64,000 nt of DNA from Tildeniella nuda ZEHNDER 1965/U140 (GTDB lineage Bacteria > Cyanobacteriota > Cyanobacteriia > Leptolyngbyales > Leptolyngbyaceae): NCBI GenBank assembly GCA_019358895.1, contig JAHHIG010000023.1:1-64000 (forward strand). Reading direction: 5' to 3'. Shown in pieces: positions 1 to 64,000 of the stretch. A program made the position numbers and the translations under genes. Below the pieces are notes generated by a model. It saw only the letters and a program-made list of their open reading frames with translations, was not told the origin of the DNA and did no database searches. Position 1 is the first letter of the stretch; each line of letters opens with the position of its first letter.

Positions 1-232
1 CGGGGCAAAGACCAGAACCCAGGGCATTAACTCTTTTGGTAGCAAGTGCATCAGGAGAAATCGAATAACACTTTCCTGATTTTGCTACCTTTCCTCCCCT
101 TCACAATGGACAAAGTCGAGCTAAGAGCTTGTTTGGAAAGTGTCTGGCGGTTAAAACCGCGACTATGAAAACAAAGTCTGCCAATGCAGACTACTGAGCT
201 GCAAGGGCTTTATAACTGCGGCGGCAGGTTTG
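1..232. other. Left-edge intergenic stretch with a double hairpin
   Basis: No complete gene is visible. Two perfect hairpins stand close together: GCGGTT/AACCGC at 147-160 and AGTCTGC-CAAT-GCAGACT at 175-192. They look like a dispersed palindromic repeat of the kind common between cyanobacterial genes. On the minus strand an ATG at 51-49 opens a frame that runs off the left edge and reads MHLLPKELMPWVLVFAP. It could be the start of the next gene after the permease, but 17 codons without a clear ribosome binding site are too little to call. Confidence 0.4.
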
Positions 233-1132
233 CTACAGTTCAGTGTCTTCCCGTCCTGCTCTGAGCTGTACGTACACCAACACGAGCGTTGCGCCTAGCA
301 GTAGCGTTGCTGCTGCTGCTGCATAACCAAAGTCAAACTGAGCAAACGCTTGTTCATAAATGTAGTAGACCAACAGATTAGTCGTGTTGAGCGGTCCACC
401 ACCTGTAATCACATAAACCTGCTCGAAGCTCCGCAAGGTGAAGATAGCCGTCGTCACTGCAGCGAAGATCAGCGTGGGACGTAAGCCCGGAAGCGTAATG
501 TGCCAGAACTGTTGCCACGGTGCAGCGCCATCCAGTTCGGCAGCTTCATAGCGACTCACAGGAATCGTTTGGAGTCCAGCGAGAAAGACTACCAGGTTAA
601 AGCCAAGCTGTTTCCAGATGCTTAAAAGAATGAGGACAGGCATCGCCCAGACAGTGCTGCTCAACCAGGGGATGGGGGCAATGCCAAGCACTTCTAGCCA
701 TTGATTGAGCGGTCCTTCCATTTGAAAGAGCCAACGCCAGCCTAAACCAACGGCAACCAGGGAGGTGATGGATGGCAGAAAGTAAGCAGCCCGCAGGAGG
801 TCACGAAAGGCGATCGCGCGATCGAGTAACACGGCTAAACCCAACGGCAGCAGCAAGCTAGGAATCACGGTCGCTAACGTGAAATAGAGGGTATTTTCTA
901 ACACTTGCCAAAAGTCAGGATTCAGCAGCAAGCGCCAGTAGTTGTTCAAGCCAACCCAGTGAATGCCCGCTCTTGTAAAGCTGCCTGTTGTGAAGCTGAG
1001 GTAGAACAGGTACACGATCGGATATAGGACGAAAATGCCCAGCAAGAGGAGGGCAGGCGCTAGAAAAATCCAGGCAGCCACTCCATCATTGTCAAAATCA
1101 ATGAGTGTGCGCGGTGTCTTCTCAAGTGCCAT
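233..1132 (-). CDS. Carbohydrate ABC transporter permease (MalF/UgpA type)
   Basis: Inner-membrane permease of a sugar-type ABC importer, 299 residues, the usual length for this family. About six hydrophobic segments are visible, starting with WIFLAPALLLLGIFVLYPIV near residue 20. The cytoplasmic EAA loop that contacts the ATPase lies near residue 195 (YEAAELDGAAPWQQFWHITLP in part), with the conserved Ala-Ala and Gly spacing. The substrate cannot be read from the permease alone. Binding protein, ATPase and second permease are not in the window, and the partner permease would be expected beyond the left edge. The gene is divergent from the hypothetical protein starting at 1357. Family assignment is firm; sugar specificity is unknown. 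Confidence 0.9.
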   Translation of the reverse strand: MALEKTPRTLIDFDNDGVAAWIFLAPALLLLGIFVLYPIVYLFYLSFTTGSFTRAGIHWVGLNNYWRLLLNPDFWQVLENTLYFTLATVIPSLLLPLGLAVLLDRAIAFRDLLRAAYFLPSITSLVAVGLGWRWLFQMEGPLNQWLEVLGIAPIPWLSSTVWAMPVLILLSIWKQLGFNLVVFLAGLQTIPVSRYEAAELDGAAPWQQFWHITLPGLRPTLIFAAVTTAIFTLRSFEQVYVITGGGPLNTTNLLVYYIYEQAFAQFDFGYAAAAATLLLGATLVLVYVQLRAGREDTEL

Positions 1133-1201
1133 GCTAGATTGATCACTCTAAAGTGATGGATTATAGCTGTCGCCATAAAAGTTAAGACATTGGGATTAAA
1201 A

Positions 1202-1249
1202 GGGGTGTGGGGGCTTCGCCCCCAGCCAGGGGTTTCACCCCTGCACCCC
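1202..1249. repeat. GC-rich three-way-junction palindrome
   Basis: An outer stem GGGGTG (1202-1207) / CACCCC (1244-1249) encloses two perfect hairpins: GGGGGC-TTC-GCCCCC (1209-1223) and CAGGGGT-TTC-ACCCCTG (1227-1243). Both loops are TTC. The cloverleaf-like design is seen directly. It lies between divergently transcribed genes, so it is not a simple terminator for either. It most resembles a dispersed repetitive element; no second copy is in the window. Confidence 0.6.
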
Positions 1250-1356
1250 GTCCTAACCCGTGTGACTGTCGCTATACTAAACAGCTTGCATTTTAGCAGT
1301 CGGGCGATCGACGGTTTGCGCTGGTAAGATGCTGGTAATCCGCTGGCAGTCTGTTC

Positions 1357-1986
1357 ATGCAACAATCCACTCGAAGGCACCGTTCCACTATTAGCAACAG
1401 TTTCCTTGGGCAATCAGCTTACCGCGATCGCGCTGTCCTGCTGATCGGTCAGACGATCGCATGTTTAGTTATTGGATGCTTCACGTTGGCTAGTTTTGTA
1501 GCGGTCTTGTTTCCCGATCGGGCGCTAAGTGCAGTCCCAACGCCTGTTCTGGTTGTGCCATCGCCGTCATTGCCCACGGTTAAACCAGAGTCGGTTGCGC
1601 CGCTTCCTGTTGCCAAGCGAATTTTGGGGCAATGGTTGGCGAAGGAACCGCTAGAAGGCGATACGATCATGTTTGTCTTTGCACCCGATGGGAAAGCGTT
1701 CATTGTGTCAGGCGCAGCGGCATCGGGGAATGCGATCGCGACCCAATTCCAATACCGCCTTGATGCCAAACCCCAGCCGATGCATCTGGACATCGTTCTA
1801 ACACCGGATACTACGGTTGAAACCCTGTTTGAATTCACCACGAACGGTGATCTGCGCTTGCAAATGTTGGGTACGCGCCCTGGTAAGCCTCGTCCTGTAA
1901 AGCTGACAGATCATGCCACGCTGTTTCAAAAGATTTCTGACGATACCACTCCGCCATCGGGCACTGAGATTAAGCCGTTCCGTTAA
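1357..1986 (+). CDS. Hypothetical membrane-anchored protein
   Basis: A 209-residue protein I do not recognise. A basic N-terminus precedes one hydrophobic segment at about residues 27-50, followed by a Pro/Val/Ser-rich linker (residues 55-85) and a compact domain beginning ILGQWLAKEPLEGDTIMFVF. This suggests one membrane anchor and a beta-rich extracytoplasmic domain. The C-terminal domain resembles lipocalin-like or DUF-type domains that follow Pro-rich linkers in cyanobacterial secreted proteins, but no catalytic motif is visible. It stands alone, divergent from the permease and upstream of purN in the same direction. Coding is supported by length and by codon use like its neighbours. Confidence 0.6.
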   Translation: MQQSTRRHRSTISNSFLGQSAYRDRAVLLIGQTIACLVIGCFTLASFVAVLFPDRALSAVPTPVLVVPSPSLPTVKPESVAPLPVAKRILGQWLAKEPLEGDTIMFVFAPDGKAFIVSGAAASGNAIATQFQYRLDAKPQPMHLDIVLTPDTTVETLFEFTTNGDLRLQMLGTRPGKPRPVKLTDHATLFQKISDDTTPPSGTEIKPFR

Positions 1987-2103
1987 CTAGCTCGGTTGTA
2001 AGCGCTGAATGTTGCACTCTAAGGAGATCACAGCGACTGAGTGTAAAGCGTTTCAACCATTCCAATGCTGCGTTCGCTATTCAATATTGACCAGAGAGCT
2101 TGT

Positions 2104-2757
2104 ATGAGCGGCATGACAACAGTTGCTAGTTTGATTTCGCCCACAGTGCCCGTTTCTGTAACGCTCGATCGCCCTTTGAAATTGGGCGTGATGGCATCTG
2201 GCAGCGGCAGTAATTTTGAGGCGATCGCCCAGGCAATTGCTGATCGACAACTCAATGCTCAGGTACAAGTCCTGCTTTATAACAATCCTGGCGCAAAGGC
2301 GGCTGCCAGAGCTGATCGTTGGGGCATTCCGTCGGTGCTGCTCAACCATCGTGAGTTTGCCAGTCGGGAAGCACTGGATGCGGCGATCGTCGCCACGTTG
2401 CAACAGCATGAGGTGGAATGGGTCATCATGGCGGGCTGGATGCGGATTGTCACACCTGTTTTGATCAATGCCTTCCACAGACGTATTCTGAACATCCATC
2501 CCAGCTTGCTTCCCAGCTTTAAGGGCAACCGAGCCGTCGAGCAAGCGCTGGCAGCAGGCGTAAAAATCACGGGCTGCACAGTGCATCTCGTCGTACCAGA
2601 AGTCGATAGCGGCGACATTATCATTCAGGCTGCGGTGCCTGTGTTGTTCGGTGACACACTGGAGACACTCCACGATCGCATCCACACGCAGGAACATCGT
2701 ATCTTTCCATACGCGATCGCGCTGGCAGCACAGGCTCAACAGCACTCAAAATCTTGA
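2104..2757 (+). CDS. purN: Phosphoribosylglycinamide formyltransferase (GART)
   Basis: Transfers a formyl group from 10-formyl-tetrahydrofolate to GAR, the third step of purine synthesis. The phosphate-binding loop GSGSNFEAI lies near residue 35 from this start. The catalytic His/Asp region is present as the IHPSLLPSFKG motif, and HLVVPEVDSGDII carries the conserved late Asp. The frame could begin at 2065, but the ATG at 2104 has AGAGAG about nine bases upstream and gives a more usual length (217 residues); the N-terminal extension is typical of cyanobacterial copies. A heptamer repeat array follows immediately. purE, another purine gene, is far away at 62 kb, so there is no local pur operon. 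Confidence 0.95.
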   Translation: MSGMTTVASLISPTVPVSVTLDRPLKLGVMASGSGSNFEAIAQAIADRQLNAQVQVLLYNNPGAKAAARADRWGIPSVLLNHREFASREALDAAIVATLQQHEVEWVIMAGWMRIVTPVLINAFHRRILNIHPSLLPSFKGNRAVEQALAAGVKITGCTVHLVVPEVDSGDIIIQAAVPVLFGDTLETLHDRIHTQEHRIFPYAIALAAQAQQHSKS

Positions 2758-2759
2758 AG

Positions 2760-3338
<579 letters not shown>

Positions 3339-3597
3339 CTCGTGATTCTCCTGCCTATCTCTTTTGCATCGAGTTTACTGTAACCAAAGTATAGATGGAA
3401 TAAATTCCAAAGCTTTACAGAAGCTTTCTACTTATCTATTCACATCAGAGTTAGTATGCAGACACATCCCTTTCATCCACTACATTTAGATGGACAGCAG
3501 CAACCAATCTGCTCATTTCTTCAGTAGATAACTGAACGAAAAGCTCTATTCAACAGTTGCCATATCTCATTGATTAACTATTTAGTGGTATCGAATT

Positions 3598-4218
3598 ATG
3601 TCTAGTAGCAACTACCCGAAAGCGTGGTCGCGTTTTACTACCCAGATGCGTAAGCCAGATGGTGAAACTCCTAAAGAGTTAGTGGATAATTTTGGGCAGT
3701 TAGCTAGATGGTCGGCTCGATTTAGACTAGCAAAAAGCTTCAAATCACTAGATTTAGGCGATGCCTATTCAGGCTCAGATACGCCTCAACTGTATTCAGC
3801 AATTACTAGAATTTTTCTTGTTTACTCAGCCTTTGAGATTTATTGCGACATCATCTGTTTCAAGTCTAGTAAAGAATCTCAAATAAAAGCGCTTCAAGAT
3901 GCTCTATCGCAACAAGCAACTATTAAAACCATTCGTGACTTAGATCCGCAGAATGCTTTTGCAACATTTCTTTTACAGCATTTGACAGGTGTCAAGCTAA
4001 AACGAACGATGTGTGATTTCATAGGCAACGAAAAGGAGATTAATGTTAGTTGTTTAGCTAAATCTATACGCCATGTTTTTGCTCACGGCATCTTAACAGC
4101 TAACGCGATGGGTTTATCGCCAAAACGATTTGATCAAGTGTCTCAAATCATCTCAGACTTCTTGTTAAATTGTATGGATAAAGATTTTGATGAGCGTATA
4201 CCTGCAAACCTTGACTAA
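3598..4218 (+). CDS. Hypothetical protein, AT-rich
   Basis: A 206-residue soluble protein without a family I can name. It is noticeably richer in A+T than its neighbours and lacks HIP1 sites, which hints at recent acquisition. There are no membrane segments or catalytic motifs; the composition is mixed alpha. A segment with YSAFEIYCDIICF in the middle and SIRHVFAHGIL near residue 160 resembles the HEPN-like pattern R-x4-6-H, but this is weak. Its stop codon TAA at 4216-4218 lies inside the displaced hydrolase tail copy (4215-4293), so the gene end and the duplication boundary coincide. The coding call is reasonable; the function is unknown. Confidence 0.6.
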   Translation: MSSSNYPKAWSRFTTQMRKPDGETPKELVDNFGQLARWSARFRLAKSFKSLDLGDAYSGSDTPQLYSAITRIFLVYSAFEIYCDIICFKSSKESQIKALQDALSQQATIKTIRDLDPQNAFATFLLQHLTGVKLKRTMCDFIGNEKEINVSCLAKSIRHVFAHGILTANAMGLSPKRFDQVSQIISDFLLNCMDKDFDERIPANLD

Positions 4219-4293
4219 TCAAACTCGCCAAACTCTAGAATGGGGCTAGTTTGTTCTAGTGTAGGGTAGTCGCTTAGCAGGTTGGCGATCGCT
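4215..4293 (-). pseudogene. Displaced 3' tail of the hydrolase gene at 5041-5973
   Basis: This 79-bp segment matches 5041-5119 with seven mismatches, all transitions and no gaps. Read on the minus strand it encodes the last residues of the neighbouring hydrolase (AIANLLSDYPTLEQTSP, ending EFGEFD and TAG). In coding terms there are five synonymous changes, one Gly-to-Ser change, and one mismatch at the repeat edge. The vapBC pair lies exactly between the two copies. The fragment has no upstream reading frame of its own. Confidence 0.85.
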
Positions 4294-4362
4294 GTTTCAA
4301 TCCCTTAGCTATACTAAATTGAAGACCGATCGCCCTGAAGCTGAGCGCCCTGTAGTTACGCC

Positions 4363-4575
4363 ATGCAAACCACTATCAATCTTGATGAAGTCCTTCTCAA
4401 CGAAGCTTTCCAATTAACCAATCTTACCAATCAGGAAGAGCTCATTAATCTGGCGTTGCAAGAACTTGTAAGGGCGCGCAGAAAGAAGAACCTTCTCGAC
4501 CTCGCTGGACAAATTCGCTTGGCTCCAGACTTCGACCACAAGGCACTGCGCGCAACTCGTCATGTTGCTGATTGA
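4363..4575 (+). CDS. VapB-type antitoxin
   Basis: A 70-residue protein beginning MQTTINLDEVLLNEAFQLTN, the typical short N-terminal strand and helices of VapB/AbrB- or MetJ/Arc-like antitoxins (type II antitoxin of the VapB family with a DUF2191-like pattern). The C-terminus (LLDLAGQIRLAPDFD) is the usual toxin-wrapping tail. It overlaps the toxin gene by 14 bases, which implies translational coupling. It would bind its own promoter and neutralise the PIN-domain toxin. The TA pair lies between duplicated copies of the hydrolase 3' end. Confidence 0.85.
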   Translation: MQTTINLDEVLLNEAFQLTNLTNQEELINLALQELVRARRKKNLLDLAGQIRLAPDFDHKALRATRHVAD

Positions 4576-4984
4576 CACATCAGTTTGGGTCAGCGTCTTT
4601 CGCGATGGTCTTCGACCGACCGAAGGTCAACGAAGTGGTCAAATCCGCCAGCAACTAGAGACACTAATCGCCGATCGTGAAGTCCTACTGACCCGCTTCA
4701 CTCAGCTTGAACTGCTTCAAGGTAGCCTGAACGAGCAAGAATGGACTCTCCTCTCAACCTACCTTGCGACACAAGATTACATTGAACTCACAGTTCATTC
4801 CTGGCAAGCTGCTGCACGCATTTACTATGATTTGCGTCGCCAAGGCTTGACCGTTCGCAGTCCAATCGATTGCTGTATTGCTCAAGCCGCACTAGAAAAT
4901 AATTTACTTTTGATCCACAACGATCGCGACTTTGAAACCATTGCCCAAGTGCTATCGCTCCAACATCTCCGCTTTCAAGCTTGA
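4562..4984 (+). CDS. vapC: VapC toxin, PIN-domain ribonuclease
   Basis: A 140-residue PIN-domain endoribonuclease. The conserved acidic residues are visible: Asp in MLLIDTSVW near the N-terminus, Glu in LTRFTQLELLQG near residue 50, Asp in SPIDCCIAQAAL near residue 103, and Asp in HNDRDFETIA near residue 120. These coordinate Mg2+ in the family, whose members cut tRNA or other structured RNA. It starts within the antitoxin gene (14-base overlap). The length is normal and all key residues are present, so it is probably an active toxin. Confidence 0.92.
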   Translation: MLLIDTSVWVSVFRDGLRPTEGQRSGQIRQQLETLIADREVLLTRFTQLELLQGSLNEQEWTLLSTYLATQDYIELTVHSWQAAARIYYDLRRQGLTVRSPIDCCIAQAALENNLLLIHNDRDFETIAQVLSLQHLRFQA

Positions 4985-5040
4985 GCGTTTCCCTTGAAGC
5001 CTGGATAGTCGTCTATGGTCGAGAAGCAAAATGCTATCAA

Positions 5041-5973
5041 CTAATCAAACTCGCCGAATTCTAGAATGGGGCTGGTTTGTTCTAGTGTGGGGTAGTCGCC
5101 CAGCAGGTTGGCGATCGCCAAATTCGCTACCCGACTGCTCCTCCAATAGCGGCTGTGGTCTGCCATCAATCCAAGCGCCATCGTCACATCGCCCATCTGC
5201 CGTTTGAGGAAATTACGTTCGCCCAGGTAATGGTCACGAAAGTACAGCGATGAGTCGTCTAGCTCCAGACTAGCACGTATGGGGTACGCAAAGATATCTG
5301 ACGCGTGGATGACATTGACCCAGCGCAGCGGCTCAGACGTATAGCGGCTGGCAAACTGCTTTAAGCGTTTTGCATTAGGGCTGAGAAGCTGGTTGAAAAT
5401 AAGAATAGGGGAGCCGATCGTGGTGATGCTTCTGAGTTTCACTTTGCGCCCTTCACTTGCTCCACTCAACCCCTTAATCGCATTGCGGACATAGAACGCG
5501 GGATCAGAGCTATCAAAGCTGTCTGAAAACAAAAGATCCCAGAGAATGACGCTGCCAAGAGAATGCGCCACGATATGCAGGTCTTCCTCAAACGGGTTGT
5601 CGGTCAAAAAGGTGAGAAACTGCACTGCGATCGTTCGCCTTGCTTCGCGCCCTTGCATTGTGTTGAGATAGTGAAAAATGTCGTTGAAGAAGCCTGTAAT
5701 CAGTTGTTCTCGACGCAGACGATAGTGAAACACGTCATCAATGTCAGTCTGAGGCTGATCCCACTTAAACGCTTCCAGATCTTGCTGAATCCAGTCCCAA
5801 AGCTGATTGGTGCTGCCCAGAGTATCGCCCCAGAAGCAAGCATAGAACTCTGGAACCGACAGCCCTTGATCGGAAAACTCACTAATAATGCGCGATCGCA
5901 ACGGGTCGGCATAGCCACTTTGCCTCACCGATGCTCCATGCATAAACCAGACCAACATTGCACCCGCTCCCAA
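5041..5973 (-). CDS. Alpha/beta hydrolase-like protein (lipase-type HSLG motif)
   Basis: A 310-residue protein with the nucleophile elbow HSLGS near residue 138 (LHIVAHSLGSVILWDLL) and an N-terminal strand LVWFMHGASV that could supply the oxyanion region. The overall pattern fits serine esterases or lipases that act on large substrates; the substrate is unknown. An internal start at Met6 (5958) with GGGAGC upstream is an alternative. It follows the 287-residue hydrolase gene after only 16 bases, so the two form an operon. Its last 79 bases are duplicated at 4215-4293 on the far side of vapBC. Confidence 0.75.
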   Translation of the reverse strand: MGAGAMLVWFMHGASVRQSGYADPLRSRIISEFSDQGLSVPEFYACFWGDTLGSTNQLWDWIQQDLEAFKWDQPQTDIDDVFHYRLRREQLITGFFNDIFHYLNTMQGREARRTIAVQFLTFLTDNPFEEDLHIVAHSLGSVILWDLLFSDSFDSSDPAFYVRNAIKGLSGASEGRKVKLRSITTIGSPILIFNQLLSPNAKRLKQFASRYTSEPLRWVNVIHASDIFAYPIRASLELDDSSLYFRDHYLGERNFLKRQMGDVTMALGLMADHSRYWRSSRVANLAIANLLGDYPTLEQTSPILEFGEFD

Positions 5974-5989
5974 ACGATCGCGCTAAAAC

Positions 5990-6853
5990 TCATGCATCAT
6001 ACCTGGCAAGAATGGTTTGCAGTTGAGCCGCAACCGCTGCCGTTTGCTCCACCATCGCCATGTGTCCACAATCGCTAATTTCAGCCACGTTCGCTCCACA
6101 CGCTTCAAACAGGGGATGAAAGCTTGCCAAATGGCGCACATACTGCGGCTCCATAATTGGGTCTTGTGCCCCAGCAATAAAATAAACGGGTTGCTGCAAC
6201 CGAGCCACGACTTGCGGTAAACAGTGGACTTCTGCTTCGGTGGTCGAGTCCAGGAGCATTCCTAGTGCGGCTTCGGCATCTGCCGTCACAAAGTCAATTA
6301 AGCGCTGCCGTCCCCACCGACGCTCGATCGTCCGTGCCACACTTGCCCGCGTAAACAGCAAATCAAGCAATGGCACCTGACACAACCAGCGCGGACGCAA
6401 CTTTACCAACTGTTGTCCTGCTGCCCGAAAGCGATCGAACTCTTCCTTCAGATAAATGCCCCCACCCGAATTCAGGCAAATCACGCCCTTTACCTGCGGC
6501 AGTTGGTCTGCTGCCCACAAAGCAATGCTGCCGCCGATCGAATGCCCCACTAACCAGGCAGTTTCAAGCTGCAATTGCTTCAGCAACAGCGCTAAATCCT
6601 TGGCATAATCAATCAAGCTATAGCCAGTGCAAGCGCGATACTTTACCTCTGTCGCTTGAGCTAGTTGAGAATCACCAAAGCCACGCAAATCATAAGATAG
6701 GCATTGATAGCGTGGTGACAGTTGCTCAATCAACGGTTGCCAATAGTGGCGGCTAAGGAGCCAACCGTGAATAAAAACCAACACATCGTTTGAGGCAGTG
6801 GGAGCGGTCAGCTCGTAAGCGTGTGGCACTCCCAGAATGTCGATCGTCTGCAT
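5990..6853 (-). CDS. Alpha/beta fold hydrolase
   Basis: A 287-residue alpha/beta hydrolase. It shows the HGW oxyanion motif (VFIHGWLLSRHYW, near residue 28), the YDLRGFGDS strand, the nucleophile elbow GHSIGG near residue 102, the acid region FIAGAQDPIMEP near residue 230, and the C-terminal His in DCGHMAMVEQ near residue 265. The catalytic Ser-Asp-His triad is therefore complete. The family covers esterases, C-C hydrolases and haloperoxidase-like enzymes, so no substrate can be named. It is first in a two-gene operon with the HSLG hydrolase. A heptamer repeat lies upstream. Confidence 0.9.
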   Translation of the reverse strand: MQTIDILGVPHAYELTAPTASNDVLVFIHGWLLSRHYWQPLIEQLSPRYQCLSYDLRGFGDSQLAQATEVKYRACTGYSLIDYAKDLALLLKQLQLETAWLVGHSIGGSIALWAADQLPQVKGVICLNSGGGIYLKEEFDRFRAAGQQLVKLRPRWLCQVPLLDLLFTRASVARTIERRWGRQRLIDFVTADAEAALGMLLDSTTEAEVHCLPQVVARLQQPVYFIAGAQDPIMEPQYVRHLASFHPLFEACGANVAEISDCGHMAMVEQTAAVAAQLQTILARYDA

Positions 6854-6867
6854 AGCTCTATCGTAAC

Positions 6868-6942
6868 CCGATAGGAGAAGGCTAAAGGCTAAAGGCTAAG
6901 GGCTAAAAATTTTAGCCTTCGTACGTTAGCCTTCATACTTTC
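6868..6942. repeat. GGCTAAA heptamer repeat with inverted arm
   Basis: Direct copies of GGCTAAA are followed by inverted TTAGCCTTC copies, so the stretch can form a hairpin. It separates the two minus-strand genes ending at 6945 and starting at 6853, and belongs to the same style of 7-bp repeats as the other arrays of the window. Confidence 0.7.
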
Positions 6943-6944
6943 TT

Positions 6945-7670
6945 CTAAAACCGCCTGCCCAAGAGACGTTGCTTCACCCCTTCCGCAATTTTTTGCCCCA
7001 GATACTCTGGGATGAGGCTTTCATTTGGTCCTAGCAGATAGAGGATCAGGCGCGTGCGACCACGCCAGACCAGCAGGTTAGCATTCACCACCAGCAGATC
7101 TTCCTGCCAGATCGCATACATCACTTTGTAAAACAATCCTGGTTGGTTATCGGCTTCAATCAACAGCGCTGGTAGGTGAAACACGGGGTCAACGTAGAAC
7201 TCAGTTTCGACCTGCTCCAATCCGGCATCCAGATTGAACTCGACTGCCAGCATTTCCTCCACTTCAAAGCGCCCTGCTAACGCTTCCCGAACGGCTCGGC
7301 AGACGTTCTCGGCGGTCTTCTCGCTCAACGTCTTGCCACTGCGAGACACAATGAGCTTGATGAAGACCAGCATCGGAGGATAAATTTGACCATACAGGCT
7401 CAGACTGTGAATGGTTAGCCCATAGGCAGCCAGTACACCAAAAATGTCGCTGAGCAAGAAAGACTGGTTGCGATACGCAAAATGGAGGGCGCTCTTGCTA
7501 CCCTCTTGCTTGAGTTCGATGACAGCCTGTTTGGTTTTGTAAAGATGGTACGCCAGTCGTAGATTTTGTAGTTGAATCTCGCTGCTGACAAACTGCTCAT
7601 AAAACTGTGGAAACGCTCGGTTGAAGCGCTTCAACAGTTCTAGCGTCGATGACTTTAAGCCGAGCGCCAT
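6945..7670 (-). CDS. ACT-domain-containing protein
   Basis: A 241-residue soluble protein with two segments of ACT-like pattern: FLLSDIFGVLAAYGLTIHSLSLYG near residue 70 and ALLIEADNQPGLFYKVMYAI near residue 168. ACT domains bind amino acids or other small molecules and regulate partner enzymes; the arrangement recalls the GlnD C-terminal region without its catalytic domains. It stands alone, divergent from the GNAT gene at 7902. Related proteins are widespread in cyanobacteria and are usually listed as hypothetical. A ligand cannot be inferred. Confidence 0.7.
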   Translation of the reverse strand: MALGLKSSTLELLKRFNRAFPQFYEQFVSSEIQLQNLRLAYHLYKTKQAVIELKQEGSKSALHFAYRNQSFLLSDIFGVLAAYGLTIHSLSLYGQIYPPMLVFIKLIVSRSGKTLSEKTAENVCRAVREALAGRFEVEEMLAVEFNLDAGLEQVETEFYVDPVFHLPALLIEADNQPGLFYKVMYAIWQEDLLVVNANLLVWRGRTRLILYLLGPNESLIPEYLGQKIAEGVKQRLLGRRF

Positions 7671-7901
7671 AATCAGAAAACTCGTTTGGTTAGGTTAAGC
7701 CCATCTGTACAAGGAGCCGATCGTCTGCTGTTGAAGCTTTAACTTTAGGTCAATGCTCACCACATTTCCAAGCTCTGTCGTCATTTTCCCAGGAGAATGA
7801 TGACTTGTTATAAATCCAGCGTGGCAAAACCACACGAGGAAAGAGCACAGAGCGTATACTATTCATTACTGTGACTTTACTACTACCTTAACCACGCTCG
7901 C

Positions 7902-8423
7902 ATGGGTTTTTGGAAAAGCCTGTTTAGCAGTTCTGATGCTACCTCCGCACCTCAGGCGCTGCAGATGGAGGACTATACCAGCAGAGCTACTGGCGATCGC
8001 GCTAACGCTCGAATTTTCTTCAGTACAGAGCGAGAAATCGATCTGTATGAGCTAGAAGAACTATGTGACGCAGTCGGCTGGTCTCGTCGCCCTCTGCGAA
8101 AAGTTAAAAAAGCGATTCAACACAGTTTCTTAGTCGTTTCGATGTGGGAACAACAGGGTTCGCATCGGCGACTGATTGGTTTTTCACGCGCCACGTCTGA
8201 TCACGCCTTTAACGCCACCATTTGGGATGTTGTGGTTCATCCAGATTTCCAGAGCAAAGGGCTAGGCAAGGCACTCATGAAGCAGGTGATCAAAAAACTG
8301 CGGAGCGAAGATATTAGCAACATTACGTTATTTGCCGATCCTCAAGTAGTCGATTTTTACCGGAATTTGGGCTTTATGTCTGATCCAGAAGGCATTAAAG
8401 GTATGTTCTGGTATCCAGATTAA
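7902..8423 (+). CDS. GNAT N-acetyltransferase, Ycf52/NSI type
   Basis: A 173-residue GNAT acetyltransferase. The acetyl-CoA-binding motif A is clear ([20 protein letters not shown], with the Q/RxxGxG/A signature, near residue 120), followed by the typical [15 protein letters not shown] strand. The sequence resembles the cyanobacterial and plastid Ycf52 group, whose plant relatives (NSI/GNAT2) act on Lys or N-termini and on serotonin. The substrate in bacteria is unsettled. It is preceded by a 230-bp divergent promoter region shared with the ACT-domain gene. Confidence 0.88.
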
Positions 8424-8738
8424 GCAGTGAGTTGGTATTGAGGCTGAGCAACGAAACACTCAGACTTTCAGATTGCCCATCAACCTTAGCCTTCTACCAC
8501 GAGTTTGATCGATCGCAGGTTCAGCTCAGACAGCCTTGGTTGCCAAATCTATACGTCTACATGCCATCCGGCTAGAGTATATTTTGCTGCGTGCCCAAGG
8601 TAGTGACTCTTTGGTAGAAGTCCCTTTTCTGACATTGAAGCCGATCGCCTTACCCCTGCGTTTCCTGCTTAACGGGCTGTATTCACGCTGTCAAGCAAAA
8701 TTAGGGTGACCAGGATATGTTAAGCTAAAGACCGACGA

Positions 8739-8812
8739 CGGGATGTAGCGCAGCTTGGTAGCGCGCCTGCTTTGGGAGCAGGATGCCGCAGGTTCGAATC
8801 CTGTCATCCCGA
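8739..8812 (+). tRNA. tRNA-Pro (anticodon TGG)
   Basis: A complete cloverleaf of 74 nt. The acceptor stem is CGGGATG/CATCCCG with discriminator A. The D arm is GCGC..GCGC around AGCTTGGTA, the anticodon stem CCTGC/GCAGG encloses loop TTTGGGA with anticodon TGG, and the T arm contains GGTTCGAATC. CCA is not encoded, as is usual in cyanobacteria. A good terminator follows. Confidence 0.97.
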
Positions 8813-8854
8813 TTGAGCTTCAAAGATTAAGCTACACACTAGAGAAAATTAGCA

Positions 8855-8881
8855 GTTTGAGTTAAGGCTCAAGCTTTTTTT
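8855..8881 (+). terminator. Rho-independent terminator after tRNA-Pro
   Basis: Stem GTTTGAG (8855-8861) / CTCAAGC (8868-8874), seven pairs with one G-U, followed directly by seven T residues. Its position about 40 bases behind the tRNA fits termination of that transcript. Confidence 0.85.
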
Positions 8882-9438
8882 GGCGTACGCATGGTGACGG
8901 GCTGGCATTGGGAGCAAGAACGTACATCATCATGCCCTCTCCCCCCTTGATTCCATATCTTTGCAGGCAGCCTAACTTGCTGTCTACATCTCTCAACGTC
9001 TTAAAGCATTGTCGTCTTCGTTACCTACAAGCTGATCCGTCTTTGTGATCAGTTGGAACTGATATAGCAGTCCTAAATTATTCATGAAAAGTATGCATTG
9101 GTTAAGCACTCAGCGGTCAGCCGTCAGCTTGGACATGAGGGCTGACCGCTGAAAGCTAGGAGTTGAAAGCTAACCCAGCACAACTTTCACAAATCCAACA
9201 GGATTGCTATAGCACCAGACTCAAAACGTTTAGAAAAGCGTTGATCCCTGACTAGAACGTGTGCAAAACAAGCGATCTCTAACCAGGGTCTCATTGCCAA
9301 TCGGCAGCAATATCGACATAATAAGGAGATAAGCCGGAGCGATTAAACGTTCGTATCACGCTTTTGCTTTGTTGTTTTTGATACATCTTTCTGATAACAA
9401 TTTAGAACGGTGCAGGGTGACGATCGCCCTTTAGCTCA
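8882..9438. other. Intergenic stretch with an inverted heptamer repeat
   Basis: No gene is supported here. A perfect 11-bp inverted repeat AGCGGTCAGCC (9112-9122) / GGCTGACCGCT (9140-9150) is part of the TCAGCGG heptamer family. The rest contains no conserved reading frame or RNA that I can identify; it presumably carries the promoter of the small zinc-ribbon gene at 9439. Confidence 0.5.
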
Positions 9439-9678
9439 ATGTTCCAAACTGCGCTGAATCCGAAAGCACTTAATATGTCTACTGTTTTAGATTTAGAGAC
9501 ACCGACTGCTTTAGATGTTCATTGCCCCAATTGCGGTAGCCACGCCGAACGTTACTATCTCACCATTGATCACTTGACCAGAACGCAATGCTCAGCCTGT
9601 GATTATTTGATGGTCACCTGTTCACAAACGGGTAGGGTAATTGAAGCTTACGCGCCTGGTCTTTACGCCTGTCGTTAG
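9439..9678 (+). CDS. Small CxxC zinc-ribbon-like protein
   Basis: 79 residues with two CxxC knuckles (VHCPNCGSHAERYY near residue 28 and TQCSACDYLMVTC near residue 52) and the ending GRVIEAYAPGL. This is a small zinc-ribbon fold found across cyanobacteria, sometimes mislabelled as PriA because of the ribbon. An internal ATG at 9475 gives 67 residues and may be the true start, since the ribbon begins only afterwards. It probably binds zinc; its partner is unknown. It is convergent with rlmN. Confidence 0.75.
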   Translation: MFQTALNPKALNMSTVLDLETPTALDVHCPNCGSHAERYYLTIDHLTRTQCSACDYLMVTCSQTGRVIEAYAPGLYACR

Positions 9679-9705
9679 AAAGCAACTCTGGTTATAGTGC
9701 AAGTA

Positions 9706-10896
9706 TCACTTCGTAGCAGACGCACGTAGCTGACCGCAGGCGGCATCGGCTGCAAGCCCACGCGACTGGCGGACGCTGACGACGATATGCTTGGCTTTCA
9801 GAGCGTTGACAAACGTTTGAATGCGCTGAGGGCTGGGTCTCTGATAATCAACCTCAGAGATAGGATTGTAAGGGATCAAGTTCACGTGGCTCTGGAAGCC
9901 ACGTAGATGCTTTGCTAGCTCGATCGCGTGTTCTGGGCAGTCATTCAACCCGGCCAGCAAAATGTATTCAAACGTGACTCGCCGACCTGTGATCTGAACA
10001 TAGTCACGACACTCGTCTAGCAGCGCTTCTAACGGGTAATGTCGAGCGCTAGGAATGAGTTTCTCTCGTAATGTTTGGTTAGAGGCATGGAGGCTGACCG
10101 CAAGAGTTGCGCGGAGCTGACTTGCAGCAAGCTTACGGATGCGATCGGGAATACCAACCGTAGAGACGGTCATAGTACGCTGCCCAATGCCCACGTCCTG
10201 GTTTAAGCAGCGTAGTGCAGCCACCACATTCTCTGTGTTCAGCAACGGTTCACCCATGCCCATGAAAACAACGTTGCTCACACGCTGCTGGAAATCAGCC
10301 TGCACGGTCAGCACTTGATCCACGATCTCTGCTGTGGTCAAGTTACGAACAAATCCGCCTTTGCCAGTCGCGCAGAAATCACACGCCATTGGGCAACCGA
10401 CCTGTGAAGAAACGCAGACGGTAAGGCGATCGAGAGAGGGGTGTGGGGTGTAGGGTGTGGGATGAGGTAAGGGCGTTGTTAGTTTTCGGTTGTTAGTTGT
10501 CGGCAATGAGGTTTCCTCATTCCACTGATTTTCCCACTCCTCTCTCCTCTCTCCTCTCTCCTCTCCCCTTTCCTGATCCCAGTTGAAGGTGGGGATGCCT
10601 ACCGTTTCAATGATTTGACCGTCGGCAAGGCGCAGAAGAAACTTGACGGTGCCATCTGGAGCCGCAGACCGCTGGTGTAAGGTCGATCGCCCGATGTCAA
10701 CATGCTCTAACTCAGCACGCCATTGTTTGGGAAAGACAGAAATATCAGTGAGCGATCGTACCCCTTTTTGGTAAAGCCATTCGTGTAGCTGTTTCCCCCG
10801 ATAAGCACGCTGTCCACGCTGCTGTACCCACTCGGTTAACTCAGCAAGAGACTTGCCCAATAATGGCGATGATGTTTCTAGTGATACAGAAGACAT
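9706..10896 (-). CDS. rlmN: 23S rRNA (adenine-2503-C2)-methyltransferase RlmN
   Basis: Radical SAM enzyme that methylates A2503 of 23S rRNA (and A37 of some tRNAs). The cluster-binding CxxxCxxC is visible as CPMACDFC at residues 172-179, and the methyl-carrying C-terminal Cys as AADAACGQL at about 391 (numbering from the upstream TTG at 10908). I use the ATG at 10896. Between the N-terminal HhH-like region and the radical SAM core, residues about 112-160 are an insertion rich in Glu, Arg, Thr and Pro that typical RlmN proteins lack. It is encoded by intergenic-type repeats at 10429-10575. The frame stays open and all catalytic residues are intact, so the enzyme may still work. Confidence 0.95.
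10429..10575 (-). repeat. Low-complexity repeat insertion inside rlmN
   Basis: About 147 bp (49 codons) of repetitive DNA: GTGTGGGGTGTAGGGTGTGG, then GTTAGTTTTCGGTTGTTAG, then CTCTCCTCTCTCC runs. The same TACACCCCACACCC core occurs between genes at 53311-53336 and 54523-54553. The segment sits in frame between FNWDQE and [12 protein letters not shown], which are contiguous in ordinary RlmN proteins. Confidence 0.8.
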
Positions 10897-10990
10897 AGGA
10901 GGAATCAAGAGGATAAGAGTAAAGAGCTTGAAATTTTAAGTTGGCTCTTTTCACTCAAAACTCAACGCTCATCACTTAAAACTAACAAAA

Positions 10991-11923
10991 TCACAGCACG
11001 GCTGCTCTCAAACGGGCGATCGGCAGACACGTTAGCTTACGAGCGCTGGGCACATATGCCCGATAGCGAAACACATCATAGTCATTGCGCTCAATCTCAT
11101 CCAGAATGCCGCTGTAGAGCATTAGGGCTGCCCAGACCGGGAAGCGGGCATCTCGATCGAGTGCGCGGATGCCGCGTTCGGCAGAGGTGAAAAACTTGCG
11201 GGCACGCTGAATTTGGAAGCGCATCAGTTCGCGCCAACGTTCATCCACCACACCGTTGAATAAGTCTTGCTCGGTGTAGTTGAACAGCGCTAACTCATCT
11301 AACGGTATGTAAATTCTGCCACGGCTTGCGTCTTCACCGACATCGCGCAGAATATTGGTGAGTTGGTTGGCAATGCCGAGAGCAACGGCTTCGTCGGTTG
11401 GGTCGGTCTTGACCTTGCGGTAGAGATCCCAGGGAGCGGTGCGTAGAGTGGCATCAATGCCCATTACAGGAGTGGTCATTAAGCCAACCGTGCCTGCGAC
11501 CCGATAGCAGTAGAGCTTCAGTGCTTCAAAGGTTTCGTAGCGCGATCGGTGCAAGTCCATGCGTTGACCAGCGATCATATCTCGAAATGGCTGAATCTTG
11601 ATGGGAAAGCGTTCTAGCGTATCCACCAAGGCTACGTCGGGGTCTTCAACAGGATGACCTGCGAAGACCGATTCTAGCTGTCTTTCCCACTGATCGAGTG
11701 TTTCAGAGGTTGTTAAGCTGGCGCGGGGACCATCCACTAGTTCGTCGGTACGACGACACCAGACGTAAATTGACCAGATTGCACGACGTTTGACCTCGGG
11801 CATCAGCATCGTGCCCAGGTAGAACGTTTTCGAGTACTTTGCCGTAATCTGACGACAGAGTTCGTAGGCATCGTCTAAGGAAGCGAGAGTCCTCACGCAC
11901 GAATAATCAGGCAATTTCAGCAT
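10991..11923 (-). CDS. crtB: Phytoene synthase
   Basis: Condenses two geranylgeranyl diphosphates to phytoene, the first committed step of carotenoid synthesis. Both Asp-rich substrate-binding motifs are visible: RRTDELVDGP near residue 58 and NILRDVGEDASRGRIYIP near residue 190. At 310 residues the length matches cyanobacterial CrtB. It lies 218 bp downstream of crtP in the same direction, the classic cyanobacterial crtP-crtB order, and is probably cotranscribed with it. Confidence 0.97.
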   Translation of the reverse strand: MLKLPDYSCVRTLASLDDAYELCRQITAKYSKTFYLGTMLMPEVKRRAIWSIYVWCRRTDELVDGPRASLTTSETLDQWERQLESVFAGHPVEDPDVALVDTLERFPIKIQPFRDMIAGQRMDLHRSRYETFEALKLYCYRVAGTVGLMTTPVMGIDATLRTAPWDLYRKVKTDPTDEAVALGIANQLTNILRDVGEDASRGRIYIPLDELALFNYTEQDLFNGVVDERWRELMRFQIQRARKFFTSAERGIRALDRDARFPVWAALMLYSGILDEIERNDYDVFRYRAYVPSARKLTCLPIARLRAAVL

Positions 11924-12141
11924 TTCCTTGAGAACGCTTGGCGAATATAGCAGGGAAGCAGGTTCAATTTAGGCAGTGGTTCGATCGACAGAAAAGGGAG
12001 GTAACGCGCTGTCTAGATTGCTCCAACGACAGAGCTTTTCGCCCTTAGCCCCAGTTTTCTAGTGGCATCATTCACTCATGCTGTTGACTGAGAGAACCAG
12101 CATCCAGTCAAAAGTATGACCATTATATCGATCGCGAACGG

Positions 12142-13587
<1,446 letters not shown>

Positions 13588-13683
13588 TTAAACTTCTTCA
13601 AGGTTGGCTAGCCCTCATTATACGTTGCAAACCGTTACATTTGGCGTGAGGGTGCTCCGGACTTGAGAAGACTGACTGAAAAG

Positions 13684-13790
13684 AAAAAGCCCCGACTACA
13701 AGAGCCGAGGACTATGATCAGGGTGCATCTACCACTACATTGTTCCCATTTTTCGCAGCCGATCCGGAGCAAACGGGAGCTTTGCTTAAA
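13684..13790 (-). ncRNA. Candidate small RNA ending in a terminator, upstream of crtP
   Basis: On the minus strand a stem CCTCGGCT/AGTCGGGG (13710-13690, eight pairs with two G-U) is followed by a T-rich run, a convincing intrinsic terminator. No coding region lies directly upstream of it on that strand. The preceding 80 bases (from about 13790) therefore look like a short transcript or a crtP attenuator leader. I cannot name a known RNA family; promoter elements are not clear. Confidence 0.4.
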
Positions 13791-13794
13791 TTAC

Positions 13795-13868
13795 GCAAAC
13801 CTCGGCGGTTGGAAGCAAGCATCGCGCATCGTACCCAACGTGGTCGCTTAAACCTCCGAGGTTTTAGT
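13795..13868 (+). repeat. Dispersed AACCTCGG palindromic element, copy 1
   Basis: Terminal near-palindromes AAACCTCGGCGGTT and AAACCTCCGAGGTTT enclose a core with GGAAGCAAGCATCG and GTGGTCGCTT. An inverted copy lies at 22113-22178 and a partial one at 40425-40483. The ends pair to form a hairpin, so the element resembles a MITE-like or RNA-forming repeat. It adjoins the candidate RNA upstream of crtP. Confidence 0.7.
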
Positions 13869-14022
13869 CAATGCTTAAAACGCCTCTGCGTGTAAACGGC
13901 GACGACAGTGCAGACCGAAAAGGCGATAATGAAAAAATTTAACAGTGCGATCGCTGGTTTCTTCACCAGACGCTCACTTTCATTTTCATACTCATTACTT
14001 CATAACCACTGCTACTGTACTA

Positions 14023-14117
14023 GGACTTACGAAGGGGTTTAGATCCCCGACTTCTGATGAAACCTCAGCCATCAAAGCCTGCGCCCTTGTAGAAGTCGGG
14101 GATCTTTGCGTAAGTCC
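14023..14117. repeat. AGATCCCCGACTTCT hairpin repeat, copy 1
   Basis: Inner arms AGATCCCCGACTTCT/AGAAGTCGGGGATCT and outer arms GGACTTACG (14023-14031)/CGTAAGTCC (14109-14117) enclose about 45 bases. The same inner arms recur at 18108, 54312 and 62226. It lies upstream of the GH15-like gene and is too far from a preceding gene to be an ordinary terminator. Confidence 0.8.
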
Positions 14118-14180
14118 AATGTACGCTGCTACTTTTTATAAACTCTGTTTGCGTCCCTTCTCAGCCCGTTTGAACAGAGT

Positions 14181-17100
14181 ATGTCGATGCGAACTGCGAC
14201 GTTACAAGAACGACTCGATAGCTATTACGAACAGATTCAGGCAATTATCCTGGTGCGTCAGAATCCCATCACGGGGTTGCTGCCAGCCAGTACAGCGGTC
14301 AATGCTCACGGTGACTACACCGATGCCTGGGTGAGAGATAACGTCTATAGCATTCTCGCCGTTTGGGGGCTGGGATTAGCGTATCGCCGTCTGGATGACG
14401 ATCGCGGGCGCACTTTTGAGCTGGAACACAGCGTCATTAAGCTCATGCGCGGGTTGCTGTTTGCCATGATGCGGCAGGTACAGAAAGTCGAACGCTTCAA
14501 AGAGACTCAATTACCGTTAGATGCGCTGCACGCCAAGTACGATACCCACACGGGCGGTACCGTTGTGGGAGATGACCAATGGGGGCACCTACAGCTGGAT
14601 GCGACCTCGATCTTTCTGCTCATTCTGGCGCAGATGACGGCTTCCGGACTACACATCGTCTTCACAACCGATGAAGTCAACTTTATTCAAAATCTGGTCT
14701 ATTACATTGGACGCGCCTATCGCACACCCGACTTTGGCATTTGGGAGCGAGGCAACAAAATCAACCACGGCAACCCAGAACTAAACGCGAGTTCTGTCGG
14801 CATGGCAAAAGCGGCACTGGAAGCCATGAGCGGGCTTAACTTATTTGGCGCGTACGGTAGCCAAACGTCTGTGATTCACGTGCTGCCCGATGAAATTGCC
14901 CGATCGCGCATCACTCTCGAATCGCTCTTGCCGAGAGAATCCAGTTCTAAGGAAGTCGATGCAGCACTCTTGAGCGTCATTGGCTTTCCGGCTTTTGCGG
15001 TGGACAATGAAGCACTGCGCGATCGCACTCGCAACGACATTGTGACCAAGCTTGAGGGCAAGTACGGCTGCAAACGCTTTTTGCGCGATGGGCACCAGAC
15101 AGTGCTGGAAGACACCAGCCGTCTGCACTACGAACCGTGGGAACTAAAGCAGTTTGAGCATATTGAGTGTGAATGGCCCCTGTTTTTTACCTATCTGCTG
15201 CTGGATGCGGTGTTTCGGGGCGATCGTGAACAGATAGACGCATACCAGCAAAAGCTACAGGCAGTTTTGGTAGAACGAGACGGACTGCATCTGCTGCCAG
15301 AGCTGTACTATGTCTCAGCAGACTGCGTAGAGGCAGAACAGGCAGAACCTCAAAGTCAAGACCGCCTGCCAAACGAGAATGTTCCGTTGGTGTGGGCACA
15401 AAGCCTTTATCTGCTGGGGCAACTCTTGAGCGAAAAACTGCTGGCGGTTGGTGACATCGATCCACTCGGTCGCCATCTTCACGTGCGACAGCAACGAAAA
15501 CCGCCAGTGCAGCTTGCGCTCTTAGCCGAAAATGAAGCACTCCAGTCGCAGTTAGCAGGTTATGGCATTGCCACTCAAACGCCAACTCAGGCAGAAGCCT
15601 TCCAGGTGCGGGAAGCACAGGAGTTAGCCGCCATTTATACTCAAATTGGGCGCAACGATAAGTTAGGACTGACGGGTCGTCCTGCCCGTCGCTTACGGAG
15701 CCTCACGACATCGCGCATTTTTCAAATTCGGGGCGATCGCATCGTCTTCCTACCGTCCATTCTGGATAAACAGCACTTTTACCTCACCTTCGATCCACAT
15801 TTTCTAGTCACCCAAATTCGTACCGAACTGGCACACATTCAACGACACTGGAGCCAGCTTGGACGACCGACAATGACACTGCTCGTGACCCAAGACATGC
15901 TGGCAGCCGACAACCTGGAAGCCAGCGATACAATGCCCTTGCTAACGCTTCTAAAGGAATTAAACAGCGGCGACTGTAACGGCGTTCAAGTGAAACTGGG
16001 ACGGCTAAACCAGTTGATGCTGACCTCGGCAGTCGAACGCATTGATTTTCTGCACGATTTCGACTTCACCCGATCGCCCGTACAGGATGCGCTGCCCGAA
16101 ACCCCGTACCTGAGCTTTCATCCCGACAGTTTGGTGCCACTCAGTATCACTCAAGAATTCAAGCTAGAGTGCCAAACGAACATTACGCTCTTGCTCTCCA
16201 GCCTCAAGCAATCTGCCAACCTGTATGAACAAGTCGAACTCTTGAGTACACTAGTGCGGCTGAAAGGTTTGGACTTTGATACGGGCTTTGGACAACCCGC
16301 TCGATCGATCACCGTCGGCAATTTGCTGGATGAAATTTACGCCAAAGCGGGCAAGCTGAAACTCTGGGCGATCGTCCGTCGGGCTGCTGGACTCCGCAAC
16401 AAGGTGGACATGAGTCTCGTCGATGCAGTCATTGACATTTTAGTACGGCAAAAGCAAATTGCTGTCGGTCGTGCCTATAGTGAAGCCTCGCTGATCACCC
16501 GACCCGGAACGCCACCCGAAATGCTGGAGAAAATCGCTGAATTCTGTCGAGAAGACATTCGCGATCGGATGCTCACCCAGGAGATTCTGGTTTACCTGAG
16601 CCTGTTAATCAAAGCCAACCCCTCGCTGTTTGATGGACTGCTTACCCTGAGAGTCGGCTACCTCATTTTGTTAATTACTAGCGAACTGGCGTGGGAACTG
16701 GATGTGCCTCAAGATGAAGCATACGAACGTCTCATGCAGCTCAGCCCCCACGAAATCCAGACTCGTTTACAGCATGTACTAGAAGGCTATCAAGGCTTGG
16801 ACAAAGCTCTCTTTCAGCAGGAGTCGTTGCCCGTCAAACAGCGGCAGATGAACATTGAATGGGTCGTGCGATCGGATCAAGAACTAACCAGCGATGGCTC
16901 TCAGCCTGCGATCGAAAACTGGTGGCGCAAACGCCAGCTTGATGGCTCGTTGAACCGTGTACCCAAAGATTTTTACCCTAGCGTCTGGAACCTGCTGAAG
17001 CACTGCAAAGGCTTAGTCATTGGGGACAAGCTAGAACGCCGCAACCGTTTGGATAGCGATTTGTTGCTGGCAGAAACCACCCCCGGCGAGAAAAACTTTG

Positions 17101-17435
17101 CCCTTCAGGTGGAGCACCTGCTCAACAAAATGCAAGCGCCCGAATACCGCCAGGTCAACATCGAAGCACTCATGGAACTGAGTGCGATCGGCGATCGCAA
17201 CCCCAACTTACAAATCGAAGACTACATTGTTCTGGATGTGCTGGTCGGTCACGCCGTTCGTCTGGCATGGCTGGAGCAGCATCCTGATCATCGCGATCGC
17301 TACGATGAACACAAGGCGGCGGCATGGCGATCGTTCTACGCCAGTTCACCTTACGATTGCGCTAGCTATGTGGCGAAGGCGCTACGCTTCCTGACAGAAT
17401 TGGCGCAAACGGCGGGAGTAGGGAGTAGGGAGTAG
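14181..17435 (+). CDS. GH15-family / phosphorylase-kinase-alpha-like protein
   Basis: A very large soluble protein (1084 residues). The N-terminal third carries the glucoamylase-type (alpha/alpha)6 signature: GLLPASTAVNAHGDYTDAWVRDNVY near residue 32, VVGDDQWGHLQLDATSIFLL near 129, and NASSVGMAKAALEAM near 202. This matches GH15 domains of the phosphorylase kinase alpha/beta subunits; the long C-terminal part (residues 400-1084) also follows that architecture. Whether it hydrolyses glucans or only binds them is unknown. A link to glycogen metabolism (glgC lies at 39 kb) is inference. The stop codon lies inside a GGGAGTA heptamer array, so the last residues (GVGSRE) are encoded by repeats. Confidence 0.85.
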   Translation: MSMRTATLQERLDSYYEQIQAIILVRQNPITGLLPASTAVNAHGDYTDAWVRDNVYSILAVWGLGLAYRRLDDDRGRTFELEHSVIKLMRGLLFAMMRQVQKVERFKETQLPLDALHAKYDTHTGGTVVGDDQWGHLQLDATSIFLLILAQMTASGLHIVFTTDEVNFIQNLVYYIGRAYRTPDFGIWERGNKINHGNPELNASSVGMAKAALEAMSGLNLFGAYGSQTSVIHVLPDEIARSRITLESLLPRESSSKEVDAALLSVIGFPAFAVDNEALRDRTRNDIVTKLEGKYGCKRFLRDGHQTVLEDTSRLHYEPWELKQFEHIECEWPLFFTYLLLDAVFRGDREQIDAYQQKLQAVLVERDGLHLLPELYYVSADCVEAEQAEPQSQDRLPNENVPLVWAQSLYLLGQLLSEKLLAVGDIDPLGRHLHVRQQRKPPVQLALLAENEALQSQLAGYGIATQTPTQAEAFQVREAQELAAIYTQIGRNDKLGLTGRPARRLRSLTTSRIFQIRGDRIVFLPSILDKQHFYLTFDPHFLVTQIRTELAHIQRHWSQLGRPTMTLLVTQDMLAADNLEASDTMPLLTLLKELNSGDCNGVQVKLGRLNQLMLTSAVERIDFLHDFDFTRSPVQDALPETPYLSFHPDSLVPLSITQEFKLECQTNITLLLSSLKQSANLYEQVELLSTLVRLKGLDFDTGFGQPARSITVGNLLDEIYAKAGKLKLWAIVRRAAGLRNKVDMSLVDAVIDILVRQKQIAVGRAYSEASLITRPGTPPEMLEKIAEFCREDIRDRMLTQEILVYLSLLIKANPSLFDGLLTLRVGYLILLITSELAWELDVPQDEAYERLMQLSPHEIQTRLQHVLEGYQGLDKALFQQESLPVKQRQMNIEWVVRSDQELTSDGSQPAIENWWRKRQLDGSLNRVPKDFYPSVWNLLKHCKGLVIGDKLERRNRLDSDLLLAETTPGEKNFALQVEHLLNKMQAPEYRQVNIEALMELSAIGDRNPNLQIEDYIVLDVLVGHAVRLAWLEQHPDHRDRYDEHKAAAWRSFYASSPYDCASYVAKALRFLTELAQTAGVGSRE

Positions 17436-17445
17436 GGAGTAGGGT
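17417..17445 (+). repeat. GGGAGTA heptamer repeat overlapping a gene end
   Basis: Four consecutive copies of the 7-bp unit GGGAGTA cover the last six codons and the stop (17433-17435) of the GH15-like gene. The repeat therefore determines the C-terminus of that protein. Confidence 0.8.
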
Positions 17446-17487
17446 TTTGTTTTTAGTTGTACAGGCACTTTGAACTAACAAGGCTTT

Positions 17488-18063
17488 CTAGCGATCGCCA
17501 CCCAACTTCAACCAGCCAAATAATTCCCCTATGGTCAAATGTAAATCCCCTGCAAAAGCTGGAACAGGCAGCAAATCAGTTGCTTCCTCAAAAAAGCTAG
17601 GTTGTTGACTGGGTGCATATGCCAACACCATTTGCTCCTCTGGATCGATCAACCAACCGATCTGAGTGCCGTGCGTGAGGCAATGCAGAATATTTTTAGT
17701 GACTTTTATATACTTTTGATCGGGAGAAAGAATCTCAATCGTCCAATCAGGAGCCGATTGGAACACATTTGCCACATCGCCGCGATCGTCCAGGGGAATG
17801 CGCGACCAGGTAAAGACCGCGATGTCTGGCACAATCGATCGTCCACCAAACGTACAACGCAGCTCAGGAAATGCGAGAGCAACTTGTTGAGGCTTAACAA
17901 TGGCGTTGATTTGGGTCACCAGTTCACCCTGAAGTCTGCTGTGCTTTCCCTGCGGCATTGGTTTTTGAATAATTTGTCCATCGATATATTCACTCGCAGG
18001 TTTTGTCTCTGGCAGTTGCAGAAACGCGTCCAACGTCAGTGTTTTTTCAGGGACTTGTACCAT
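17488..18063 (-). CDS. Uma2 family endonuclease (DUF820)
   Basis: A 191-residue member of the Uma2/DUF820 family, a PD-(D/E)XK-like fold highly multiplied in cyanobacteria. Visible landmarks are YIDGQIIQKPMPQGKHSRLQ near residue 26, IVPDIAVFTW near 77, WTIEILSPDQ near 107 and IGWLIDPEEQMVLAY near 134, with conserved acidic residues at the expected places. The biological role of the family is not established. Two more members occur at 36313 and 62912. It is divergent from the ArsC-like gene. Confidence 0.9.
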   Translation of the reverse strand: MVQVPEKTLTLDAFLQLPETKPASEYIDGQIIQKPMPQGKHSRLQGELVTQINAIVKPQQVALAFPELRCTFGGRSIVPDIAVFTWSRIPLDDRGDVANVFQSAPDWTIEILSPDQKYIKVTKNILHCLTHGTQIGWLIDPEEQMVLAYAPSQQPSFFEEATDLLPVPAFAGDLHLTIGELFGWLKLGGDR

Positions 18064-18107
18064 TTTTACGCCTCCTAACCCTGTCGCTCTTCTCTTAGTG
18101 GCTACCA

Positions 18108-18139
18108 GATCCCCGACTTTTCCAAAAAGTCGGGGATCT
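18108..18139. repeat. AGATCCCCGACTT hairpin repeat, copy 2
   Basis: AGATCCCCGACTTTT and its complement AAAAGTCGGGGATCT are separated by two to three bases, a nearly perfect 32-base palindrome. It stands between the divergent uma2 and ArsC-like genes and so is not a terminator for either. Confidence 0.8.
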
Positions 18140-18237
18140 CAATCCGGCTATGCGTTGATGTTGGCGATCGTACGACTTTGCTTATGAACGATCAGCGTGA
18201 GCCTAAACTAAGAAAAGCTGTATCGCATCATTCAAGC

Positions 18238-18594
18238 ATGTCTCTTCAAGTCTATGGCATTCCCAACTGTGGCACCTGCAAGAAAGCCTTTAGCTGGCTG
18301 GACAGCAACAGTGTCGCGTATGACTTCATCAACACGAAGGAGAACCCGCCCGATCAAGCGCTCATCCAAAGCTGGGTCGAGGCGATCGGTGCCAAACCCA
18401 TGCGAAACACGTCTGGTCAGTCTTACCGCGCTCTAGGGACTACCAAAGATGATTGGACAGATGCACAATGGGTAGCGGCATTTGCTAACGATGCCATGCT
18501 GCTCAAGCGTCCCCTTTTTGTCAAAGATGGCACGGCTGTCATGGTCGGCTTCAAAGACAAGCCCGAAGTCATTCGTGAAAAATTGGGACTGTGA
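18238..18594 (+). CDS. ArsC/Spx/MgsR family protein
   Basis: A 118-residue thioredoxin-fold protein of the ArsC/Spx/YffB group. It begins SLQVYGIPNCGTCKKAFSWLD, with a CxxC at residues 11-14, and ends FVKDGTAVMVGFKDKPEVIREKLG, the usual LFVKDG..VGF pattern. In Spx the CxxC is a redox switch; in YffB-like members the role is a glutathione-dependent reductase. True arsenate reductase activity is not implied. The frame extends upstream to 18178, but homologues start at the Met immediately before the first strand. Confidence 0.88.
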   Translation: MSLQVYGIPNCGTCKKAFSWLDSNSVAYDFINTKENPPDQALIQSWVEAIGAKPMRNTSGQSYRALGTTKDDWTDAQWVAAFANDAMLLKRPLFVKDGTAVMVGFKDKPEVIREKLGL

Positions 18595-18757
18595 TGATCA
18601 AGCACCTACCGCTCTTTGGCTGCGAACACAGGTCAGGGAATTGACAAAGCGCTAATAAAAATCTCGTTCTTTAGGCGAATCAGCGATTACGAGTAATGCT
18701 AAACTGCCTCCCCGATACCCTGTACCCTAGTGGTTGTACCTTACTCTCTAACTCACG

Positions 18758-19387
18758 ATGGCATTGGTAGATTTCCAGATTTGCGATCGCGATCTCTCTG
18801 AACAACAGCTTGCAGGCTATTTGCAGGCAGAGTCGATCGCGGTTGACACAGAGACGATGGGACTACTGCCTCAGCGCGATCGACTTTGCTTGGTGCAACT
18901 CTGCAATCCCCTCGACCAAGTGACCGTCGTGCAGATTGTCCGTGGACAAACCGATGCACCGAACCTTAAGCGGCTACTAGAAGCTGAAAGCAGTGTGAAA
19001 GTCTTTCATTTCGCTCGCTTTGATGTGGCGACGTTGCAATACCATTTAGAAATCAGTGTCAACCCGCTTTTCTGCACAAAAGTTGCCAGCAAGCTTGCTC
19101 GTACCTATACACCCAAACATGGGCTGAAAGACCTGGTGCAGGAGCTTGAGCAGGTTGAACTCGACAAAAGCGCTCAAAGCTCGGACTGGGGCAACGCAGC
19201 CAATTTATCGCCCGAACAGCTCCGCTACGCTGCGAATGATGTCCGCTATTTACTCAGCGCTCGTCAGAAGTTGATCATGATGTTGAAGCGCGAAGAACGG
19301 TGGGAACTGGCGCAGCAGTGCTTTCAGTGCATTCCGACGATCGCCAAGCTCGACCTGCTGCAATATCAAGGCTTGTTTGAGCATTGA
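18758..19387 (+). CDS. Ribonuclease D-like 3'-5' exonuclease
   Basis: A 209-residue DEDD-family exonuclease domain without the HRDC domains of full RNase D. Motif I is VDTETMGLLPQRDRLCLVQL near residue 28, motif II HFARFDVATLQYHL near residue 87, and motif III YAANDVRYLL near residue 156 with the Tyr of the DEDDy subgroup. All four metal-binding acidic residues are present. It probably trims the 3' ends of structured RNAs. Short single-domain copies like this are usual in cyanobacteria. Confidence 0.92.
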   Translation: MALVDFQICDRDLSEQQLAGYLQAESIAVDTETMGLLPQRDRLCLVQLCNPLDQVTVVQIVRGQTDAPNLKRLLEAESSVKVFHFARFDVATLQYHLEISVNPLFCTKVASKLARTYTPKHGLKDLVQELEQVELDKSAQSSDWGNAANLSPEQLRYAANDVRYLLSARQKLIMMLKREERWELAQQCFQCIPTIAKLDLLQYQGLFEH

Positions 19388-19507
19388 TGTTGGACGGTAG
19401 AGCGGTCGCCCTTAGCAACAATCTTCCCTGCTTCAAACAACGTTCCATCACGTTTGACCAAGAGCAACTGGCTTCAAACGTCCCTATGCCGCTGTTAAAA
19501 TAGCCGT

Positions 19508-20002
19508 ATGAGCCAACAACGCCTTGAACCTCAACCCGGACAGGAATCCGTTTGGGATTATCCACGTCCGCCTCGACTGGAAGTTACCCACAAGCACATC
19601 CAGATTATTTTTAATGGTGTCACGATCGCCGACACACATCAGGCACAGCGCGTCTTAGAAACCAGTCATCCTCCGGTTTACTACATTCCACTTGATGATA
19701 TCAAGCAGGAATACCTCATCAAAAGCACACGATCGACCTTCTGTGAATGGAAAGGGCACGGTGCCTACTACAGTCTCGCCGTCAACGAGAAGCGAGTTGA
19801 TGATGTCGCCTGGTACTATCCTGAACCAACGCCTGCCTTTGCAGCGATCGCCAACTACGTCGCGTTCTATCCAGCACCAATGGATGCCTGCTACGTTGAT
19901 GGCGAGAAAGTAGAGCCACAGCCCGGAAACTTCTATGGTGGCTGGATCACCAGCGATATCGTGGGACCGTTCAAAGGCTCGTTAGGAACATGGGGCTGGT
20001 AG
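19508..20002 (+). CDS. DUF427 family protein
   Basis: 164 residues of the DUF427 family, a small beta-barrel fold. Landmarks are ESVWDYPRPPRLE near residue 16, YYIPLDDIKQEYL near 58, CEWKGHGAYYSLAV near 78 and VAFYPAPMDACYVDGEKV near 116. Function unknown; the invariant Trp, His and Tyr residues suggest ligand binding. It ends in a clear terminator shared with the convergent bilin lyase gene. Confidence 0.9.
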   Translation: MSQQRLEPQPGQESVWDYPRPPRLEVTHKHIQIIFNGVTIADTHQAQRVLETSHPPVYYIPLDDIKQEYLIKSTRSTFCEWKGHGAYYSLAVNEKRVDDVAWYYPEPTPAFAAIANYVAFYPAPMDACYVDGEKVEPQPGNFYGGWITSDIVGPFKGSLGTWGW

Positions 20003-20040
20003 AAAGGCAACAGGACAGCATTTCCTTAGCGTTGCCTTTT
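20003..20040 (+). terminator. Terminator between DUF427 and bilin lyase genes
   Basis: AAAGGCAAC (20003-20011) pairs with GTTGCCTTT (20031-20039), followed by T residues on the plus strand. On the minus strand the same stem is also followed by T residues, so it may serve both convergent genes. Confidence 0.75.
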
Positions 20041-20060
20041 CCCGCTGTCATCGCCTTCAG

Positions 20061-20603
20061 CTAAAGTCGTTTTTCCAGGTACTGACCAATCATCTGTTGC
20101 TCTCCCGCACGGGAGATGATGGTTTGGCGAGTACGGTAGTTTTGCCCAACGAGCTTCAGCTCTTCCTCAAACACAGACCCTTTGTATTCTGTCCGTAAGC
20201 AAAGCGTCAACGGGTTAGGGAAGTAGAATGTGGCTGAAACTGGTTTAGTCGTGGCAAACCCACGATCGCGATACAAGATTGATCCAGACGCACCAAACAC
20301 GGTAGAACCCTCCGATTGTGGCTTGCCGGTCGCCGAATCATGGCTGTCCCAAAGAACTTCAGCACCGCAACTCAGCAACGCTGCATCAACACCATGTAGA
20401 GATGCCAAATGACATAGCTCAGGGCTGTTTTGCTCTAAAAATCGAATGGTAATCAAGCTCACGACTTCCTTAGTTTCTCCATCTGGGAGAGTGTAGTAGC
20501 GTCGCTCGGATTTCCAACGCCCTGCTGATTGCCGAAAAAAGTCAGCAATGAGGGACACCTCAGCCGTTTGGGTTGCATGCAGTAAAGAAGTCACTTTGTT
20601 CAA
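20061..20603 (-). CDS. Phycobiliprotein lyase, CpcS/CpeS family
   Basis: A 180-residue lipocalin-like bilin lyase that attaches phycocyanobilin to Cys-84-type sites of phycobiliproteins. Family marks are FFRQSAGRWKSERRYYTL near residue 23, SAGRWxSxRxY being the lyase signature, and FYFPNPLTLCLRTEY near residue 125, with a C-terminal basic strand. This is direct evidence for phycobilisomes and a cyanobacterial host. Whether it is CpcS, CpcU or CpeS cannot be decided from the sequence alone. It stands alone, not in a cpc operon. Confidence 0.88.
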   Translation of the reverse strand: MNKVTSLLHATQTAEVSLIADFFRQSAGRWKSERRYYTLPDGETKEVVSLITIRFLEQNSPELCHLASLHGVDAALLSCGAEVLWDSHDSATGKPQSEGSTVFGASGSILYRDRGFATTKPVSATFYFPNPLTLCLRTEYKGSVFEEELKLVGQNYRTRQTIISRAGEQQMIGQYLEKRL

Positions 20604-20923
20604 TCCTCACTCAAAGCGTAAACAACGTTTTTGTACCGAATTGCAGATTGTTCAGCACTCCCATTTGTTACTTTTCTTAATGTAACACTTCGTCACCATC
20701 TAGCCTCTGCCGAAAGTGCATCATCTTGCAGCCAGACAGTACAGGTTGTAGCTCAAGATACACCTGTTTCGCCCAGTATGCGTTTATGTACACCAAGCGG
20801 TTCATCAGCCGTTTGCTGTCTCGCTGCTTACTGTTCTAACCATTTGCAAACAGATTCACTACCCCCTCAAGGGTACTTTTGAGTCATTCAACCTGGGCAA
20901 ATCATTGGGTGCCTGCTATTCCG

Positions 20924-21799
20924 TTACTGGTTAACCGCCCGCCCTTCGCGGTAGCCCTTTAGATCGATCGGTTGCTGTAAATCGAGCGATGCGTCGTCCA
21001 AGCGGAATCTCAAGTGACTTCCTTCTACCACAATGTCACCTAAAGCAGTTGTGACATACAGCTTGCCCTGGCGAAACCGCAGCACTTGCTTTAGCTCAGA
21101 ACGAGAGCCATCGTCCAACGCGTCTCGTTTGCTCAAGAAGGCAGGCGGTATAGATACAGGCTGCTGCTCTTTGTGAGCAATGCTAGGTTGAAGTGGTGAG
21201 TTTAACGGTTGTAGCGATCGGGCGGGTACTGGCGAAATCTGTAGTTCGGCGCTATCGGGTCGTGATGGAGGCAGTTGACGCAGCCATGTAAGCTGCTCAC
21301 TACTCTCAAACGAAACCTCGCTCACCAAAGTCGTAACGAACAGTGAACCCTGACTACAAACAATATTGCGAATGGGGTACCAGGTGTCGCGGACAAAAAT
21401 AAGTATGTCCATATAGATGCCCTGACTACTTCTCTTGCGGGCAGTTCTCCACCATTCTTTCCACAACACGTTTGCTGTAGCGTAGGTTGCTTCATAGCCT
21501 GACGGAATTTCGTCTGCCCGGTACTGCTCGAAGCCCGATTGGTCGCCCACCCCTGCGACTGGAACAAATCGACGGGCAAGCAGGATCTGACGCATAGTGG
21601 CGCTGTAGTCGGTTTGTTGCCGTAGCAAGACGGTTTGACGGCTGCCACTCCGCTTCATTGTGGCAATTAACCCTCCCCGTTTTGCCATTAACTGCACACT
21701 GTTGAACGCAGGTTCGATTCTCAGTTTTTGGTTCGCCGCTAACGTCGCTTCGCCGCTGATAAATTGCTGCATTAACGTAATGTCATCGAGTATGTGCAT
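20924..21799 (-). CDS. Hypothetical protein (291 aa)
   Basis: No family recognised. The protein has an N-terminal part rich in short strands (residues 1-160, including LAANQKLRIEPAFNSVQLMAKRGG), a Pro/Ser/Gln-rich linker (about 180-225), and a C-terminal strand-rich tail with LRFRQGKLYVTTALGDIVVEG near residue 245. No membrane segments or signal peptide. The two beta-rich parts resemble one another only loosely. The 320 bases between it and the bilin lyase gene (20604-20923) hold nothing I can support. A hairpin at 21839-21861 lies just upstream of the start. Confidence 0.6.
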   Translation of the reverse strand: MHILDDITLMQQFISGEATLAANQKLRIEPAFNSVQLMAKRGGLIATMKRSGSRQTVLLRQQTDYSATMRQILLARRFVPVAGVGDQSGFEQYRADEIPSGYEATYATANVLWKEWWRTARKRSSQGIYMDILIFVRDTWYPIRNIVCSQGSLFVTTLVSEVSFESSEQLTWLRQLPPSRPDSAELQISPVPARSLQPLNSPLQPSIAHKEQQPVSIPPAFLSKRDALDDGSRSELKQVLRFRQGKLYVTTALGDIVVEGSHLRFRLDDASLDLQQPIDLKGYREGRAVNQ

Positions 21800-22724
21800 G
21801 ATTCAAAAGATGCTGTGAATAGTGATGCATTACGGGCAACCAGGGTGAATTTCACCCTGGTCAGGCGCTTGACAGAGGACAAAAAGATGGACGAAGCAAC
21901 GTGCGATCGAAGCGAGTGGGCTAACCCTTTGTCAAGGGGGCAAGGCAAAAAACTGAATTGAACGTCTCTTATTCCGGTTATGGGGCGGTTACCTTGTGAG
22001 GACTTTAAGCAGTCACCTTTAAAGCGCAACGTGACAGTCTATTACCCACAGTGGCGGCACAGTCCTGCCATTCAGGCAACGGCTAAAGGCATCAGAACTG
22101 ACGCATTTTGACCAAAACCTCGGAGGTTTAAGCGACTACATTGGTGACGATGCTTGGTGAAAACCTCGGAGGTTTGCATCAGCCCCAGGTATTTCAGAGC
22201 GCGACTGTATGACTACGTTGGTTTTCATCAGCACCACAGGCAAACGCCAATGTGTGCAAACGTTCAATCGACCAACATTTGTTTTGAGGGCTGTATGGAG
22301 AGCCTTGAGGCGACGGCAAGGTCACAGCTCTGATAACGCCCTAAGTTTTACAGATTTGCCTAGTGTCGGGGCTGCTTACAAGGCGATCGGCTGCTTTTTA
22401 AGTCAACGACGGACGGCGTTACGGCTCATAGAACGACTGAGAGAGACATTTGAACGTTCTTGTAGCCTGCTAGGTGGGGGCACCATGCTTGCTGCGTTGC
22501 TACTAATGGTTCGTTCGAGAAGGTTTCAATGCCAGTAGATCGATCACCCAAGAACCGTTATTCCCTATAGGTAGAATCATAGTAAGGTTGCGGAATCGTC
22601 GGCAGCATCTTTATCGAGTCTTTGAAGAACGGGACGGCTTTCTAAGCAAGAGATGAAGTTGACAGAAACAAAGCTCTTAGGCAGCAAGCCAGCCAAGCTT
22701 TAACAGCGTAAAAGCAGTGTAGTT
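21800..22724. other. Gene-poor stretch with palindromes
   Basis: A perfect hairpin ACCAGGGTGAA-T-TTCACCCTGGT stands at 21839-21861, and the AACCTCGG element copy 2 at 22113-22178. A plus-strand open frame (22209-22538) shows no recognisable protein character. No RNA gene is recognised. The stretch separates two minus-strand genes. Confidence 0.5.
22113..22178 (-). repeat. Dispersed AACCTCGG palindromic element, copy 2
   Basis: AAAACCTCGGAGGTTTAAGC opens and AAACCTCGGAGGTTTGC closes a segment whose core GCGACTACATTGGTGACGATGCTTGG is the complement of the core of copy 1 at 13795, apart from small differences. It is therefore an inverted copy of the same element. Confidence 0.7.
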
Positions 22725-23438
22725 TTAGCCCAGGTAGGCTTTTCTGACTTGATCATTGGTCAATAGCTGGTCAGCAGCGCCTGTGAGGGTAATGCGTCCA
22801 GCTTCCAAGACATAACCACGATCGGCGTGTTGCAGCGCCAGAGTAGCGTTTTGCTCTACTAGCAGAATGGTAACGTCGGTCGCATGAAGGTTTTGAATGA
22901 TAGTGAAAAGTTCACGGACGATCGCGGGTGCAAGTCCTAAGCTGGGTTCATCGAGCAGCAGCAGTTGAGGGCGGCTCATGAGGGCACGGGCGATCGCCAG
23001 CATTTGCTGTTCCCCGCCACTAAGGGTACCTGCCAATTGATCACGACGTTCTGCAAGACGTGGAAAGGTAAGAAACTGTTGTTCGATATCAGCTTTGATG
23101 CCGAGGCGATCGGAGCGGGTGTAAGCGCCTAGCTGCAAATTGTCGAGCACAGTTTGGCGTGCCAAGATCCTGCGCCCTTCGGGGCTATGGGCGATGCCTA
23201 ATTTGACCACCGTATGAGCTGGTTCGCGGGTAATATTCCGCCCCTTGTACATAATTGAACCATCACCAATGTTGAGCAGGCGGGAAATCGCTTTGAGTGT
23301 TGTAGTTTTGCCTGCGCCGTTTGCTCCAATGAGCGTGACAATTTCGCCCCTGTTGATTTCTAGATCGATCGCCTGCAACGCCTGAATGCCGCCATAGTTC
23401 ACGCTAAGCTTTTGGATTTCGAGCAAGGGGATGGACAT
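22725..23438 (-). CDS. livF: Branched-chain amino acid ABC transporter ATPase LivF type
   Basis: A 237-residue ATPase of a hydrophobic amino acid importer (LivF; NatE-type in cyanobacteria). Walker A GANGAGKTTTLKAI near residue 37, signature LSGGEQQMLAIARALM near 138, Walker B LLLLDEPSLGLAP near 158 and the H-loop region are complete. It lies 41 bp downstream of livG, separated by a short AGGGCAG repeat. livM lies further upstream beyond an inserted acyltransferase gene; no LivH or binding protein is in the window. Confidence 0.92.
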   Translation of the reverse strand: MSIPLLEIQKLSVNYGGIQALQAIDLEINRGEIVTLIGANGAGKTTTLKAISRLLNIGDGSIMYKGRNITREPAHTVVKLGIAHSPEGRRILARQTVLDNLQLGAYTRSDRLGIKADIEQQFLTFPRLAERRDQLAGTLSGGEQQMLAIARALMSRPQLLLLDEPSLGLAPAIVRELFTIIQNLHATDVTILLVEQNATLALQHADRGYVLEAGRITLTGAADQLLTNDQVRKAYLG

Positions 23439-23439
23439 G

Positions 23440-23472
23440 AGGGCAGAGGGCAGAGGGCAGAGGGCAGAAGAA
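23440..23472. repeat. AGGGCAG heptamer repeat between livG and livF
   Basis: About four consecutive copies of the 7-bp unit AGGGCAG fill most of the 41-bp gap between two transporter genes of one operon, probably without interrupting transcription. Confidence 0.75.
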
Positions 23473-23479
23473 GAGTGAG

Positions 23480-24286
23480 TTATTCAGCGCCTAGATAGGC
23501 TTCGATGACGGCTGGATCGGTTCTGACTTGGGCTGGCTCGCCCAAGGCAATGAGTTGTCCAAAGTCGAGCACAGCGATGCGATCGCACAAGCCCATGACG
23601 AGCGGCACATGATGCTCGATCAGCAGTATGGTCAAGTTGAACTGGTCACGAATTTGTCGGATAAAGTCACTGAGCTGATGCTTTTCGTTGGGGTTCATGC
23701 CAGCGGCGGGTTCATCGAGTAGCAAAACTTGCGGTTGTAGTGCCAGGGCGCGGGCGATTTCGAGACGACGTTGGTTGCCGTAAGCGAAGTTCTGAGCTGG
23801 TTCGTCAGCGCGATCGCTCAGCCCCACTAGCTCCAGTAGTTCCATCCCCCTCTGGCGAATTGTCCGCTCCTCTTGAGGTGCTGGCGGCAACCCCAACACT
23901 CCAGTGAATACGCCACTTCGGCTATGCACATGCTGAGCAATCATCACATTTTCTAGCGCGGAGAGGTTACCAAACAGCCGAATATTTTGAAAGGTTCGAG
24001 CAATCCCCTTCGTTGCTACCTGATGCGGACGCAAGCGAGAAATTTCTGTCCCTTGGTAAAGCATTTGTCCATTGGACGGTGGGATCAACCCTGTAATCAA
24101 GTTGAAGAAGGTTGTCTTACCTGCTCCGTTGGGACCAATCAACCCAAAGATTTCGCCTTTGTTGACGGTAAAGGAGACATCGTTGACGGCAATAAGTCCG
24201 CCAAAGCGTCGAGTCAGTCCTTTTGCTTCAAGTGCCAAATCACTTTTGAATTCTGGGCTAACATTGACAGGTTCCGTTTGAGGCAT
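23480..24286 (-). CDS. livG: Branched-chain amino acid ABC transporter ATPase LivG type
   Basis: LivG-type ATPase (NatA-like in cyanobacteria), 268 residues from the ATG at 24286; a GTG at 24307 is the alternative start. Walker A GPNGAGKTTFFNLITGL, the LivG-specific long insert after GIARTFQNIRLF, signature FAYGNQRRLEIARALA and Walker B VLLLDEPAAGMNP are visible. It couples ATP hydrolysis to uptake of neutral amino acids. It is followed by livF in the same direction; upstream, a divergent acyltransferase gene separates it from livM. Confidence 0.92.
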   Translation of the reverse strand: MPQTEPVNVSPEFKSDLALEAKGLTRRFGGLIAVNDVSFTVNKGEIFGLIGPNGAGKTTFFNLITGLIPPSNGQMLYQGTEISRLRPHQVATKGIARTFQNIRLFGNLSALENVMIAQHVHSRSGVFTGVLGLPPAPQEERTIRQRGMELLELVGLSDRADEPAQNFAYGNQRRLEIARALALQPQVLLLDEPAAGMNPNEKHQLSDFIRQIRDQFNLTILLIEHHVPLVMGLCDRIAVLDFGQLIALGEPAQVRTDPAVIEAYLGAE

Positions 24287-24389
24287 GGAGTAGTGAGGGA
24301 AAAGCACAATTGACCGCAGATGCTTTCATTGTCTCCGATCGCGCCCAATTTTCGATCTTGAACTGAAAATTAGCTCACGGCTCCTCGTT

Positions 24390-25613
24390 ATGACACTTAC
24401 CAGCATTTTTCCTGCGATCGGTCTTAGCATTCTGTTCTTTGGGGCTGCAAAATTAGTTGTCAGCCGCTCAGTTTTTTATCAATCAGCTATTCAGACTGCT
24501 AATAAAGCACAGTTTAAAGCATTAGATGGCTTAAGGGGTTTCTTAGCGTTGGGAGTGTTTTTTCACCACGCGGTTGTGAGTTATCAGTATTTTCAGCTTG
24601 GCATTTGGCAATCAGCACCATCAAACGTGTATGCCTTTTTGGGACAGGGAGCGGTTGTTTTCTTTTTTATGATCACCGGATTTTTATTCTGGTCAAAGAT
24701 CATAGTTGAGCCTAAATTTAATATCAAGCGTTTCTACATCAGGCGAGCATTAAGAGTGTTGCCAGCTTATTGGTTTTCACTTGCTATCATGATTCTGATC
24801 GTTCTGATCATGTCCAATTTTTCACTAAGGGTTAGTCTGCCAAGATTCTTGCTGCAAGTTGGTAGTTGGCTGATTTGTGGCATCTATGGTTTCTCTGATG
24901 CTGACAAGGTTCTGTTTCCTGATATAAACTATGGCTCCGTTGGCTTGATTAATGCTTCAGTGCAGTGGACATTGAGGTACGAGCTACAGTTCTATCTCTT
25001 GCTGCCGCTGCTTGCCTGGTTTGTGAAGCCTTTGAGGTTTATAGGATTATTCGTTGCATTGCTTGCGTGCATTCTGTTGACACGTTACTTCCCGCTGCTA
25101 ACGTTGATGAACTTTATGTTTGGCATGGCGGCGGCTTATCTGGTGAAACGGTTTGAGTCGAAAAAATGGTTTCTCGATCGACGAGTGTCGCTAGGTATTA
25201 TTTTTCTCTTGGCGGCGATTCCCCTTTTGATTCCACAACCTTATATTTCAAATCAGTGGGCGATCGTGCTCATTTTTTGTGCCTTTGTCTTCATTGCTAG
25301 TGGTAATGATCTGTTTGGTTTGCTGACTGCACCTGCATCTAAATATCTTGGCACTATTAGCTACAGCGTTTATCTGCTGCATGGCATTGTTCTTTTTTGC
25401 GTCTTACGGCTTGTCAATCTGGTCTATCCCATTAAGGGAATGCACCCGCTTTATTTCTGGGTGTTGGCAGGTGTTTGTGGCTTGCTTGTAATTGGCTTGT
25501 CAGGCATTACTTACCGCTTTATCGAGCACCCTTTTCTACAATTAAAGCCATCATCAAGTGCTGTGAAAAAACCAGACATTATTCAAACGAACTTCTACTC
25601 GGCTAAAAAGTGA
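24390..25613 (+). CDS. Acyltransferase 3 family membrane protein (OafA/YrhL type)
   Basis: A 407-residue integral membrane acyltransferase with about ten hydrophobic segments. The N-terminal motif ALDGLRGFLALGVFFHHAVV near residue 46, with the essential His, and the RRALRVLPAYWFSL loop near residue 118 are typical. Family members O-acetylate cell-surface polysaccharides. The gene lies on the plus strand between livM and livG, which are on the minus strand, and its composition is AT-richer with few HIP1 sites. Both facts suggest a later insertion. Confidence 0.9.
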   Translation: MTLTSIFPAIGLSILFFGAAKLVVSRSVFYQSAIQTANKAQFKALDGLRGFLALGVFFHHAVVSYQYFQLGIWQSAPSNVYAFLGQGAVVFFFMITGFLFWSKIIVEPKFNIKRFYIRRALRVLPAYWFSLAIMILIVLIMSNFSLRVSLPRFLLQVGSWLICGIYGFSDADKVLFPDINYGSVGLINASVQWTLRYELQFYLLLPLLAWFVKPLRFIGLFVALLACILLTRYFPLLTLMNFMFGMAAAYLVKRFESKKWFLDRRVSLGIIFLLAAIPLLIPQPYISNQWAIVLIFCAFVFIASGNDLFGLLTAPASKYLGTISYSVYLLHGIVLFCVLRLVNLVYPIKGMHPLYFWVLAGVCGLLVIGLSGITYRFIEHPFLQLKPSSSAVKKPDIIQTNFYSAKK

Positions 25614-25643
25614 ATACTACGCTGTGATGATAGCTTGGTATTT

Positions 25644-26570
25644 TTATACTCTCTGTCGTCGTTTGCGTGGTTTAAACAGGTTCAGAGTCACCAATCCTTG
25701 AGGAAAGAAGACAGTGCCGATCACAATCAGAAGACCAAATAAAATGAGGCGACCATCACGTAGAAACTGAGCCAACCACAGGGGTAGCCCGGGAGTGTCA
25801 GCGGCAGCACGCAGAATTTCTGGTAAAGCGGTGAAGACCATACCACCTATAACAGGACCAACGACCGTTCTGGAGCCGCCGATCAGTACAAACGTGAGGT
25901 AGATGATGCTGGCATCAAAGGTGCCTTGACGGGTATTCCAGGTGTTGAGGAAGTGGGCACTGACAGCACCGACAATGCCTGCCAGCATAGCACCCAGCGC
26001 AAACGCCAACACTTTGTAGTAAGTCGGGTTGATACCCATGGCATCGGCGGCGAGTTCGTCTTCGCGAATGGCAATGAAGGCGCGACCAACCCGGATATTT
26101 TCTAGCCGATAGACAAAGGCGATGCTGATTACTATTAAGGGCAGGACGATCCAGAGATACTCGATCGCCGTCTGAAACGGTTGAGGAATGCCGAAAATAC
26201 CAACAGCGCCGCCTGTGATGTCCAGATTTAGCGCCAGAATGCGGAGAATTTCGACAAAGGCAATGGTGGCGATCGCCAGATAAATGCCCCGTAACCGCAA
26301 GGCTGGAATGCCTACCACGATTCCCACTAAGCCACAAATGACTCCAGCAAGAAGCATTTCTAACAGCAGGAGGGGGATGGGAAAGCTGCCCTCTATTTTA
26401 AAGACCTGGGTGGATAAGATGGCGGCAATGTAACCACCCAGCGCATAAAAGCCGGGACTGGCTAACGACAGTTGTCCCGCCATCAAAGGTAGATAGAGTG
26501 ATAGACCTAACATTGCTCCCAATAGCATGGAGACGATGAGAAAGCCGTAGGTGGAAAGAAAATCGGGCAT
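25644..26570 (-). CDS. livM: Branched-chain amino acid ABC transporter permease LivM type
   Basis: A 308-residue membrane permease with eight or more hydrophobic segments. The family landmark GRAFIAIREDELAADAMGINPTYYKVLAFALGA near residue 165 is the cytoplasmic coupling loop, and FLIVSMLLGAMLGLSLYLPLMAGQLSLASPGFYALGGY the LivM N-terminal pattern. It works with LivH, which is not in the window; in cyanobacteria the nat genes are often scattered. It is convergent with the inserted acyltransferase gene. Confidence 0.92.
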   Translation of the reverse strand: MPDFLSTYGFLIVSMLLGAMLGLSLYLPLMAGQLSLASPGFYALGGYIAAILSTQVFKIEGSFPIPLLLLEMLLAGVICGLVGIVVGIPALRLRGIYLAIATIAFVEILRILALNLDITGGAVGIFGIPQPFQTAIEYLWIVLPLIVISIAFVYRLENIRVGRAFIAIREDELAADAMGINPTYYKVLAFALGAMLAGIVGAVSAHFLNTWNTRQGTFDASIIYLTFVLIGGSRTVVGPVIGGMVFTALPEILRAAADTPGLPLWLAQFLRDGRLILFGLLIVIGTVFFPQGLVTLNLFKPRKRRQRV

Positions 26571-26625
26571 TTGTAAGGGAGTTTTGGGAATGCTAACAGA
26601 AGAGTTTGAGACAGGAGAATAGAGG

Positions 26626-27060
26626 ATGAACCGCAGAGACGCGGAGGCGCAGAGTTTCAGTGAGTTGACACGGCAGACGATCGGGTCGTGTATTGAGGTG
26701 CATCGTCATCTTGGTCCGGGATTGTTAGAGTCTGCTTATGAACACTGTCTCTGTCATGAATTGTCGTTAGTGGGTCTGGTGTTTGAGCGACAAAAACCTT
26801 TGCCAGTCGTCTATAAGGGTGTGCGGCTAGATTGCGGGTATCGCCTGGATTTGGTGGTAGAAAGCAGATTAATTCTGGAACTGAAAGCCGTTGAAACGCT
26901 TTTACCAATCCACGACGCGCAACTATTAACCTATCTCAAACTCTCTCGATTAACGCTGGGATTGCTGATCAACTTCAACGTCCCCGTCCTAAAAAGTGGT
27001 CTAAAGCGGATCGCCAACAACTTCCAAGAATCCTCAGCGTTCTCTGCGCCTCAGCGGTGA
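26626..27060 (+). CDS. GxxExxY family protein
   Basis: 144 residues of the GxxExxY family (PD-(D/E)XK-like nuclease fold). The defining motif reads [19 protein letters not shown] near residue 30; it is followed by [19 protein letters not shown] (residues 74-92) with the D..E-x-K catalytic pattern. The function is unknown. The first codons ([11 protein letters not shown]) and the last (SSAFSAPQR) are encoded by a CGCAGAG/CTCTGCG repeat, which also occurs as a direct copy just after the stop. The gene therefore looks like a small cassette with repeat ends. Confidence 0.85.
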
Positions 27061-27083
27061 TATCAAACCGCAGAGATGCAGAG
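26628..27083. repeat. Repeat ends around the GxxExxY gene
   Basis: AACCGCAGAGACGCGGAGG at 26629-26647 opens the gene. CTCTGCGCCTCAGCGGT at 27042-27058, an imperfect inverted copy, closes it, and AACCGCAGAGATGCAGAG at 27066-27083 is a direct copy outside. The left copy is read as codons 2-8 of the protein. Only the ends of this interval are repeats. Confidence 0.65.
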
Positions 27084-27094
27084 TTCGTTTGGCT

Positions 27095-28339
27095 TTAGAC
27101 GACAAAGCGAACAAACTTGTTTTTGCCGAGTTGCAAGACTTTGCCAACCAGATCGTCTGGCGCATCGAAGGTGCGATCGACTGCATCAACCTTCTCACCA
27201 TCTAACCGCACGGCACCACCTTGAATCTGCCGTCGTGCATCGGAACTGCTTTTACACAACCCACTGGTGCTGACCAAAAAGAAGAGCTTGGCAGGAAACT
27301 GCACGGAGGACAAGGAAAACTCTGGGACGGTATCAGCCTGGGACGTATTGCCTTGTGTGAGCGCGATCGCATCTTGCTGTGCCTGTTTTGCGGCTGCTTC
27401 ACCGTGATATTGAGTGACGATCGTCAACGCCAGCAGTTTCTGTGCTTCGCGGGGATTGTCGGGAAGTTGGTCGATCGATAAATCGGTCAGCAGTTCAAAG
27501 TACGATTTCAACAGCGTATCAGGTGTTTTCTCTAGCTTGGAGTACATCGTGAGCGGGTCTTCTGATAGCGCCACATAGTTGCCAAGCGATTTCGACATCT
27601 TCTGTACGCCATCGGTGCCCAGCAAAATCGGCACCAGTAGCCCAAATTGAGGGCGCAGACTAAAATGACGCTGGAGATCTCGACCGATCGCAATGTTGAA
27701 TTTCTGATCGGTGCCACCCAGTTCCACATCGGATTCAATCGCCACAGAATCATAGCCCTGCATCAACGGATAGAGAAATTCGTGCAGGTAAATGGGGTCG
27801 CCCTTGTCGTAGCGCTCCGAAAAGCCCTCTTTTGCCAGCATTTGCCCGACGGTTGTGGTCGCCAGCAGTTGCAGAATCTTGCTCAAATCCAGGTTGGACA
27901 ACCACTCCGAGTTGTAGCGAATTTCTAAGCGTCCTGGCGTGTCAAAGTCCAGAATGGGGCGCACTTGCTTGAGATACGTCTGGGCATTGGCGCGAACCTC
28001 GTCTGCGCTCAACTGGCGACGTACTTCGGATTTGCCTGTAGGGTCGCCAATGCGGGCAGTGAAATCACCGATGATTAAAACAGCCGTGTGACCAACATCC
28101 TGGAACGATCGTAGCTTTCGCATGGCAATACTGTGCCCCAAATGGATATCGGTGCCTGTAGGATCGATGCCCAGCTTGATACGGAGGGGGCGATCGCTCT
28201 GCGCCCACCGCTGTGTCAGATTTTCCTCACTGCTAGAGGACTCCGCCTGATTGGGGAAAATCTCGCTAACGCCGCGCCGCAGCCAGGATTGATTAGACAT
28301 CGTATGCAAGGGTTGCTCAGACACAGGATTATGGCTCAA
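27095..28339 (-). CDS. tyrS: Tyrosyl-tRNA synthetase
   Basis: Charges tRNA-Tyr. A class I synthetase of the TyrS type, 414 residues. The HIGH-equivalent is [18 protein letters not shown] near residue 56, KMSKS lies near residue 247 ([14 protein letters not shown]), and a C-terminal S4 RNA-binding domain covers about 350-414 ([18 protein letters not shown]). This longer form with the S4 domain is the usual cyanobacterial one. An internal Met at residue 14 is an alternative start. Confidence 0.97.
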
Positions 28340-28537
28340 TTGATCGCATGTTGTTTGCCATTAATTTAACTCGGTTTGTCATCCGTCCCGTAGTTATGAT
28401 GTTAACGTTGCTGCTAAAGCCATGCTGATACCTTCGTTTAAGGCATGAATAGTATGATTGGGTACTTGTGCAGCGCGATTTGAAAGTCGCACATGCAAGC
28501 CCTGCCCGTTCAATCGTTGTAAGGATCTAAAGTCGTC

Positions 28538-30451
28538 GTGGCATCCAATACTCTTCAACAACGCAAACAACCTGGCGCGCCAGAGACGATCTATCAGGTC
28601 GTCAAAACCGTTGGCAAAGTGACAGGCGGCATGGTGCTTGGTGTGGCAATGCTGTCGAGTTCGGTGGTAGCAGGTGGATTGGTTGGTTTAGCCATCAGCT
28701 TTCGCAATTTGCCCGATGTTCGCATCCTTCGCAGCTATGTGCCCAGCGAAACTACTCATATTTACGATGTCAAAGGCGCACTGCTAACGAGCATCCACGG
28801 TGAAGCAAACCGAGAAGTGGTGCCGCTCGATAAAATTTCTCCCGATTTGAAGCGAGCAGTACTGGCGATCGAAGACAGCTACTTCTACTCCCATCATGGC
28901 GTGAATCCGGGTGCTGTCCTGCGAGCCTTTTTAGCCAACTGGCATCAGGGCGAAACGGTTGAAGGCGGCTCTACGCTGACGATGCAGCTAGTCAAAAACC
29001 TGTTCCTCACGCCCAAACGCGCCTTTAGCCGCAAAGTGGCAGAATCAGTGCTGGCATTACGGCTGGAGCAAATCTTCTCAAAACAGCAGGTGTTTGAGAT
29101 GTACATGAACCAGGTGTACTGGGGGCACAATACCTACGGGGCTGAGACTGCTGCTGAGAGCTACTTTGGTAAATCGTCTGCCGACCTGACACTAGCCGAA
29201 TCTGCCATGATGGCAGGGCTGATTCAGGCACCTGAGAGCTTGAGTCCGTTTATTGACTATAAAGCTGCAAAGCGGCGACAGGCAATCGTGCTTCACCGCA
29301 TGAAAGAACTGAACTGGATCACACCCCAACAGGAAGCCGCTGCCCGTAAGCAAACCATCAAACTGGGCAAAATCACGTCTTTTCAGGGCAGTACGATTCC
29401 CTATGTCACTGAAGCCGCAGTGCAGGAGTTGACGAAGCGGTTTGGGAAGGATGCGGTGCTCAAAGGTGGTATGCGTGTGCAGACAACGGTGGACACGAAG
29501 CTACAGCGTCTTGCTGAAGATGTGGTGAAACGAGGACATGCAAATCTAGTGAACCAGGGCATCTATGCCGATCAGATGGCGCTCGTAGCGGTTGACCCGC
29601 GCACCCATTTTGTGAAAGCAATGGTAGGCGGGGTCAATTACCGCAAGAGCCAGTACAACCGAGCAATGCAATCGCTGCGACAGCCCGGTTCTGCCTTTAA
29701 GCCGTTTGTTTACTATACGGCGTTCGCGTCTGGTCGCTACAGCCCTGATTCCACGATCGCCGATACACCCGTCAGCTATCCCGATGGCTACGAGTACTAC
29801 TCGCCCCAGAACTATGACAATTCGTTTCACGGTCCCATGCCCATTCGGACGGCGCTGGAGCAATCCCGCAATGTGCCAGCAGTACGGCTTGGGCAAGAAG
29901 TGGGGCTGAATAAGGTCATTGACGTGGTACGCACGATCGGCATTCGTAGCCCGATCGAGCCTGTCGTTTCCTTACCACTTGGTGCCGTTGATCTGACCCC
30001 TTTAGAAATGGCTGGCGCTTACGCAACCTTTGCCAGCAACGGCTGGTATTCTGAGACGACGCTTATTGTGCAGGTGACGGATAGCACAGGCAATATCTTG
30101 CTAGATAACACGCCCAAACCGCAACTGGTGCTCGATCCGTGGGCAACGGCAGCGCTGACAAACGTCTTGCAAGGAGCCGTCGATCGCGGTACAGGTGCAT
30201 CGGCAAGGCTCGATCGTCCTGTGGCTGGCAAGACGGGCACAACATCTTCTGAGCGCGACATCTGGTTTGTGGGCTACGTGCCTCAGCTAGCAACCGCGGT
30301 CTGGGTGGGCAATGATGACTATCGCCCGATCGGTAAAGGCGCAACGGGTGGTGGCTACGTTGCTCCAGTGTGGCGCGACTTTATGCAGCAAGCGTTGCAA
30401 GGGGTTCCGGTTGAGAACTTTCGATCGCCCACCGAATTTAACCGACCCTGA
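28538..30451 (+). CDS. Class A penicillin-binding protein (PBP1A family)
   Basis: Bifunctional peptidoglycan synthase, 637 residues, anchored by one N-terminal hydrophobic segment (about 32-54). The glycosyltransferase domain (GT51) has its catalytic Glu112 in AVLAIEDSYFYSHHG and the GGSTLTMQLVKN motif near 143. The transpeptidase domain shows SxxK at S385-K388 (PGSAFKPF), SRN at 443-445 and KTG at 565-567. All active-site residues are present. The start is GTG. A hairpin terminator follows, shared with the convergent DUF1825 gene. Confidence 0.95.
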   Translation: MASNTLQQRKQPGAPETIYQVVKTVGKVTGGMVLGVAMLSSSVVAGGLVGLAISFRNLPDVRILRSYVPSETTHIYDVKGALLTSIHGEANREVVPLDKISPDLKRAVLAIEDSYFYSHHGVNPGAVLRAFLANWHQGETVEGGSTLTMQLVKNLFLTPKRAFSRKVAESVLALRLEQIFSKQQVFEMYMNQVYWGHNTYGAETAAESYFGKSSADLTLAESAMMAGLIQAPESLSPFIDYKAAKRRQAIVLHRMKELNWITPQQEAAARKQTIKLGKITSFQGSTIPYVTEAAVQELTKRFGKDAVLKGGMRVQTTVDTKLQRLAEDVVKRGHANLVNQGIYADQMALVAVDPRTHFVKAMVGGVNYRKSQYNRAMQSLRQPGSAFKPFVYYTAFASGRYSPDSTIADTPVSYPDGYEYYSPQNYDNSFHGPMPIRTALEQSRNVPAVRLGQEVGLNKVIDVVRTIGIRSPIEPVVSLPLGAVDLTPLEMAGAYATFASNGWYSETTLIVQVTDSTGNILLDNTPKPQLVLDPWATAALTNVLQGAVDRGTGASARLDRPVAGKTGTTSSERDIWFVGYVPQLATAVWVGNDDYRPIGKGATGGGYVAPVWRDFMQQALQGVPVENFRSPTEFNRP

Positions 30452-30467
30452 AACCAGTTGTTAGTGA

Positions 30468-30512
30468 TTGGTTTTTAGTTTTTAGACAATCTTTCTAGCA
30501 ACTAAAAACCAA
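30468..30512. terminator. Bidirectional hairpin between PBP and DUF1825 genes
   Basis: TTGGTTTTTAGTT (30468-30480) and AACTAAAAACCAA (30500-30512) are perfect complements and stand between convergent genes. T runs are part of the stem. It resembles the TTGTTAGTTTTC-type repeat found in the rlmN insertion, so it may be a repeat rather than a dedicated terminator. Confidence 0.55.
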
Positions 30513-30525
30513 CAACCAAAAACTG

Positions 30526-30849
30526 TTACAGCGTTTTCTCTACATCCGCTTTCATCCGTTCCAGAGTCCTGTTCATCTGCTCGAACATTTGCTGGGGTGT
30601 CATACCAAACTGACCAAGCTGTGTGCGGAGTTGCTCTACTGTCATCTGAGCCATGAAGTCTTCCGACAGTTCAAAGCGCTTCATAAAGATACGGTAGCGA
30701 TCCATAATCGCTTCCATCTGCTCAATGAACAGCTTTTTACCCTCACGATCGAACTTGCCATAGTCAGATCCAAGCGCCATCAACGATTGATAGTCTTCAA
30801 AGAGCTGCTTGGCTTCTTGCTGTACGATTTCAGAATCAAAAAATCCCAT
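30526..30849 (-). CDS. DUF1825 family protein
   Basis: A 107-residue all-helical protein, MGFFDSEIVQQEAKQLFEDYQ at the start and MTPQQMFEQMNRTLERMKA at the end, typical of cyanobacterial DUF1825. Probably coiled-coil; function unknown. It is cyanobacteria-specific and conserved, so it supports the assignment of the host. Confidence 0.9.
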   Translation of the reverse strand: MGFFDSEIVQQEAKQLFEDYQSLMALGSDYGKFDREGKKLFIEQMEAIMDRYRIFMKRFELSEDFMAQMTVEQLRTQLGQFGMTPQQMFEQMNRTLERMKADVEKTL

Positions 30850-31105
30850 CGCTTCAAATCTTCACTAATGACTTTTACTGGAGCAATTACCGCTCGCCGG
30901 GTCTTTTAAACACAAAGTTTTCTAAACACGGGTCTTCTAGACACGACTATCTTAATTCAATGACCTGGTGTATTTAAACCGTTGGTAAGTAGGGGTTTCA
31001 CTACCTGAAGGCTGAAGTGTAGCTGAATCGGACGGTGGCGATGTTGTAAGTGTGGCGAACGATCGTAACAAGGCTCAAGACGCACACCTCGCTTATAACG
31101 CGCAC

Positions 31106-32086
31106 TCATCGACAACATTCACAAAGCTCGATGATCTTCGTTTGTAATGTCAGCAGTTCATCAGCTCCTCGTTTGAGGCTGGCTTCCAGGTCTAGCAACA
31201 AGGGCAGCGTTTGCAGGAGTGTTTGGGCTGACAGCGATTCGACCTCTTTTTGAAGAAAATAGAGGCGCTTTGGGTTTCTGAGTTCTGCGGCTTGAGCGAT
31301 CGCCTGTTCATTCCGCTCGCCTGCTTCCCGCATCACTTTAATCCAGACCCAGGTGCGAAACTGCGTAACCAGGCTACTAACGATGCGGAGGGCGGGTTCG
31401 TTCTGGCGGAGCAGGTCGGCGATCAGGTCAAGCGCTTGAGCCGTTTGCCCCTGACGGATGGCAGCGGCTAACTGGATTGTGCTCTGGCTGCTGGCTGTAA
31501 CGAGGGTGGCGATCGCGGCTTCATCGATCGGCTGTTTTGAGTTGCCGACATAGAGCCGCAGTTTTTCTAACTCACTATGCAGTTGACGGGTATCGTTGCC
31601 AACCAGGTCTGCCAGCAATTCTGCACCGTGCGCTGTCAGCTTGACACCACTCTCTTGGGCAACTTGCTTCACCTGCTTCACCAATAAATCGGTTTTCCAG
31701 GTAGGAATCAGCCCAAACTCCTGGATAGTGGCGTACTTTTGCAGCAGCTTGGTCGATTTCAAGCGACTATCAGGTTTGCTACCCGTTGTCAGCAGCAGCG
31801 TTGTGGTTTCGGGAAGCTCCGGTAGGGTACGTTCCAGTTCGCTCAGGAGGGCTTCTGGGCATCGCTGGCAAAGTGACGTGTCTGCCAGCCAAACGAGACG
31901 GTTAGCCGCGCCAAAGGGTGGTGTCATCGCTTGATTCAGGCATTGCCTGATACCATCGGGTTGGTCAGCAGTAATTTTGTCATAGTTAAAGCTGCTCCAG
32001 ACGGGATCAAGCAACTGTCGGTGGAGTGCCGTTGCTGCCTCGGCGATCGCAAAATCATCCTCGCCCCAGTAAAGGTAAATTGGCAT
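31106..32086 (-). CDS. holA: DNA polymerase III subunit delta
   Basis: The delta subunit of the clamp loader opens the beta clamp. It is 326 residues long, with an AAA+-like fold lacking Walker motifs, as is normal for delta. Landmarks are MPIYLYWGEDDFAIAEAATAL at the N-terminus, LLADLVGNDTRQLHSELEKLRLYVG near residue 155, and LLRQNEPALRIVSSLVTQFRTWVWIK near 226. The divergent neighbour at 32420 shares a 333-bp intergenic region with a strongly structured element. Confidence 0.9.
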   Translation of the reverse strand: MPIYLYWGEDDFAIAEAATALHRQLLDPVWSSFNYDKITADQPDGIRQCLNQAMTPPFGAANRLVWLADTSLCQRCPEALLSELERTLPELPETTTLLLTTGSKPDSRLKSTKLLQKYATIQEFGLIPTWKTDLLVKQVKQVAQESGVKLTAHGAELLADLVGNDTRQLHSELEKLRLYVGNSKQPIDEAAIATLVTASSQSTIQLAAAIRQGQTAQALDLIADLLRQNEPALRIVSSLVTQFRTWVWIKVMREAGERNEQAIAQAAELRNPKRLYFLQKEVESLSAQTLLQTLPLLLDLEASLKRGADELLTLQTKIIELCECCR

Positions 32087-32133
32087 TTAGAATACCTCCT
32101 GCTGTCGCCTGTAATTGTATTGTCCTAAGGCGC

Positions 32134-32271
32134 GTCATCAATTAACGGTCAAAAGCCTACGGCATCAGTCTGACCGCGCCCGCCCCAAAAAGCAGGCTAG
32201 GAGCTGTAGACTTGCCATTATCAGGACTCTGATTGTAATTGATGACAGCCCCTAGCAATCCTGTCAGACTG
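32134..32271. ncRNA. Nested inverted-repeat element, possible structured RNA
   Basis: Three nested stems are visible: CAGTCTGAC (32166-32174)/GTCAGACTG (32263-32271), GCTAGGAGCTGT (32196-32207)/ACAGCCCCTAGC (32245-32256, one mismatch) and the apical ATCAG-GACT-CTGAT (32220-32233). In addition GTCATCAATTA (32134-32144) is the exact complement of TAATTGATGAC (32236-32246) and overlaps the middle stem, giving an alternative fold. It lies between divergent genes; strand and function are unknown. Confidence 0.45.
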
Positions 32272-32419
32272 GATTTAGATTATGGTGGGAATCAAGTCCT
32301 CCTGGAGACGAAGCATCACAGGCAAGCCCTCGCATCATCAATAGTGAGCAGATCATGTAGAGGGTTCCTGACACAGCCAGTCATAGATATGATTAAGTAA
32401 CCTTGAGAGGCGATCGACA

Positions 32420-33205
32420 TTGGACGAGAACTACCAAACTTACCTGAATCGGGCTGTACGTTTGACCTTACCGGAAACGTATCGCTCCCAGGTGCAGCAT
32501 CTTCAGGAATCTCCCAAGTTTCAGCTAGAGGCAGCAAAAGGGCGACAACCCGCTCCGTTTCCTGGCTATACGATTGTGACACCACCAGGGAAAGAGGACG
32601 CAAAAAACGCTGCGTTGCACGAAAGCCTGACGCAGTATCAACAGCAGCTTTTACATAAACTGGGTGCAGAACTATTTGTGCCAGTGCCGCCCGCAAGTTT
32701 TCATATGACGCTTGCAGACTTGATCTGGGACAACGCCTATCGTGATGCCAGTCAAGAAAAGCCTGAGTTTGAGGTGCAGCTTCAAGACCAGATTGCGACG
32801 ATCTTTCGTCAATCCCACGCGATGACCGAGGGCAAACCGCTACAGTTTCAGGCGTTAGGTCTCATGGTGATGCCACGAGCGATCGCGGTCTGCCTCGCAC
32901 CAGCAGATGAACACTCGTATGATCGTGTGCTCAAACTCCGTCGTGCCGTCTTCCAAAATTCTGATCTGATTGGACTGGGTATTGAACAACAGTACTACTT
33001 TACGCCTCATATTACCTTGGGTTACTTCGGCTCCATTCCATCACCCGAAGCATTGGTTGAGTTGGGCGACAGTTTTGTGCAGCTCAACCAGCAATGGCTA
33101 GAGCAAGAGACAAAGGCGTTTTGGGTCGATCGAGCTGAGTTACGCAAGTTTGACGACATGACCCACTATTATCGCAAGCCTGATTGGGCAATGTTTGAGT
33201 TTTGA
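32420..33205 (+). CDS. DUF1868 / 2H phosphoesterase-like protein
   Basis: A 261-residue protein with the two His motifs of the 2H phosphoesterase superfamily: FHMTLADLIW near residue 94 and HITLGYFGS near residue 192. The N-terminal PAPFPGYTIVTPP matches DUF1868. 2H enzymes cleave cyclic phosphodiesters or ligate RNA; the substrate here is unknown. The frame opens with TTG; no ATG is available upstream in frame, since an upstream stop (TAA at about 32399) limits the start. Confidence 0.82.
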   Translation: MDENYQTYLNRAVRLTLPETYRSQVQHLQESPKFQLEAAKGRQPAPFPGYTIVTPPGKEDAKNAALHESLTQYQQQLLHKLGAELFVPVPPASFHMTLADLIWDNAYRDASQEKPEFEVQLQDQIATIFRQSHAMTEGKPLQFQALGLMVMPRAIAVCLAPADEHSYDRVLKLRRAVFQNSDLIGLGIEQQYYFTPHITLGYFGSIPSPEALVELGDSFVQLNQQWLEQETKAFWVDRAELRKFDDMTHYYRKPDWAMFEF

Positions 33206-33581
33206 GCGGGCTGGCAATAGTGAGGGGTAGGCGATATCAAGGCTTTACGGCAGCGAACGCGCGATCGCATCAGGGGCAATGGCTTCAATTTTGGGGCACA
33301 CCGCAGACTTATTTCCGTCACTACAATTAATGCCCAGTAGTTTCTAATACAGCCAAGGCTTGAACTTCTGACTGAGAGGGTTAAGCAATGCGTTCTTGAA
33401 AGTCAGCTTCGTCACTCATTAGCGATAAGTTGCAAACTCGCTGCTGTTTACCAACCGTTCTAACTTTAACAAGCGCTAACTCAGTTTTAAATCCTTGCTC
33501 ATTGCTGGAACTTATCGCGTCTAAAATAATTCAAAGCTTATTGAAACCTCTCGTGTGCTAGTTTTTGCAGTGTCACACACA
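33206..33581. other. Intergenic region, nothing recognised
   Basis: 376 bases between two plus-strand genes. No conserved frame, RNA or strong palindrome seen. It must carry the promoter of the secreted DUF4168 protein. Confidence 0.4.
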
Positions 33582-34055
33582 ACTATGATGCAACGTTCTG
33601 TTAGCCTTTTACGACCTTCTCTCAATACCGTTACACGACTTTTCCTTATAAGCGCACTCTCGACGGTGGGCTTAGTTGCCAGTGATGCTTCACACTTGAT
33701 GCGGCGATCGACTTGGAACCTCAGCAATGCTGCGTATGCCCAAGCCAGTGCGCCTCAGGTGAGCCAGTATGCCCGCGCTGCTTTTTACATTGAGCAACAG
33801 CGCCAGCAAGACTATGCTGAGGCAAAAAAAATTATGAGTGGCAACGTGCCAGAGGATGTCTGTCGGCAGCAGAACATTCCCTCGGCTGTCCAGGATATCT
33901 GTGGTCGCTTCCTCAAGCGCTCCGCCGAGATTATCAAGGAAAACGGCTTGACCATCTCTCAATTCAACGACATCACACGCCGTAAAGAAGGCGATCCTAA
34001 CCTTCAGCAGCAAATTCAAAGCGAGTTGCTAAAGCTACAAAAGACAACGCCCTAG
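33582..34055 (+). CDS. Secreted DUF4168 family protein
   Basis: About 157 residues from the ATG pair at 33582/33585. A basic N-terminus and hydrophobic core (LFLISALSTVGLVA) are followed by AYAQASAP, consistent with export and cleavage near AYA-QA. The mature part is helical, with VSQYARAAFYIEQQRQQDYAEAK and ENGLTISQFNDITRRKEGDPNLQQQIQ, the DUF4168 pattern. Function unknown; probably periplasmic. Confidence 0.8.
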   Translation, partial: TMMQRSVSLLRPSLNTVTRLFLISALSTVGLVASDASHLMRRSTWNLSNAAYAQASAPQVSQYARAAFYIEQQRQQDYAEAKKIMSGNVPEDVCRQQNIPSAVQDICGRFLKRSAEIIKENGLTISQFNDITRRKEGDPNLQQQIQSELLKLQKTTP

Positions 34056-34423
34056 TAGTCTGTGGCGTAAATCTAGCCACCCTTCCGTAGCGCAGTCGCC
34101 TCGACTGCCAGCAGGCAAGATGCATGCCCTACGGTTGCCGAACTTCCGCCTGTACTAGTTTAAGTCGGCTCGGCGATCGAGTTGATGACGTGAATCGCGT
34201 ACTAAAGTCGTAAAAAGTGATGTTTGATACTCACTGAGTGTCCATGATTCTGTAAACCCTTATTGTGAGCACAGTAATGGCTTAAACCTTTGACTAAAGA
34301 CTCTGGATTATTGACTGGAACCGATTTGAGTTTGCGATCGGGCTATGTAATCTAGAGCCTTACGTTAGAAGTCCAGCGCCCATTGCTGTATTCTGACAAC
34401 AGCGCAATCAGTAGGAGGTTTGC
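34056..34423 (+). promoter_or_regulatory. Upstream region of the amidase operon
   Basis: 368 bases without a gene. A TAGGAGG ribosome binding site stands just before the ATG at 34424, the strongest in the window. I looked for an NtcA site (GTA-N8-TAC), expected for nitrogen-controlled genes, and did not find a convincing one. No exact -10/-35 pair is assigned. Confidence 0.4.
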
Positions 34424-35473
34424 ATGAGTGGACTCGGCGGTTTAAACAAGTCACCCGATGGTGTCGTCCTCGGCTTGGTGCAGCTACAACTGCCCACTGT
34501 CGTTACCCCCGACGATCTATCAGCGCAAACTCAGCGCCTTGTAGCGATGGTTGCCAAAGCACGGCGCAACATGCCAACGATGGATCTGGTCGTTTTTCCA
34601 GAATATGCGCTGCACGGTCTGTCGATGGATACCAATCCAGAGATTATGTGCCGCTTGGATGGACCCGAAGTGCAGGCGTTTAGCGCTGCCTGTCGAGAGC
34701 ACAAAATCTGGGGCTGTTTTTCCATCATGGAGTACAACCCTCACGGCAACCCTTATAACAGCGGCATTATTCTAGACGACAAGGGCGAACTGAAGCTCTA
34801 CTACCGCAAGCTGCATCCTTGGGTGCCGGTCGAACCGTGGGAACCCGGCAATTTGGGCATTCCTGTTTGTGAAGGACCGAACGGCAGCACACTAGCGCTC
34901 ATCATCTGTCACGATGGCATGTTTCCTGAAATGGCGCGTGAATGTGCCTACAAAGGCGCTGATATTATGCTGCGAACGGCAGGTTACACGGCACCCATCC
35001 GTCATTCCTGGCAAATTACCAATCAGGCGAACGCGTTCTGCAACCTGATCTATACAGCGTCGGTCTGTATGTGTGGGTCAGACGGCTCGTTTGACTCAAT
35101 GGGCGAAGGCATGATTGTCAACTATGACGGCGTGCCGATCGTGATGGGAACAGGTCGCCCCAATGAAATCATTACCGCAGAGGTGCGCCCGAAACTGCTT
35201 CAGGAAGCTCGCCGCCATTGGTCAGTTGAAAACAACATCTACCAGTTTGGGCATCGAGGCTACGTTGCTGTCAAAGGCGGCGCACAGGACTGTCCCTACA
35301 CGTACATGCAGGATTTAGTGAACGGTGCATACCGTCTGCCCTGGGAAGAGGAAGTCGTTTACACGGACGGCACTTCCTGCGGCTTCCCTGCGCCGACCCG
35401 GACGTATGAGACTGCTCCACTAGCGGCGAACACACCTGAGAAACTGCTTGCCGTCGATCGCGCTGAGGGTTAG
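34424..35473 (+). CDS. amiF: Formamidase/aliphatic amidase, nitrilase superfamily
   Basis: A 349-residue nitrilase-superfamily amidase. The sequence follows the AmiF formamidase pattern: VVFPEYALHG with Glu60, YYRKLHPWVPVEPWEPG with Lys129, and IICHDGMFPEMARE with Cys162 form the Glu-Lys-Cys triad, followed by QFGHRGYVAVKGGAQD near 280. AmiF hydrolyses formamide to formate and ammonia; AmiE relatives act on short aliphatic amides, and the two are hard to separate by eye. The gene is followed after 96 bp by a biuret-hydrolase-like gene, so both would release ammonia. The strong ribosome binding site suggests good expression. Confidence 0.88.
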   Translation: MSGLGGLNKSPDGVVLGLVQLQLPTVVTPDDLSAQTQRLVAMVAKARRNMPTMDLVVFPEYALHGLSMDTNPEIMCRLDGPEVQAFSAACREHKIWGCFSIMEYNPHGNPYNSGIILDDKGELKLYYRKLHPWVPVEPWEPGNLGIPVCEGPNGSTLALIICHDGMFPEMARECAYKGADIMLRTAGYTAPIRHSWQITNQANAFCNLIYTASVCMCGSDGSFDSMGEGMIVNYDGVPIVMGTGRPNEIITAEVRPKLLQEARRHWSVENNIYQFGHRGYVAVKGGAQDCPYTYMQDLVNGAYRLPWEEEVVYTDGTSCGFPAPTRTYETAPLAANTPEKLLAVDRAEG

Positions 35474-35569
35474 GGGCTGAGAGTGGCTGAGTCATAAACA
35501 TCGCGCTGAGTTCAGCACTGATGTATAGGAGCGTACCGCTGCACAAAGCACTTCTTCTGGAGATTAATA

Positions 35570-36250
35570 ATGGGACGCTATGTTACTTCAGAGCCGTATC
35601 CGTATCCGTTCAATGGCGACCTGCGCCCAGAGAACACCGTTTTTCTGATCATCGACATGCAGACCGATTTTTGCGGCATCGGAGGCTATGTCGATCAGAT
35701 GGGTTACGATTTGTCGCTGACGCGGGCACCGATCGCCCCGATCAAAACAGTGCTGGATGTGATGCGATCGCAGGGCTTCCACGTCATGCATACCCGCGAA
35801 GGGCATCGTCCCGATCTCGCAGATTTGCCAGCAAACAAACAGTGGCGATCGCGCCAGATTGGTGCAGGCATTGGCGATCCAGGTCCCTGCGGTAAAGTGC
35901 TGGTGCGCGGCGAAGCAGGCTGGGACATCATCCCCGAACTGGCTCCTCTACCAGGCGAACCCATTATCGACAAACCGGGTAAAGGCTCCTTCTACGCCAC
36001 CGATCTAGATTTGCTTTTGAAACGTCAAGGCATTCAGAACATTTTGCTGGCAGGTATTACTACTGATGTTTGTGTGCATACCACCATGCGCGATGCGAAC
36101 GATCGCGGCTACGAGTGCCTCCTGCTCTCTGACTGCACCGCTGCTACTGACCACGGCAACCATCTCGCAGCCCTCAATATGGTCAAAATGCAAGGGGGCG
36201 TGTTTGGAGCGGTCGCCAATTCTCAAGCGCTGCTGGCAGCCATCCAATAG
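35570..36250 (+). CDS. Cysteine hydrolase, biuret amidohydrolase-like
   Basis: A 226-residue isochorismatase-fold cysteine hydrolase. The triad is visible as Asp29 ([11 protein letters not shown]), Lys135 ([10 protein letters not shown]) and Cys168 ([19 protein letters not shown]). The sequence resembles biuret hydrolase BiuH, including [31 protein letters not shown]-like and [14 protein letters not shown] stretches, and the triad spacing is the same. Biuret hydrolysis gives allophanate and ammonia. RutB-like or N-carbamoyl hydrolase activity remains possible. It is the second gene of an operon with the formamidase; GGAGA lies upstream of the ATG. Confidence 0.85.
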
Positions 36251-36259
36251 TTGTTGGTT

Positions 36260-36298
36260 GTAAGAGCCTCAGCTTCTTGAAGAAGTTGAGGCTCTTAC
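36260..36298 (+). terminator. Long hairpin behind the amidase operon
   Basis: GTAAGAGCCTCAGCTTCTT (36260-36278) is followed at once by its complement with one G-T mismatch (36279-36298), giving a stem of about 19 pairs. There is no long T run behind it. It probably ends the operon or protects the 3' end of the mRNA. Confidence 0.6.
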
Positions 36299-36312
36299 AT
36301 TTGCCCTCAAAA

Positions 36313-36894
36313 CTAACTGGTGGCAGAAATTTGGGTCACAGTCAGAGCAAGTTCGGGAAAAGTGGGAAAAAGCACCCGTCGATCGCCGCTGTAGCAGCCC
36401 GCTTCTCGATAATTGTTTTGTTCTAAAACCAGCACCGTCAATGTCTGCGCCTCTGGGTCAACAATGACATATTCAGGAATGCCAACTGCCGCATACTGAG
36501 CACGTTTACGGACATAATCCCGATGGCGGTTTGTTTGCCCCGGACTGACCACTTCCAGCACAAAACGAGGCGGCGGCATTTCTAAGGTAATGGTGTTGCG
36601 CTTTTCGATCAACCGCAGATGCTCGTCGCTTAAAATCACTAAATCAGGATAACGGTTTGCTGCATCACCTCGCTCCAAAACAGGAGTTTGGACTTCGCAG
36701 CAATAGGGTTTGATGTGGGTGAAGGGAACGTCGATCGCTAGCAAGTGCGCCACTACAAACATCACAATACTGCTATTCAACCCAGCTTCCGGTGGCAATT
36801 CGATTAACTCTCCATCAATCAGTTCCGCAGGGCACTCAAGCTCACACGCGTCCAGCGTGAGGTAGTCTTCAAAAGAGAGTTTGGTGTATGTCAT
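36313..36894 (-). CDS. Uma2 family endonuclease (DUF820)
   Basis: 193 residues from the ATG at 36894 (the frame reaches 36924, but the first ten residues are unlike the family). Landmarks are ELIDGELIELPPEAGLNS, NRYPDLVILSDEH, RFVLEVVSPGQTNRHRDYVRKRAQYAAVGIPEYVIVDPEAQTLTV in part, all in Uma2 order. The acidic and Lys/Gln positions of the PD-(D/E)XK-like core are present. Role unknown. Second of three members in this window. Confidence 0.9.
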   Translation of the reverse strand: MTYTKLSFEDYLTLDACELECPAELIDGELIELPPEAGLNSSIVMFVVAHLLAIDVPFTHIKPYCCEVQTPVLERGDAANRYPDLVILSDEHLRLIEKRNTITLEMPPPRFVLEVVSPGQTNRHRDYVRKRAQYAAVGIPEYVIVDPEAQTLTVLVLEQNNYREAGCYSGDRRVLFPTFPELALTVTQISATS

Positions 36895-36956
36895 TGCGAT
36901 CGCCCCGTGCGTGTCATGCTCCAAGTACCTTATTTTAGTGCGATCGCCTCAGCCGC

Positions 36957-37952
36957 TTACAGCTTCACATCTTTCAGGTTCTTGCGTGGATCAAAGCTGC
37001 GGTTGGAGCGGATTTTTTCGTAGTATTCACGTTCGATCGCGCTGATCTCTTTAGGAGTAGCAATCACAACGCGAACCATCTGATCCGTCCGATCGCCTTT
37101 CGGATTCCGCCAACCCTTGCCTTTTAGCCGCAGCGATTGACCAGAGCGGATGCCAGCCGGAATATTAACTGTTACGGTGCCGTCTGGCGTAGGTACTTCG
37201 ATTGGGGCACCTAGAACCGCTTCATCCGGCGCGATCGCCACTTCGCAGACAAGATTATCGCCCTCAAACTGGAAAAAGGCGTGAGGCGCGATCGCCACCA
37301 TGAGATACAAATCACCACGCTGCCCAGGAGCATAGGAACTGCTCCGCCCTTTCCCTTTGATCCGAATCCGGCTACCTGGCTTGGCACCAGGAGGAATGCG
37401 CACTTCAAACTCCTCGCTGCCCAAAACCAGGCGCTTTTGCGCCCCGCGAAACGCATCCGCAAGCGTTAACGTAATAGTGGCTTCTGCATCCAGTCCTGTA
37501 CCGCTTGAGTCGTACCCAGAAAAATCACCAAATCCACCAGGGGCACTTCTTGATGTACGGGCACCCGTTCCAGAACGCCCAAAACCAGGGTCATTGCCCA
37601 TCCGACCCAGCAGTTCGTTGATGAACTCGTCGAAGTTGCGGTATTGCCCAAATTCAAAGTTATCAAAGTCACTGCCAGCACGAGGCTGGGAGCCAAAGGG
37701 AGAGCCACCCTGCCCTGCTTGCTTCCAATACTGACCAAACTGGTCATATTTCTGCCGCTTCTCTGGATCTGACAAAACCTCGTATGCCTCGCTGACTTCC
37801 TTAAAGCGAGCCTCAGCCGCTTTGTCTCCGGGGTTCATATCCGGATGATACTTCCGCGCCAGCTTGCGATAGGCTTTTTTCAGCTCATCGGCATTGACGG
37901 TTTTAGCCACTCCCAGAATGGCGTAATAGTCTTTGAAATCAGTCGCAGCCAT
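36957..37952 (-). CDS. DnaJ-type co-chaperone without zinc fingers (CbpA-like)
   Basis: 331 residues. An N-terminal J domain ([39 protein letters not shown] at about residues 36-38, in part) stimulates DnaK. A Gly/Phe/Ser-rich linker covers about 75-150, and the two C-terminal beta-barrel domains ([21 protein letters not shown] and [10 protein letters not shown]) bind unfolded clients. The CxxCxGxG zinc repeats of DnaJ are absent, so it is a type II (CbpA-like) protein. No dnaK is nearby. Confidence 0.93.
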
Positions 37953-38193
37953 TCATCCTTCTCCTCTGAGGATTCAGCCTATTTCTCTAAGTACGTCTGA
38001 GCAACGGTTTCAGGGTGAGATGTTCTCGGTATGACTCGTAGCAAAGCATGAAGCATCCGCGTTCCTTCTACTCTACACCCCGTATTCAAACCAGTTCTTG
38101 CTGCCTTGACGTTCTTTTCACGTCTAATCTACCAAAAACGTCGAGTTCAGTGGGTGCGGCTCCTGCAACGGTTGAGGGCGCAATTGCCGTACT

Positions 38194-38754
38194 CTATGGT
38201 TCACCGTTGTCACTCAGTTCAATGTCATTCAGTTCAATTAGTCGATCGCACCCATCATTAACACTCGGCGGGGCACCGACTAAACAACGGTGCATTCGCA
38301 GGATGACGGCATCAGGCACTTGGCGATCGCGCTGTTGATTGCGTTGCAGGCAGACTTCTAGTGGTGTGTTGACCCATACACTAACGATATCGGTAAAGCC
38401 ATAAGCACGAGCAAGGGCGATCGCACGACAGCGATCGCGGCGAACCGCATTAGTCGCGTCATAAATCGCCTCCGATGCCTGTCTCATCGTGCGTTGTTGG
38501 GCTATCTGCTGAAATTGCCGACCCACTTCTCGCCAAACCTTGAGCCAGTGCCCTTGAGCCGCTTCGTCACCAAACAAGCGCGATCGAATCGCATCAGTCG
38601 AAACTAGGTGGCGCTGTGAACAAGCCTGCAACAGCATGGTGGCAAGTGACGATTTACCACTACCGGGTAGTCCGATGAGGATGACTAACCGGACAGACGA
38701 AGCCTCTAGTGGCGGCAGGCTAAGAGGGAGGGGGCGATCGCAAAAAGAAGACAA
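38194..38754 (-). CDS. P-loop kinase-like ATP-binding protein
   Basis: 186 residues of the AAA_33/zeta-toxin-like small-kinase group. Walker A is IGLPGSGKSSLATML near residue 27, DAIRSRLFGDEAAQG near residue 55 is the substrate-binding region, YDATNAVRRDRCRAIALARAYG near 97 the typical second motif, and VWVNTPLEVCLQRNQQRDR near 125 the lid with basic residues. Relatives phosphorylate nucleic acid ends or small metabolites; the substrate is unknown. It lies downstream of glgC on the same strand. Confidence 0.8.
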   Translation of the reverse strand: MSSFCDRPLPLSLPPLEASSVRLVILIGLPGSGKSSLATMLLQACSQRHLVSTDAIRSRLFGDEAAQGHWLKVWREVGRQFQQIAQQRTMRQASEAIYDATNAVRRDRCRAIALARAYGFTDIVSVWVNTPLEVCLQRNQQRDRQVPDAVILRMHRCLVGAPPSVNDGCDRLIELNDIELSDNGEP

Positions 38755-38829
38755 GAAGCAAGTCCTTACATACCCTTAGCTAAAAGCTGCGATCGATGAT
38801 TTGCAAGCTCCGATCGAGAATCCCAGTCC

Positions 38830-40128
38830 TTAAATCACTGTGCCGTCTGGAATGACTGCATTCTTCAGCACCACCACAATGCCACTGCGAATGTAAAATC
38901 CCTGACTCTCTCGCTCTGCTTCTTGCACCCGATCTTTGTTGATAATCTGCACATTGCAACCAATGCGAGCATTCTTGTCGATGATGGCACGTCGAACGAA
39001 GGTATCAGCACCAATACCCAGAGGTACCTGGTCATTGTGGCAGTCGTCGCTGGACTGACGCTCAGCAAACGGCTGGTAGTAATCTGCGCCCATAATCAGC
39101 GTATCTTCGATCGTGCAACCCGCTTCCACACGCGATCGTACTCCCAGCACCGAATGGGTGATAGAGCAATTTTTCAGAATGCAGCCTTCGCTGATGATGG
39201 ATTCCCGCACATGGCAGTCCAACAGCTTGCTGGGTGGCAAATAGCGCTGGCGAGTATAAATCGGTGCGTCTTCGTCGTAAAAGCTGAACGGTGGACGCGG
39301 CTGCTGCGTAAGCGCCAGGTTGGCATCGTAAAAGGACTCGATCGTCCCGATATCTTCCCAGTAATCGTTGAAAAGATATGCCTGGAGATTACATTCCTTC
39401 GACGAGGCTGGAATAATCTCTTTACCAAAATCGGTCTGCTCCGGAAAATCGCGCAGCAGTTTGACTAACGCTTCCCGCTTGAAGACATAAATGCCCATGG
39501 AGGCAATGTAGGGATTTTTTTTCGCCTCTTCTGGAGTTAGCCCCAAGATAGTAGTATCAACGCCCATCGCTGTTAAAGCATCGCCTTTGGGCTTCTCGCT
39601 AAAGTCGATAATGCGTCCAGCGTCATCAATCTTCATCAAACCAAAATCAGACGCTCGGCGATGATCCATTGGCACCACCGAAATGGTGACATCTGCCCCA
39701 GTCTCGCGGTGACGACGTATAAAATCGCCATAGTCCATCCGGTAAAGATGATCTCCTGACAAAATCAAATACTCATCCGCTTTCCATTCTTGAAACAGCC
39801 AAAGGTATTGCCGTACAGCATCAGCCGTACCCTGAAACCAGTTAGGGTTTTCTGGCGTTTGCTGAGCAGCCAGCACTTCGACAAAGCCCTCACTGAAGCC
39901 CGTCGTGAAATTGTACGCACGCGAAATATGGCGATTAAGCGAAGCAGAGTTGAACTGGGTCAGGACGTAAATCTTAAAAATGTCTGAATTGATGCAGTTA
40001 CTAACTGGAATATCAATGAGACGATACTTACCCGCGATCGGCACAGCAGGCTTGGCGCGCAGCTTGGTCAATGGATAAAGACGAGTGCCAGCACCGCCTC
40101 CAAGAATTATGGCTAAAACTTTTTTCAC
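38830..40128 (-). CDS. glgC: Glucose-1-phosphate adenylyltransferase
   Basis: ADP-glucose pyrophosphorylase, the regulated first step of glycogen synthesis (activated by 3-phosphoglycerate in cyanobacteria). The protein begins [19 protein letters not shown] with the nucleotide-binding loop; [15 protein letters not shown] and the C-terminal left-handed beta-helix are also visible. The frame extends to 40215, but the GTG at 40128, preceded by GAGAGG, matches where the family starts and gives 432 residues. The C-terminal Lys of the activator site lies near [15 protein letters not shown]-like sequence. Complete. Confidence 0.96.
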
Positions 40129-40424
40129 AAGAAACCTCTCATCTTCCCACTCTGCTCCAAGTCTAGTGTGAGCCTGTATGGTTAAGTTTGCAAGGGCTGA
40201 AAGAAAGAAGATCAAAATTGTGGATCGGGTGAAGGGAAGAAGCTTTCCAGTACTTGCAGCTATGTGTTGTGGCTAACATTCACCAAGGACGTGGGTGGCG
40301 GGTTTCAGTCACGTCATGCCCTGCCATCCGCTATACGCCTCTCTTCGCCATACAGCCAAACACCCTATATTTACGTCGATCGCGGTGGGGTGCGATCGTG
40401 GTCGATAAAAGGCTGAACGCCATA

Positions 40425-40483
40425 TAAGGTGGCAATGAGTGACGATGCTTGCTTCCTGATTAAAACCTCCGAGGTTTGCGTCA
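40425..40483 (-). repeat. Dispersed AACCTCGG palindromic element, partial copy 3
   Basis: GACGATGCTTGCTTCC and AAAACCTCCGAGGTTTGCG correspond to one end and the core of copies 1 and 2. The opposite terminal palindrome is missing, so this copy is truncated. The rest of the 460-bp gap between glgC and the Hpt gene (40129-40588) holds nothing I can name apart from the promoters. Confidence 0.65.
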
Positions 40484-40588
40484 GTTCTAAAGATAAAAGT
40501 TTAATGAGAATGGGAACACTGAGAAAGGGTTCTGTAACATAACAGACCGCTTTAGCTCGTACAAGTTAGCACTCTGAGGGATAGGCTC

Positions 40589-41575
40589 GTGCAGGCGACG
40601 AAACAGCAGCAAATCTTGGGTTACTTCATTGAGGAGGCTAAAGAGCACCTCGATACGATCGAGCGAGGCTTGTTAGATTTACAAGCCACTATGGCAGATA
40701 CAGAGCGGCTCAACGAGCTGTTCCGCGCTGCTCACTCCGTCAAAGGCGGCGCTGCCATGTTGGGCTTTAGTAGCATTCACAAAGTGGGGCATTATTTAGA
40801 GGATTGCTTCAAGCTTTTGACCGATCACCCCGTCAAGATCGATCAAACGTTAGAGAACTTGTTTTTGCAGGGGTTCGACATTCTCAAAGAACTGGTGGAA
40901 GAACTCCAATCGCCCTACGGTCTCAAAGAAGACGATGCCGCTCAGACGGTTAAGGCAGCGGAGCCTACCTTTAGAGAGCTACAAAATTATCTTAACCGCT
41001 TACTGCAAGCAGAACGGGTCAATCCTGCGATCGGCATTGCTCAGCCTGTACCTGCCAATCCAGAGTTGGCAAATCGGCTGAATGGTGCTCTCAAGATGAT
41101 GCTGCAACTCTTCAAGCAAGGGGATACGCCAACCAACCGACAGCAACTGGCGACCCTGTGCAGTCGCATGGTACAGCTACATGGCGCACCAGAGTGGCGC
41201 AGGCTCTTACAGGCGGTTCACGGCGCTCTTACTCAGTCCCGTAACGCCTATGCCACAATGGCTCCATTGGTGATTAAGGAACTCAAACTGGCTGGCGATC
41301 TGTTGCTAGTAGGACGAGCCAATGAAATTATTCCTAGCAGTGCCCTACAGAAGCTAACGCCCACGGCAAGCCCGGTTCCGACACCTCAGCCGATCGCTCA
41401 ACCACTTCCAGAGGCAACACATCAACCCGCTACACGAGCAGTAACTACCGCCAAACCCCAGCAAATTACCATTCCTGCCGAACCAAGAGCGGCTGCCAGA
41501 GCGCTTTTAGAGGCATTCAATCGGTCACAGTTGATTGAGCTGGCAGAATTTTTGATGAAAGCGATTCAGTCATAA
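40589..41575 (+). CDS. Hpt-domain histidine phosphotransfer protein
   Basis: 328 residues with an N-terminal CheA-P1-like Hpt domain. The phosphorylatable residue is His49 in LFRAAHSVKGGAAMLGF. The rest has no kinase, receiver or CheW domain: a helical region (about 160-240) and a Pro/Thr/Gln-rich linker (about 255-300) lead to a short amphipathic C-terminus (ALLEAFNRSQLIELAEFLMKAI). It is thus a free-standing phosphotransfer module needing kinases elsewhere. Such proteins occur in cyanobacterial motility pathways, but the partner here is unknown. The start is GTG. Confidence 0.82.
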   Translation: MQATKQQQILGYFIEEAKEHLDTIERGLLDLQATMADTERLNELFRAAHSVKGGAAMLGFSSIHKVGHYLEDCFKLLTDHPVKIDQTLENLFLQGFDILKELVEELQSPYGLKEDDAAQTVKAAEPTFRELQNYLNRLLQAERVNPAIGIAQPVPANPELANRLNGALKMMLQLFKQGDTPTNRQQLATLCSRMVQLHGAPEWRRLLQAVHGALTQSRNAYATMAPLVIKELKLAGDLLLVGRANEIIPSSALQKLTPTASPVPTPQPIAQPLPEATHQPATRAVTTAKPQQITIPAEPRAAARALLEAFNRSQLIELAEFLMKAIQS

Positions 41576-41640
41576 GCGGTCAGCGATCAGCGATCAGCCG
41601 TCAGCGATCAGCGGTTAATCAAAAGCTGATCGCTAATGAT
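41576..41640. repeat. TCAGCGA/TCAGCGG heptamer array with inverted arm
   Basis: Heptamers of the type TCAGCGG, TCAGCGA and TCAGCCG run from behind the Hpt gene stop; GCTGATCGCT near the end forms an inverted arm. It separates convergent genes. Confidence 0.75.
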
Positions 41641-41685
41641 GAAGACTATCGGTAGCGATAGGACGGTTCGGTTTAAACCTCAAAA

Positions 41686-43092
41686 CTACTTGTAGAAGCG
41701 TGTGGCGAAGTTTTGCGATCGCGTCGGTGACAACTCCCTTGCTTTGAGAATGGCAGCGGCAAGAAACGCGTAGGACAGCAGACCGACGAGCGCCAGAAAA
41801 ACGGGACTGATGCTGCCCATTGTGTTCCAAAGCGCGTGGAGTCCAGAGGCAGTGAAATAGCCAATGCCCAGAATGAGCCAACGTCGTCGCGATCGCAACA
41901 CGCTTAGCCCGATAAAATAACCGAGATAGCCGCTGTATGCCATGTGCCCTGCTACTGAACCCAGAACGCGGGGAATCAGTAGTTGCAAACTGGCAAGTTG
42001 CGCTGCCCCTTCACCAGATGACAGCGTGGCTCTGTACACTTCAGGCAAATACTGTGCCAACGTTTCCAGCAATGTGAAGCCAACGGCTGATGCACTGCCC
42101 AGCAAGATACCATCCAGCGGTTCCCAAACGCCAATGCGCTCGCGGTAGGGCGATCGCAGCCGTGTACCCAGCCAATAGGCGGCAAAAACGGGAGTTGCTT
42201 TCAGCAATTCCTCCATCAGCCCTGCGCCAAAGAACATTTTAATCAGCAGTATCGGGAAGGCGATCGGTGTATCGCCTGTTGGCAACTCGCCGGGTAAGAC
42301 GTGCCGAAACACAAACACAAACAGCTTAAGCACGGGGCTGACCAGCAGCAGCAGCGTAAACACAGCCGCACCAGAGAGAATCCACCAGGGTTTATGCTTG
42401 CCGCACAGCTCGTAGACAAAGTAGTAAGCTGCACCCGCTAGATACGCTGCTAAGAGCATATTGAACGCAAGAGGATTGCCAACCGCAACAAACATCAGCA
42501 CTACGAAGGCAACGGTAATGCCGCCCGGAAGCAAGTATGCTTTGTGGGTCAGTTGCCGCCCTGTAGAAAGAATGGGGAAAAGCTGCGTCAGGCTAATGGC
42601 ATCCGGTTCGCGGCGGCGCGGTGGTGGGCTAGTGGCAGCAAGGCGATCGGGTGCAGAAGCCAGTTTGCGACGAGTCACAGACGGCAACTTTACATTCGCT
42701 GGTGGTGCCAATGGAACAGGATTCGCTCTGGGCTGGCACTCAAAAACAAATTCAGGACCATTCTGACCCAGCGCGAGGCGATCGCCCGGTTGCAAAACCC
42801 GGTAATCTTTCAGTCGCTCTCCATTTAGAAACGTGCCATTCGCGCTGGCAAGGTCGCCAACCTGCCAAAAGCGTGTTCCGTCGGGCGACTCACAGCCTAG
42901 CACTGGCTTTACTTCTGCATGTCGCCGCGATACAGCCCGATGTACCAGCGGATCCAAAACTACCTGACAGTGCGGATCGCGCCCAAGTATCACCGTCTCC
43001 GTCAGTGACAGCGGGTACAGGGGTTGCCCTCCAGCATTGTCACCGGAGGGCAACAGCCGCAAAAATGTCGTGTAGTGATCCGTTCCCGTCAT
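41686..43092 (-). CDS. FHA domain fused to a PrsW-family intramembrane protease
   Basis: 468 residues. The N-terminus is an FHA phosphothreonine-binding domain (VILGRDPHCQVVLDPLVHRAVSRRHAEVKP, then GDLASANGTFLNGERL, residues about 33-115, in part). After a Pro/Arg-rich linker come about eight hydrophobic segments of the PrsW type, with the glutamate motif MEELLKATPVFAAYWLG near residue 295, GSASAVGFTLLETLAQYL and HALWNTMGS near 430. PrsW proteases cleave membrane anchors such as anti-sigma factors; the FHA part could couple this to Ser/Thr kinase signalling (inference). Confidence 0.85.
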   Translation of the reverse strand: MTGTDHYTTFLRLLPSGDNAGGQPLYPLSLTETVILGRDPHCQVVLDPLVHRAVSRRHAEVKPVLGCESPDGTRFWQVGDLASANGTFLNGERLKDYRVLQPGDRLALGQNGPEFVFECQPRANPVPLAPPANVKLPSVTRRKLASAPDRLAATSPPPRRREPDAISLTQLFPILSTGRQLTHKAYLLPGGITVAFVVLMFVAVGNPLAFNMLLAAYLAGAAYYFVYELCGKHKPWWILSGAAVFTLLLLVSPVLKLFVFVFRHVLPGELPTGDTPIAFPILLIKMFFGAGLMEELLKATPVFAAYWLGTRLRSPYRERIGVWEPLDGILLGSASAVGFTLLETLAQYLPEVYRATLSSGEGAAQLASLQLLIPRVLGSVAGHMAYSGYLGYFIGLSVLRSRRRWLILGIGYFTASGLHALWNTMGSISPVFLALVGLLSYAFLAAAILKARELSPTRSQNFATRFYK

Positions 43093-43193
43093 CGTCGGGG
43101 GATTCTGACCAGCTTCTAAAGGGGCTAAATAAAGACAAGCGATCGCTGCGTTTCGTCCTCTCTACACCCTACACTGTCTACCCTACCTTCTGT

Positions 43194-43388
43194 CTACTGG
43201 TTTGCCCGTGTATCGCGTACAGCCGCCAGAAAAAACACGACACTGAGCGGTACGCTGACTGCTAGAATCACTCCGGTCAAGACGTTGCCGAGCTGCGGGA
43301 TACCGGACGACAGTTCAAAGACGGAACCGACGGCAGCGATCGCGGTAATACACGAGCCGCCTAAAAACACACCACTCTTTGGAGTCAC
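43194..43388 (-). CDS. Small two-helix membrane protein, hypothetical
   Basis: 64 residues with two hydrophobic segments (about 7-26 and 34-57) and a basic end (RDTRANQ). No family recognised. The frame lies in the gap between def and the FHA-PrsW gene on the same strand and has an ordinary start ATG. Coding is plausible because both segments are clean membrane helices, but no homology can be claimed. Confidence 0.45.
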   Translation of the reverse strand: MTPKSGVFLGGSCITAIAAVGSVFELSSGIPQLGNVLTGVILAVSVPLSVVFFLAAVRDTRANQ

Positions 43389-43471
43389 GCTACTTTAATC
43401 CCGATTGAGTTTGAAGTTTTGAGTGAGATTTTACAGCCTGAAAATCTAGCTCACTCTCAGTTTCTCACAGG

Positions 43472-44038
43472 TCAGTGTCCCAAAGACTTCACTGCCTGAG
43501 CCGAAAAACCATGCTTGGCTAGTTCTTCGTTCAGCATGAGCGCGTTTTCAACTCGATCGACGAATAAAACTCCGTTTAGATGGTCAATTTCGTGCTGGAT
43601 GCAGCAGGCTAATAGCCCTGTCGCGGAGAGCTTTTGTGGGCGACCGTGTTCATCTTTGTAGGCGACTTCGATCGCAGCGGGACGCTTGACATCCAAATAA
43701 ACGCCAGGAATGCTAAGACAGCCTTCTTGAGTGACCGTAAGATCGCGGCTTGCCTGCTTCACAACGGGGTTGATCAAAATCAAAGGTGGCGTTGCGGCTT
43801 CATCAGGCTCACAGTCAATGACGATGAGCTGCTTGTTCACAGCGGCTTGCGGTGCTGCCAGCCCAATACCATCCGCGCTGTACATCGTTTGCAGCATTTC
43901 ACGAATGAGCAATTTCACCTCAGTATCGACCTTGGCAATGCGCTTGGCAGGCTGGCGCAATACGCGATCGCCCAACCGATAAATTGCCAGGGGTGGCTTT
44001 GCTAATTTCTTTTTCTCAACCAAAACCTCAGCAGTCAT
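43472..44038 (-). CDS. def: Peptide deformylase
   Basis: Removes the N-formyl group from nascent proteins. All three metal-site motifs are present: GIGLAAPQ near residue 57, EGCLSIPG near 105 with the metal-binding Cys, and QHEIDHLNG near 148 with both His and the catalytic Glu. The 188-residue length is typical. It stands as an isolated gene, divergent from mscL. Confidence 0.97.
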   Translation of the reverse strand: MTAEVLVEKKKLAKPPLAIYRLGDRVLRQPAKRIAKVDTEVKLLIREMLQTMYSADGIGLAAPQAAVNKQLIVIDCEPDEAATPPLILINPVVKQASRDLTVTQEGCLSIPGVYLDVKRPAAIEVAYKDEHGRPQKLSATGLLACCIQHEIDHLNGVLFVDRVENALMLNEELAKHGFSAQAVKSLGH

Positions 44039-44264
44039 GAATCTATCACTCGCAGCGAACGTCTGATGTCGGAATGATTCCGCCTTAACTCTATAGTAGC
44101 CAATTCTGACTGGGGACTAGCGCCTGCGAACAATTGTTTTTTGTGCCAAGCGATCGTTCCCGCCTATTGATGTCCGATCGCGCAAAGTAGTGAGCATCAT
44201 TTGGCTGAGTGGCGACTTTGCCCTACAATGCAACCAACCAAAGCAGGGAGGGCGAGGAGAGTTT

Positions 44265-44690
44265 ATGACACGGACGAATGGCGGGTTTTGGGCTGATTTT
44301 CAAAAATTCATCATGCGAGGCAATGTCATTGATCTGGCGGTGGCTGTGATCATTGGTAGCGCGTTTGGCAAAATTGTCGAGTCGTTTGTGGGCGATATCA
44401 TTACACCCGCGCTGCTAACACCTGCCTTACAGGCGGCTGGTGTTGACGGCATCGAAAAATTGTCAGCCAACGGCATTAAATATGGTTTGTTTCTTTCTGC
44501 CATCATCAATTTCTTGGTAATTGCCTTTGTCATTTTCTTGATGATTCGTGCGTTTGAAAAGGCGAAGAAGCGCTTCTTCCGCCAGGACGGTACGGAAGAA
44601 ACTGCGCCTGATCCACTAGTTGTAGCGCAGGAACGTACCTCAAGCGCCCTCGATCGCCTCTCAAGAGCGCTAGAAACGCGCAATCTGTAG
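44265..44690 (+). CDS. mscL: Large-conductance mechanosensitive channel
   Basis: Homopentameric channel that opens under membrane tension after osmotic downshock. It is 141 residues from the ATG at 44265, which follows GAGGAGAG, a clear ribosome binding site. The N-terminal amphipathic helix FWADFQKFIMRGNVIDLAVAVIIGSAFGKIV leads into TM1 (in part), TM2 is LSAIINFLVIAFVIFLMIRAF, and the cytoplasmic helix ends in SSALDRLSRALETR. The upstream extension to 44190 does not fit the family. Confidence 0.96.
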   Translation: MTRTNGGFWADFQKFIMRGNVIDLAVAVIIGSAFGKIVESFVGDIITPALLTPALQAAGVDGIEKLSANGIKYGLFLSAIINFLVIAFVIFLMIRAFEKAKKRFFRQDGTEETAPDPLVVAQERTSSALDRLSRALETRNL

Positions 44691-44693
44691 TTG

Positions 44694-45116
44694 CTACGAA
44701 TGACCAGCTATGATGGCAGGCATTAAGACACCATTGATGACATGAATCACACCGTTGTCAGTCAAGATATCCATTTTGACGACTGTGGCATCGTTTACCT
44801 TAATACTGCCGTTGCTATGCTCGATCGCCAAAATTGATCCTTCCTCAGTGGGTGCTTCGTCAATTTGGGCTAAATCGTCCGATCGTGCATCCCCAGACAG
44901 GATGTGGTACATCACAATGCGCTTGAGCTTGGGAAGATCGTGCAGAAGCTCGTCTAACGTGCCCTCTGGCAGTTTGGCGAAAGCTTCATCAGTGGGAGCA
45001 AAGACGGTCAGCGATCCTTCGCTTTCCAGAAAGCTCTTGACTCCGGTTGCATCGATCGCTGCCAGTAGCGTTTTAAAGTTACCTGCACTAGCGGCTGTTT
45101 CAATTAGATTTGCCAT
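44694..45116 (-). CDS. Fasciclin-domain protein
   Basis: A single FAS1 domain of 140 residues, MANLIETAASAGNFKTLLAAI at the start and TDNGVIHVINGVLMP at the end. H1 (SLTVFAPTDEAFAKLPEGTL) and H2 motifs are present. No signal peptide is visible, so it may be cytoplasmic or exported without a classical signal. FAS1 proteins mediate adhesion in other organisms; the role of short cyanobacterial copies is unknown. The frame extends four codons further upstream with TTG. It is convergent with mscL with only three bases between the stops. Confidence 0.93.
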   Translation of the reverse strand: MANLIETAASAGNFKTLLAAIDATGVKSFLESEGSLTVFAPTDEAFAKLPEGTLDELLHDLPKLKRIVMYHILSGDARSDDLAQIDEAPTEEGSILAIEHSNGSIKVNDATVVKMDILTDNGVIHVINGVLMPAIIAGHS

Positions 45117-45200
45117 CGGTTTGCTCAACTCCCGTAAACTACCTGTCTACAAATAGAGGCTGGATGGTTATGGTGCATCCATCACAGGAGAGACACTGCC

Positions 45201-46181
45201 CTAGCTGCTGGTGTGCAGACCGCGATCGCTCAGTTGCCGAATAAAAAACTCTTCTAGCGAGGGACGTGCCAAATTAACCGTCATAATTTGGGCACCCATG
45301 AGATTGAGGCTGGCAAGAAAATCGTATGGATCGCCCTTAAGCTGTCCCTGCCAGTAGCCATCCCGAAATTCTAGATTCAGCATTCGCTTCTTAATCACAT
45401 CCAAGCTGCCGCCACGACCCTTGATTGTATAGGTTTCGGCAACGCCCAGAAGCTCTTGCAAAGAACCGCTGCAAATCAAGTCACCTTCAGCCAGAATAGC
45501 GATGCGATCGCACACGATCTCCACATCAGACAGCACGTGACTGTTGAAAAAAATGGTCTTACCCTGCGCCTTGAGCGAAAGAATGATCTCTCGAATCTGA
45601 TAGCGCCCCATTGGATCGAGTCCCGACATCGGTTCATCCAGAAAGACCAGCTCTGGATCGTTAATTAACGCCTGCGCCAAACCGATGCGCTGTAGCATCC
45701 CTTTAGAATACTGACGCAACTGCTTTTTGCGGGCGGCTGACGGCGCTAGACCAACGAGATCGAGCAGTTGGGGAATGCGCTGCCGCTGCACCGATCGCGG
45801 AATTTGGAACAGTCCGGCAGTAAATTCAAGGATCTCCCAGCCTGTGAGGTAATCGTAGAAGTAGGCGTTTTCAGGTAGGTAGCCGATGCGTTGCTTGACA
45901 GCGCGATCGCCCAACGGTGCTCCTAGCAGCAGCCCCCGCCCTGCATTAGGGCGCACAATCCCCAACAGCGTTTTCAGGAGCGTCGTCTTACCAGCACCGT
46001 TCGGTCCCAAGAGTCCAAAGGTTTCTCCCTGCAACACTTTCAGCGTGCAGCCTTTCAGAGAGACAACTTTCTGATTCAGCCAAAACCCAGCCCGGTAGGT
46101 TTTCCTCAGTTCGTACGTTTCTACAACGGCTGGACGATCAACGGGGGAAAGTGCATTAGTCGAGTCAATGACAGTAGCCAT
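45201..46181 (-). CDS. ABC transporter ATP-binding protein (ABC-2 type exporter)
   Basis: A 326-residue ATPase of an ABC-2 type transporter. Walker A is GPNGAGKTTLLKTLLG near residue 57, the signature YSKGMLQRIGLAQAL near 158, and Walker B LVFLDEPMSGLDP near 178; the H-loop is FFNSHVLSD. The C-terminal extension with a DUF4162-like region (YTIKGRGGSLDVIKKR onward) is typical of this subfamily. The permease is not adjacent in the window. The substrate could be a polysaccharide or a lipid-linked molecule; undetermined. Confidence 0.92.
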   Translation of the reverse strand: MATVIDSTNALSPVDRPAVVETYELRKTYRAGFWLNQKVVSLKGCTLKVLQGETFGLLGPNGAGKTTLLKTLLGIVRPNAGRGLLLGAPLGDRAVKQRIGYLPENAYFYDYLTGWEILEFTAGLFQIPRSVQRQRIPQLLDLVGLAPSAARKKQLRQYSKGMLQRIGLAQALINDPELVFLDEPMSGLDPMGRYQIREIILSLKAQGKTIFFNSHVLSDVEIVCDRIAILAEGDLICSGSLQELLGVAETYTIKGRGGSLDVIKKRMLNLEFRDGYWQGQLKGDPYDFLASLNLMGAQIMTVNLARPSLEEFFIRQLSDRGLHTSS

Positions 46182-46569
46182 GTTGATTCAAAGGTCTGGC
46201 AGATTTGCGGATTAGACGTTCCAGCAGTCGAGGGTTTGGGTCATTGCAGACGGTGAATAGACTGTAGACTTTAACAGATTTACGGTCACAGCTTTACACG
46301 AGTACTTCCATAATCGATGGTCGAGAGCCTTTGGTGCCATGTTCAGCATCGTGGATTCCCTATTTTGCCGATTATTGGCACGATTCGGGGCGGTTCACTA
46401 AGATTCTGCATAAACGCTTAAACTTTGTTTATATGTTTTTGGCGTTTGACCGCTATTTGAGGAAGGAGAGGCTTCGCTGCTGCATTGCCTTTGTCTGTGC
46501 TCAGGTTGCCCAACGAACGCCGCTTTGTGACAGAGGTAGGCGAACCAATAGTGATGAAAAGGAGAAACG
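46182..46569. other. Intergenic region, nothing recognised
   Basis: 388 bases between the divergent ABC ATPase and the small membrane protein. Only weak frames are present. A good GGAGAAACG ribosome binding site precedes the ATG at 46570. Confidence 0.4.
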
Positions 46570-46743
46570 ATGGATCGATCGAAAATTGTGGCGATTGTAA
46601 CAGGAGCGATCGCGGTGGCGCTCAGTCTGGCTTACCTGTTGGTTGTACAACTGCTGGATATGCGTGGCGAGATGGTGCCTGCGCCGATGAGTGTGCTACC
46701 ACAAGCAACGGCGATCGCTCAGTTCGTGTCCGAATCCACATGA
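46570..46743 (+). CDS. Small single-span membrane protein (57 aa)
   Basis: A 57-residue protein, MDRSKIVAIVTGAIAVALSL at the start, with one membrane helix (about 6-28), the motif QLLDMRGEMVPAP and a variable tail. AGGAGAAACG lies in front of the ATG, the same sequence as before the TerB-like gene (GGAGAAACG at 47887). The basic N-terminus predicts an inside orientation. It is followed almost without gap by the EEP phosphatase-like gene. Family not recognised, but the coding signal is good for such a short gene. Confidence 0.65.
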   Translation: MDRSKIVAIVTGAIAVALSLAYLLVVQLLDMRGEMVPAPMSVLPQATAIAQFVSEST

Positions 46744-46747
46744 GATT

Positions 46748-47740
46748 GTGACTGTTTTGGCTCAGGTTTTGCGGCGATCGTCCTTGCGGTGGCTCTCCAC
46801 CATAGGGCTGCTGCTGGTTGCCAGTTTTGCCACAGTGCTGTCGTTCACAGGTTATTTAGGAGAGCTGCACTGGTATTTGGATTTGACCTCACATTTCAAA
46901 CGGCAATATCTGCTGGTTGGTGTTGTTACGCTCGTGTGTGGCTGGTGGGGCGATCGACGTTGGCGCAAAGCGTTGATTGGCGTTAGCTTGCTTTGCGTGG
47001 TGCTCAATCTCGTCGAAATTGTGCCGTGGTATCTCCCTCAGAAGGCAACCACCTTGCCGTCAGCAGTACCATTACGCTTGCTGCATTCAAACGTGCTGGT
47101 GCGGAATCGGCAGTACGCCAGCGTCATTTCTCTGGTAAGGGAGACGAAGCCAGACATCGCCGTTTTTCAGGAGGTGAATGCTGGATGGCTAACTGCGTTG
47201 GAAGTCATTCGGGATCAACTCCCGTATACCTATGCCGAACCGGATGCTGTTGGCTTTGGCAATGTAATCTACAGTGTGCTGCCGCTAGAGCAACCGTCGG
47301 TACAGTTCCTCGGTCAGACGAAGGTATCGAGCCTTGTGGCACAGGTCAGAAAAGGGGCGCAATCGGTGACCCTGATCACGACTCACCCACCGCCACCGAT
47401 TCGAGCAGCACTGTTTCAGTCGCGCAATCAACTGCTGACCGCGATCGCGCCATATGTACGATCGCAAACGAGTCCAGTCATTCTTCTAGGCGACTTCAAC
47501 ATCAGTCTATGGTCGCCTTACTATAAGCGCCTGGAGGCTGACAGTGGACTGCGAAACAGCCGAGCTGGCTTCGGTCTGTTACCGAGCTGGTCTCCACGAG
47601 CTTGGCTATCGTTGCTGGCGATTCCCATTGACCACTGCCTGGTCAGCCCAGGCATCACAGTGCTAAAAACCCAAACGGGGCGAAATGTTGGATCGGATCA
47701 CTTGCCCCTAATTGTTGATGTCGCGGTGCCACGGGGGTAA
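46748..47740 (+). CDS. Endonuclease/exonuclease/phosphatase (EEP) family membrane protein
   Basis: About 330 residues from the GTG at 46748, just behind the stop of the small membrane protein; the frame is open further upstream to 46691 but would overlap that gene. Three hydrophobic segments (about 10-95) precede an EEP catalytic domain: LLHSNVLVRNRQYASVI, PDIAVFQEVNAGW with the metal Glu, LLGDFNISLWSP with Asp-Asn, and NVGSDHLPLIVDVA with the C-terminal Asp-His. The enzyme domain would face the outside or the periplasm. DNase- or lipid-phosphatase-type activity is possible; the substrate is unknown. Confidence 0.85.
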   Translation: MTVLAQVLRRSSLRWLSTIGLLLVASFATVLSFTGYLGELHWYLDLTSHFKRQYLLVGVVTLVCGWWGDRRWRKALIGVSLLCVVLNLVEIVPWYLPQKATTLPSAVPLRLLHSNVLVRNRQYASVISLVRETKPDIAVFQEVNAGWLTALEVIRDQLPYTYAEPDAVGFGNVIYSVLPLEQPSVQFLGQTKVSSLVAQVRKGAQSVTLITTHPPPPIRAALFQSRNQLLTAIAPYVRSQTSPVILLGDFNISLWSPYYKRLEADSGLRNSRAGFGLLPSWSPRAWLSLLAIPIDHCLVSPGITVLKTQTGRNVGSDHLPLIVDVAVPRG

Positions 47741-47895
47741 GCGTCTAGCATCCCCAAAACTGGTGACATGGAGACACTTCCAAAGGTGTTCTACCGGAAC
47801 AGCGAATGGGAAGACTAAGGTCAACCTGATTGGGTCTATTAACGTCAGCAGATCCAGTCAAGGTGCTGTTTATCAAATGAACCTTAGGAGAAACG

Positions 47896-48369
47896 ATGGC
47901 TAACCGTAAACTTCCTCGTGGTGGTGGCACTCAAGTTGCTTTAAGCCCAGAATTGGCGATCGCCGCGATCGGGCTTTTTTCTGTTTATGCTGACGGAGAA
48001 TCAGCCGAGGACGTGGAAACCGAGGCACTCGGCGAGATGTTATCGGCGATCGACCTGTATGAAGATTACTCTGAGGAAGATTTTTCTGCTCTGGGCGCTG
48101 AGATTGCCAATTTGATCAACGAAGAAGGGATTGAAGCTGTGGTGGCACAGGCAATTGCAACGGCAAGAGATGAAGGCATTCAAGAAGCAGCGTTTATGAT
48201 CGCAGTCATTGTCATCGCGGCGGATGGCGAAGTGCCGGAAGAAGAGCAGGAATATGTCAATAGCCTGTTTCAAGCGCTAGGCATTTCAGAAAACCGGGCG
48301 AACGCTATTATCGATGAGCTTTTCTCGGAAGACGAAGAAGCAGGCGAAGAGGAAGAGGACGAAGAATAA
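47896..48369 (+). CDS. TerB-like acidic protein
   Basis: 157 residues, strongly acidic, with a C-terminal run of Glu and Asp (EDEEAGEEEEDEE). The helical core LSPELAIAAIGLFSVYADGES and FMIAVIVIAADGEVPEEEQEYVNSLFQALGI has the internal duplication and the D-G-E metal-binding feature of the TerB/tellurite-resistance family. Function in cyanobacteria unknown; tellurite resistance is not implied. A ribosome binding site AGGAGAAACG is present. It ends at a clear terminator. Confidence 0.85.
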   Translation: MANRKLPRGGGTQVALSPELAIAAIGLFSVYADGESAEDVETEALGEMLSAIDLYEDYSEEDFSALGAEIANLINEEGIEAVVAQAIATARDEGIQEAAFMIAVIVIAADGEVPEEEQEYVNSLFQALGISENRANAIIDELFSEDEEAGEEEEDEE

Positions 48370-48404
48370 CCGTCGCTCAGGTCACTGCTACTCATAAAAC
48401 TCAT

Positions 48405-48438
48405 CCCCTGTAGCTCAACGTCGGCTTCAGGGGTTTTT
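48405..48438 (+). terminator. Rho-independent terminator after the TerB-like gene
   Basis: CCCCTG-T-AGC pairs with GCT-T-CAGGGG (48405-48414 and 48424-48433), nine pairs with one mismatch, followed by TTTTT. It lies 36 bases behind the stop codon. Confidence 0.9.
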
Positions 48439-48615
48439 AATGTGATTAGGGCTTTGCGGTTTAATCACCGACCAATGAACCAGGTTTCGACGGCGCTCAA
48501 CCTTCAGTCATAGCGGGTTGAGCGTAGCCAAAACCCAAACCACTGGTATCTTATTTTCTTGCAATCCCCTTACTCTTTACATAGCAGTCCCAAATTCAGT
48601 GAAGTACAGTCGCAA

Positions 48616-48741
48616 AGAGGCAGAAGGCAGACTTCGGCGTGAGCGCTCAGTCGAACGAGGGCAGAGGGCAGAAGTGAAAGAGCACGGCAGCTTTCCTTCT
48701 GCCTTCTGCCTCCTGCCTTCTGCCTTCTGCCTCCTGCCTTA
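48616..48741. repeat. GAGGCAG/GCCTTCTG heptamer array with opposed arms
   Basis: AGGCAGA-type heptamers in the left part and CTGCCTT/CTGCCTC units in the right part are inverted relative to each other, so the ends can pair. It is the longest of this family in the window, lying between convergent genes. Confidence 0.8.
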
Positions 48742-48826
48742 AAACCTAACTTGACCACACTCCAACGAGAGCTGCTATACCAAGTTGTGAGATGGCGTGA
48801 AATTATATTCACAGGTATGACAGCGT

Positions 48827-50437
48827 TTACGATCGGTTCCATGCTTCTAAGTCTGCATCCAGTTTGGCTTTGATTTCGAGCGGGAGCTTGACTTCTGGTA
48901 GGAGTGGTTGGTCGTCTGTGTCTGGTGGTTCGCGATCGAGATTCAGCGGTTTTACAACGCGAGTAATCGCTTCCTGAACAAACGCACGGACGAACTCATC
49001 CTTGCGATTTAGCTGAAACTGCCGCTGCACCACTTCAGTCATGCCACCGTCGCCCCAATCCTGGTCATGACGAAAGTATTCGATAAAGCTTTTGCCTGCG
49101 ATGCGTGTGAGATAGGCAGCGCTTACGCCTTGAATCGCGCGCCCAACCAGCATTCCACCCAGGCTAAACTCCAGGGCAGTCGCCACTAACGTCAATACAC
49201 CTTTGACAATGCCCAAACTCGCCAGCGTTTTACCTAACGACAACGCCAGTTCTCGTCCCCGTTCCATGTTGATCTCGCAGCCGTAGACGCGCCCAAGTTC
49301 AACCACCATTTGAGCGTTAATGGCAGCCGTTGCCAGCAGATCTACCACTGGTAAGGGGGTGACGGCAATGACCCCGGCGCTAATCCACTGGAAGCGATCG
49401 ACAATTTTTTCTGCCTGTCGTCGGCGTTGGGCATCAATCAGGTAGCGAGCTTTCTCACCGAGCCGCTGGGATTGCAGCAAGATGTTGTCGGCAATCAAAT
49501 CCTCGCCCTCAGCGCGCAATACGGCAACCATCCGGCGAATGAGGGGCATGATGTCTGGATCAGGGTAGAGGGTTTCGCCCTCGACAACGATCGCGGCAGG
49601 ATTGGCAGCCGTCGCAATCACATCGGCAGGAGCAACCAGGCTACGCAGCCGTCCCCGCAACTGCGCCAGAATGGTATCGCGATCGCTCTCTGGATACAGG
49701 TCAGACTTGTTGAGAATGATGAGCGATCGCTTGCCAATTTCCGCCAGGGTTTGCAGCGGGTCGTATTCGGACTGACGCAGATCGTTGTCCAGTACAAACA
49801 GCAGCAAATCGGCTTCTGTTGCCAGTTGGCGTGCTAGTTGTTCGCGTTCTGTCCCCGCTACGCCCGCTTCGAGAATGCCCGGTGTATCAATGATCAGAAT
49901 TTCACGGTTCAAGCCTTTTAGCTTTAGCGAATAAGTCTCACCGACTTCAGTTGTGCCCATTGCGGCACCAACTTTGCCTGCCATGCGTCCAATCAGCGCA
50001 TTCACCAGCGATGTTTTGCCTGCTGACCCTGTGCCAAAAACAACAATTTGCAGGTTGCCACGTGAGAGAGTTTGCTCGATTTCGCGCGATCGCATTAGCA
50101 ATTCTTGCCGCGCCACCTCATCTTGAATCTGGCTTACCTGCTGACGCACAGCTTTCAGGGTTTCTTCAGCCGCCTCTGTTTTTTCAGCAGGTACCTGGGG
50201 CTGTCGTCGTGGTTGCTTGCGTCGTTTTTGTGTGCGAGGCAGCACAAACAGGTAATAGATTAAGGCTCCAACGAGCACTGTCAGCAGCGCCACGATCAGC
50301 ACCAGCAGTGCCTGAGACAGCAGCGGGTAGGCGTAAAGCTGCCAGGAAAGCCGCGTGAGCGAATCAATTAACCAAATCACCAGCCCCAAAATCAGGGCTA
50401 GACCAGCAATGAGAATGAGAAGGCGCGACGGCGGCAT
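48827..50437 (-). CDS. Membrane GTPase with DUF697 domain
   Basis: About 536 residues. Two N-terminal hydrophobic segments (about 5-25 and 33-58) are followed by a dynamin-like/Era-like G domain: G1 GTGSAGKTSLVNAL near 135, G3 DTPGILEAG near 180, G4 LNKSDLYP near 236. A C-terminal DUF697 region (VIAVTPLPVVDLLATAAINAQMVVELGRVYGCEI in part) contains further hydrophobic helices. Such GTPases occur throughout cyanobacteria; their role is unknown. An upstream Met at 50467 is the alternative start. Confidence 0.88.
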   Translation of the reverse strand: MPPSRLLILIAGLALILGLVIWLIDSLTRLSWQLYAYPLLSQALLVLIVALLTVLVGALIYYLFVLPRTQKRRKQPRRQPQVPAEKTEAAEETLKAVRQQVSQIQDEVARQELLMRSREIEQTLSRGNLQIVVFGTGSAGKTSLVNALIGRMAGKVGAAMGTTEVGETYSLKLKGLNREILIIDTPGILEAGVAGTEREQLARQLATEADLLLFVLDNDLRQSEYDPLQTLAEIGKRSLIILNKSDLYPESDRDTILAQLRGRLRSLVAPADVIATAANPAAIVVEGETLYPDPDIMPLIRRMVAVLRAEGEDLIADNILLQSQRLGEKARYLIDAQRRRQAEKIVDRFQWISAGVIAVTPLPVVDLLATAAINAQMVVELGRVYGCEINMERGRELALSLGKTLASLGIVKGVLTLVATALEFSLGGMLVGRAIQGVSAAYLTRIAGKSFIEYFRHDQDWGDGGMTEVVQRQFQLNRKDEFVRAFVQEAITRVVKPLNLDREPPDTDDQPLLPEVKLPLEIKAKLDADLEAWNRS

Positions 50438-50633
50438 GAAGGCATCTGTGGTGCATCTGCCTCTCATTCTAGTGCCCTGAACTTTTTTAGCGATCGCCTC
50501 GTTTGCCCGGAAAGATTGTTAAGTCTGCCGCAGTGGGTACTTTGGAGGGCTACTGTAACCACAGACAGTAGGTGATGAGTCCGTTGTCTGATAACTTAAG
50601 TCAAACCTACAAAACGCTTGAAAGAGGGATCTT

Positions 50634-51154
50634 ATGGGACTTTTTGATGCAGTGATGAGCGCGGTCAGTAATCCTGGTCAGCAAGGAAGCCCGGATCAGC
50701 TTGGTGCCATTCTTAATACTGTGCAGCAACTGAGTGGCAGTCATGGGGCGGATGCAGGTACAACACAAACGCTTGTGTCGGTGGTCGGTGGCTATGTGCG
50801 ATCGGCACTGCAACAACAGCAGGCAACCGCAGGCACTGAACAGGCGCAGGCAACCGTCAATCAATACGGCGGTACTGGGGCAAACCCGCAGGCTGTAGAG
50901 GCTGTGTTGGGTCCAGTCATGCAGCAACAGGTCGTGCAAGATTTAGTGCAGCGAACTGGACTTGACCCGCAAACAGTGCAGTCAATGCTGCCAACACTGG
51001 TGCCACTCGCGCTCAAGTTTTTGCAGAGCGGAGCGCATACTGACAATCCTCAGGCTGGCAACCCCGTGCTCAGTGCCTTTTTGGATGGCAACCAGGATGG
51101 CAACATTGACTTGGGCGATGCTCTTAGTGTGGCTGGTAAATTTTTTGGGCGTTG

Positions 51155-51155
<1 letters not shown>
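50634..51155 (+). CDS. DUF937-like protein with a calcium-binding-type loop
   Basis: 173 residues, Gln- and Gly-rich in the N-terminal half (MGLFDAVMSAVSNPGQQGSP), followed by helices (VLGPVMQQQVVQDLVQRTGLDPQTVQSMLPTLVP in part) of the DUF937 pattern. It ends FLDGNQDGNIDLGDALSVAGKFF, a dockerin/EF-hand-like Dx[DN]xDG loop that probably binds Ca2+. Function unknown. A heptamer array follows directly, beginning at the stop. Confidence 0.8.
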
Positions 51156-51278
<123 letters not shown>

Positions 51279-51286
51279 GGCTGTCG

Positions 51287-52123
51287 CTAAAGCAAGAACG
51301 CTTCGATCGCGGCAGCGGCTCCGTCCTTTTCAACGTCAGGGGCGACCCAGTTTGCTAAAGCTTGAACAGGTGCTGGTGCATTGCCCATCGCTACGCCAAC
51401 GCCAGCATACTCAATCATCTCAACGTCGTTGAAGTTGTCGCCGATCGCCATCACGTTTTCTGCCTTCAGTCCTAAATGTTCTTCTGCCAAATAGCGTACC
51501 GCTGTTCCTTTGCTGACCAGCGGATTGGTTGCCTCAAAAAACGTTGCCACCGATTTTGTGAGGTAGAGTTCGGCGGGCGTGTAGAGACTCTGCAAATTGC
51601 CTAAGAGTGTGCTGATTAAATCGACATCATCACTCAGCGCCAGCACTTTCGTCGGTTCGGTGGTGAGTGCTGTCCGCAAATCGCCTATAGGAATGGGCTG
51701 CACGTTGGAACGAATAGCATACTCTTTGGTCTCAGCGGTGATTTCACGCACGTAAAGCTGGTCGTTGATGTAAAAATGCACGGAGAGCAGCGATCGCAGC
51801 TCTGGTTGCTCAAAATAGTCTAAAAGCTGAAGTACCAGTGACTTCGGTACGGTCCAGTGGCGATACACAGTATCCGTTCTTGGGTCTTGAATCAGAGCAC
51901 CTTGATACGCCATGAGCGGCAGCGTAGAACCGATCGCCTCATGAAAACGGATGGCAGCACGATACATTCGCCCTGTGGCGATCGCCACTTGAACCCCCTT
52001 TGCCTGTGCCGCACGGACTGCTTCAATTACAGGCTTACGAATCTCGTTTGAAACGCCCGCGATCGTGCCATCAATATCGAGTACGAGGAGTTTGATCTCT
52101 GCGGAAGTAGCTTGGTTTGGCAT
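51287..52123 (-). CDS. Cof-type HAD-IIB hydrolase
   Basis: A 278-residue HAD phosphatase of the Cof subfamily. Motif I is LLVLDIDGTIAG near residue 11 with both Asp, motif II VAIATGRMYRAA near 47, the Lys of motif III lies in VSKGTAVRYLAEEHLGL near 206, and motif IV is AIGDNFNDVEMIEYAG near 231. The type IIB cap lies between motifs II and III. Substrates of this group are sugar phosphates, FMN or pyridoxal phosphate; not assignable here. Confidence 0.93.
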   Translation of the reverse strand: MPNQATSAEIKLLVLDIDGTIAGVSNEIRKPVIEAVRAAQAKGVQVAIATGRMYRAAIRFHEAIGSTLPLMAYQGALIQDPRTDTVYRHWTVPKSLVLQLLDYFEQPELRSLLSVHFYINDQLYVREITAETKEYAIRSNVQPIPIGDLRTALTTEPTKVLALSDDVDLISTLLGNLQSLYTPAELYLTKSVATFFEATNPLVSKGTAVRYLAEEHLGLKAENVMAIGDNFNDVEMIEYAGVGVAMGNAPAPVQALANWVAPDVEKDGAAAAIEAFLL

Positions 52124-52165
52124 AAGAGGAAAGGATAAAGGATAAAGAATTTTGAGTTTTGGGAG

Positions 52166-52258
52166 CGGTCAGCAGTCAGCGGTCAGCTATCAGCTATCAG
52201 CTATCAGCTATCAGCTATCAGCTATCAGCTATCAGCTATCAGCTATCAGCTATCAGCT
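52166..52258. repeat. TCAGCTA heptamer tandem array
   Basis: Nine to ten almost perfect head-to-tail copies of the 7-bp unit CAGCTAT, preceded by two GTCAGCG units. The unit length of 7 makes the array readable in all frames without stops, so long open frames here are artefacts. Confidence 0.9.
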
Positions 52259-52386
52259 TTTGTCTTCATACTTTAGCCTTCTGCCTTCTGCCCTCTGCCT
52301 TTTTCCCCGATCGCTCATTAGTTTTCGTTCATTACCAAATTAACCGCTGATAATGTGAAGGCAAATCTCATAGTAGCTGGTAGGCT

Positions 52387-53280
52387 ATGGCTGAGGCACA
52401 GGGTCGTCATTGGGCAAGTCGTCAGGTATTGTTAGCTTCGCTGTGGCTGACACTGCTCGTTTTGGTTGTAAAGGTTTGGATTGGTTGGGCAACGCAGTCG
52501 TTGAGCTTGCTTGCGGAGTCGCTACAGACATTGATTAATGGATTTAGCATTCTTCTCAGTGCGATCGCCACGACATCGCCGTATCCGACCAGTCGAGAGA
52601 CGGGGGGGCATGGTCGACTAGAAGCCATTTTAGCGCTGCTATTGGCTGCGTTTATGGGTTTTGCCTGTCTGAGTCTATTGGTAGTGTCGGTACAGCAATT
52701 GGAGGCGATCGCCCAAGTTGCTACGACCTTGCTGCCTGTGAGGATGAGTCCACCGCTCTTTCAGCTTTTGGGTGTGGTGATGGCGACGAACTTTTGCCTC
52801 GCCTGCTTTCAACGCTATGAGTCGGGGCTTTTAGAAAACCCTGCCCTTCGCTTCAGCGCCAATCATCTGTTTCAGGATACATGGCTGATGCTGCCTGTAC
52901 TGGCGGCACTAGTGGGTGTAAGACGTGGTTATCCATGGCTAGATCCGCTGCTAGCAGTACTGTTGCTGATTGCAGCCGTCTGCAACTGCTGGCAGGTTTT
53001 CAACTGGCAGTTGCCATCATTGATGAAGCAAATGGCGATCGCCCCCGAAGCATTGGCACAAACGATTCATCAGGTCGAAGGGATCACCCACTGCTACGGC
53101 ATCCAGTCTCGCGGCGTGGTCGGTCGTCAGGTCTTTGTCGAAATGCACCTGATTCTGCATCCAGAGTGCATGAACGTTGCACGTAGCATTGCCGAACGGG
53201 TAGAACGGGTGATCCGCGATCGCTACGGTCCTGCAAAAGTGGTGATTTATATTGATAGCGATCGACCCAAGAGCGATTAA
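52387..53280 (+). CDS. Cation diffusion facilitator (CDF) transporter
   Basis: A 297-residue divalent-cation/proton antiporter of the CDF family. Six hydrophobic segments are visible. The first includes ASLWLTLLVLVVKVWIGWATQSLSLLAESLQTLINGFSILL (in part), where Asp of the typical HxxxD is replaced in places; the last includes YPWLDPLLAVLLLIAAVCNCW. The cytoplasmic C-terminal domain is IEGITHCYGIQSRGVVGRQVFVEMHL. TM2/TM5 metal residues look atypical, so the substrate is uncertain. The last 50 bases (PKSD end) are repeated at 54258-54310. Confidence 0.85.
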   Translation: MAEAQGRHWASRQVLLASLWLTLLVLVVKVWIGWATQSLSLLAESLQTLINGFSILLSAIATTSPYPTSRETGGHGRLEAILALLLAAFMGFACLSLLVVSVQQLEAIAQVATTLLPVRMSPPLFQLLGVVMATNFCLACFQRYESGLLENPALRFSANHLFQDTWLMLPVLAALVGVRRGYPWLDPLLAVLLLIAAVCNCWQVFNWQLPSLMKQMAIAPEALAQTIHQVEGITHCYGIQSRGVVGRQVFVEMHLILHPECMNVARSIAERVERVIRDRYGPAKVVIYIDSDRPKSD

Positions 53281-53310
53281 ACCTACAGCGGTTTTCATTT
53301 GCATTCGCCA

Positions 53311-53336
53311 CACCCTACACCCCACACCCCATACCC
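53311..53336. repeat. TACACCCCACACCC repeat at the left edge of the TA island
   Basis: CACCCTACACCCCACACCCC followed by ATACCC, just behind the CDF gene. An inverted copy lies at 54523-54553 and a related one in rlmN at 10438-10461. Confidence 0.7.
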
Positions 53337-53472
53337 ATCTTGATTAGGCTGTGGCTTATTGATCTAACAACGGCTGTAAGATCGCCGAAGTTTTACAGCC
53401 CTTGGCAAGTTTAGAACAAGGCAGCAAAACCATGTGCTTGGAAAAACCGAGGATGTGAAGTGTTTCGTAGAC

Positions 53473-53670
53473 CTAAAAAGCCTTTGGTAAGCCTGCCTGC
53501 TTCAAAACGGCATTTGCTGTATGGCGAGATTTGATGAAACTGTCTACCACAAAGCGGCGATCGGTAATGGGGCTATACCAGATTTCATGATCTCCTTTCC
53601 CCTGCCGCTCAAAGGAGCAGCCTGCTTTTACCAAAAGCTTCTTGAGTGGCGGAGTCAGCGATGCAGGCAT
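53473..53670 (-). CDS. hicA: HicA-type mRNA interferase
   Basis: A 65-residue HicA toxin with the double-stranded RNA-binding-like fold. The catalytic His is visible in GKGDHEIWYSP near residue 27 (G-x-H pattern), preceded by LLVKAGCSFERQ. The frame ends KQAGLPKAF. Its start follows the hicB stop without a gap (53671), so the pair is translationally coupled. HicA toxins cut mRNA; HicB neutralises and autoregulates. Confidence 0.9.
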   Translation of the reverse strand: MPASLTPPLKKLLVKAGCSFERQGKGDHEIWYSPITDRRFVVDSFIKSRHTANAVLKQAGLPKAF

Positions 53671-53916
53671 TTAGGATGCTACCTGAATGAGTTCCTGCCG
53701 ATGGCTGGTGAGTTGCACCGCGATCGCGCCTGTATAATCAGCAGCAATCACATGATTGAGCAGCAGCAGATTAGGGATGAGATCCCGCAGCTTTCGACTC
53801 AGTGCTTCAATGGTATCGGCTTCCGTGGCTAAGCCTGGCACATCGTCACTCGTTGCGATCCAGACCAATGCATCATTGTCCCAGATGGCATCAACCCGAT
53901 AGACGATTGGTTCCAT
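53671..53916 (-). CDS. hicB: HicB-type antitoxin (DUF1902)
   Basis: An 81-residue DUF1902 protein, a HicB-like partial RNase H fold without the usual C-terminal DNA-binding ribbon. Landmarks are YRVDAIWDNDALVWIATSDDVPGLATEADTIEAL in part and IPNLLLLNHV. It directly precedes hicA. Upstream, only 24 bp away, stands an orphan ParD-like antitoxin gene on the same strand. Confidence 0.88.
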   Translation of the reverse strand: MEPIVYRVDAIWDNDALVWIATSDDVPGLATEADTIEALSRKLRDLIPNLLLLNHVIAADYTGAIAVQLTSHRQELIQVAS

Positions 53917-53940
53917 GCTTGCCTCCCTTAAGCGTTAGCG

Positions 53941-54192
53941 TTACCGTAAGTGCAGATTAGCTCGAATTTGCTGCATTGCGGTTGCACCATCAACCACTTC
54001 ACCCCGTTGAGCCGCTTCCCAGCCCAGCAACGCATCCTGTTGCAGGTCTTGCGATCGCCCTTGATAAGGGTCGTTTTGTTGCTCCAGCAGTTGCACGCCT
54101 GCCAAAATGACCTCGATCGCAGTTTGATACTTACCACTGTCGATCTGGCGCTGTACTAACTGCTCTAATTCGGGTGACAGAGTGATTTGCAT
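53941..54192 (-). CDS. ParD-family antitoxin without a ParE partner
   Basis: 83 residues from the ATG at 54192: MQITLSPELEQLVQRQIDSGK is the ribbon-helix-helix start of ParD antitoxins, with helices QTAIEVILAGVQLLEQQ and a toxin-binding tail GATAMQQIRANL. No ParE follows; the next gene on the strand is hicB 24 bp downstream. Either the toxin was lost or the three genes act together. The frame reaches 54330 upstream, but that extension is encoded by the displaced CDF tail, not by homologous sequence. Confidence 0.82.
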   Translation of the reverse strand: MQITLSPELEQLVQRQIDSGKYQTAIEVILAGVQLLEQQNDPYQGRSQDLQQDALLGWEAAQRGEVVDGATAMQQIRANLHLR

Positions 54193-54257
54193 AGGGCACT
54201 CCAGACGATCGCGATGCACTTCATTGTAGGCGAACCTTGCTTCACGGGGGCGGGCAT

Positions 54258-54310
54258 CTGCAAAGGTAGCGACTATATCGATAGCGATTGACCCAAGAGC
54301 GATTAAACCC
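54258..54310 (+). pseudogene. Displaced 3' tail of the CDF transporter gene
   Basis: Repeats 53231-53284 with seven substitutions and one lost base. In frame it reads Y-I-D-S-D-stop-P-K-S-D-stop against YIDSDRPKSD-stop in the intact gene, so Arg has become a TGA. There is no upstream CDF sequence. The hicBA-parD block lies between the copies. Confidence 0.8.
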
Positions 54311-54311
54311 A

Positions 54312-54344
54312 AGATCCCCGACTTCTTCAAGAAGTCGGGGATCT
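54312..54344. repeat. AGATCCCCGACTTCTT hairpin repeat, copy 3
   Basis: A 33-base palindrome, AGATCCCCGACTTCTT and its exact complement around one central base. It lies exactly between the CDF tail fragment and the polA head fragment, so it was probably the terminator-like element of the ancestral CDF gene. Confidence 0.85.
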
Positions 54345-54354
54345 GATCGGCTAG

Positions 54355-54513
54355 CGAATTCTCTACAATAGGGCTTGTTCTCCACTGCTATTAAACCAAA
54401 CCGTTGTCTGCCAACTCTTCTTCCCAACCAAAGCCGCTCATTCTCCTCATCGACGGGCATTCGCTGGCATTCCGTTCTTACTTTGCGTTTGCCAAGGGGC
54501 GCGACGGTGGACT
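54355..54513 (+). pseudogene. Displaced 5' end of polA with its promoter
   Basis: Matches 56836-56982 over the promoter (GAATTC, TACAAT at 54364-54369 versus 56844-56849) and the first codons. From a TTG at 54404 it reads MSANSSSQPKP and then LILLIDGHSLAFRSYFAFAK followed by GRDGGL, identical to the intact polA protein over 26 residues or more. All nucleotide differences in that coding stretch are in third positions. The frame ends soon after at a TAG in a GTGTGGGG repeat. Confidence 0.88.
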
Positions 54514-54522
54514 ATCAAAAAA

Positions 54523-54553
54523 GGGGATAGGGTGTGGGGTGTAGGGGATAAGG
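54523..54553. repeat. Inverted TACACCCCACACCC repeat at the polA-head breakpoint
   Basis: GGGATAGGGTGTGGGGTGTA and following GGGGATAAGG, the complement of 53311-53336 apart from small differences. It begins about ten bases after polA similarity stops and supplies the stop codon of the truncated polA frame. Confidence 0.75.
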
Positions 54554-54619
54554 TATGGTGAGTCGTTATGGTTGATACACTGGTTTCAGGTTGATGAGGC
54601 GACACGCTTAAGGGAAAAC

Positions 54620-54871
54620 ATGATGCCAGATAGTGTTGAGTTGCAGGTTCCGTTTACGTCACTGATGGATGCCATTGCGTCCTTAGGGCTGGAGGACAAG
54701 CTGAAGCTGCTAGAACTGTTAGAAGCACAGATTGCTGACGCGGAAGACGACTTGCTGGAGCACGACCCAACGATGCTAGCGGAAGTGGCAGAGGCGCGAA
54801 GAGCCTACAGAGCAGGAGAGTACCAGACGCTTCAGGACTACATCGCCGATCGGTCTGAACAAGCCTCATGA
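54620..54871 (+). CDS. RelB/addiction-module antitoxin
   Basis: 83 residues from the ATG at 54620 (preceded by AAGGG); the ATG at 54623 is equivalent, and the frame is open to a TTG at 54572. The sequence LMDAIASLGLEDKLKLLELLEAQIADAEDDL is a helical antitoxin of the addiction-module (RelB-like) type common in cyanobacteria, followed by EYQTLQDYIADR. It overlaps the toxin start by four bases (ATGA), giving coupled translation. Confidence 0.8.
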   Translation: MMPDSVELQVPFTSLMDAIASLGLEDKLKLLELLEAQIADAEDDLLEHDPTMLAEVAEARRAYRAGEYQTLQDYIADRSEQAS

Positions 54872-55128
54872 GCTACACGGTTGTCATTCCTAAACCCGTG
54901 CAGAAACAGCTTGATAATCTATCAAATGAGGTGCGAGAGAGCATGGTAGAGAAGATCTCACTACTTGTCGAAAACCCTCGCCCATCAGGAGTCAAAAAAC
55001 TAAAAGGGTTTGATCACGAATACCGCATTCGAGTCGGAGACTATCGCGTTCGCTACGAGATCGACGATCAAGAGTCTCTTGTAGTGATTTTAAATTGCAG
55101 GCATCGAAAAGATGCTTACAGAAATTAA
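54868..55128 (+). CDS. RelE/ParE-family toxin
   Basis: 86 residues with the compact RelE fold: MSYTVVIPKPVQKQLDNLS, VENPRPSGVKKLKGFDHEYRIRVGDYRVRYEIDD in part, and the C-terminal NCRHRKDAYRN with the basic residues used for ribosome-dependent mRNA cleavage. Overlap with the antitoxin gene is ATGA. The Arg-rich C-terminus and the R-I-R-V-G-D-Y-R-V-R-Y motif are complete, so it is probably active. Confidence 0.92.
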   Translation: MSYTVVIPKPVQKQLDNLSNEVRESMVEKISLLVENPRPSGVKKLKGFDHEYRIRVGDYRVRYEIDDQESLVVILNCRHRKDAYRN

Positions 55129-55140
55129 CCAGGAGGAAGG

Positions 55141-55365
55141 ATGAAGAGCCGTTATACGATCCTCATTCAGTGGTCTGGTAAGGATCAGTGCTACGTCGTC
55201 ACTCTGCCTGAGTAGGGAGAGTTTTGCCACACACATGGAGAAACCTACAGTGAAGCCTTAACCAATGCTCAAGACGTTCTGGAATTATTGATTGAATCTG
55301 CTGTCAAACAGGGTGAATCGCTACCGGAGCCGAACGTCTTTGGAACTTCATTGCAGATTGCCTGA
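55141..55365 (+). pseudogene. hicB-type antitoxin gene broken by a nonsense codon
   Basis: An AGGAGGAAGG ribosome binding site precedes ATG. The frame reads MKSRYTILIQWSGKDQCYVV then TLPE, TAG at 55213-55215, and continues GEFCHTHGETYSEALTNAQD to a TGA at 55363-55365. Intact HicB homologues have Trp at the stop position (LPEWGE), so one G-to-A change (TGG to TAG) explains it. No hicA follows. It lies directly behind the relE-like toxin. Confidence 0.85.
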
Positions 55366-55400
55366 GGCATCAGAACGAAAACCCAGGTTGTGCATCTGGA

Positions 55401-55799
55401 CTGATGCATGAAACCGTTGCGCCTGAGCCAGCGAAACGTCTAGCCGAGCAATCCTGCAAGCTCGTTGAGCTATCTCTGACATAGGATGAGCCAGTTCTGA
55501 GATGAGTTGAGTCGTTACATGACCTGGATGAGCTATATCAAAGCTCAGTCGAGTGAGCAAAACGATGTCTCAAGTAAAGGTTGATCCAGGTCGAGTCATC
55601 TCTGAATTCGGTCGAGCAGTCTCCCAGATAAGTCAAGCTGTCTTTGCGCTAAGTCGAGCAGTCTTTTAGCTAAGTTGAGCGATCTCTAAGCTTGGTCGAG
55701 CGATCGCTGAACTGGCTCAAGTGATCTCTGAGACTGGTCGAGCAATCGATGAACTAGGTTGAGCAATGTCTGAACTGGCTCAGGCGATCGCTTGATTGA
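55401..55799 (+). repeat. 21-bp degenerate tandem repeat, about 19 units
   Basis: Units of exactly 21 bp with consensus GTCGAGCNATCTCTGAACTGG run from about 55401 to 55799 without insertions or deletions. The last 16 units, from 55464, are best preserved; the first ones are more diverged. Read in the third frame the units spell heptads like RAIAELA, QVISETG, RAIDELG, a coiled-coil-like pattern, but TGA, TAG and TAA interrupt it. It lies in the TA island between the broken hicB and a vapBC pair. Confidence 0.85.
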
Positions 55800-56005
55800 A
55801 GGCGATCGTCGCTTCAGTCAAGCCTCTCTTCGTTCTACGTGGAGTGCTGCCTGAAGAACTTGATGCTCTTTAGGACTGGATAACTTCTGTAGGTCGTCGT
55901 GAGCGCCCACTCGGTGATGGAGTCAGGTAACCGCTGTTTGAGTTTGTTTTAGGATGGAGGGCAGAAGTCAAATCTAGTTGAAACATCATCTCCAAAACTC
56001 TACTT

Positions 56006-56272
56006 ATGCACCTCTCACCTGCTTTGCAACAGGCGATCGAGCAAATTGCAGCCAGTCAAGGTATTTCACCAGAGCAATTTATCATCCAAACCCTGACAGA
56101 AAAAATCGATCGCCTCAAGCAACCTGTTTCAACTCCCTCAACGTCTCACACTGGACTGAGACAAAAGGACGGTCTTCTGGTCTTCGACACCGAGTCTCTC
56201 GATCACATTGACTTTGATGCACTCATCACTCAAAGTCGTGAAGAATGTGACTGGGAGCAGGTAGGACTGTGA
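56006..56272 (+). CDS. VapB-type antitoxin
   Basis: 88 residues: MHLSPALQQAIEQIAASQGISPEQFIIQTLTEKIDRL (in part) is a ribbon-helix-helix-like N-terminus, followed by a tail GLLVFDTESLDHIDFDALI that would wrap the PIN toxin. It overlaps the toxin start by GTGA. Promoter and operator lie in the 200 bases behind the 21-bp repeats. Confidence 0.85.
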   Translation: MHLSPALQQAIEQIAASQGISPEQFIIQTLTEKIDRLKQPVSTPSTSHTGLRQKDGLLVFDTESLDHIDFDALITQSREECDWEQVGL

Positions 56273-56706
56273 AAGTTCTATTTGACACCTCTGTGATCAT
56301 TGCTGCTTCCCTTCCAAAGCACCCAAGTCATGCACCCTGCTTTGTTCAATTACAGGCAGCAAAACTGAGTCAAATTCAAGGCTGTCTTTCTACCCATAGT
56401 CTGGCAGAACTATACTCGGTGATGACTCGAATGCCCAGCCAACCCCGAATGGCTCCCCAAGCAGCCAGAACGTTAGTTGAGAGCTACCTCCAATATCTGG
56501 AGGCGATTCCATTAGAAACAGCAGACTATCAAGCTGAGATCGCGCAAATGACAGCCCTTAACTTGCCGGGTGGTGGAGTTTTTGATGCTTTAATCGCTCA
56601 AGCTGCTCTCAAGGTATCAGCAGACAGAATTCTGACACTCAATCCTAGCCACTTCACTCGATTGAACGCTGCGATCGCCCAAAATACACAGGTTCCTGGA
56701 CAGTAA
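56269..56706 (+). CDS. vapC: VapC toxin, PIN-domain ribonuclease
   Basis: 145 residues with the PIN acidic residues: Asp in MKVLFDTSVIIAA at residue 6, Glu in STHSLAELYSVMTRMP near 46, Asp in GGGVFDALIAQAALK near 106, Asn/Asp region in ILTLNPSHFTRL near 125. The start is GTG. Complete and coupled to the antitoxin gene by a four-base overlap. The third acidic site is intact but the last is Asn, as in many VapC. Confidence 0.9.
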   Translation: MKVLFDTSVIIAASLPKHPSHAPCFVQLQAAKLSQIQGCLSTHSLAELYSVMTRMPSQPRMAPQAARTLVESYLQYLEAIPLETADYQAEIAQMTALNLPGGGVFDALIAQAALKVSADRILTLNPSHFTRLNAAIAQNTQVPGQ

Positions 56707-56765
56707 TTAAGTCAGTGTAATTAGCGATCGCATCCACAGGACAGCATATACAAGCAGCGCCCTCA

Positions 56766-56815
56766 AGACCTCGGAGGTTTTGGAAACCTCTGAGTCTGTC
56801 AAACCTTCGAGGTCT
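56766..56815. repeat. AACCTCGG-type palindromes upstream of polA
   Basis: GACCTCGGAGGTTTTGGAAA, CCTCTGAG and ACCTTCGAGGTC are palindromic relatives of the AACCTCGG element seen at 13795 and 22113, without its core. The position is just upstream of the polA promoter. Confidence 0.5.
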
Positions 56816-56835
56816 AAGACCAACGCCGATCGCCT

Positions 56836-56849
56836 GAATTCCTTACAAT
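56836..56849 (+). promoter_or_regulatory. Probable polA -10 region
   Basis: GAATTC and TACAAT (56844-56849) lie 28 bases before the TTG start and are conserved in the displaced copy (54356-54369), while the sequence between promoter and start has drifted. Conservation between diverged copies supports a promoter function. Confidence 0.6.
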
Positions 56850-56877
56850 AGATTTTGTCTCCTTCAATGGCATTCCC

Positions 56878-59802
56878 TTGGCTTCTCCTGCTGATCCAAC
56901 CAAACCGCTCATTCTCCTCATCGACGGGCATTCACTGGCGTTCCGTTCCTACTTTGCGTTTGCCAAAGGTCGGGATGGTGGGCTTCGCACGAAAAGCGGG
57001 ATTCCCACCAGCGTCTCTTTCGGCTTTCTCAAAGCGCTGCTAGAAACGATGGAGGCAGAAAAACCGCAGTACGTAGCGATCGCCTTTGACCTGTCCGAAA
57101 AGACCTTTCGCCACGATGCGGATGATACCTACAAAGCGGGCAGAGCGGAAACGCCGGAGGATTTCATTCCCGATATTGCGAACCTGCAAGAGTTGCTGTT
57201 GGCATTGAACCTGCCCATTCTCACCGCAGAAAACTACGAAGCGGATGACGTGATTGGGACGCTGGCACGGCGGGCGAAGACGGATGGCTTTCTGGTCAAG
57301 ATTTTAAGTGGCGATCGTGACCTGTTTCAGCTAGTCGATGCCGAAGCCACCACGAAAGTCCTCTATCTGAGCACTGTTTACGGTAAAGGCACACCGCCAC
57401 CCAGAGAGTTTGGCGTGGAGCAGGTGAAGGAGAAAATGGGGATCTTGCCGTCGCAGGTGGTGGACTACAAAGCGCTGTGTGGCGACAGTTCCGACAACAT
57501 TCCTGGCGTAAAAGGCATTGGGGATAAGACGGCAGTGCAGCTACTCACCACCTACGGTTCGCTGGAAAAAGTGTACGAGTCGCTGGATCAGATTAAAGGT
57601 GCGGTGCGGCAGAAGCTCGAAGCGGGCAAAGACGAGGCACGACATTCGCAGTGGATGGCGCAGATTCACCTGGATGTGCCGCTGGAAGTCGATTGGGAGT
57701 CGTGCCGCATCCGCGATTTCGATGAAACCGTCGTGAATGAACTGCTCGAAAAGCTGGAATTTCGCACCTTTATCGATCGCATTCAGAAAGTGCATCGTCA
57801 GTTCAAAGGTGTTCAAGAGGAAGCGTCCGAGGATGCAGCCTCAGCAGAAAATCAGAAAGCGGCGGCTACTCCTCAGTACCGGGAAGATGGCGACCTGTGG
57901 TTCTTTAGCGCTGAAGATACGATCGCCGCGCAAAAAGTCCTGCCCGTCGCCATTACGCCGCACATCATCGATACGCCTGAGAAGCTGACGGAGTTAGTCG
58001 ATCGCCTCAAAACCTTCACCAGCCCCGAAATCCCCGTTGCCTGGGACACCGAAACCACTGCTTTGGAACCCCGCGATGCTGATCTCGTGGGCATTGGCTG
58101 CTGCTGGGGTGCTGAGCTAGACGACATGGCGTATATTCCGCTGGGACATACCAATGGCGGCAATCTTGATAAAGTAGCCACGCTCGAAGCACTGCGCCCC
58201 ATTCTCGAAAGCGCTGACTATCCCAAAGCGTTGCAAAATGCCAAGTTCGATCGCCTCGTGCTGCGCTGTCAGGGCATCAAACTGGCAGGCGTAGTCTTCG
58301 ATCCCATGCTGGCAAGCTACGTCCTCAACCCTGACGAGAGCCACAATCTAACCGACCTGAGCAGCAAGCACCTGAACATTACGGCTCAAAGCTACAAAGA
58401 TTTGGTGCCCAAAGGGAAGACGATCGCCGATTTAGACGTTCCGGCAGTCGCGGACTACTGCGGCTTAGATGCCTACACCACGTTTCTGCTCGTCCCCAAG
58501 CTCCGCGCCTTGTTGGAGCCAATTCCTGCTCTGCATCGGTTGTTGCTGGACGTTGAGCAACCGCTAGAGCCTGTCCTCGCAGAAATGGAGTACTGCGGGG
58601 TGCATATTGACGTTGCCTATCTCAAGGAACTTTCGCAGAAGTTGGAGACGGACTTGGCGGCGATCGAACTCCATGCCTACGACGTTGCGGGACAAAAGTT
58701 CAACCTCGGTTCTCCTAAACAACTCAGCGACTTGCTGTTTAATACCCTGGGACTGGACACCAAAAAATCGCGCCGCATGAAGACGGGCTTTTCCACCGAT
58801 GCCGCGACGCTGGAAAAACTGCAAGGCGATCATCCCGTCATCGATGCCATCTTGGAACAGCGCACCCTGAGCAAGCTGAAGTCTACCTACGTTGATGCGT
58901 TGCCGCTGCTGGTGCGTCCCGATACCCATCGCGTCCACACCGACTTTAATCAAACTGGCACGACTACAGGACGGCTCTCTTCTTCCAATCCCAACCTGCA
59001 AAACATTCCGATTCGTACTGCCTTCAGTCGCCAGATCCGCAAAGCGTTTGTCTCCGAACCCGGTTGGGTGATGGTCGCAGCCGACTATTCCCAAATCGAA
59101 CTCCGCATCTTGACCCACCTGAGCCAGGAACCCATCTTACTCGACACCTACCGAGACAATGGGGACATTCACACCCTGACCGCAAAACTGCTGCTCGAAA
59201 AAGACGACATCAACTCAGAAGAACGCCGCCTCGCCAAAATCATCAACTTCGGCGTGATTTACGGCATGGGTGCCCATCGGTTTGCACGAGAAGCTGGGGT
59301 AAAATTTAACGACGCTAGGCTGTTTATCGATCGCTTCAACGAACGCTACTCTAAAGTCTTTGAGTACCTCCAGCAAATGCAGCGAGAAGCGATCGCCAAC
59401 GGCTACGTCGAAACTATTCTCGGTCGCCGTCGCTATTTCAACTTTGCCAGCGAATCGCTCAAGCGGTTGAGAGGCACGGAACCAGGGGCGATCGACCTCA
59501 CCAAACTCAAACTCCGCGACCAGTACGATGCCGGATCGCTCCGTGCCGCTGCCAACGCGCCCATTCAAGGCTCCAGCGCCGACATCATCAAAATTGCGAT
59601 GGTCAAACTGCACGACCTCATCGCACCGTATCAGGCACGCCTCTTACTCCAAGTCCACGATGAACTCGTCTTCGAGATGCCCCCCAACGAATGGGCAGAA
59701 CTGGGACCCAAAATCAAAGCCACGATGGAATCAGCCGTCGAGCTATCCATTCCCTTAGTCGTGGAAATTCACGCTGGCGAAAACTGGATGGAGACAAAGT
59801 AG
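56878..59802 (+). CDS. polA: DNA polymerase I
   Basis: A 974-residue PolA for gap filling and primer removal. The N-terminal 5'-3' exonuclease (LILLIDGHSLAFRSYFAFAK, then YKALCGDSSDNIPGVKGIGDKTA near 198), an apparently active 3'-5' exonuclease (VAWDTETTALEP near 390, DEDD) and the polymerase domain (AADYSQIELRIL near 736, RRLAKIINFGVIYGMG near 785, LLLQVHDELVFEMP near 925) are all present. No ATG is available in frame; the start appears to be TTG at 56878, as in the displaced head fragment. It is flanked on both sides by toxin-antitoxin genes. Confidence 0.97.
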   Translation: MASPADPTKPLILLIDGHSLAFRSYFAFAKGRDGGLRTKSGIPTSVSFGFLKALLETMEAEKPQYVAIAFDLSEKTFRHDADDTYKAGRAETPEDFIPDIANLQELLLALNLPILTAENYEADDVIGTLARRAKTDGFLVKILSGDRDLFQLVDAEATTKVLYLSTVYGKGTPPPREFGVEQVKEKMGILPSQVVDYKALCGDSSDNIPGVKGIGDKTAVQLLTTYGSLEKVYESLDQIKGAVRQKLEAGKDEARHSQWMAQIHLDVPLEVDWESCRIRDFDETVVNELLEKLEFRTFIDRIQKVHRQFKGVQEEASEDAASAENQKAAATPQYREDGDLWFFSAEDTIAAQKVLPVAITPHIIDTPEKLTELVDRLKTFTSPEIPVAWDTETTALEPRDADLVGIGCCWGAELDDMAYIPLGHTNGGNLDKVATLEALRPILESADYPKALQNAKFDRLVLRCQGIKLAGVVFDPMLASYVLNPDESHNLTDLSSKHLNITAQSYKDLVPKGKTIADLDVPAVADYCGLDAYTTFLLVPKLRALLEPIPALHRLLLDVEQPLEPVLAEMEYCGVHIDVAYLKELSQKLETDLAAIELHAYDVAGQKFNLGSPKQLSDLLFNTLGLDTKKSRRMKTGFSTDAATLEKLQGDHPVIDAILEQRTLSKLKSTYVDALPLLVRPDTHRVHTDFNQTGTTTGRLSSSNPNLQNIPIRTAFSRQIRKAFVSEPGWVMVAADYSQIELRILTHLSQEPILLDTYRDNGDIHTLTAKLLLEKDDINSEERRLAKIINFGVIYGMGAHRFAREAGVKFNDARLFIDRFNERYSKVFEYLQQMQREAIANGYVETILGRRRYFNFASESLKRLRGTEPGAIDLTKLKLRDQYDAGSLRAAANAPIQGSSADIIKIAMVKLHDLIAPYQARLLLQVHDELVFEMPPNEWAELGPKIKATMESAVELSIPLVVEIHAGENWMETK

Positions 59803-59955
59803 TAGTGCCGCTTAGTAAGCGAAAGCGATTGAGACGTAACCGAACGCTTATTTGTTAGCCTTCAAAGTTGGGCAGAAATTCTTGACCAGGAGTGCTTTCA
59901 AGTAATAGAGGCAGCAGCAATTTACAATGGCTAAAGAGTGGCTAGGAAAAGGCTG

Positions 59956-60174
59956 ATGACGTTACAAGAAATCCAAAATCAAGCGTTGCAGTTGTCTACT
60001 GGCGATCGCTGGCAGTTAGTACAAGCTCTCCTGGTCTCTTTGAAGCAGGAAGCAACCCTCAAGCCAAAGCGGGGACTGTCGCGTTTACGAGGTGTTGCTA
60101 AGCTTTCGGCAGATGCAGGAGAGAGTAACGCCCAGGCAGATTATGTAACTTATCTGACCGAGAAGTATCAGTAA
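59956..60174 (+). CDS. Antitoxin of a VapC-type pair
   Basis: 72 residues from the ATG at 59956: MTLQEIQNQALQLSTGDRWQLVQALLVSLKQEA is the short helical antitoxin type paired with PIN toxins in cyanobacteria, followed by RGLSRLRGVAKLS and a tail DYVTYLTEKYQ. The stop TAA overlaps the toxin ATG (TAATG). A GTG upstream at 59938 is the alternative start. Confidence 0.75.
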   Translation: MTLQEIQNQALQLSTGDRWQLVQALLVSLKQEATLKPKRGLSRLRGVAKLSADAGESNAQADYVTYLTEKYQ

Positions 60175-60590
60175 TGCGAGTTTTAATTGATACAAATGTT
60201 GTTCTTGATTTTTTACAAGAACGAGAGCCGTTTGTGGGCAATGCCGCAAGGTTATTTGAGCGTATTGATGCTGGAGAAGTTGAGGGGTTTATTGCAGCAA
60301 CGACAATAACCAACATTTACTACATTGTTCGTAGGGTAGCAGGAAGAGCAGTGGCGCAAGATGCTATTACTCAGGTGTTAAGCGATCTAACCATTTGTAC
60401 CGTCGATTTAGCGGTGTTGGAACAAGCGCTTGAGTTAAACTTCGAGGATTTTGAAGACGCAGTACAGTATGCTTGTGCGGTAGTGTATGGCGTTGATGCG
60501 ATCGTCACTCGTGATGCTTCTGGATTTATAAATGCAGAAATTCCTGTCGTGTTGCCTGAAGCTATTGAACCTATCAATGGTACTGAGTGA
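60174..60590 (+). CDS. PIN-domain toxin (VapC-like)
   Basis: 138 residues of the PIN_3 type: MRVLIDTNVVLDFLQEREPF with Asp6, AATTITNIYYIVRR in place of the Glu motif, NFEDFEDAVQYACAVVYGVDAIVTRDASGF near 86-115 (in part) with two Asp. The order FEDFEDAVQYA..IVTRD is the hallmark of this PIN subgroup. It is coupled to the preceding antitoxin gene. Probably an active ribonuclease. Confidence 0.9.
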   Translation: MRVLIDTNVVLDFLQEREPFVGNAARLFERIDAGEVEGFIAATTITNIYYIVRRVAGRAVAQDAITQVLSDLTICTVDLAVLEQALELNFEDFEDAVQYACAVVYGVDAIVTRDASGFINAEIPVVLPEAIEPINGTE

Positions 60591-60763
60591 AGCAATGGAA
60601 GCAGCCTTCAGCGCGATATCACAAGTCGCTGCACCAGAACGCCGCAAGCTCTGAGCTGAGTTGCAAGGGCGATCTGTGCCCAGTGAGCCTGGTCGCTAGC
60701 CTGCTGAAGTATTGCTTTGCCAGCAACGCTATAATTTTCTCCAGGACAGAGAGGTAACAGCTA

Positions 60764-60961
60764 ATGTCACTTGAGAACATTGAAAATGCCATTCTCTCGC
60801 TGCCGTCTCATGAGTTTGAGAGACTAAGGCGTTGGTTTTTCGACCTGGATTATGCACGCTGGGATGAACAAATCGAACAAGATATTGCGGGCGGTAAATT
60901 AGAGGCGTTAGCACAAGAGGCGATCGCTGAATTTGAAGCTGGACATTGCCGAGAACTGTAA
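60764..60961 (+). CDS. Antitoxin of a RelE-type pair
   Basis: 65 residues: MSLENIENAILSLPSHEFER then RRWFFDLDYARWDEQIEQDI and a C-terminal AIAEFEAGHC. This small helical antitoxin type is found in front of RelE-like toxins in cyanobacteria. It has a GAGAGG ribosome binding site and lies six bases before the toxin gene. Confidence 0.78.
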   Translation: MSLENIENAILSLPSHEFERLRRWFFDLDYARWDEQIEQDIAGGKLEALAQEAIAEFEAGHCREL

Positions 60962-60967
60962 CATCGA

Positions 60968-61228
60968 ATGCACTATACGACTCGACGCTTCTGGCAATGC
61001 TATGAGGCTTTACCCGAAAGCGTTCAGCGAACTGCTGATCAGTGCTACGAGTTGCTCAAAACCGATCCGTCGCATCCCTCGTTGCATTTCAAGAAGCTGG
61101 GTAACAAGTATTGGTCAGTTCGAGCAGGGTTGAACTATCGCGCTTTAGGTGTGGAAGTAAAGAACGGTATTTCCTGGTTTTGGATTGGGACACACGCAGA
61201 GTATGACAAATTGGTCAGCAAAATTTAA
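60968..61228 (+). CDS. RelE/ParE-like toxin
   Basis: 86 residues: MHYTTRRFWQCYEALPESVQ, LLKTDPSHPSLHFKKLGNKYWSVRAGLNYRALGVE in part, and the ending WFWIGTHAEYDKLV, the RelE-like family variant with the conserved WIGTHAEYD tail. The His-Asp-Tyr tail is characteristic for this subgroup and probably takes part in RNA cleavage. It forms a pair with the preceding gene. Confidence 0.85.
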   Translation: MHYTTRRFWQCYEALPESVQRTADQCYELLKTDPSHPSLHFKKLGNKYWSVRAGLNYRALGVEVKNGISWFWIGTHAEYDKLVSKI

Positions 61229-61268
61229 AGCCCTGAGTAGGATGGGCACTGCCCACTCTACGATTTAT

Positions 61269-61823
61269 CTACTTGAATGTGTCAAATTGTAGTATTTGAT
61301 GCTTCATGTATAAAAAGACAAAAATATGAAGAAGAAACAGAACTACGATAATAACTAAGTAACTTGGCTGTTTGTGCAAAAAAATAGCTGTTGCAGTGAT
61401 CTCTGTTGCTAAAGTGAATAACGAAAGAAAATTGATCTCAGCAGCCCCGTGATTTTTAGGCTTAGATGTATCCGGCTGACCATATTTTGTCTCCCATAGA
61501 TTCGATCTCATACTAGGGACTAAAGGCTCTAACTCATTGCGAATAAATGTACCGAGCCTATGTAAACTGTTAATATTTCGAGCAATTAATACGTCATACC
61601 CCATAGCAATGATTGGAATGAGTGCAAATCCTAACAACTGAATATCAGGTGGAACTAATGATTCAGAATCAACAATTTTTTGATTGAACATGAATCCTAG
61701 CGCTGCTCCACAAGTAGCAACTTTTTGAAGGACAAGGTTGGTGTGGATTTGTACTCTTGTTGTGAGTTCTCCTCTGACTTGTTTAAAGTACTCAATAACA
61801 AATTGCCCTTCAAACTGCTCCAT
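61269..61823 (-). CDS. Hypothetical membrane protein, AT-rich
   Basis: 184 residues with three to four hydrophobic segments (about 33-48, 64-82, 131-148 and 154-173) separated by a hydrophilic loop with EPLVPSMRSNLWETKYG. No family recognised. It is clearly richer in A+T than the purE side and contains no HIP1 site, so it may be acquired. It is convergent with the last RelE-like gene. Confidence 0.6.
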   Translation of the reverse strand: MEQFEGQFVIEYFKQVRGELTTRVQIHTNLVLQKVATCGAALGFMFNQKIVDSESLVPPDIQLLGFALIPIIAMGYDVLIARNINSLHRLGTFIRNELEPLVPSMRSNLWETKYGQPDTSKPKNHGAAEINFLSLFTLATEITATAIFLHKQPSYLVIIVVLFLLHIFVFLYMKHQILQFDTFK

Positions 61824-62347
61824 AAATCCTCAGCTAAATATTTACAGACCTTACTACGCTTTACAACAAATACTCAAATGTCTCCATCAAGGACTCAAGT
61901 AGCCCAACTATTAGTAGGCGGAAAGATTCCGCCTAAAATTCCATAGTGAGTGAATAGATAGAATGATTCGGCACAACACCCCAAATTTGGTGTTTAAGTA
62001 GAATTCTTCTGCAGAATACGCTCCTGAGAGTGGATAGACAGAATCTTTCCGTATATTTTCATATTTCCTATGGAGACAAGCAAAATACTGAATGATGCCG
62101 TCTTTGCGTCCTACTCGCAGAAAGGTGGCGACATACTGAATCACGGTGCGATCGCCGTTAAGCCGCTACTATCTGCACCTGAATTCTCGCTTGACCTTGT
62201 TACGAGGTTTTAGCACAAAGTATTTAGATCCCCGACTTCTGGTTAAAATTTAGACAAAGCCGATCCCATCGTAGAAGTCGGGGATCTTTGCGTCAGTCCT
62301 AATTAACTCAAAACTTATCCTTTAGCCTTCATCCTTTATCCTTGCAA
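61824..62347. other. Repeat-rich intergenic stretch before purE
   Basis: Contains a hairpin GGCGGAA-AGA-TTCCGCC (61918-61934), two diverged direct copies of a 28-base motif (about 61944-61972, GTGAGTGAATAGATAGAATG; and 62024-62051, GAGAGTGGATAGACAGAATC), a palindrome around CCAAATTTGG, and the AGATCCCCGACTTCT repeat at 62226. The minus-strand frame at 61911-62144 has no recognisable protein. Confidence 0.5.
62226..62287. repeat. AGATCCCCGACTTCT hairpin repeat, copy 4
   Basis: Arms 62226-62240 and 62273-62287 are exact complements around a 32-base loop. The following TTTGCGTCAGTCC resembles the TTTGCGTAAGTCC behind copy 1 at 14102-14117, so copies 1 and 4 are the same long form of the element. 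Confidence 0.8.
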
Positions 62348-62875
62348 ATGCCTTCCCCCCCCATCGGCATCATCATGGGCAGCGATTCCGATTTGCCCAC
62401 CATGCAGGACGCGATCGCGGCTTGCGAAGAATTCGACATCCTCTGTGAAATTGGCATTGTGTCAGCACACCGCACACCCGAACGGATGGTGGACTACGCT
62501 CAACAGGCACATGTGCGCGGGCTGAAAGTGATCATCGCAGGCGCAGGTGGTGCGGCACACTTGCCGGGAATGGTGGCGGCTCTTACACCTTTACCTGTGA
62601 TTGGCGTGCCTGTCATCAGTCGTCATCTGCAAGGACTGGATTCGCTGTATTCGATCGTCCAGATGCCCGCCGGAATCCCCGTCGCAACAGTGGCGATCGG
62701 CAATGCCCGTAATGCCGGACTCCTCGCCGTGCAAATTCTGGCAACCCACGATCCAGCGCTGCTCGAAAAAGTGCAGCAGTATCGCCAGAGCCTTGCTCAA
62801 ATTGTGGTGGAAAAGCAGGCGAAGCTACAAGAGAAAGGCTACAAGCGCTATCTGGATGAGGAGATGAGGCTCTAG
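62348..62875 (+). CDS. purE: N5-carboxyaminoimidazole ribonucleotide mutase
   Basis: PurE class I mutase converting N5-CAIR to CAIR in purine synthesis. The hallmarks are [17 protein letters not shown] near residue 7, [16 protein letters not shown] near 39 with the catalytic His, [16 protein letters not shown] near 65, and [33 protein letters not shown] in part. It is 175 residues from the ATG at 62348; the TTG at 62342 is unlikely. A heptamer array follows. Confidence 0.96.
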
Positions 62876-62876
62876 G

Positions 62877-62911
62877 AGAAGGCAGAAGGCAGAGGGCAGA
62901 GGGCAGAAGGG
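62877..62911. repeat. AGGGCAG heptamer repeat after purE
   Basis: Copies of AGAAGGC and AGAGGGC in a row separate purE from the convergent Uma2 gene. Confidence 0.75.
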
Positions 62912-63628
62912 TTAGAGTGTGTCGGGGTCGATGCCACGATCGCGCAACTTTGCCAGCAGTTCTTCGCGTAACTGCCGTTCTTGTGCCGCCTGTTGTTCGG
63001 CAAGTGTTACCTGTTCATCAGGGGTAGGATAACGATCGCCGTTCTCATCAAACCAGTAGAGCCATTCACGCTCCCATGCGGCATACGTGCCCTGTCCACG
63101 TCCGATCGCAATGCCTGCTTCGGGCATCCAAAACGGCTCACCAGACTGTTTGACATAGCGATCGTTCTCCAGTCGATAAACCTCAAAAGGTTCGTGGTTG
63201 GGGCGTTGGCGACTGTGGTTGTAAATGACGTAATACAGTGCTCCCAACTCGACATACTTCGCCATTTTGGTGTCGTATTCACCGTTATAAGTTTCCGAAA
63301 CGGTTTCCAGCACCAGTATCGGCACAACGTTATTTTCGCGCCACAGGACGTAACTCAAGCGCCCCCGATCGCCTCGTTTTCGCCGTTCTACGCCCAAACT
63401 GAGAAAGCCATCGGGAATGATGGGCACATAGGGCGGCTCAGGACTGTAGTAAATGCCCATATCTACGCCAAAAAACCAGTCCTGGCGATCGTCCCAGATG
63501 GTTGCCAGAATGGTCAGCAGCAAATTTGGGATCAGGTTTTGCAGCTCGTTATCCACAGGGGTCTCATCCGAAGAGGGCAAATCCTCATCGGTGGGAAGGT
63601 AGCGCAACGGATCGTACTGCTGTACCAT
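62912..63628 (-). CDS. Uma2 family endonuclease, extended form
   Basis: 238 residues, longer than the other two Uma2 proteins. The core shows VDMGIYYSPEPPYVPIIPDGFLSLGVE near 74 (in part), VPILVLETVSETYNGEYDTKMAKYVELGALYYVIYN near 117 (in part) with the acidic E-T-V-S-E pattern. The tail ends in a helical Glu/Gln/Arg-rich segment (TLAEQQAAQERQLREELLAKLRDRGIDPDTL in part), a common C-terminal coiled coil in the longer Uma2 group. Function unknown. Confidence 0.88.
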   Translation of the reverse strand: MVQQYDPLRYLPTDEDLPSSDETPVDNELQNLIPNLLLTILATIWDDRQDWFFGVDMGIYYSPEPPYVPIIPDGFLSLGVERRKRGDRGRLSYVLWRENNVVPILVLETVSETYNGEYDTKMAKYVELGALYYVIYNHSRQRPNHEPFEVYRLENDRYVKQSGEPFWMPEAGIAIGRGQGTYAAWEREWLYWFDENGDRYPTPDEQVTLAEQQAAQERQLREELLAKLRDRGIDPDTL

Positions 63629-63717
63629 GACCAGTCCCCTTGAAGCTCAATGGTGGTAGTCTAAACTGCTGCCATGACAAGCATGTATATCGAAGCCATC
63701 AGCAAATTGAATAGTAT

Positions 63718-63924
63718 TTATGTGCCGTTTCGTCGCACTTTTTCAAAGAATTCGGGGAAATTTTTTAGCTCATCCATTGATTGAACAGGCGGAAACTCGA
63801 TCCAGTTGGCTTCGACTTCCGATCGATCGACATAGGCATAAAAAGCGTCCCGATCGTCCCGATGGGTCAGCAAATAAGCCCGTAGCTCCTTGCGAGTCAT
63901 AGCACTAAAGTCAGGTTGCATCAT
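63718..63924 (-). CDS. DUF6887 family small protein
   Basis: 68 residues: MQPDFSAMTRKELRAYLLTH, then DDRDAFYAYVDRSE and FPPVQSMDELKNFPEFFEK. It matches the small cyanobacterial DUF6887 group, usually found with a DUF6888 gene directly upstream. That partner is present here and overlaps it (ATGA). A TA-like or regulatory pair is conceivable but unproven. The second Met may be the true start. Confidence 0.75.
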   Translation of the reverse strand: MMQPDFSAMTRKELRAYLLTHRDDRDAFYAYVDRSEVEANWIEFPPVQSMDELKNFPEFFEKVRRNGT

Positions 63925-64000
63925 TCAAACCTCCACTTACCGTTGGGACGAATTGAAATTTGGGTTTCTTCTCCCGTCAGGATGACAACGTTCCCGGTTC
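63921..64000 (-). CDS. DUF6888-like protein, C-terminal part
   Basis: Only the last 25 codons are in the window, ending TGNVVILTGEETQISIRPNG then KWRFE and TGA. The strand-rich ending with I-x-I-x-P-N-G-x-W-x-F and the ATGA overlap with the DUF6887 gene support the assignment. The start lies beyond the right edge. Confidence 0.55.
   Translation of the reverse strand, partial: TGNVVILTGEETQISIRPNGKWRFE

What the first reader, a model, noticed from the sequence alone, without database searches (positions are those of the whole stretch)
53231..54513. Fossil of the ancestral CDF-polA junction between two TA blocks
Seen: the CDF 3' tail fragment (54258-54310), a 33-base hairpin (54312-54344) and the polA 5' fragment (54355-54513) lie next to each other. 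The full CDF gene lies on the left beyond hicBA-parD, and full polA on the right beyond the relBE-vapBC block. Inference: CDF and polA were once direct neighbours. Two insertions, one on each side, each brought a fresh gene end and left the old ends as a 250-bp scar. This orders events and shows how TA genes can accumulate next to an essential gene without breaking it.
Basis: inference. Interest (0 to 1): 0.85.

Follow-up and report, generated by a model that had tools for sequence, protein, structure and literature searches.

The report
Old gene ends beside inserted toxin-antitoxins
Between a metal-transporter gene and the DNA polymerase I gene of a cyanobacterium lie what look like the discarded old ends of both genes, left when blocks of toxin-antitoxin genes arrived beside them with replacement gene ends; similar scars occur elsewhere in the same genome and suggest how such genes can slip in beside important genes without breaking them.

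Summary
Window 54258-54309 copies the CDF 3' end (87% over 53 nt), 54312-54344 is a hairpin, and 54356-54513 holds a polA promoter core and first codons (90% over 90 nt). In G001 intact CDF runs straight into the same tail and hairpin (74 nt, 98.6%); in G002 the old junction stands uninterrupted before a complete polA. No sampled genome has the fully intact CDF-polA pair. The scar carries promoter allele A, the working gene allele B. From the KPL codons onward (82 nt) all 9 differences between scar and gene are silent; the first 8-9 codons differ more, as between species. So the two heads look like alleles that diverged in separate genomes: new head and toxin-antitoxin block most likely came from a relative by one-sided homologous recombination. 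A 2.43-Mb scan found seven more gene ends with a nearby copy, including dnaN beside a Uma2 gene; congener G003 has dnaN-Uma2 without a scar. Seven of 17 PIN toxin genes lie between low-copy direct repeats, against 25 of 1818 other ORFs. Closest precedent: restriction-modification insertion with long target duplication.

The parts
52387..53280 (+). working CDF cation-efflux gene, inferred to carry a replacement 3' end
   Evidence: Pfam Cation_efflux and ZT_dimer above cut-off; 83-85% protein identity in 6 of 6 congeners
53473..53670 (-). hicA-like toxin gene of the left block
   Evidence: Pfam HicA_toxin 33.8 bits, cut-off 27
53671..53916 (-). DUF1902 (hicB-like) gene of the left block
   Evidence: Pfam DUF1902 74.5 bits; the hicB reading is from its place beside hicA
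53941..54192 (-). parD-like antitoxin gene of the left block
   Evidence: Pfam ParD_antitoxin 25.1 bits, cut-off 21
54258..54309 (+). scar: old CDF 3' end, decayed (1-nt deletion, in-frame TGA)
   Evidence: 86.8% over 53 nt to 53231-53283; 54274-54347 is 98.6% identical to the native CDF end and 3' flank of G001
54312..54344 (+). scar: palindrome of the old CDF-polA spacer, a dispersed repeat
   Evidence: fold z -7.1; many own-genome copies
54356..54370 (+). scar: old polA promoter core, allele A (called promoter from its position and -10-like TACAAT; not tested)
   Evidence: 15-mer pattern, two hits in the whole own genome
54404..54513 (+). scar: first codons of the old polA, start of a 46-aa ORF (54404-54544)
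   Evidence: 90% over 90 nt to 56896-56984; from codon KPL on, 9 differences, all silent; the codons before that differ in sequence and length
54617..54871 (+). relB-like antitoxin gene of the right block (named by position; no Pfam hit)
   Evidence: ORF; no Pfam family at E 0.001; 54588-55390 is 89% identical in G005
54868..55128 (+). relE/parE-like toxin gene of the right block
   Evidence: Pfam ParE_toxin 43.1 bits
55141..55365 (+). hicB-like pseudogene with an internal TAG
   Evidence: translation; name from resemblance, no Pfam run
56006..56272 (+). probable antitoxin partner of the PIN toxin (named by position)
   Evidence: ORF; no Pfam hit
56269..56706 (+). PIN-domain (VapC-like) toxin gene
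   Evidence: Pfam PIN 41.7 bits
56836..56850 (+). working polA promoter core, allele B
   Evidence: 15-mer search; 63-nt leader 90-97% identical to G001, G005, G006, 68-79% to G002, G003, 48% to the scar
56878..59802 (+). working polA (DNA polymerase I)
   Evidence: Pfam DNA_pol_A 468.5 bits plus 5'-3' and 3'-5' exonuclease domains
4214..4292 (-). separate scar of the same kind: 79-nt copy of the 3' end of ORF 5041-5973(-)
   Evidence: 92.4% over 79 nt
4363..4984 (+). vapBC pair between that scar and its parent gene
   Evidence: Pfam VapB_antitoxin 61.2 and PIN 42.2 bits

Best explanation
54258-54513 is the resident junction of CDF and polA. Blocks of toxin-antitoxin genes were inserted on both sides of it, at least the polA-side block from a related strain. 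The incoming piece carried the neighbouring gene's end next to the toxin-antitoxin genes. It recombined with the resident gene through that shared end (single crossover of a circularised fragment, or one-ended homologous integration of a linear one). The host gene was completed with the incoming end and the resident end was left stranded beyond the insert. Shown: the duplicated ends, two promoter alleles, silent-only differences in the conserved polA codons, relatives holding parts of the old junction, and similar pairs elsewhere in the genome. Inferred: the homologous step, the single-crossover geometry, a foreign source for the CDF end, and the order (CDF side older, because its scar has decayed and the polA scar has not).
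For: Old junction: G001 and G002. Allele A in the scars of G000 and G005 and as the only copy in G002 and G003; allele B at working polA of G000, G001, G005, G006. The B leader is 90-97% identical among these four, their polA third codon positions 69-76%. Nine silent polA differences of nine over 82 nt; the scar has 2 private sites, working congener genes 1-4. Toxin-gene third positions G000-G005 are 85% identical against 73% for polA and 60% for CDF, so the block was shared later than the genes split. dnaN: G003 has dnaN-Uma2 without a scar; G001, G002, G004, G005 have dnaN without it; over the last 98 nt working G000 dnaN differs from G003 at 6 sites, G002 9, the others 14. Pooled over nine pairs 52 of 78 coding differences are at third positions: P 1.9e-9 against one third, 5e-4 against 0.476, my estimate for copying in place and decay. 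Copies of gene ends within 8 kb: 14 direct rows against 2 inverted; farther off 2 and 4. PIN genes inside low-copy direct repeats: 7 of 17 against 25 of 1818 other ORFs, Fisher 4e-9, 0 of 20000 circular shifts. Single crossover of circularised fragments left 109-950 bp duplications of a gene end in E. coli (PMC3240628, passages).
Against: No genome has a fully intact CDF-spacer-polA. The scar's leader is only 60% identical even to G002, so allele A is matched in the core, not closely beyond it. The duplication in G001 is a perfect 57 bp, which in-place duplication explains equally well, although the insert there begins inside relB as a broken donor end would. The CDF pair (1/1/4 by codon position) cannot decide. 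Three of nine pairs (C11:594 5/1/5, C11:704 1/2/2, C37 3/1/1) show little or no third-position bias. The dnaN scar differs from the gene and from G003 at 15 sites each and from other congeners at 18-21, with 5 private sites, so part of its divergence may be decay. Several inserts are about the size of one TA pair (747 and 725 nt), which looks like a cassette moving as a unit rather than a random fragment.
Confidence: 0.7

Rival explanations
1. Insertion with long target duplication: the TA block inserted by a staggered cut or copying that duplicated 50-200 bp of the resident target, so both gene ends are resident DNA that later diverged.
For: Perfect 57-bp duplication in G001; inserts of TA-pair size with locus-specific flanking repeats; three of nine pairs without third-position bias; reported for restriction-modification genes (PMC3874152, passages).
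Against: Different promoter alleles in scar and gene; nine silent polA differences of nine, P 0.0013 under my in-place estimate; 12 of 15 dnaN differences at third positions; dnaN-Uma2 present in G003 without a scar.
Confidence: 0.2
2. The duplicated ends arose by local tandem duplication or replication slippage, and TA genes entered between the copies later.
For: Direct orientation and short distance; three copies at two loci.
Against: Does not explain the two promoter alleles, nor the enrichment of PIN genes between repeats.
Confidence: 0.05
3. The scar is functional: the polA-head ORF with its own promoter (46 aa) or the junction RNA has been kept by selection.
For: Promoter core intact and head without nonsense change; a 44-aa peptide resembling the aconitase N-terminus is reported as a regulator in Synechocystis (PMC7336809, seen only as a search listing with the start of the abstract).
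Against: G005 and G001 keep only the promoter part; the CDF part is broken; a recent scar would look the same.
Confidence: 0.05

Closest known systems
Insertion with long target duplication of restriction-modification genes (Nobusato et al. 2000, known to me only through citations in PMC3031569, PMC3874152 and PMC2654758)
   Same: Small addictive gene sets inserted in chromosomes with long, variable direct duplications (order of 100 bp), described as unlinked to a known mobile element (PMC3874152, passage)
   Different: Cargo here includes toxin-antitoxin and Uma2 genes; at polA, and probably dnaN, the two copies look like different alleles, so one end appears to have been brought in rather than copied from the target
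Homology-facilitated illegitimate recombination and single-crossover integration of circularised fragments (PMC3240628, passages)
   Same: Integration through homology at one gene end; single crossovers left a duplication of that end (109-950 bp in the E. coli work)
   Different: Laboratory constructs there; here natural, repeated, and often with toxin-antitoxin cargo
Genomic islands that restore the end of their target gene, such as SXT in prfC or tRNA islands (recalled, from no call)
   Same: New gene end supplied, old end left on the far side, host gene kept working
   Different: No integrase found by Pfam in the window inserts; the duplicated sequence differs at every locus

Membership tests
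Insertion with long target duplication | direct duplication of the order of 100 bp flanking the insert | tested here: met
   53, 90, 79, 98 and 189 nt among others
Insertion with long target duplication | empty site in a relative | tested here: inconclusive
   G002 and G001 hold parts of the empty junction; no complete one found
Insertion with long target duplication | both copies derive from the resident target (defining feature as I understand it) | tested here: not met
   polA: alleles A and B, nine silent differences of nine. Three other pairs (C11:594, C11:704, C37) would fit it, so this verdict is for polA only
Integrase-driven island restoring a gene end | integrase gene inside the insert | tested here: not met
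   No integrase among 14 window ORFs (CDF and polA among them) run against Pfam; hicB-like pseudogene and shorter ORFs not run
One-sided homologous integration (HFIR or single crossover) | homology at one end, unrelated join at the other | tested here: inconclusive
   The gene end is shared; left joins differ in G000, G001 and G005; recombination itself not observable
IS or transposon insertion | transposase and short target duplication | tested here: not met
   No transposase among the Pfam-scanned window ORFs; duplications 53 and 90 nt. Terminal inverted repeats: only the 29-nt filler pair 53313-53341/54518-54546

The most novel reading that the evidence does not exclude
Toxin-antitoxin and Uma2 genes in these cyanobacteria spread between species as 'gene end plus cassette' units: homology to a conserved host gene end replaces an integrase, the host gene is handed a working end, and a stranded old end marks the arrival. 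In this genome it is a main route by which VapC-type genes enter, and it can place the newcomer behind the old promoter of the host gene (relBE behind the old polA promoter in G000 and G005).
Probability: 0.38. Interest if true: 0.8.

Novelty: new variant of a known kind. Interest (0 to 1): 0.62.

Why it matters
Chromosomal toxin-antitoxin genes are common and move often, yet how those outside recognisable mobile elements get in is unclear. A stranded gene end next to them is a readable record of how they came, from which side and roughly when. It can be searched for in any genome, and the codon positions of its differences tell whether the new end was copied from the target or imported.

Tried and rejected
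Assembly error as the source of the scar: unlikely, because three other assemblies (G001, G005, G010) also hold a second polA promoter copy upstream of polA. Chance similarity: rejected on E-values. The hairpin as evidence of origin: rejected, it is a dispersed repeat. Rfam: no match at gathering score in 52000-60500. Empty-site search for the window locus at 4214-5118: congeners match gene body, cassette and downstream part at separate places, so it does not decide. Codon-position polarity for CDF: too few sites. polA tree: supports 47-67 within the genus, so the spread of allele B could not be placed on a species tree. A mosaic signal along polA: none visible in 300-nt windows.

Rows dropped before counts: of 14 direct gene-end rows (parent ORFs of at least 150 aa) I dropped four C35 rows (tandem paralogues) and one 38-nt row (C11:528500), leaving nine; inverted rows were not pruned. 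Of 28 unbiased repeat pairs none was dropped for the PIN test; some are simple-sequence or tandem regions. An earlier, smaller scan was replaced by the larger one. The PIN test used 17 of 29 PIN genes, those in the 2.43 of 6.08 Mb that I held; three more of the 17 lie just outside a repeat pair and were counted as outside.

Negative literature searches: among the listed rows (titles and abstract starts; lists were capped) none describes toxin-antitoxin insertion with long target duplication in cyanobacteria; most subscription journals are not held.

Full report
WHERE. The window lies on contig C12 of a 6.08-Mb genome. They are not very close: third codon positions agree at 64-76% for polA and 51-66% for CDF among the six genomes compared.

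OBSERVATION. The polA part is longer than a coding fragment: it begins with the polA promoter core (called so from its position; not tested). The pattern GAATTCYYTACAATR has 10 hits in 7 genomes of the genus, 9 of them upstream of polA: two each in G000, G001 and G005, one each in G002, G003 and G006; the tenth is elsewhere in G005, and G004 has none (polA was not found in the G004 assembly). A related pattern has two hits in G010, another genus, both in front of polA and 1.06 kb apart.

THE OLD JUNCTION IN RELATIVES. Of 58 genomes, CDF and polA lie on one strand of one contig 1.1-5.0 kb apart in six: G000, G001, G005, G006, G010, G016. In G001 intact CDF runs straight into the scar's sequence (74 nt, 98.6%; part of this is the dispersed palindrome). 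In G002 a CDF tail, a degraded hairpin and promoter A stand uninterrupted before a complete polA (79% over 240 nt of the scar), while the full CDF is on another contig. In G005 the order is CDF, a piece of CDF tail, hicAB, another piece of CDF tail, a gene shared with the G006 interval, promoter A, relBE-hicB, promoter B, polA. These pieces together give CDF - hairpin - promoter A - polA as the likely ancestral order; no single genome shows it intact.

WHICH END IS NEW. G002 and G003 have only the A type. G006 has only B. G000 and G005 have A in the scar and B at the gene. G001 has B in both, as a perfect 57-bp duplication around 663 bp that starts inside relB. The B leader (63 nt, including the first codons) is 90-97% identical among G000, G001, G005 and G006, well above the third codon positions of polA in the same genomes (69-76%); the scar's leader is 48% identical to that of its own gene and 60% to G002, its best match of those compared. 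From the KPL codons on (82 nt) the scar differs from the gene at 9 sites, all third positions and silent; 7 of the 9 scar states and 8 of the 9 gene states occur in congeners, and the scar has 2 private sites against 1-4 for working congener genes. The 8-9 codons before that differ in sequence and length (LSANSSSQP against LASPADPT), a stretch that also varies between species. A copy made in place and then decaying would collect non-silent changes in the conserved part; this one has none. The CDF scar, by contrast, has a 1-nt deletion and an in-frame TGA, so it is probably older.

SIMILAR PAIRS ELSEWHERE. In 2.43 Mb of G000 (1833 ORFs of at least 120 aa; parents of at least 150 aa used) I looked for gene ends copied within 8 kb. 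Nine pairs remained after dropping four tandem-paralogue rows and one 38-nt row from 14; the same filter on inverted copies gave 2 rows, and beyond 8 kb 2 direct and 4 inverted. Pfam families in the inserts: Uma2 after dnaN; BrnT; DUF6887 and DUF4926; HTH_17, PIN and DUF433; VapB and PIN (window 4214-5118); HicA, DUF1902 and ParD (CDF); ParE and PIN (polA); short-chain dehydrogenase, aldehyde dehydrogenase and AraC regulator (C28, 5.3 kb); nothing scanned in C37 (0.3 kb). So five of nine hold a toxin family, a sixth Uma2. Parents include dnaN, a NACHT/HEAT protein, an SbcC-like ATPase and an ABC transporter ATPase. Eight are 3' ends, one (polA) a 5' end. Coding differences by codon position pool to 17/9/52. 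polA 0/0/8 (in that alignment), dnaN 1/2/12, C28 0/0/4, window 5041 1/0/5, C30 5/2/11 and CDF 1/1/4 lean to third positions; C11:594 5/1/5, C11:704 1/2/2 and C37 3/1/1 do not.

dnaN. G003 has dnaN followed by Uma2 without a scar, matching G000 over 1148 nt at 83% and stopping where the scar begins. G001, G002, G004 and G005 have dnaN (84-87%) without that Uma2; dnaN of G006 was not matched. Over the last 98 nt working G000 dnaN differs from G003 at 6 sites, from G002 at 9, from the other three at 14, and shares the stop region GTGCGTAGCTAA with G003 only; over the longer dnaN stretch G002 is the closest (87%). The scar differs from the gene and from G003 at 15 sites and from the others at 18-21, with 5 private sites. 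This fits an end and Uma2 gene from a G003-like source, with a scar that has partly decayed or comes from an unsampled lineage.

TOXIN GENES AND DIRECT REPEATS. An unbiased scan found 28 low-copy direct-repeat pairs 150-6000 bp apart, covering 1.6% of the surveyed DNA. Seven of 17 PIN genes lie inside them, against 25 of 1818 other ORFs (13 of 499 of 120-200 aa); Fisher P 4e-9 and 6e-7; 0 of 20000 circular shifts reached seven. Two loci have three copies around two inserts. Replication in G006 and in the other 12 PIN loci of G000 could not be done.

MECHANISM. The polA case, and with reservations dnaN, fit one-sided homologous integration: donor DNA holding gene end plus cassette, crossover in the shared end, unrelated join at the other side. 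In E. coli, single crossovers of circularised fragments left 109-950 bp duplications of a gene end (PMC3240628, passages). For restriction-modification genes, insertion with long, variable target duplication is described (PMC3874152 and PMC3031569, passages). Pairs without third-position bias, and inserts the size of one TA pair, leave room for true target duplication at some loci; both processes may act. Selection would explain why the copies found include a whole gene end: only such insertions leave the gene intact (inference; the scan also looked only there).

CONSEQUENCE NOT TESTED. In G000 and G005 relBE stands behind the old polA promoter, and in G000 the scar opens a 46-aa ORF with a polA-like N-terminus.

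Noticed in passing
window 4214-5118: A vapBC pair between the 3' end of ORF 5041-5973(-) and a 79-nt copy of that end: the same kind of scar inside the same window.
   Followed up: yes
window 54404-54544: The polA scar is an open 46-aa frame starting with a polA-like N-terminus, with the promoter core upstream; it could still be expressed.
   Followed up: no
window 55141-55365: hicB-like gene with an internal TAG; the related sequences in G001 and G005 lack that TAG (read).
   Followed up: partly
window 55430-55800: Array of degenerate GAGC-type repeats, also found between CDF and polA in G001 and G006 and upstream of polA in G003.
   Followed up: no
window 53313-53341 and 54518-54546: Inverted pair of a GGGTGTGGGG-type filler; similar filler lies at the duplicated ends at C11:704762 and C30:301815.
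   Followed up: partly
window 51154-51275 and 52162-52261: Short tandem repeats (GGTTAGC / ATCAGCT type) flanking ORF 51287-52123 (HAD-like from recall, no Pfam run).
   Followed up: no
L069 6150-7230 (G010): In another genus a second polA promoter copy lies 1.06 kb upstream of the first, with an ORF resembling a REP-type transposase between (name recalled).
   Followed up: partly
G000 C9:706434-708075 and C35:184065-185736: Three direct-repeat copies around two small inserts each (a PIN gene in each locus plus a second gene), as if the same site was used twice.
   Followed up: partly
L067 6126-6177 (G002): CDF tail scar next to polA although the full CDF lies on another contig, so the CDF end is present twice in that lineage too, with a larger rearrangement.
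   Followed up: no
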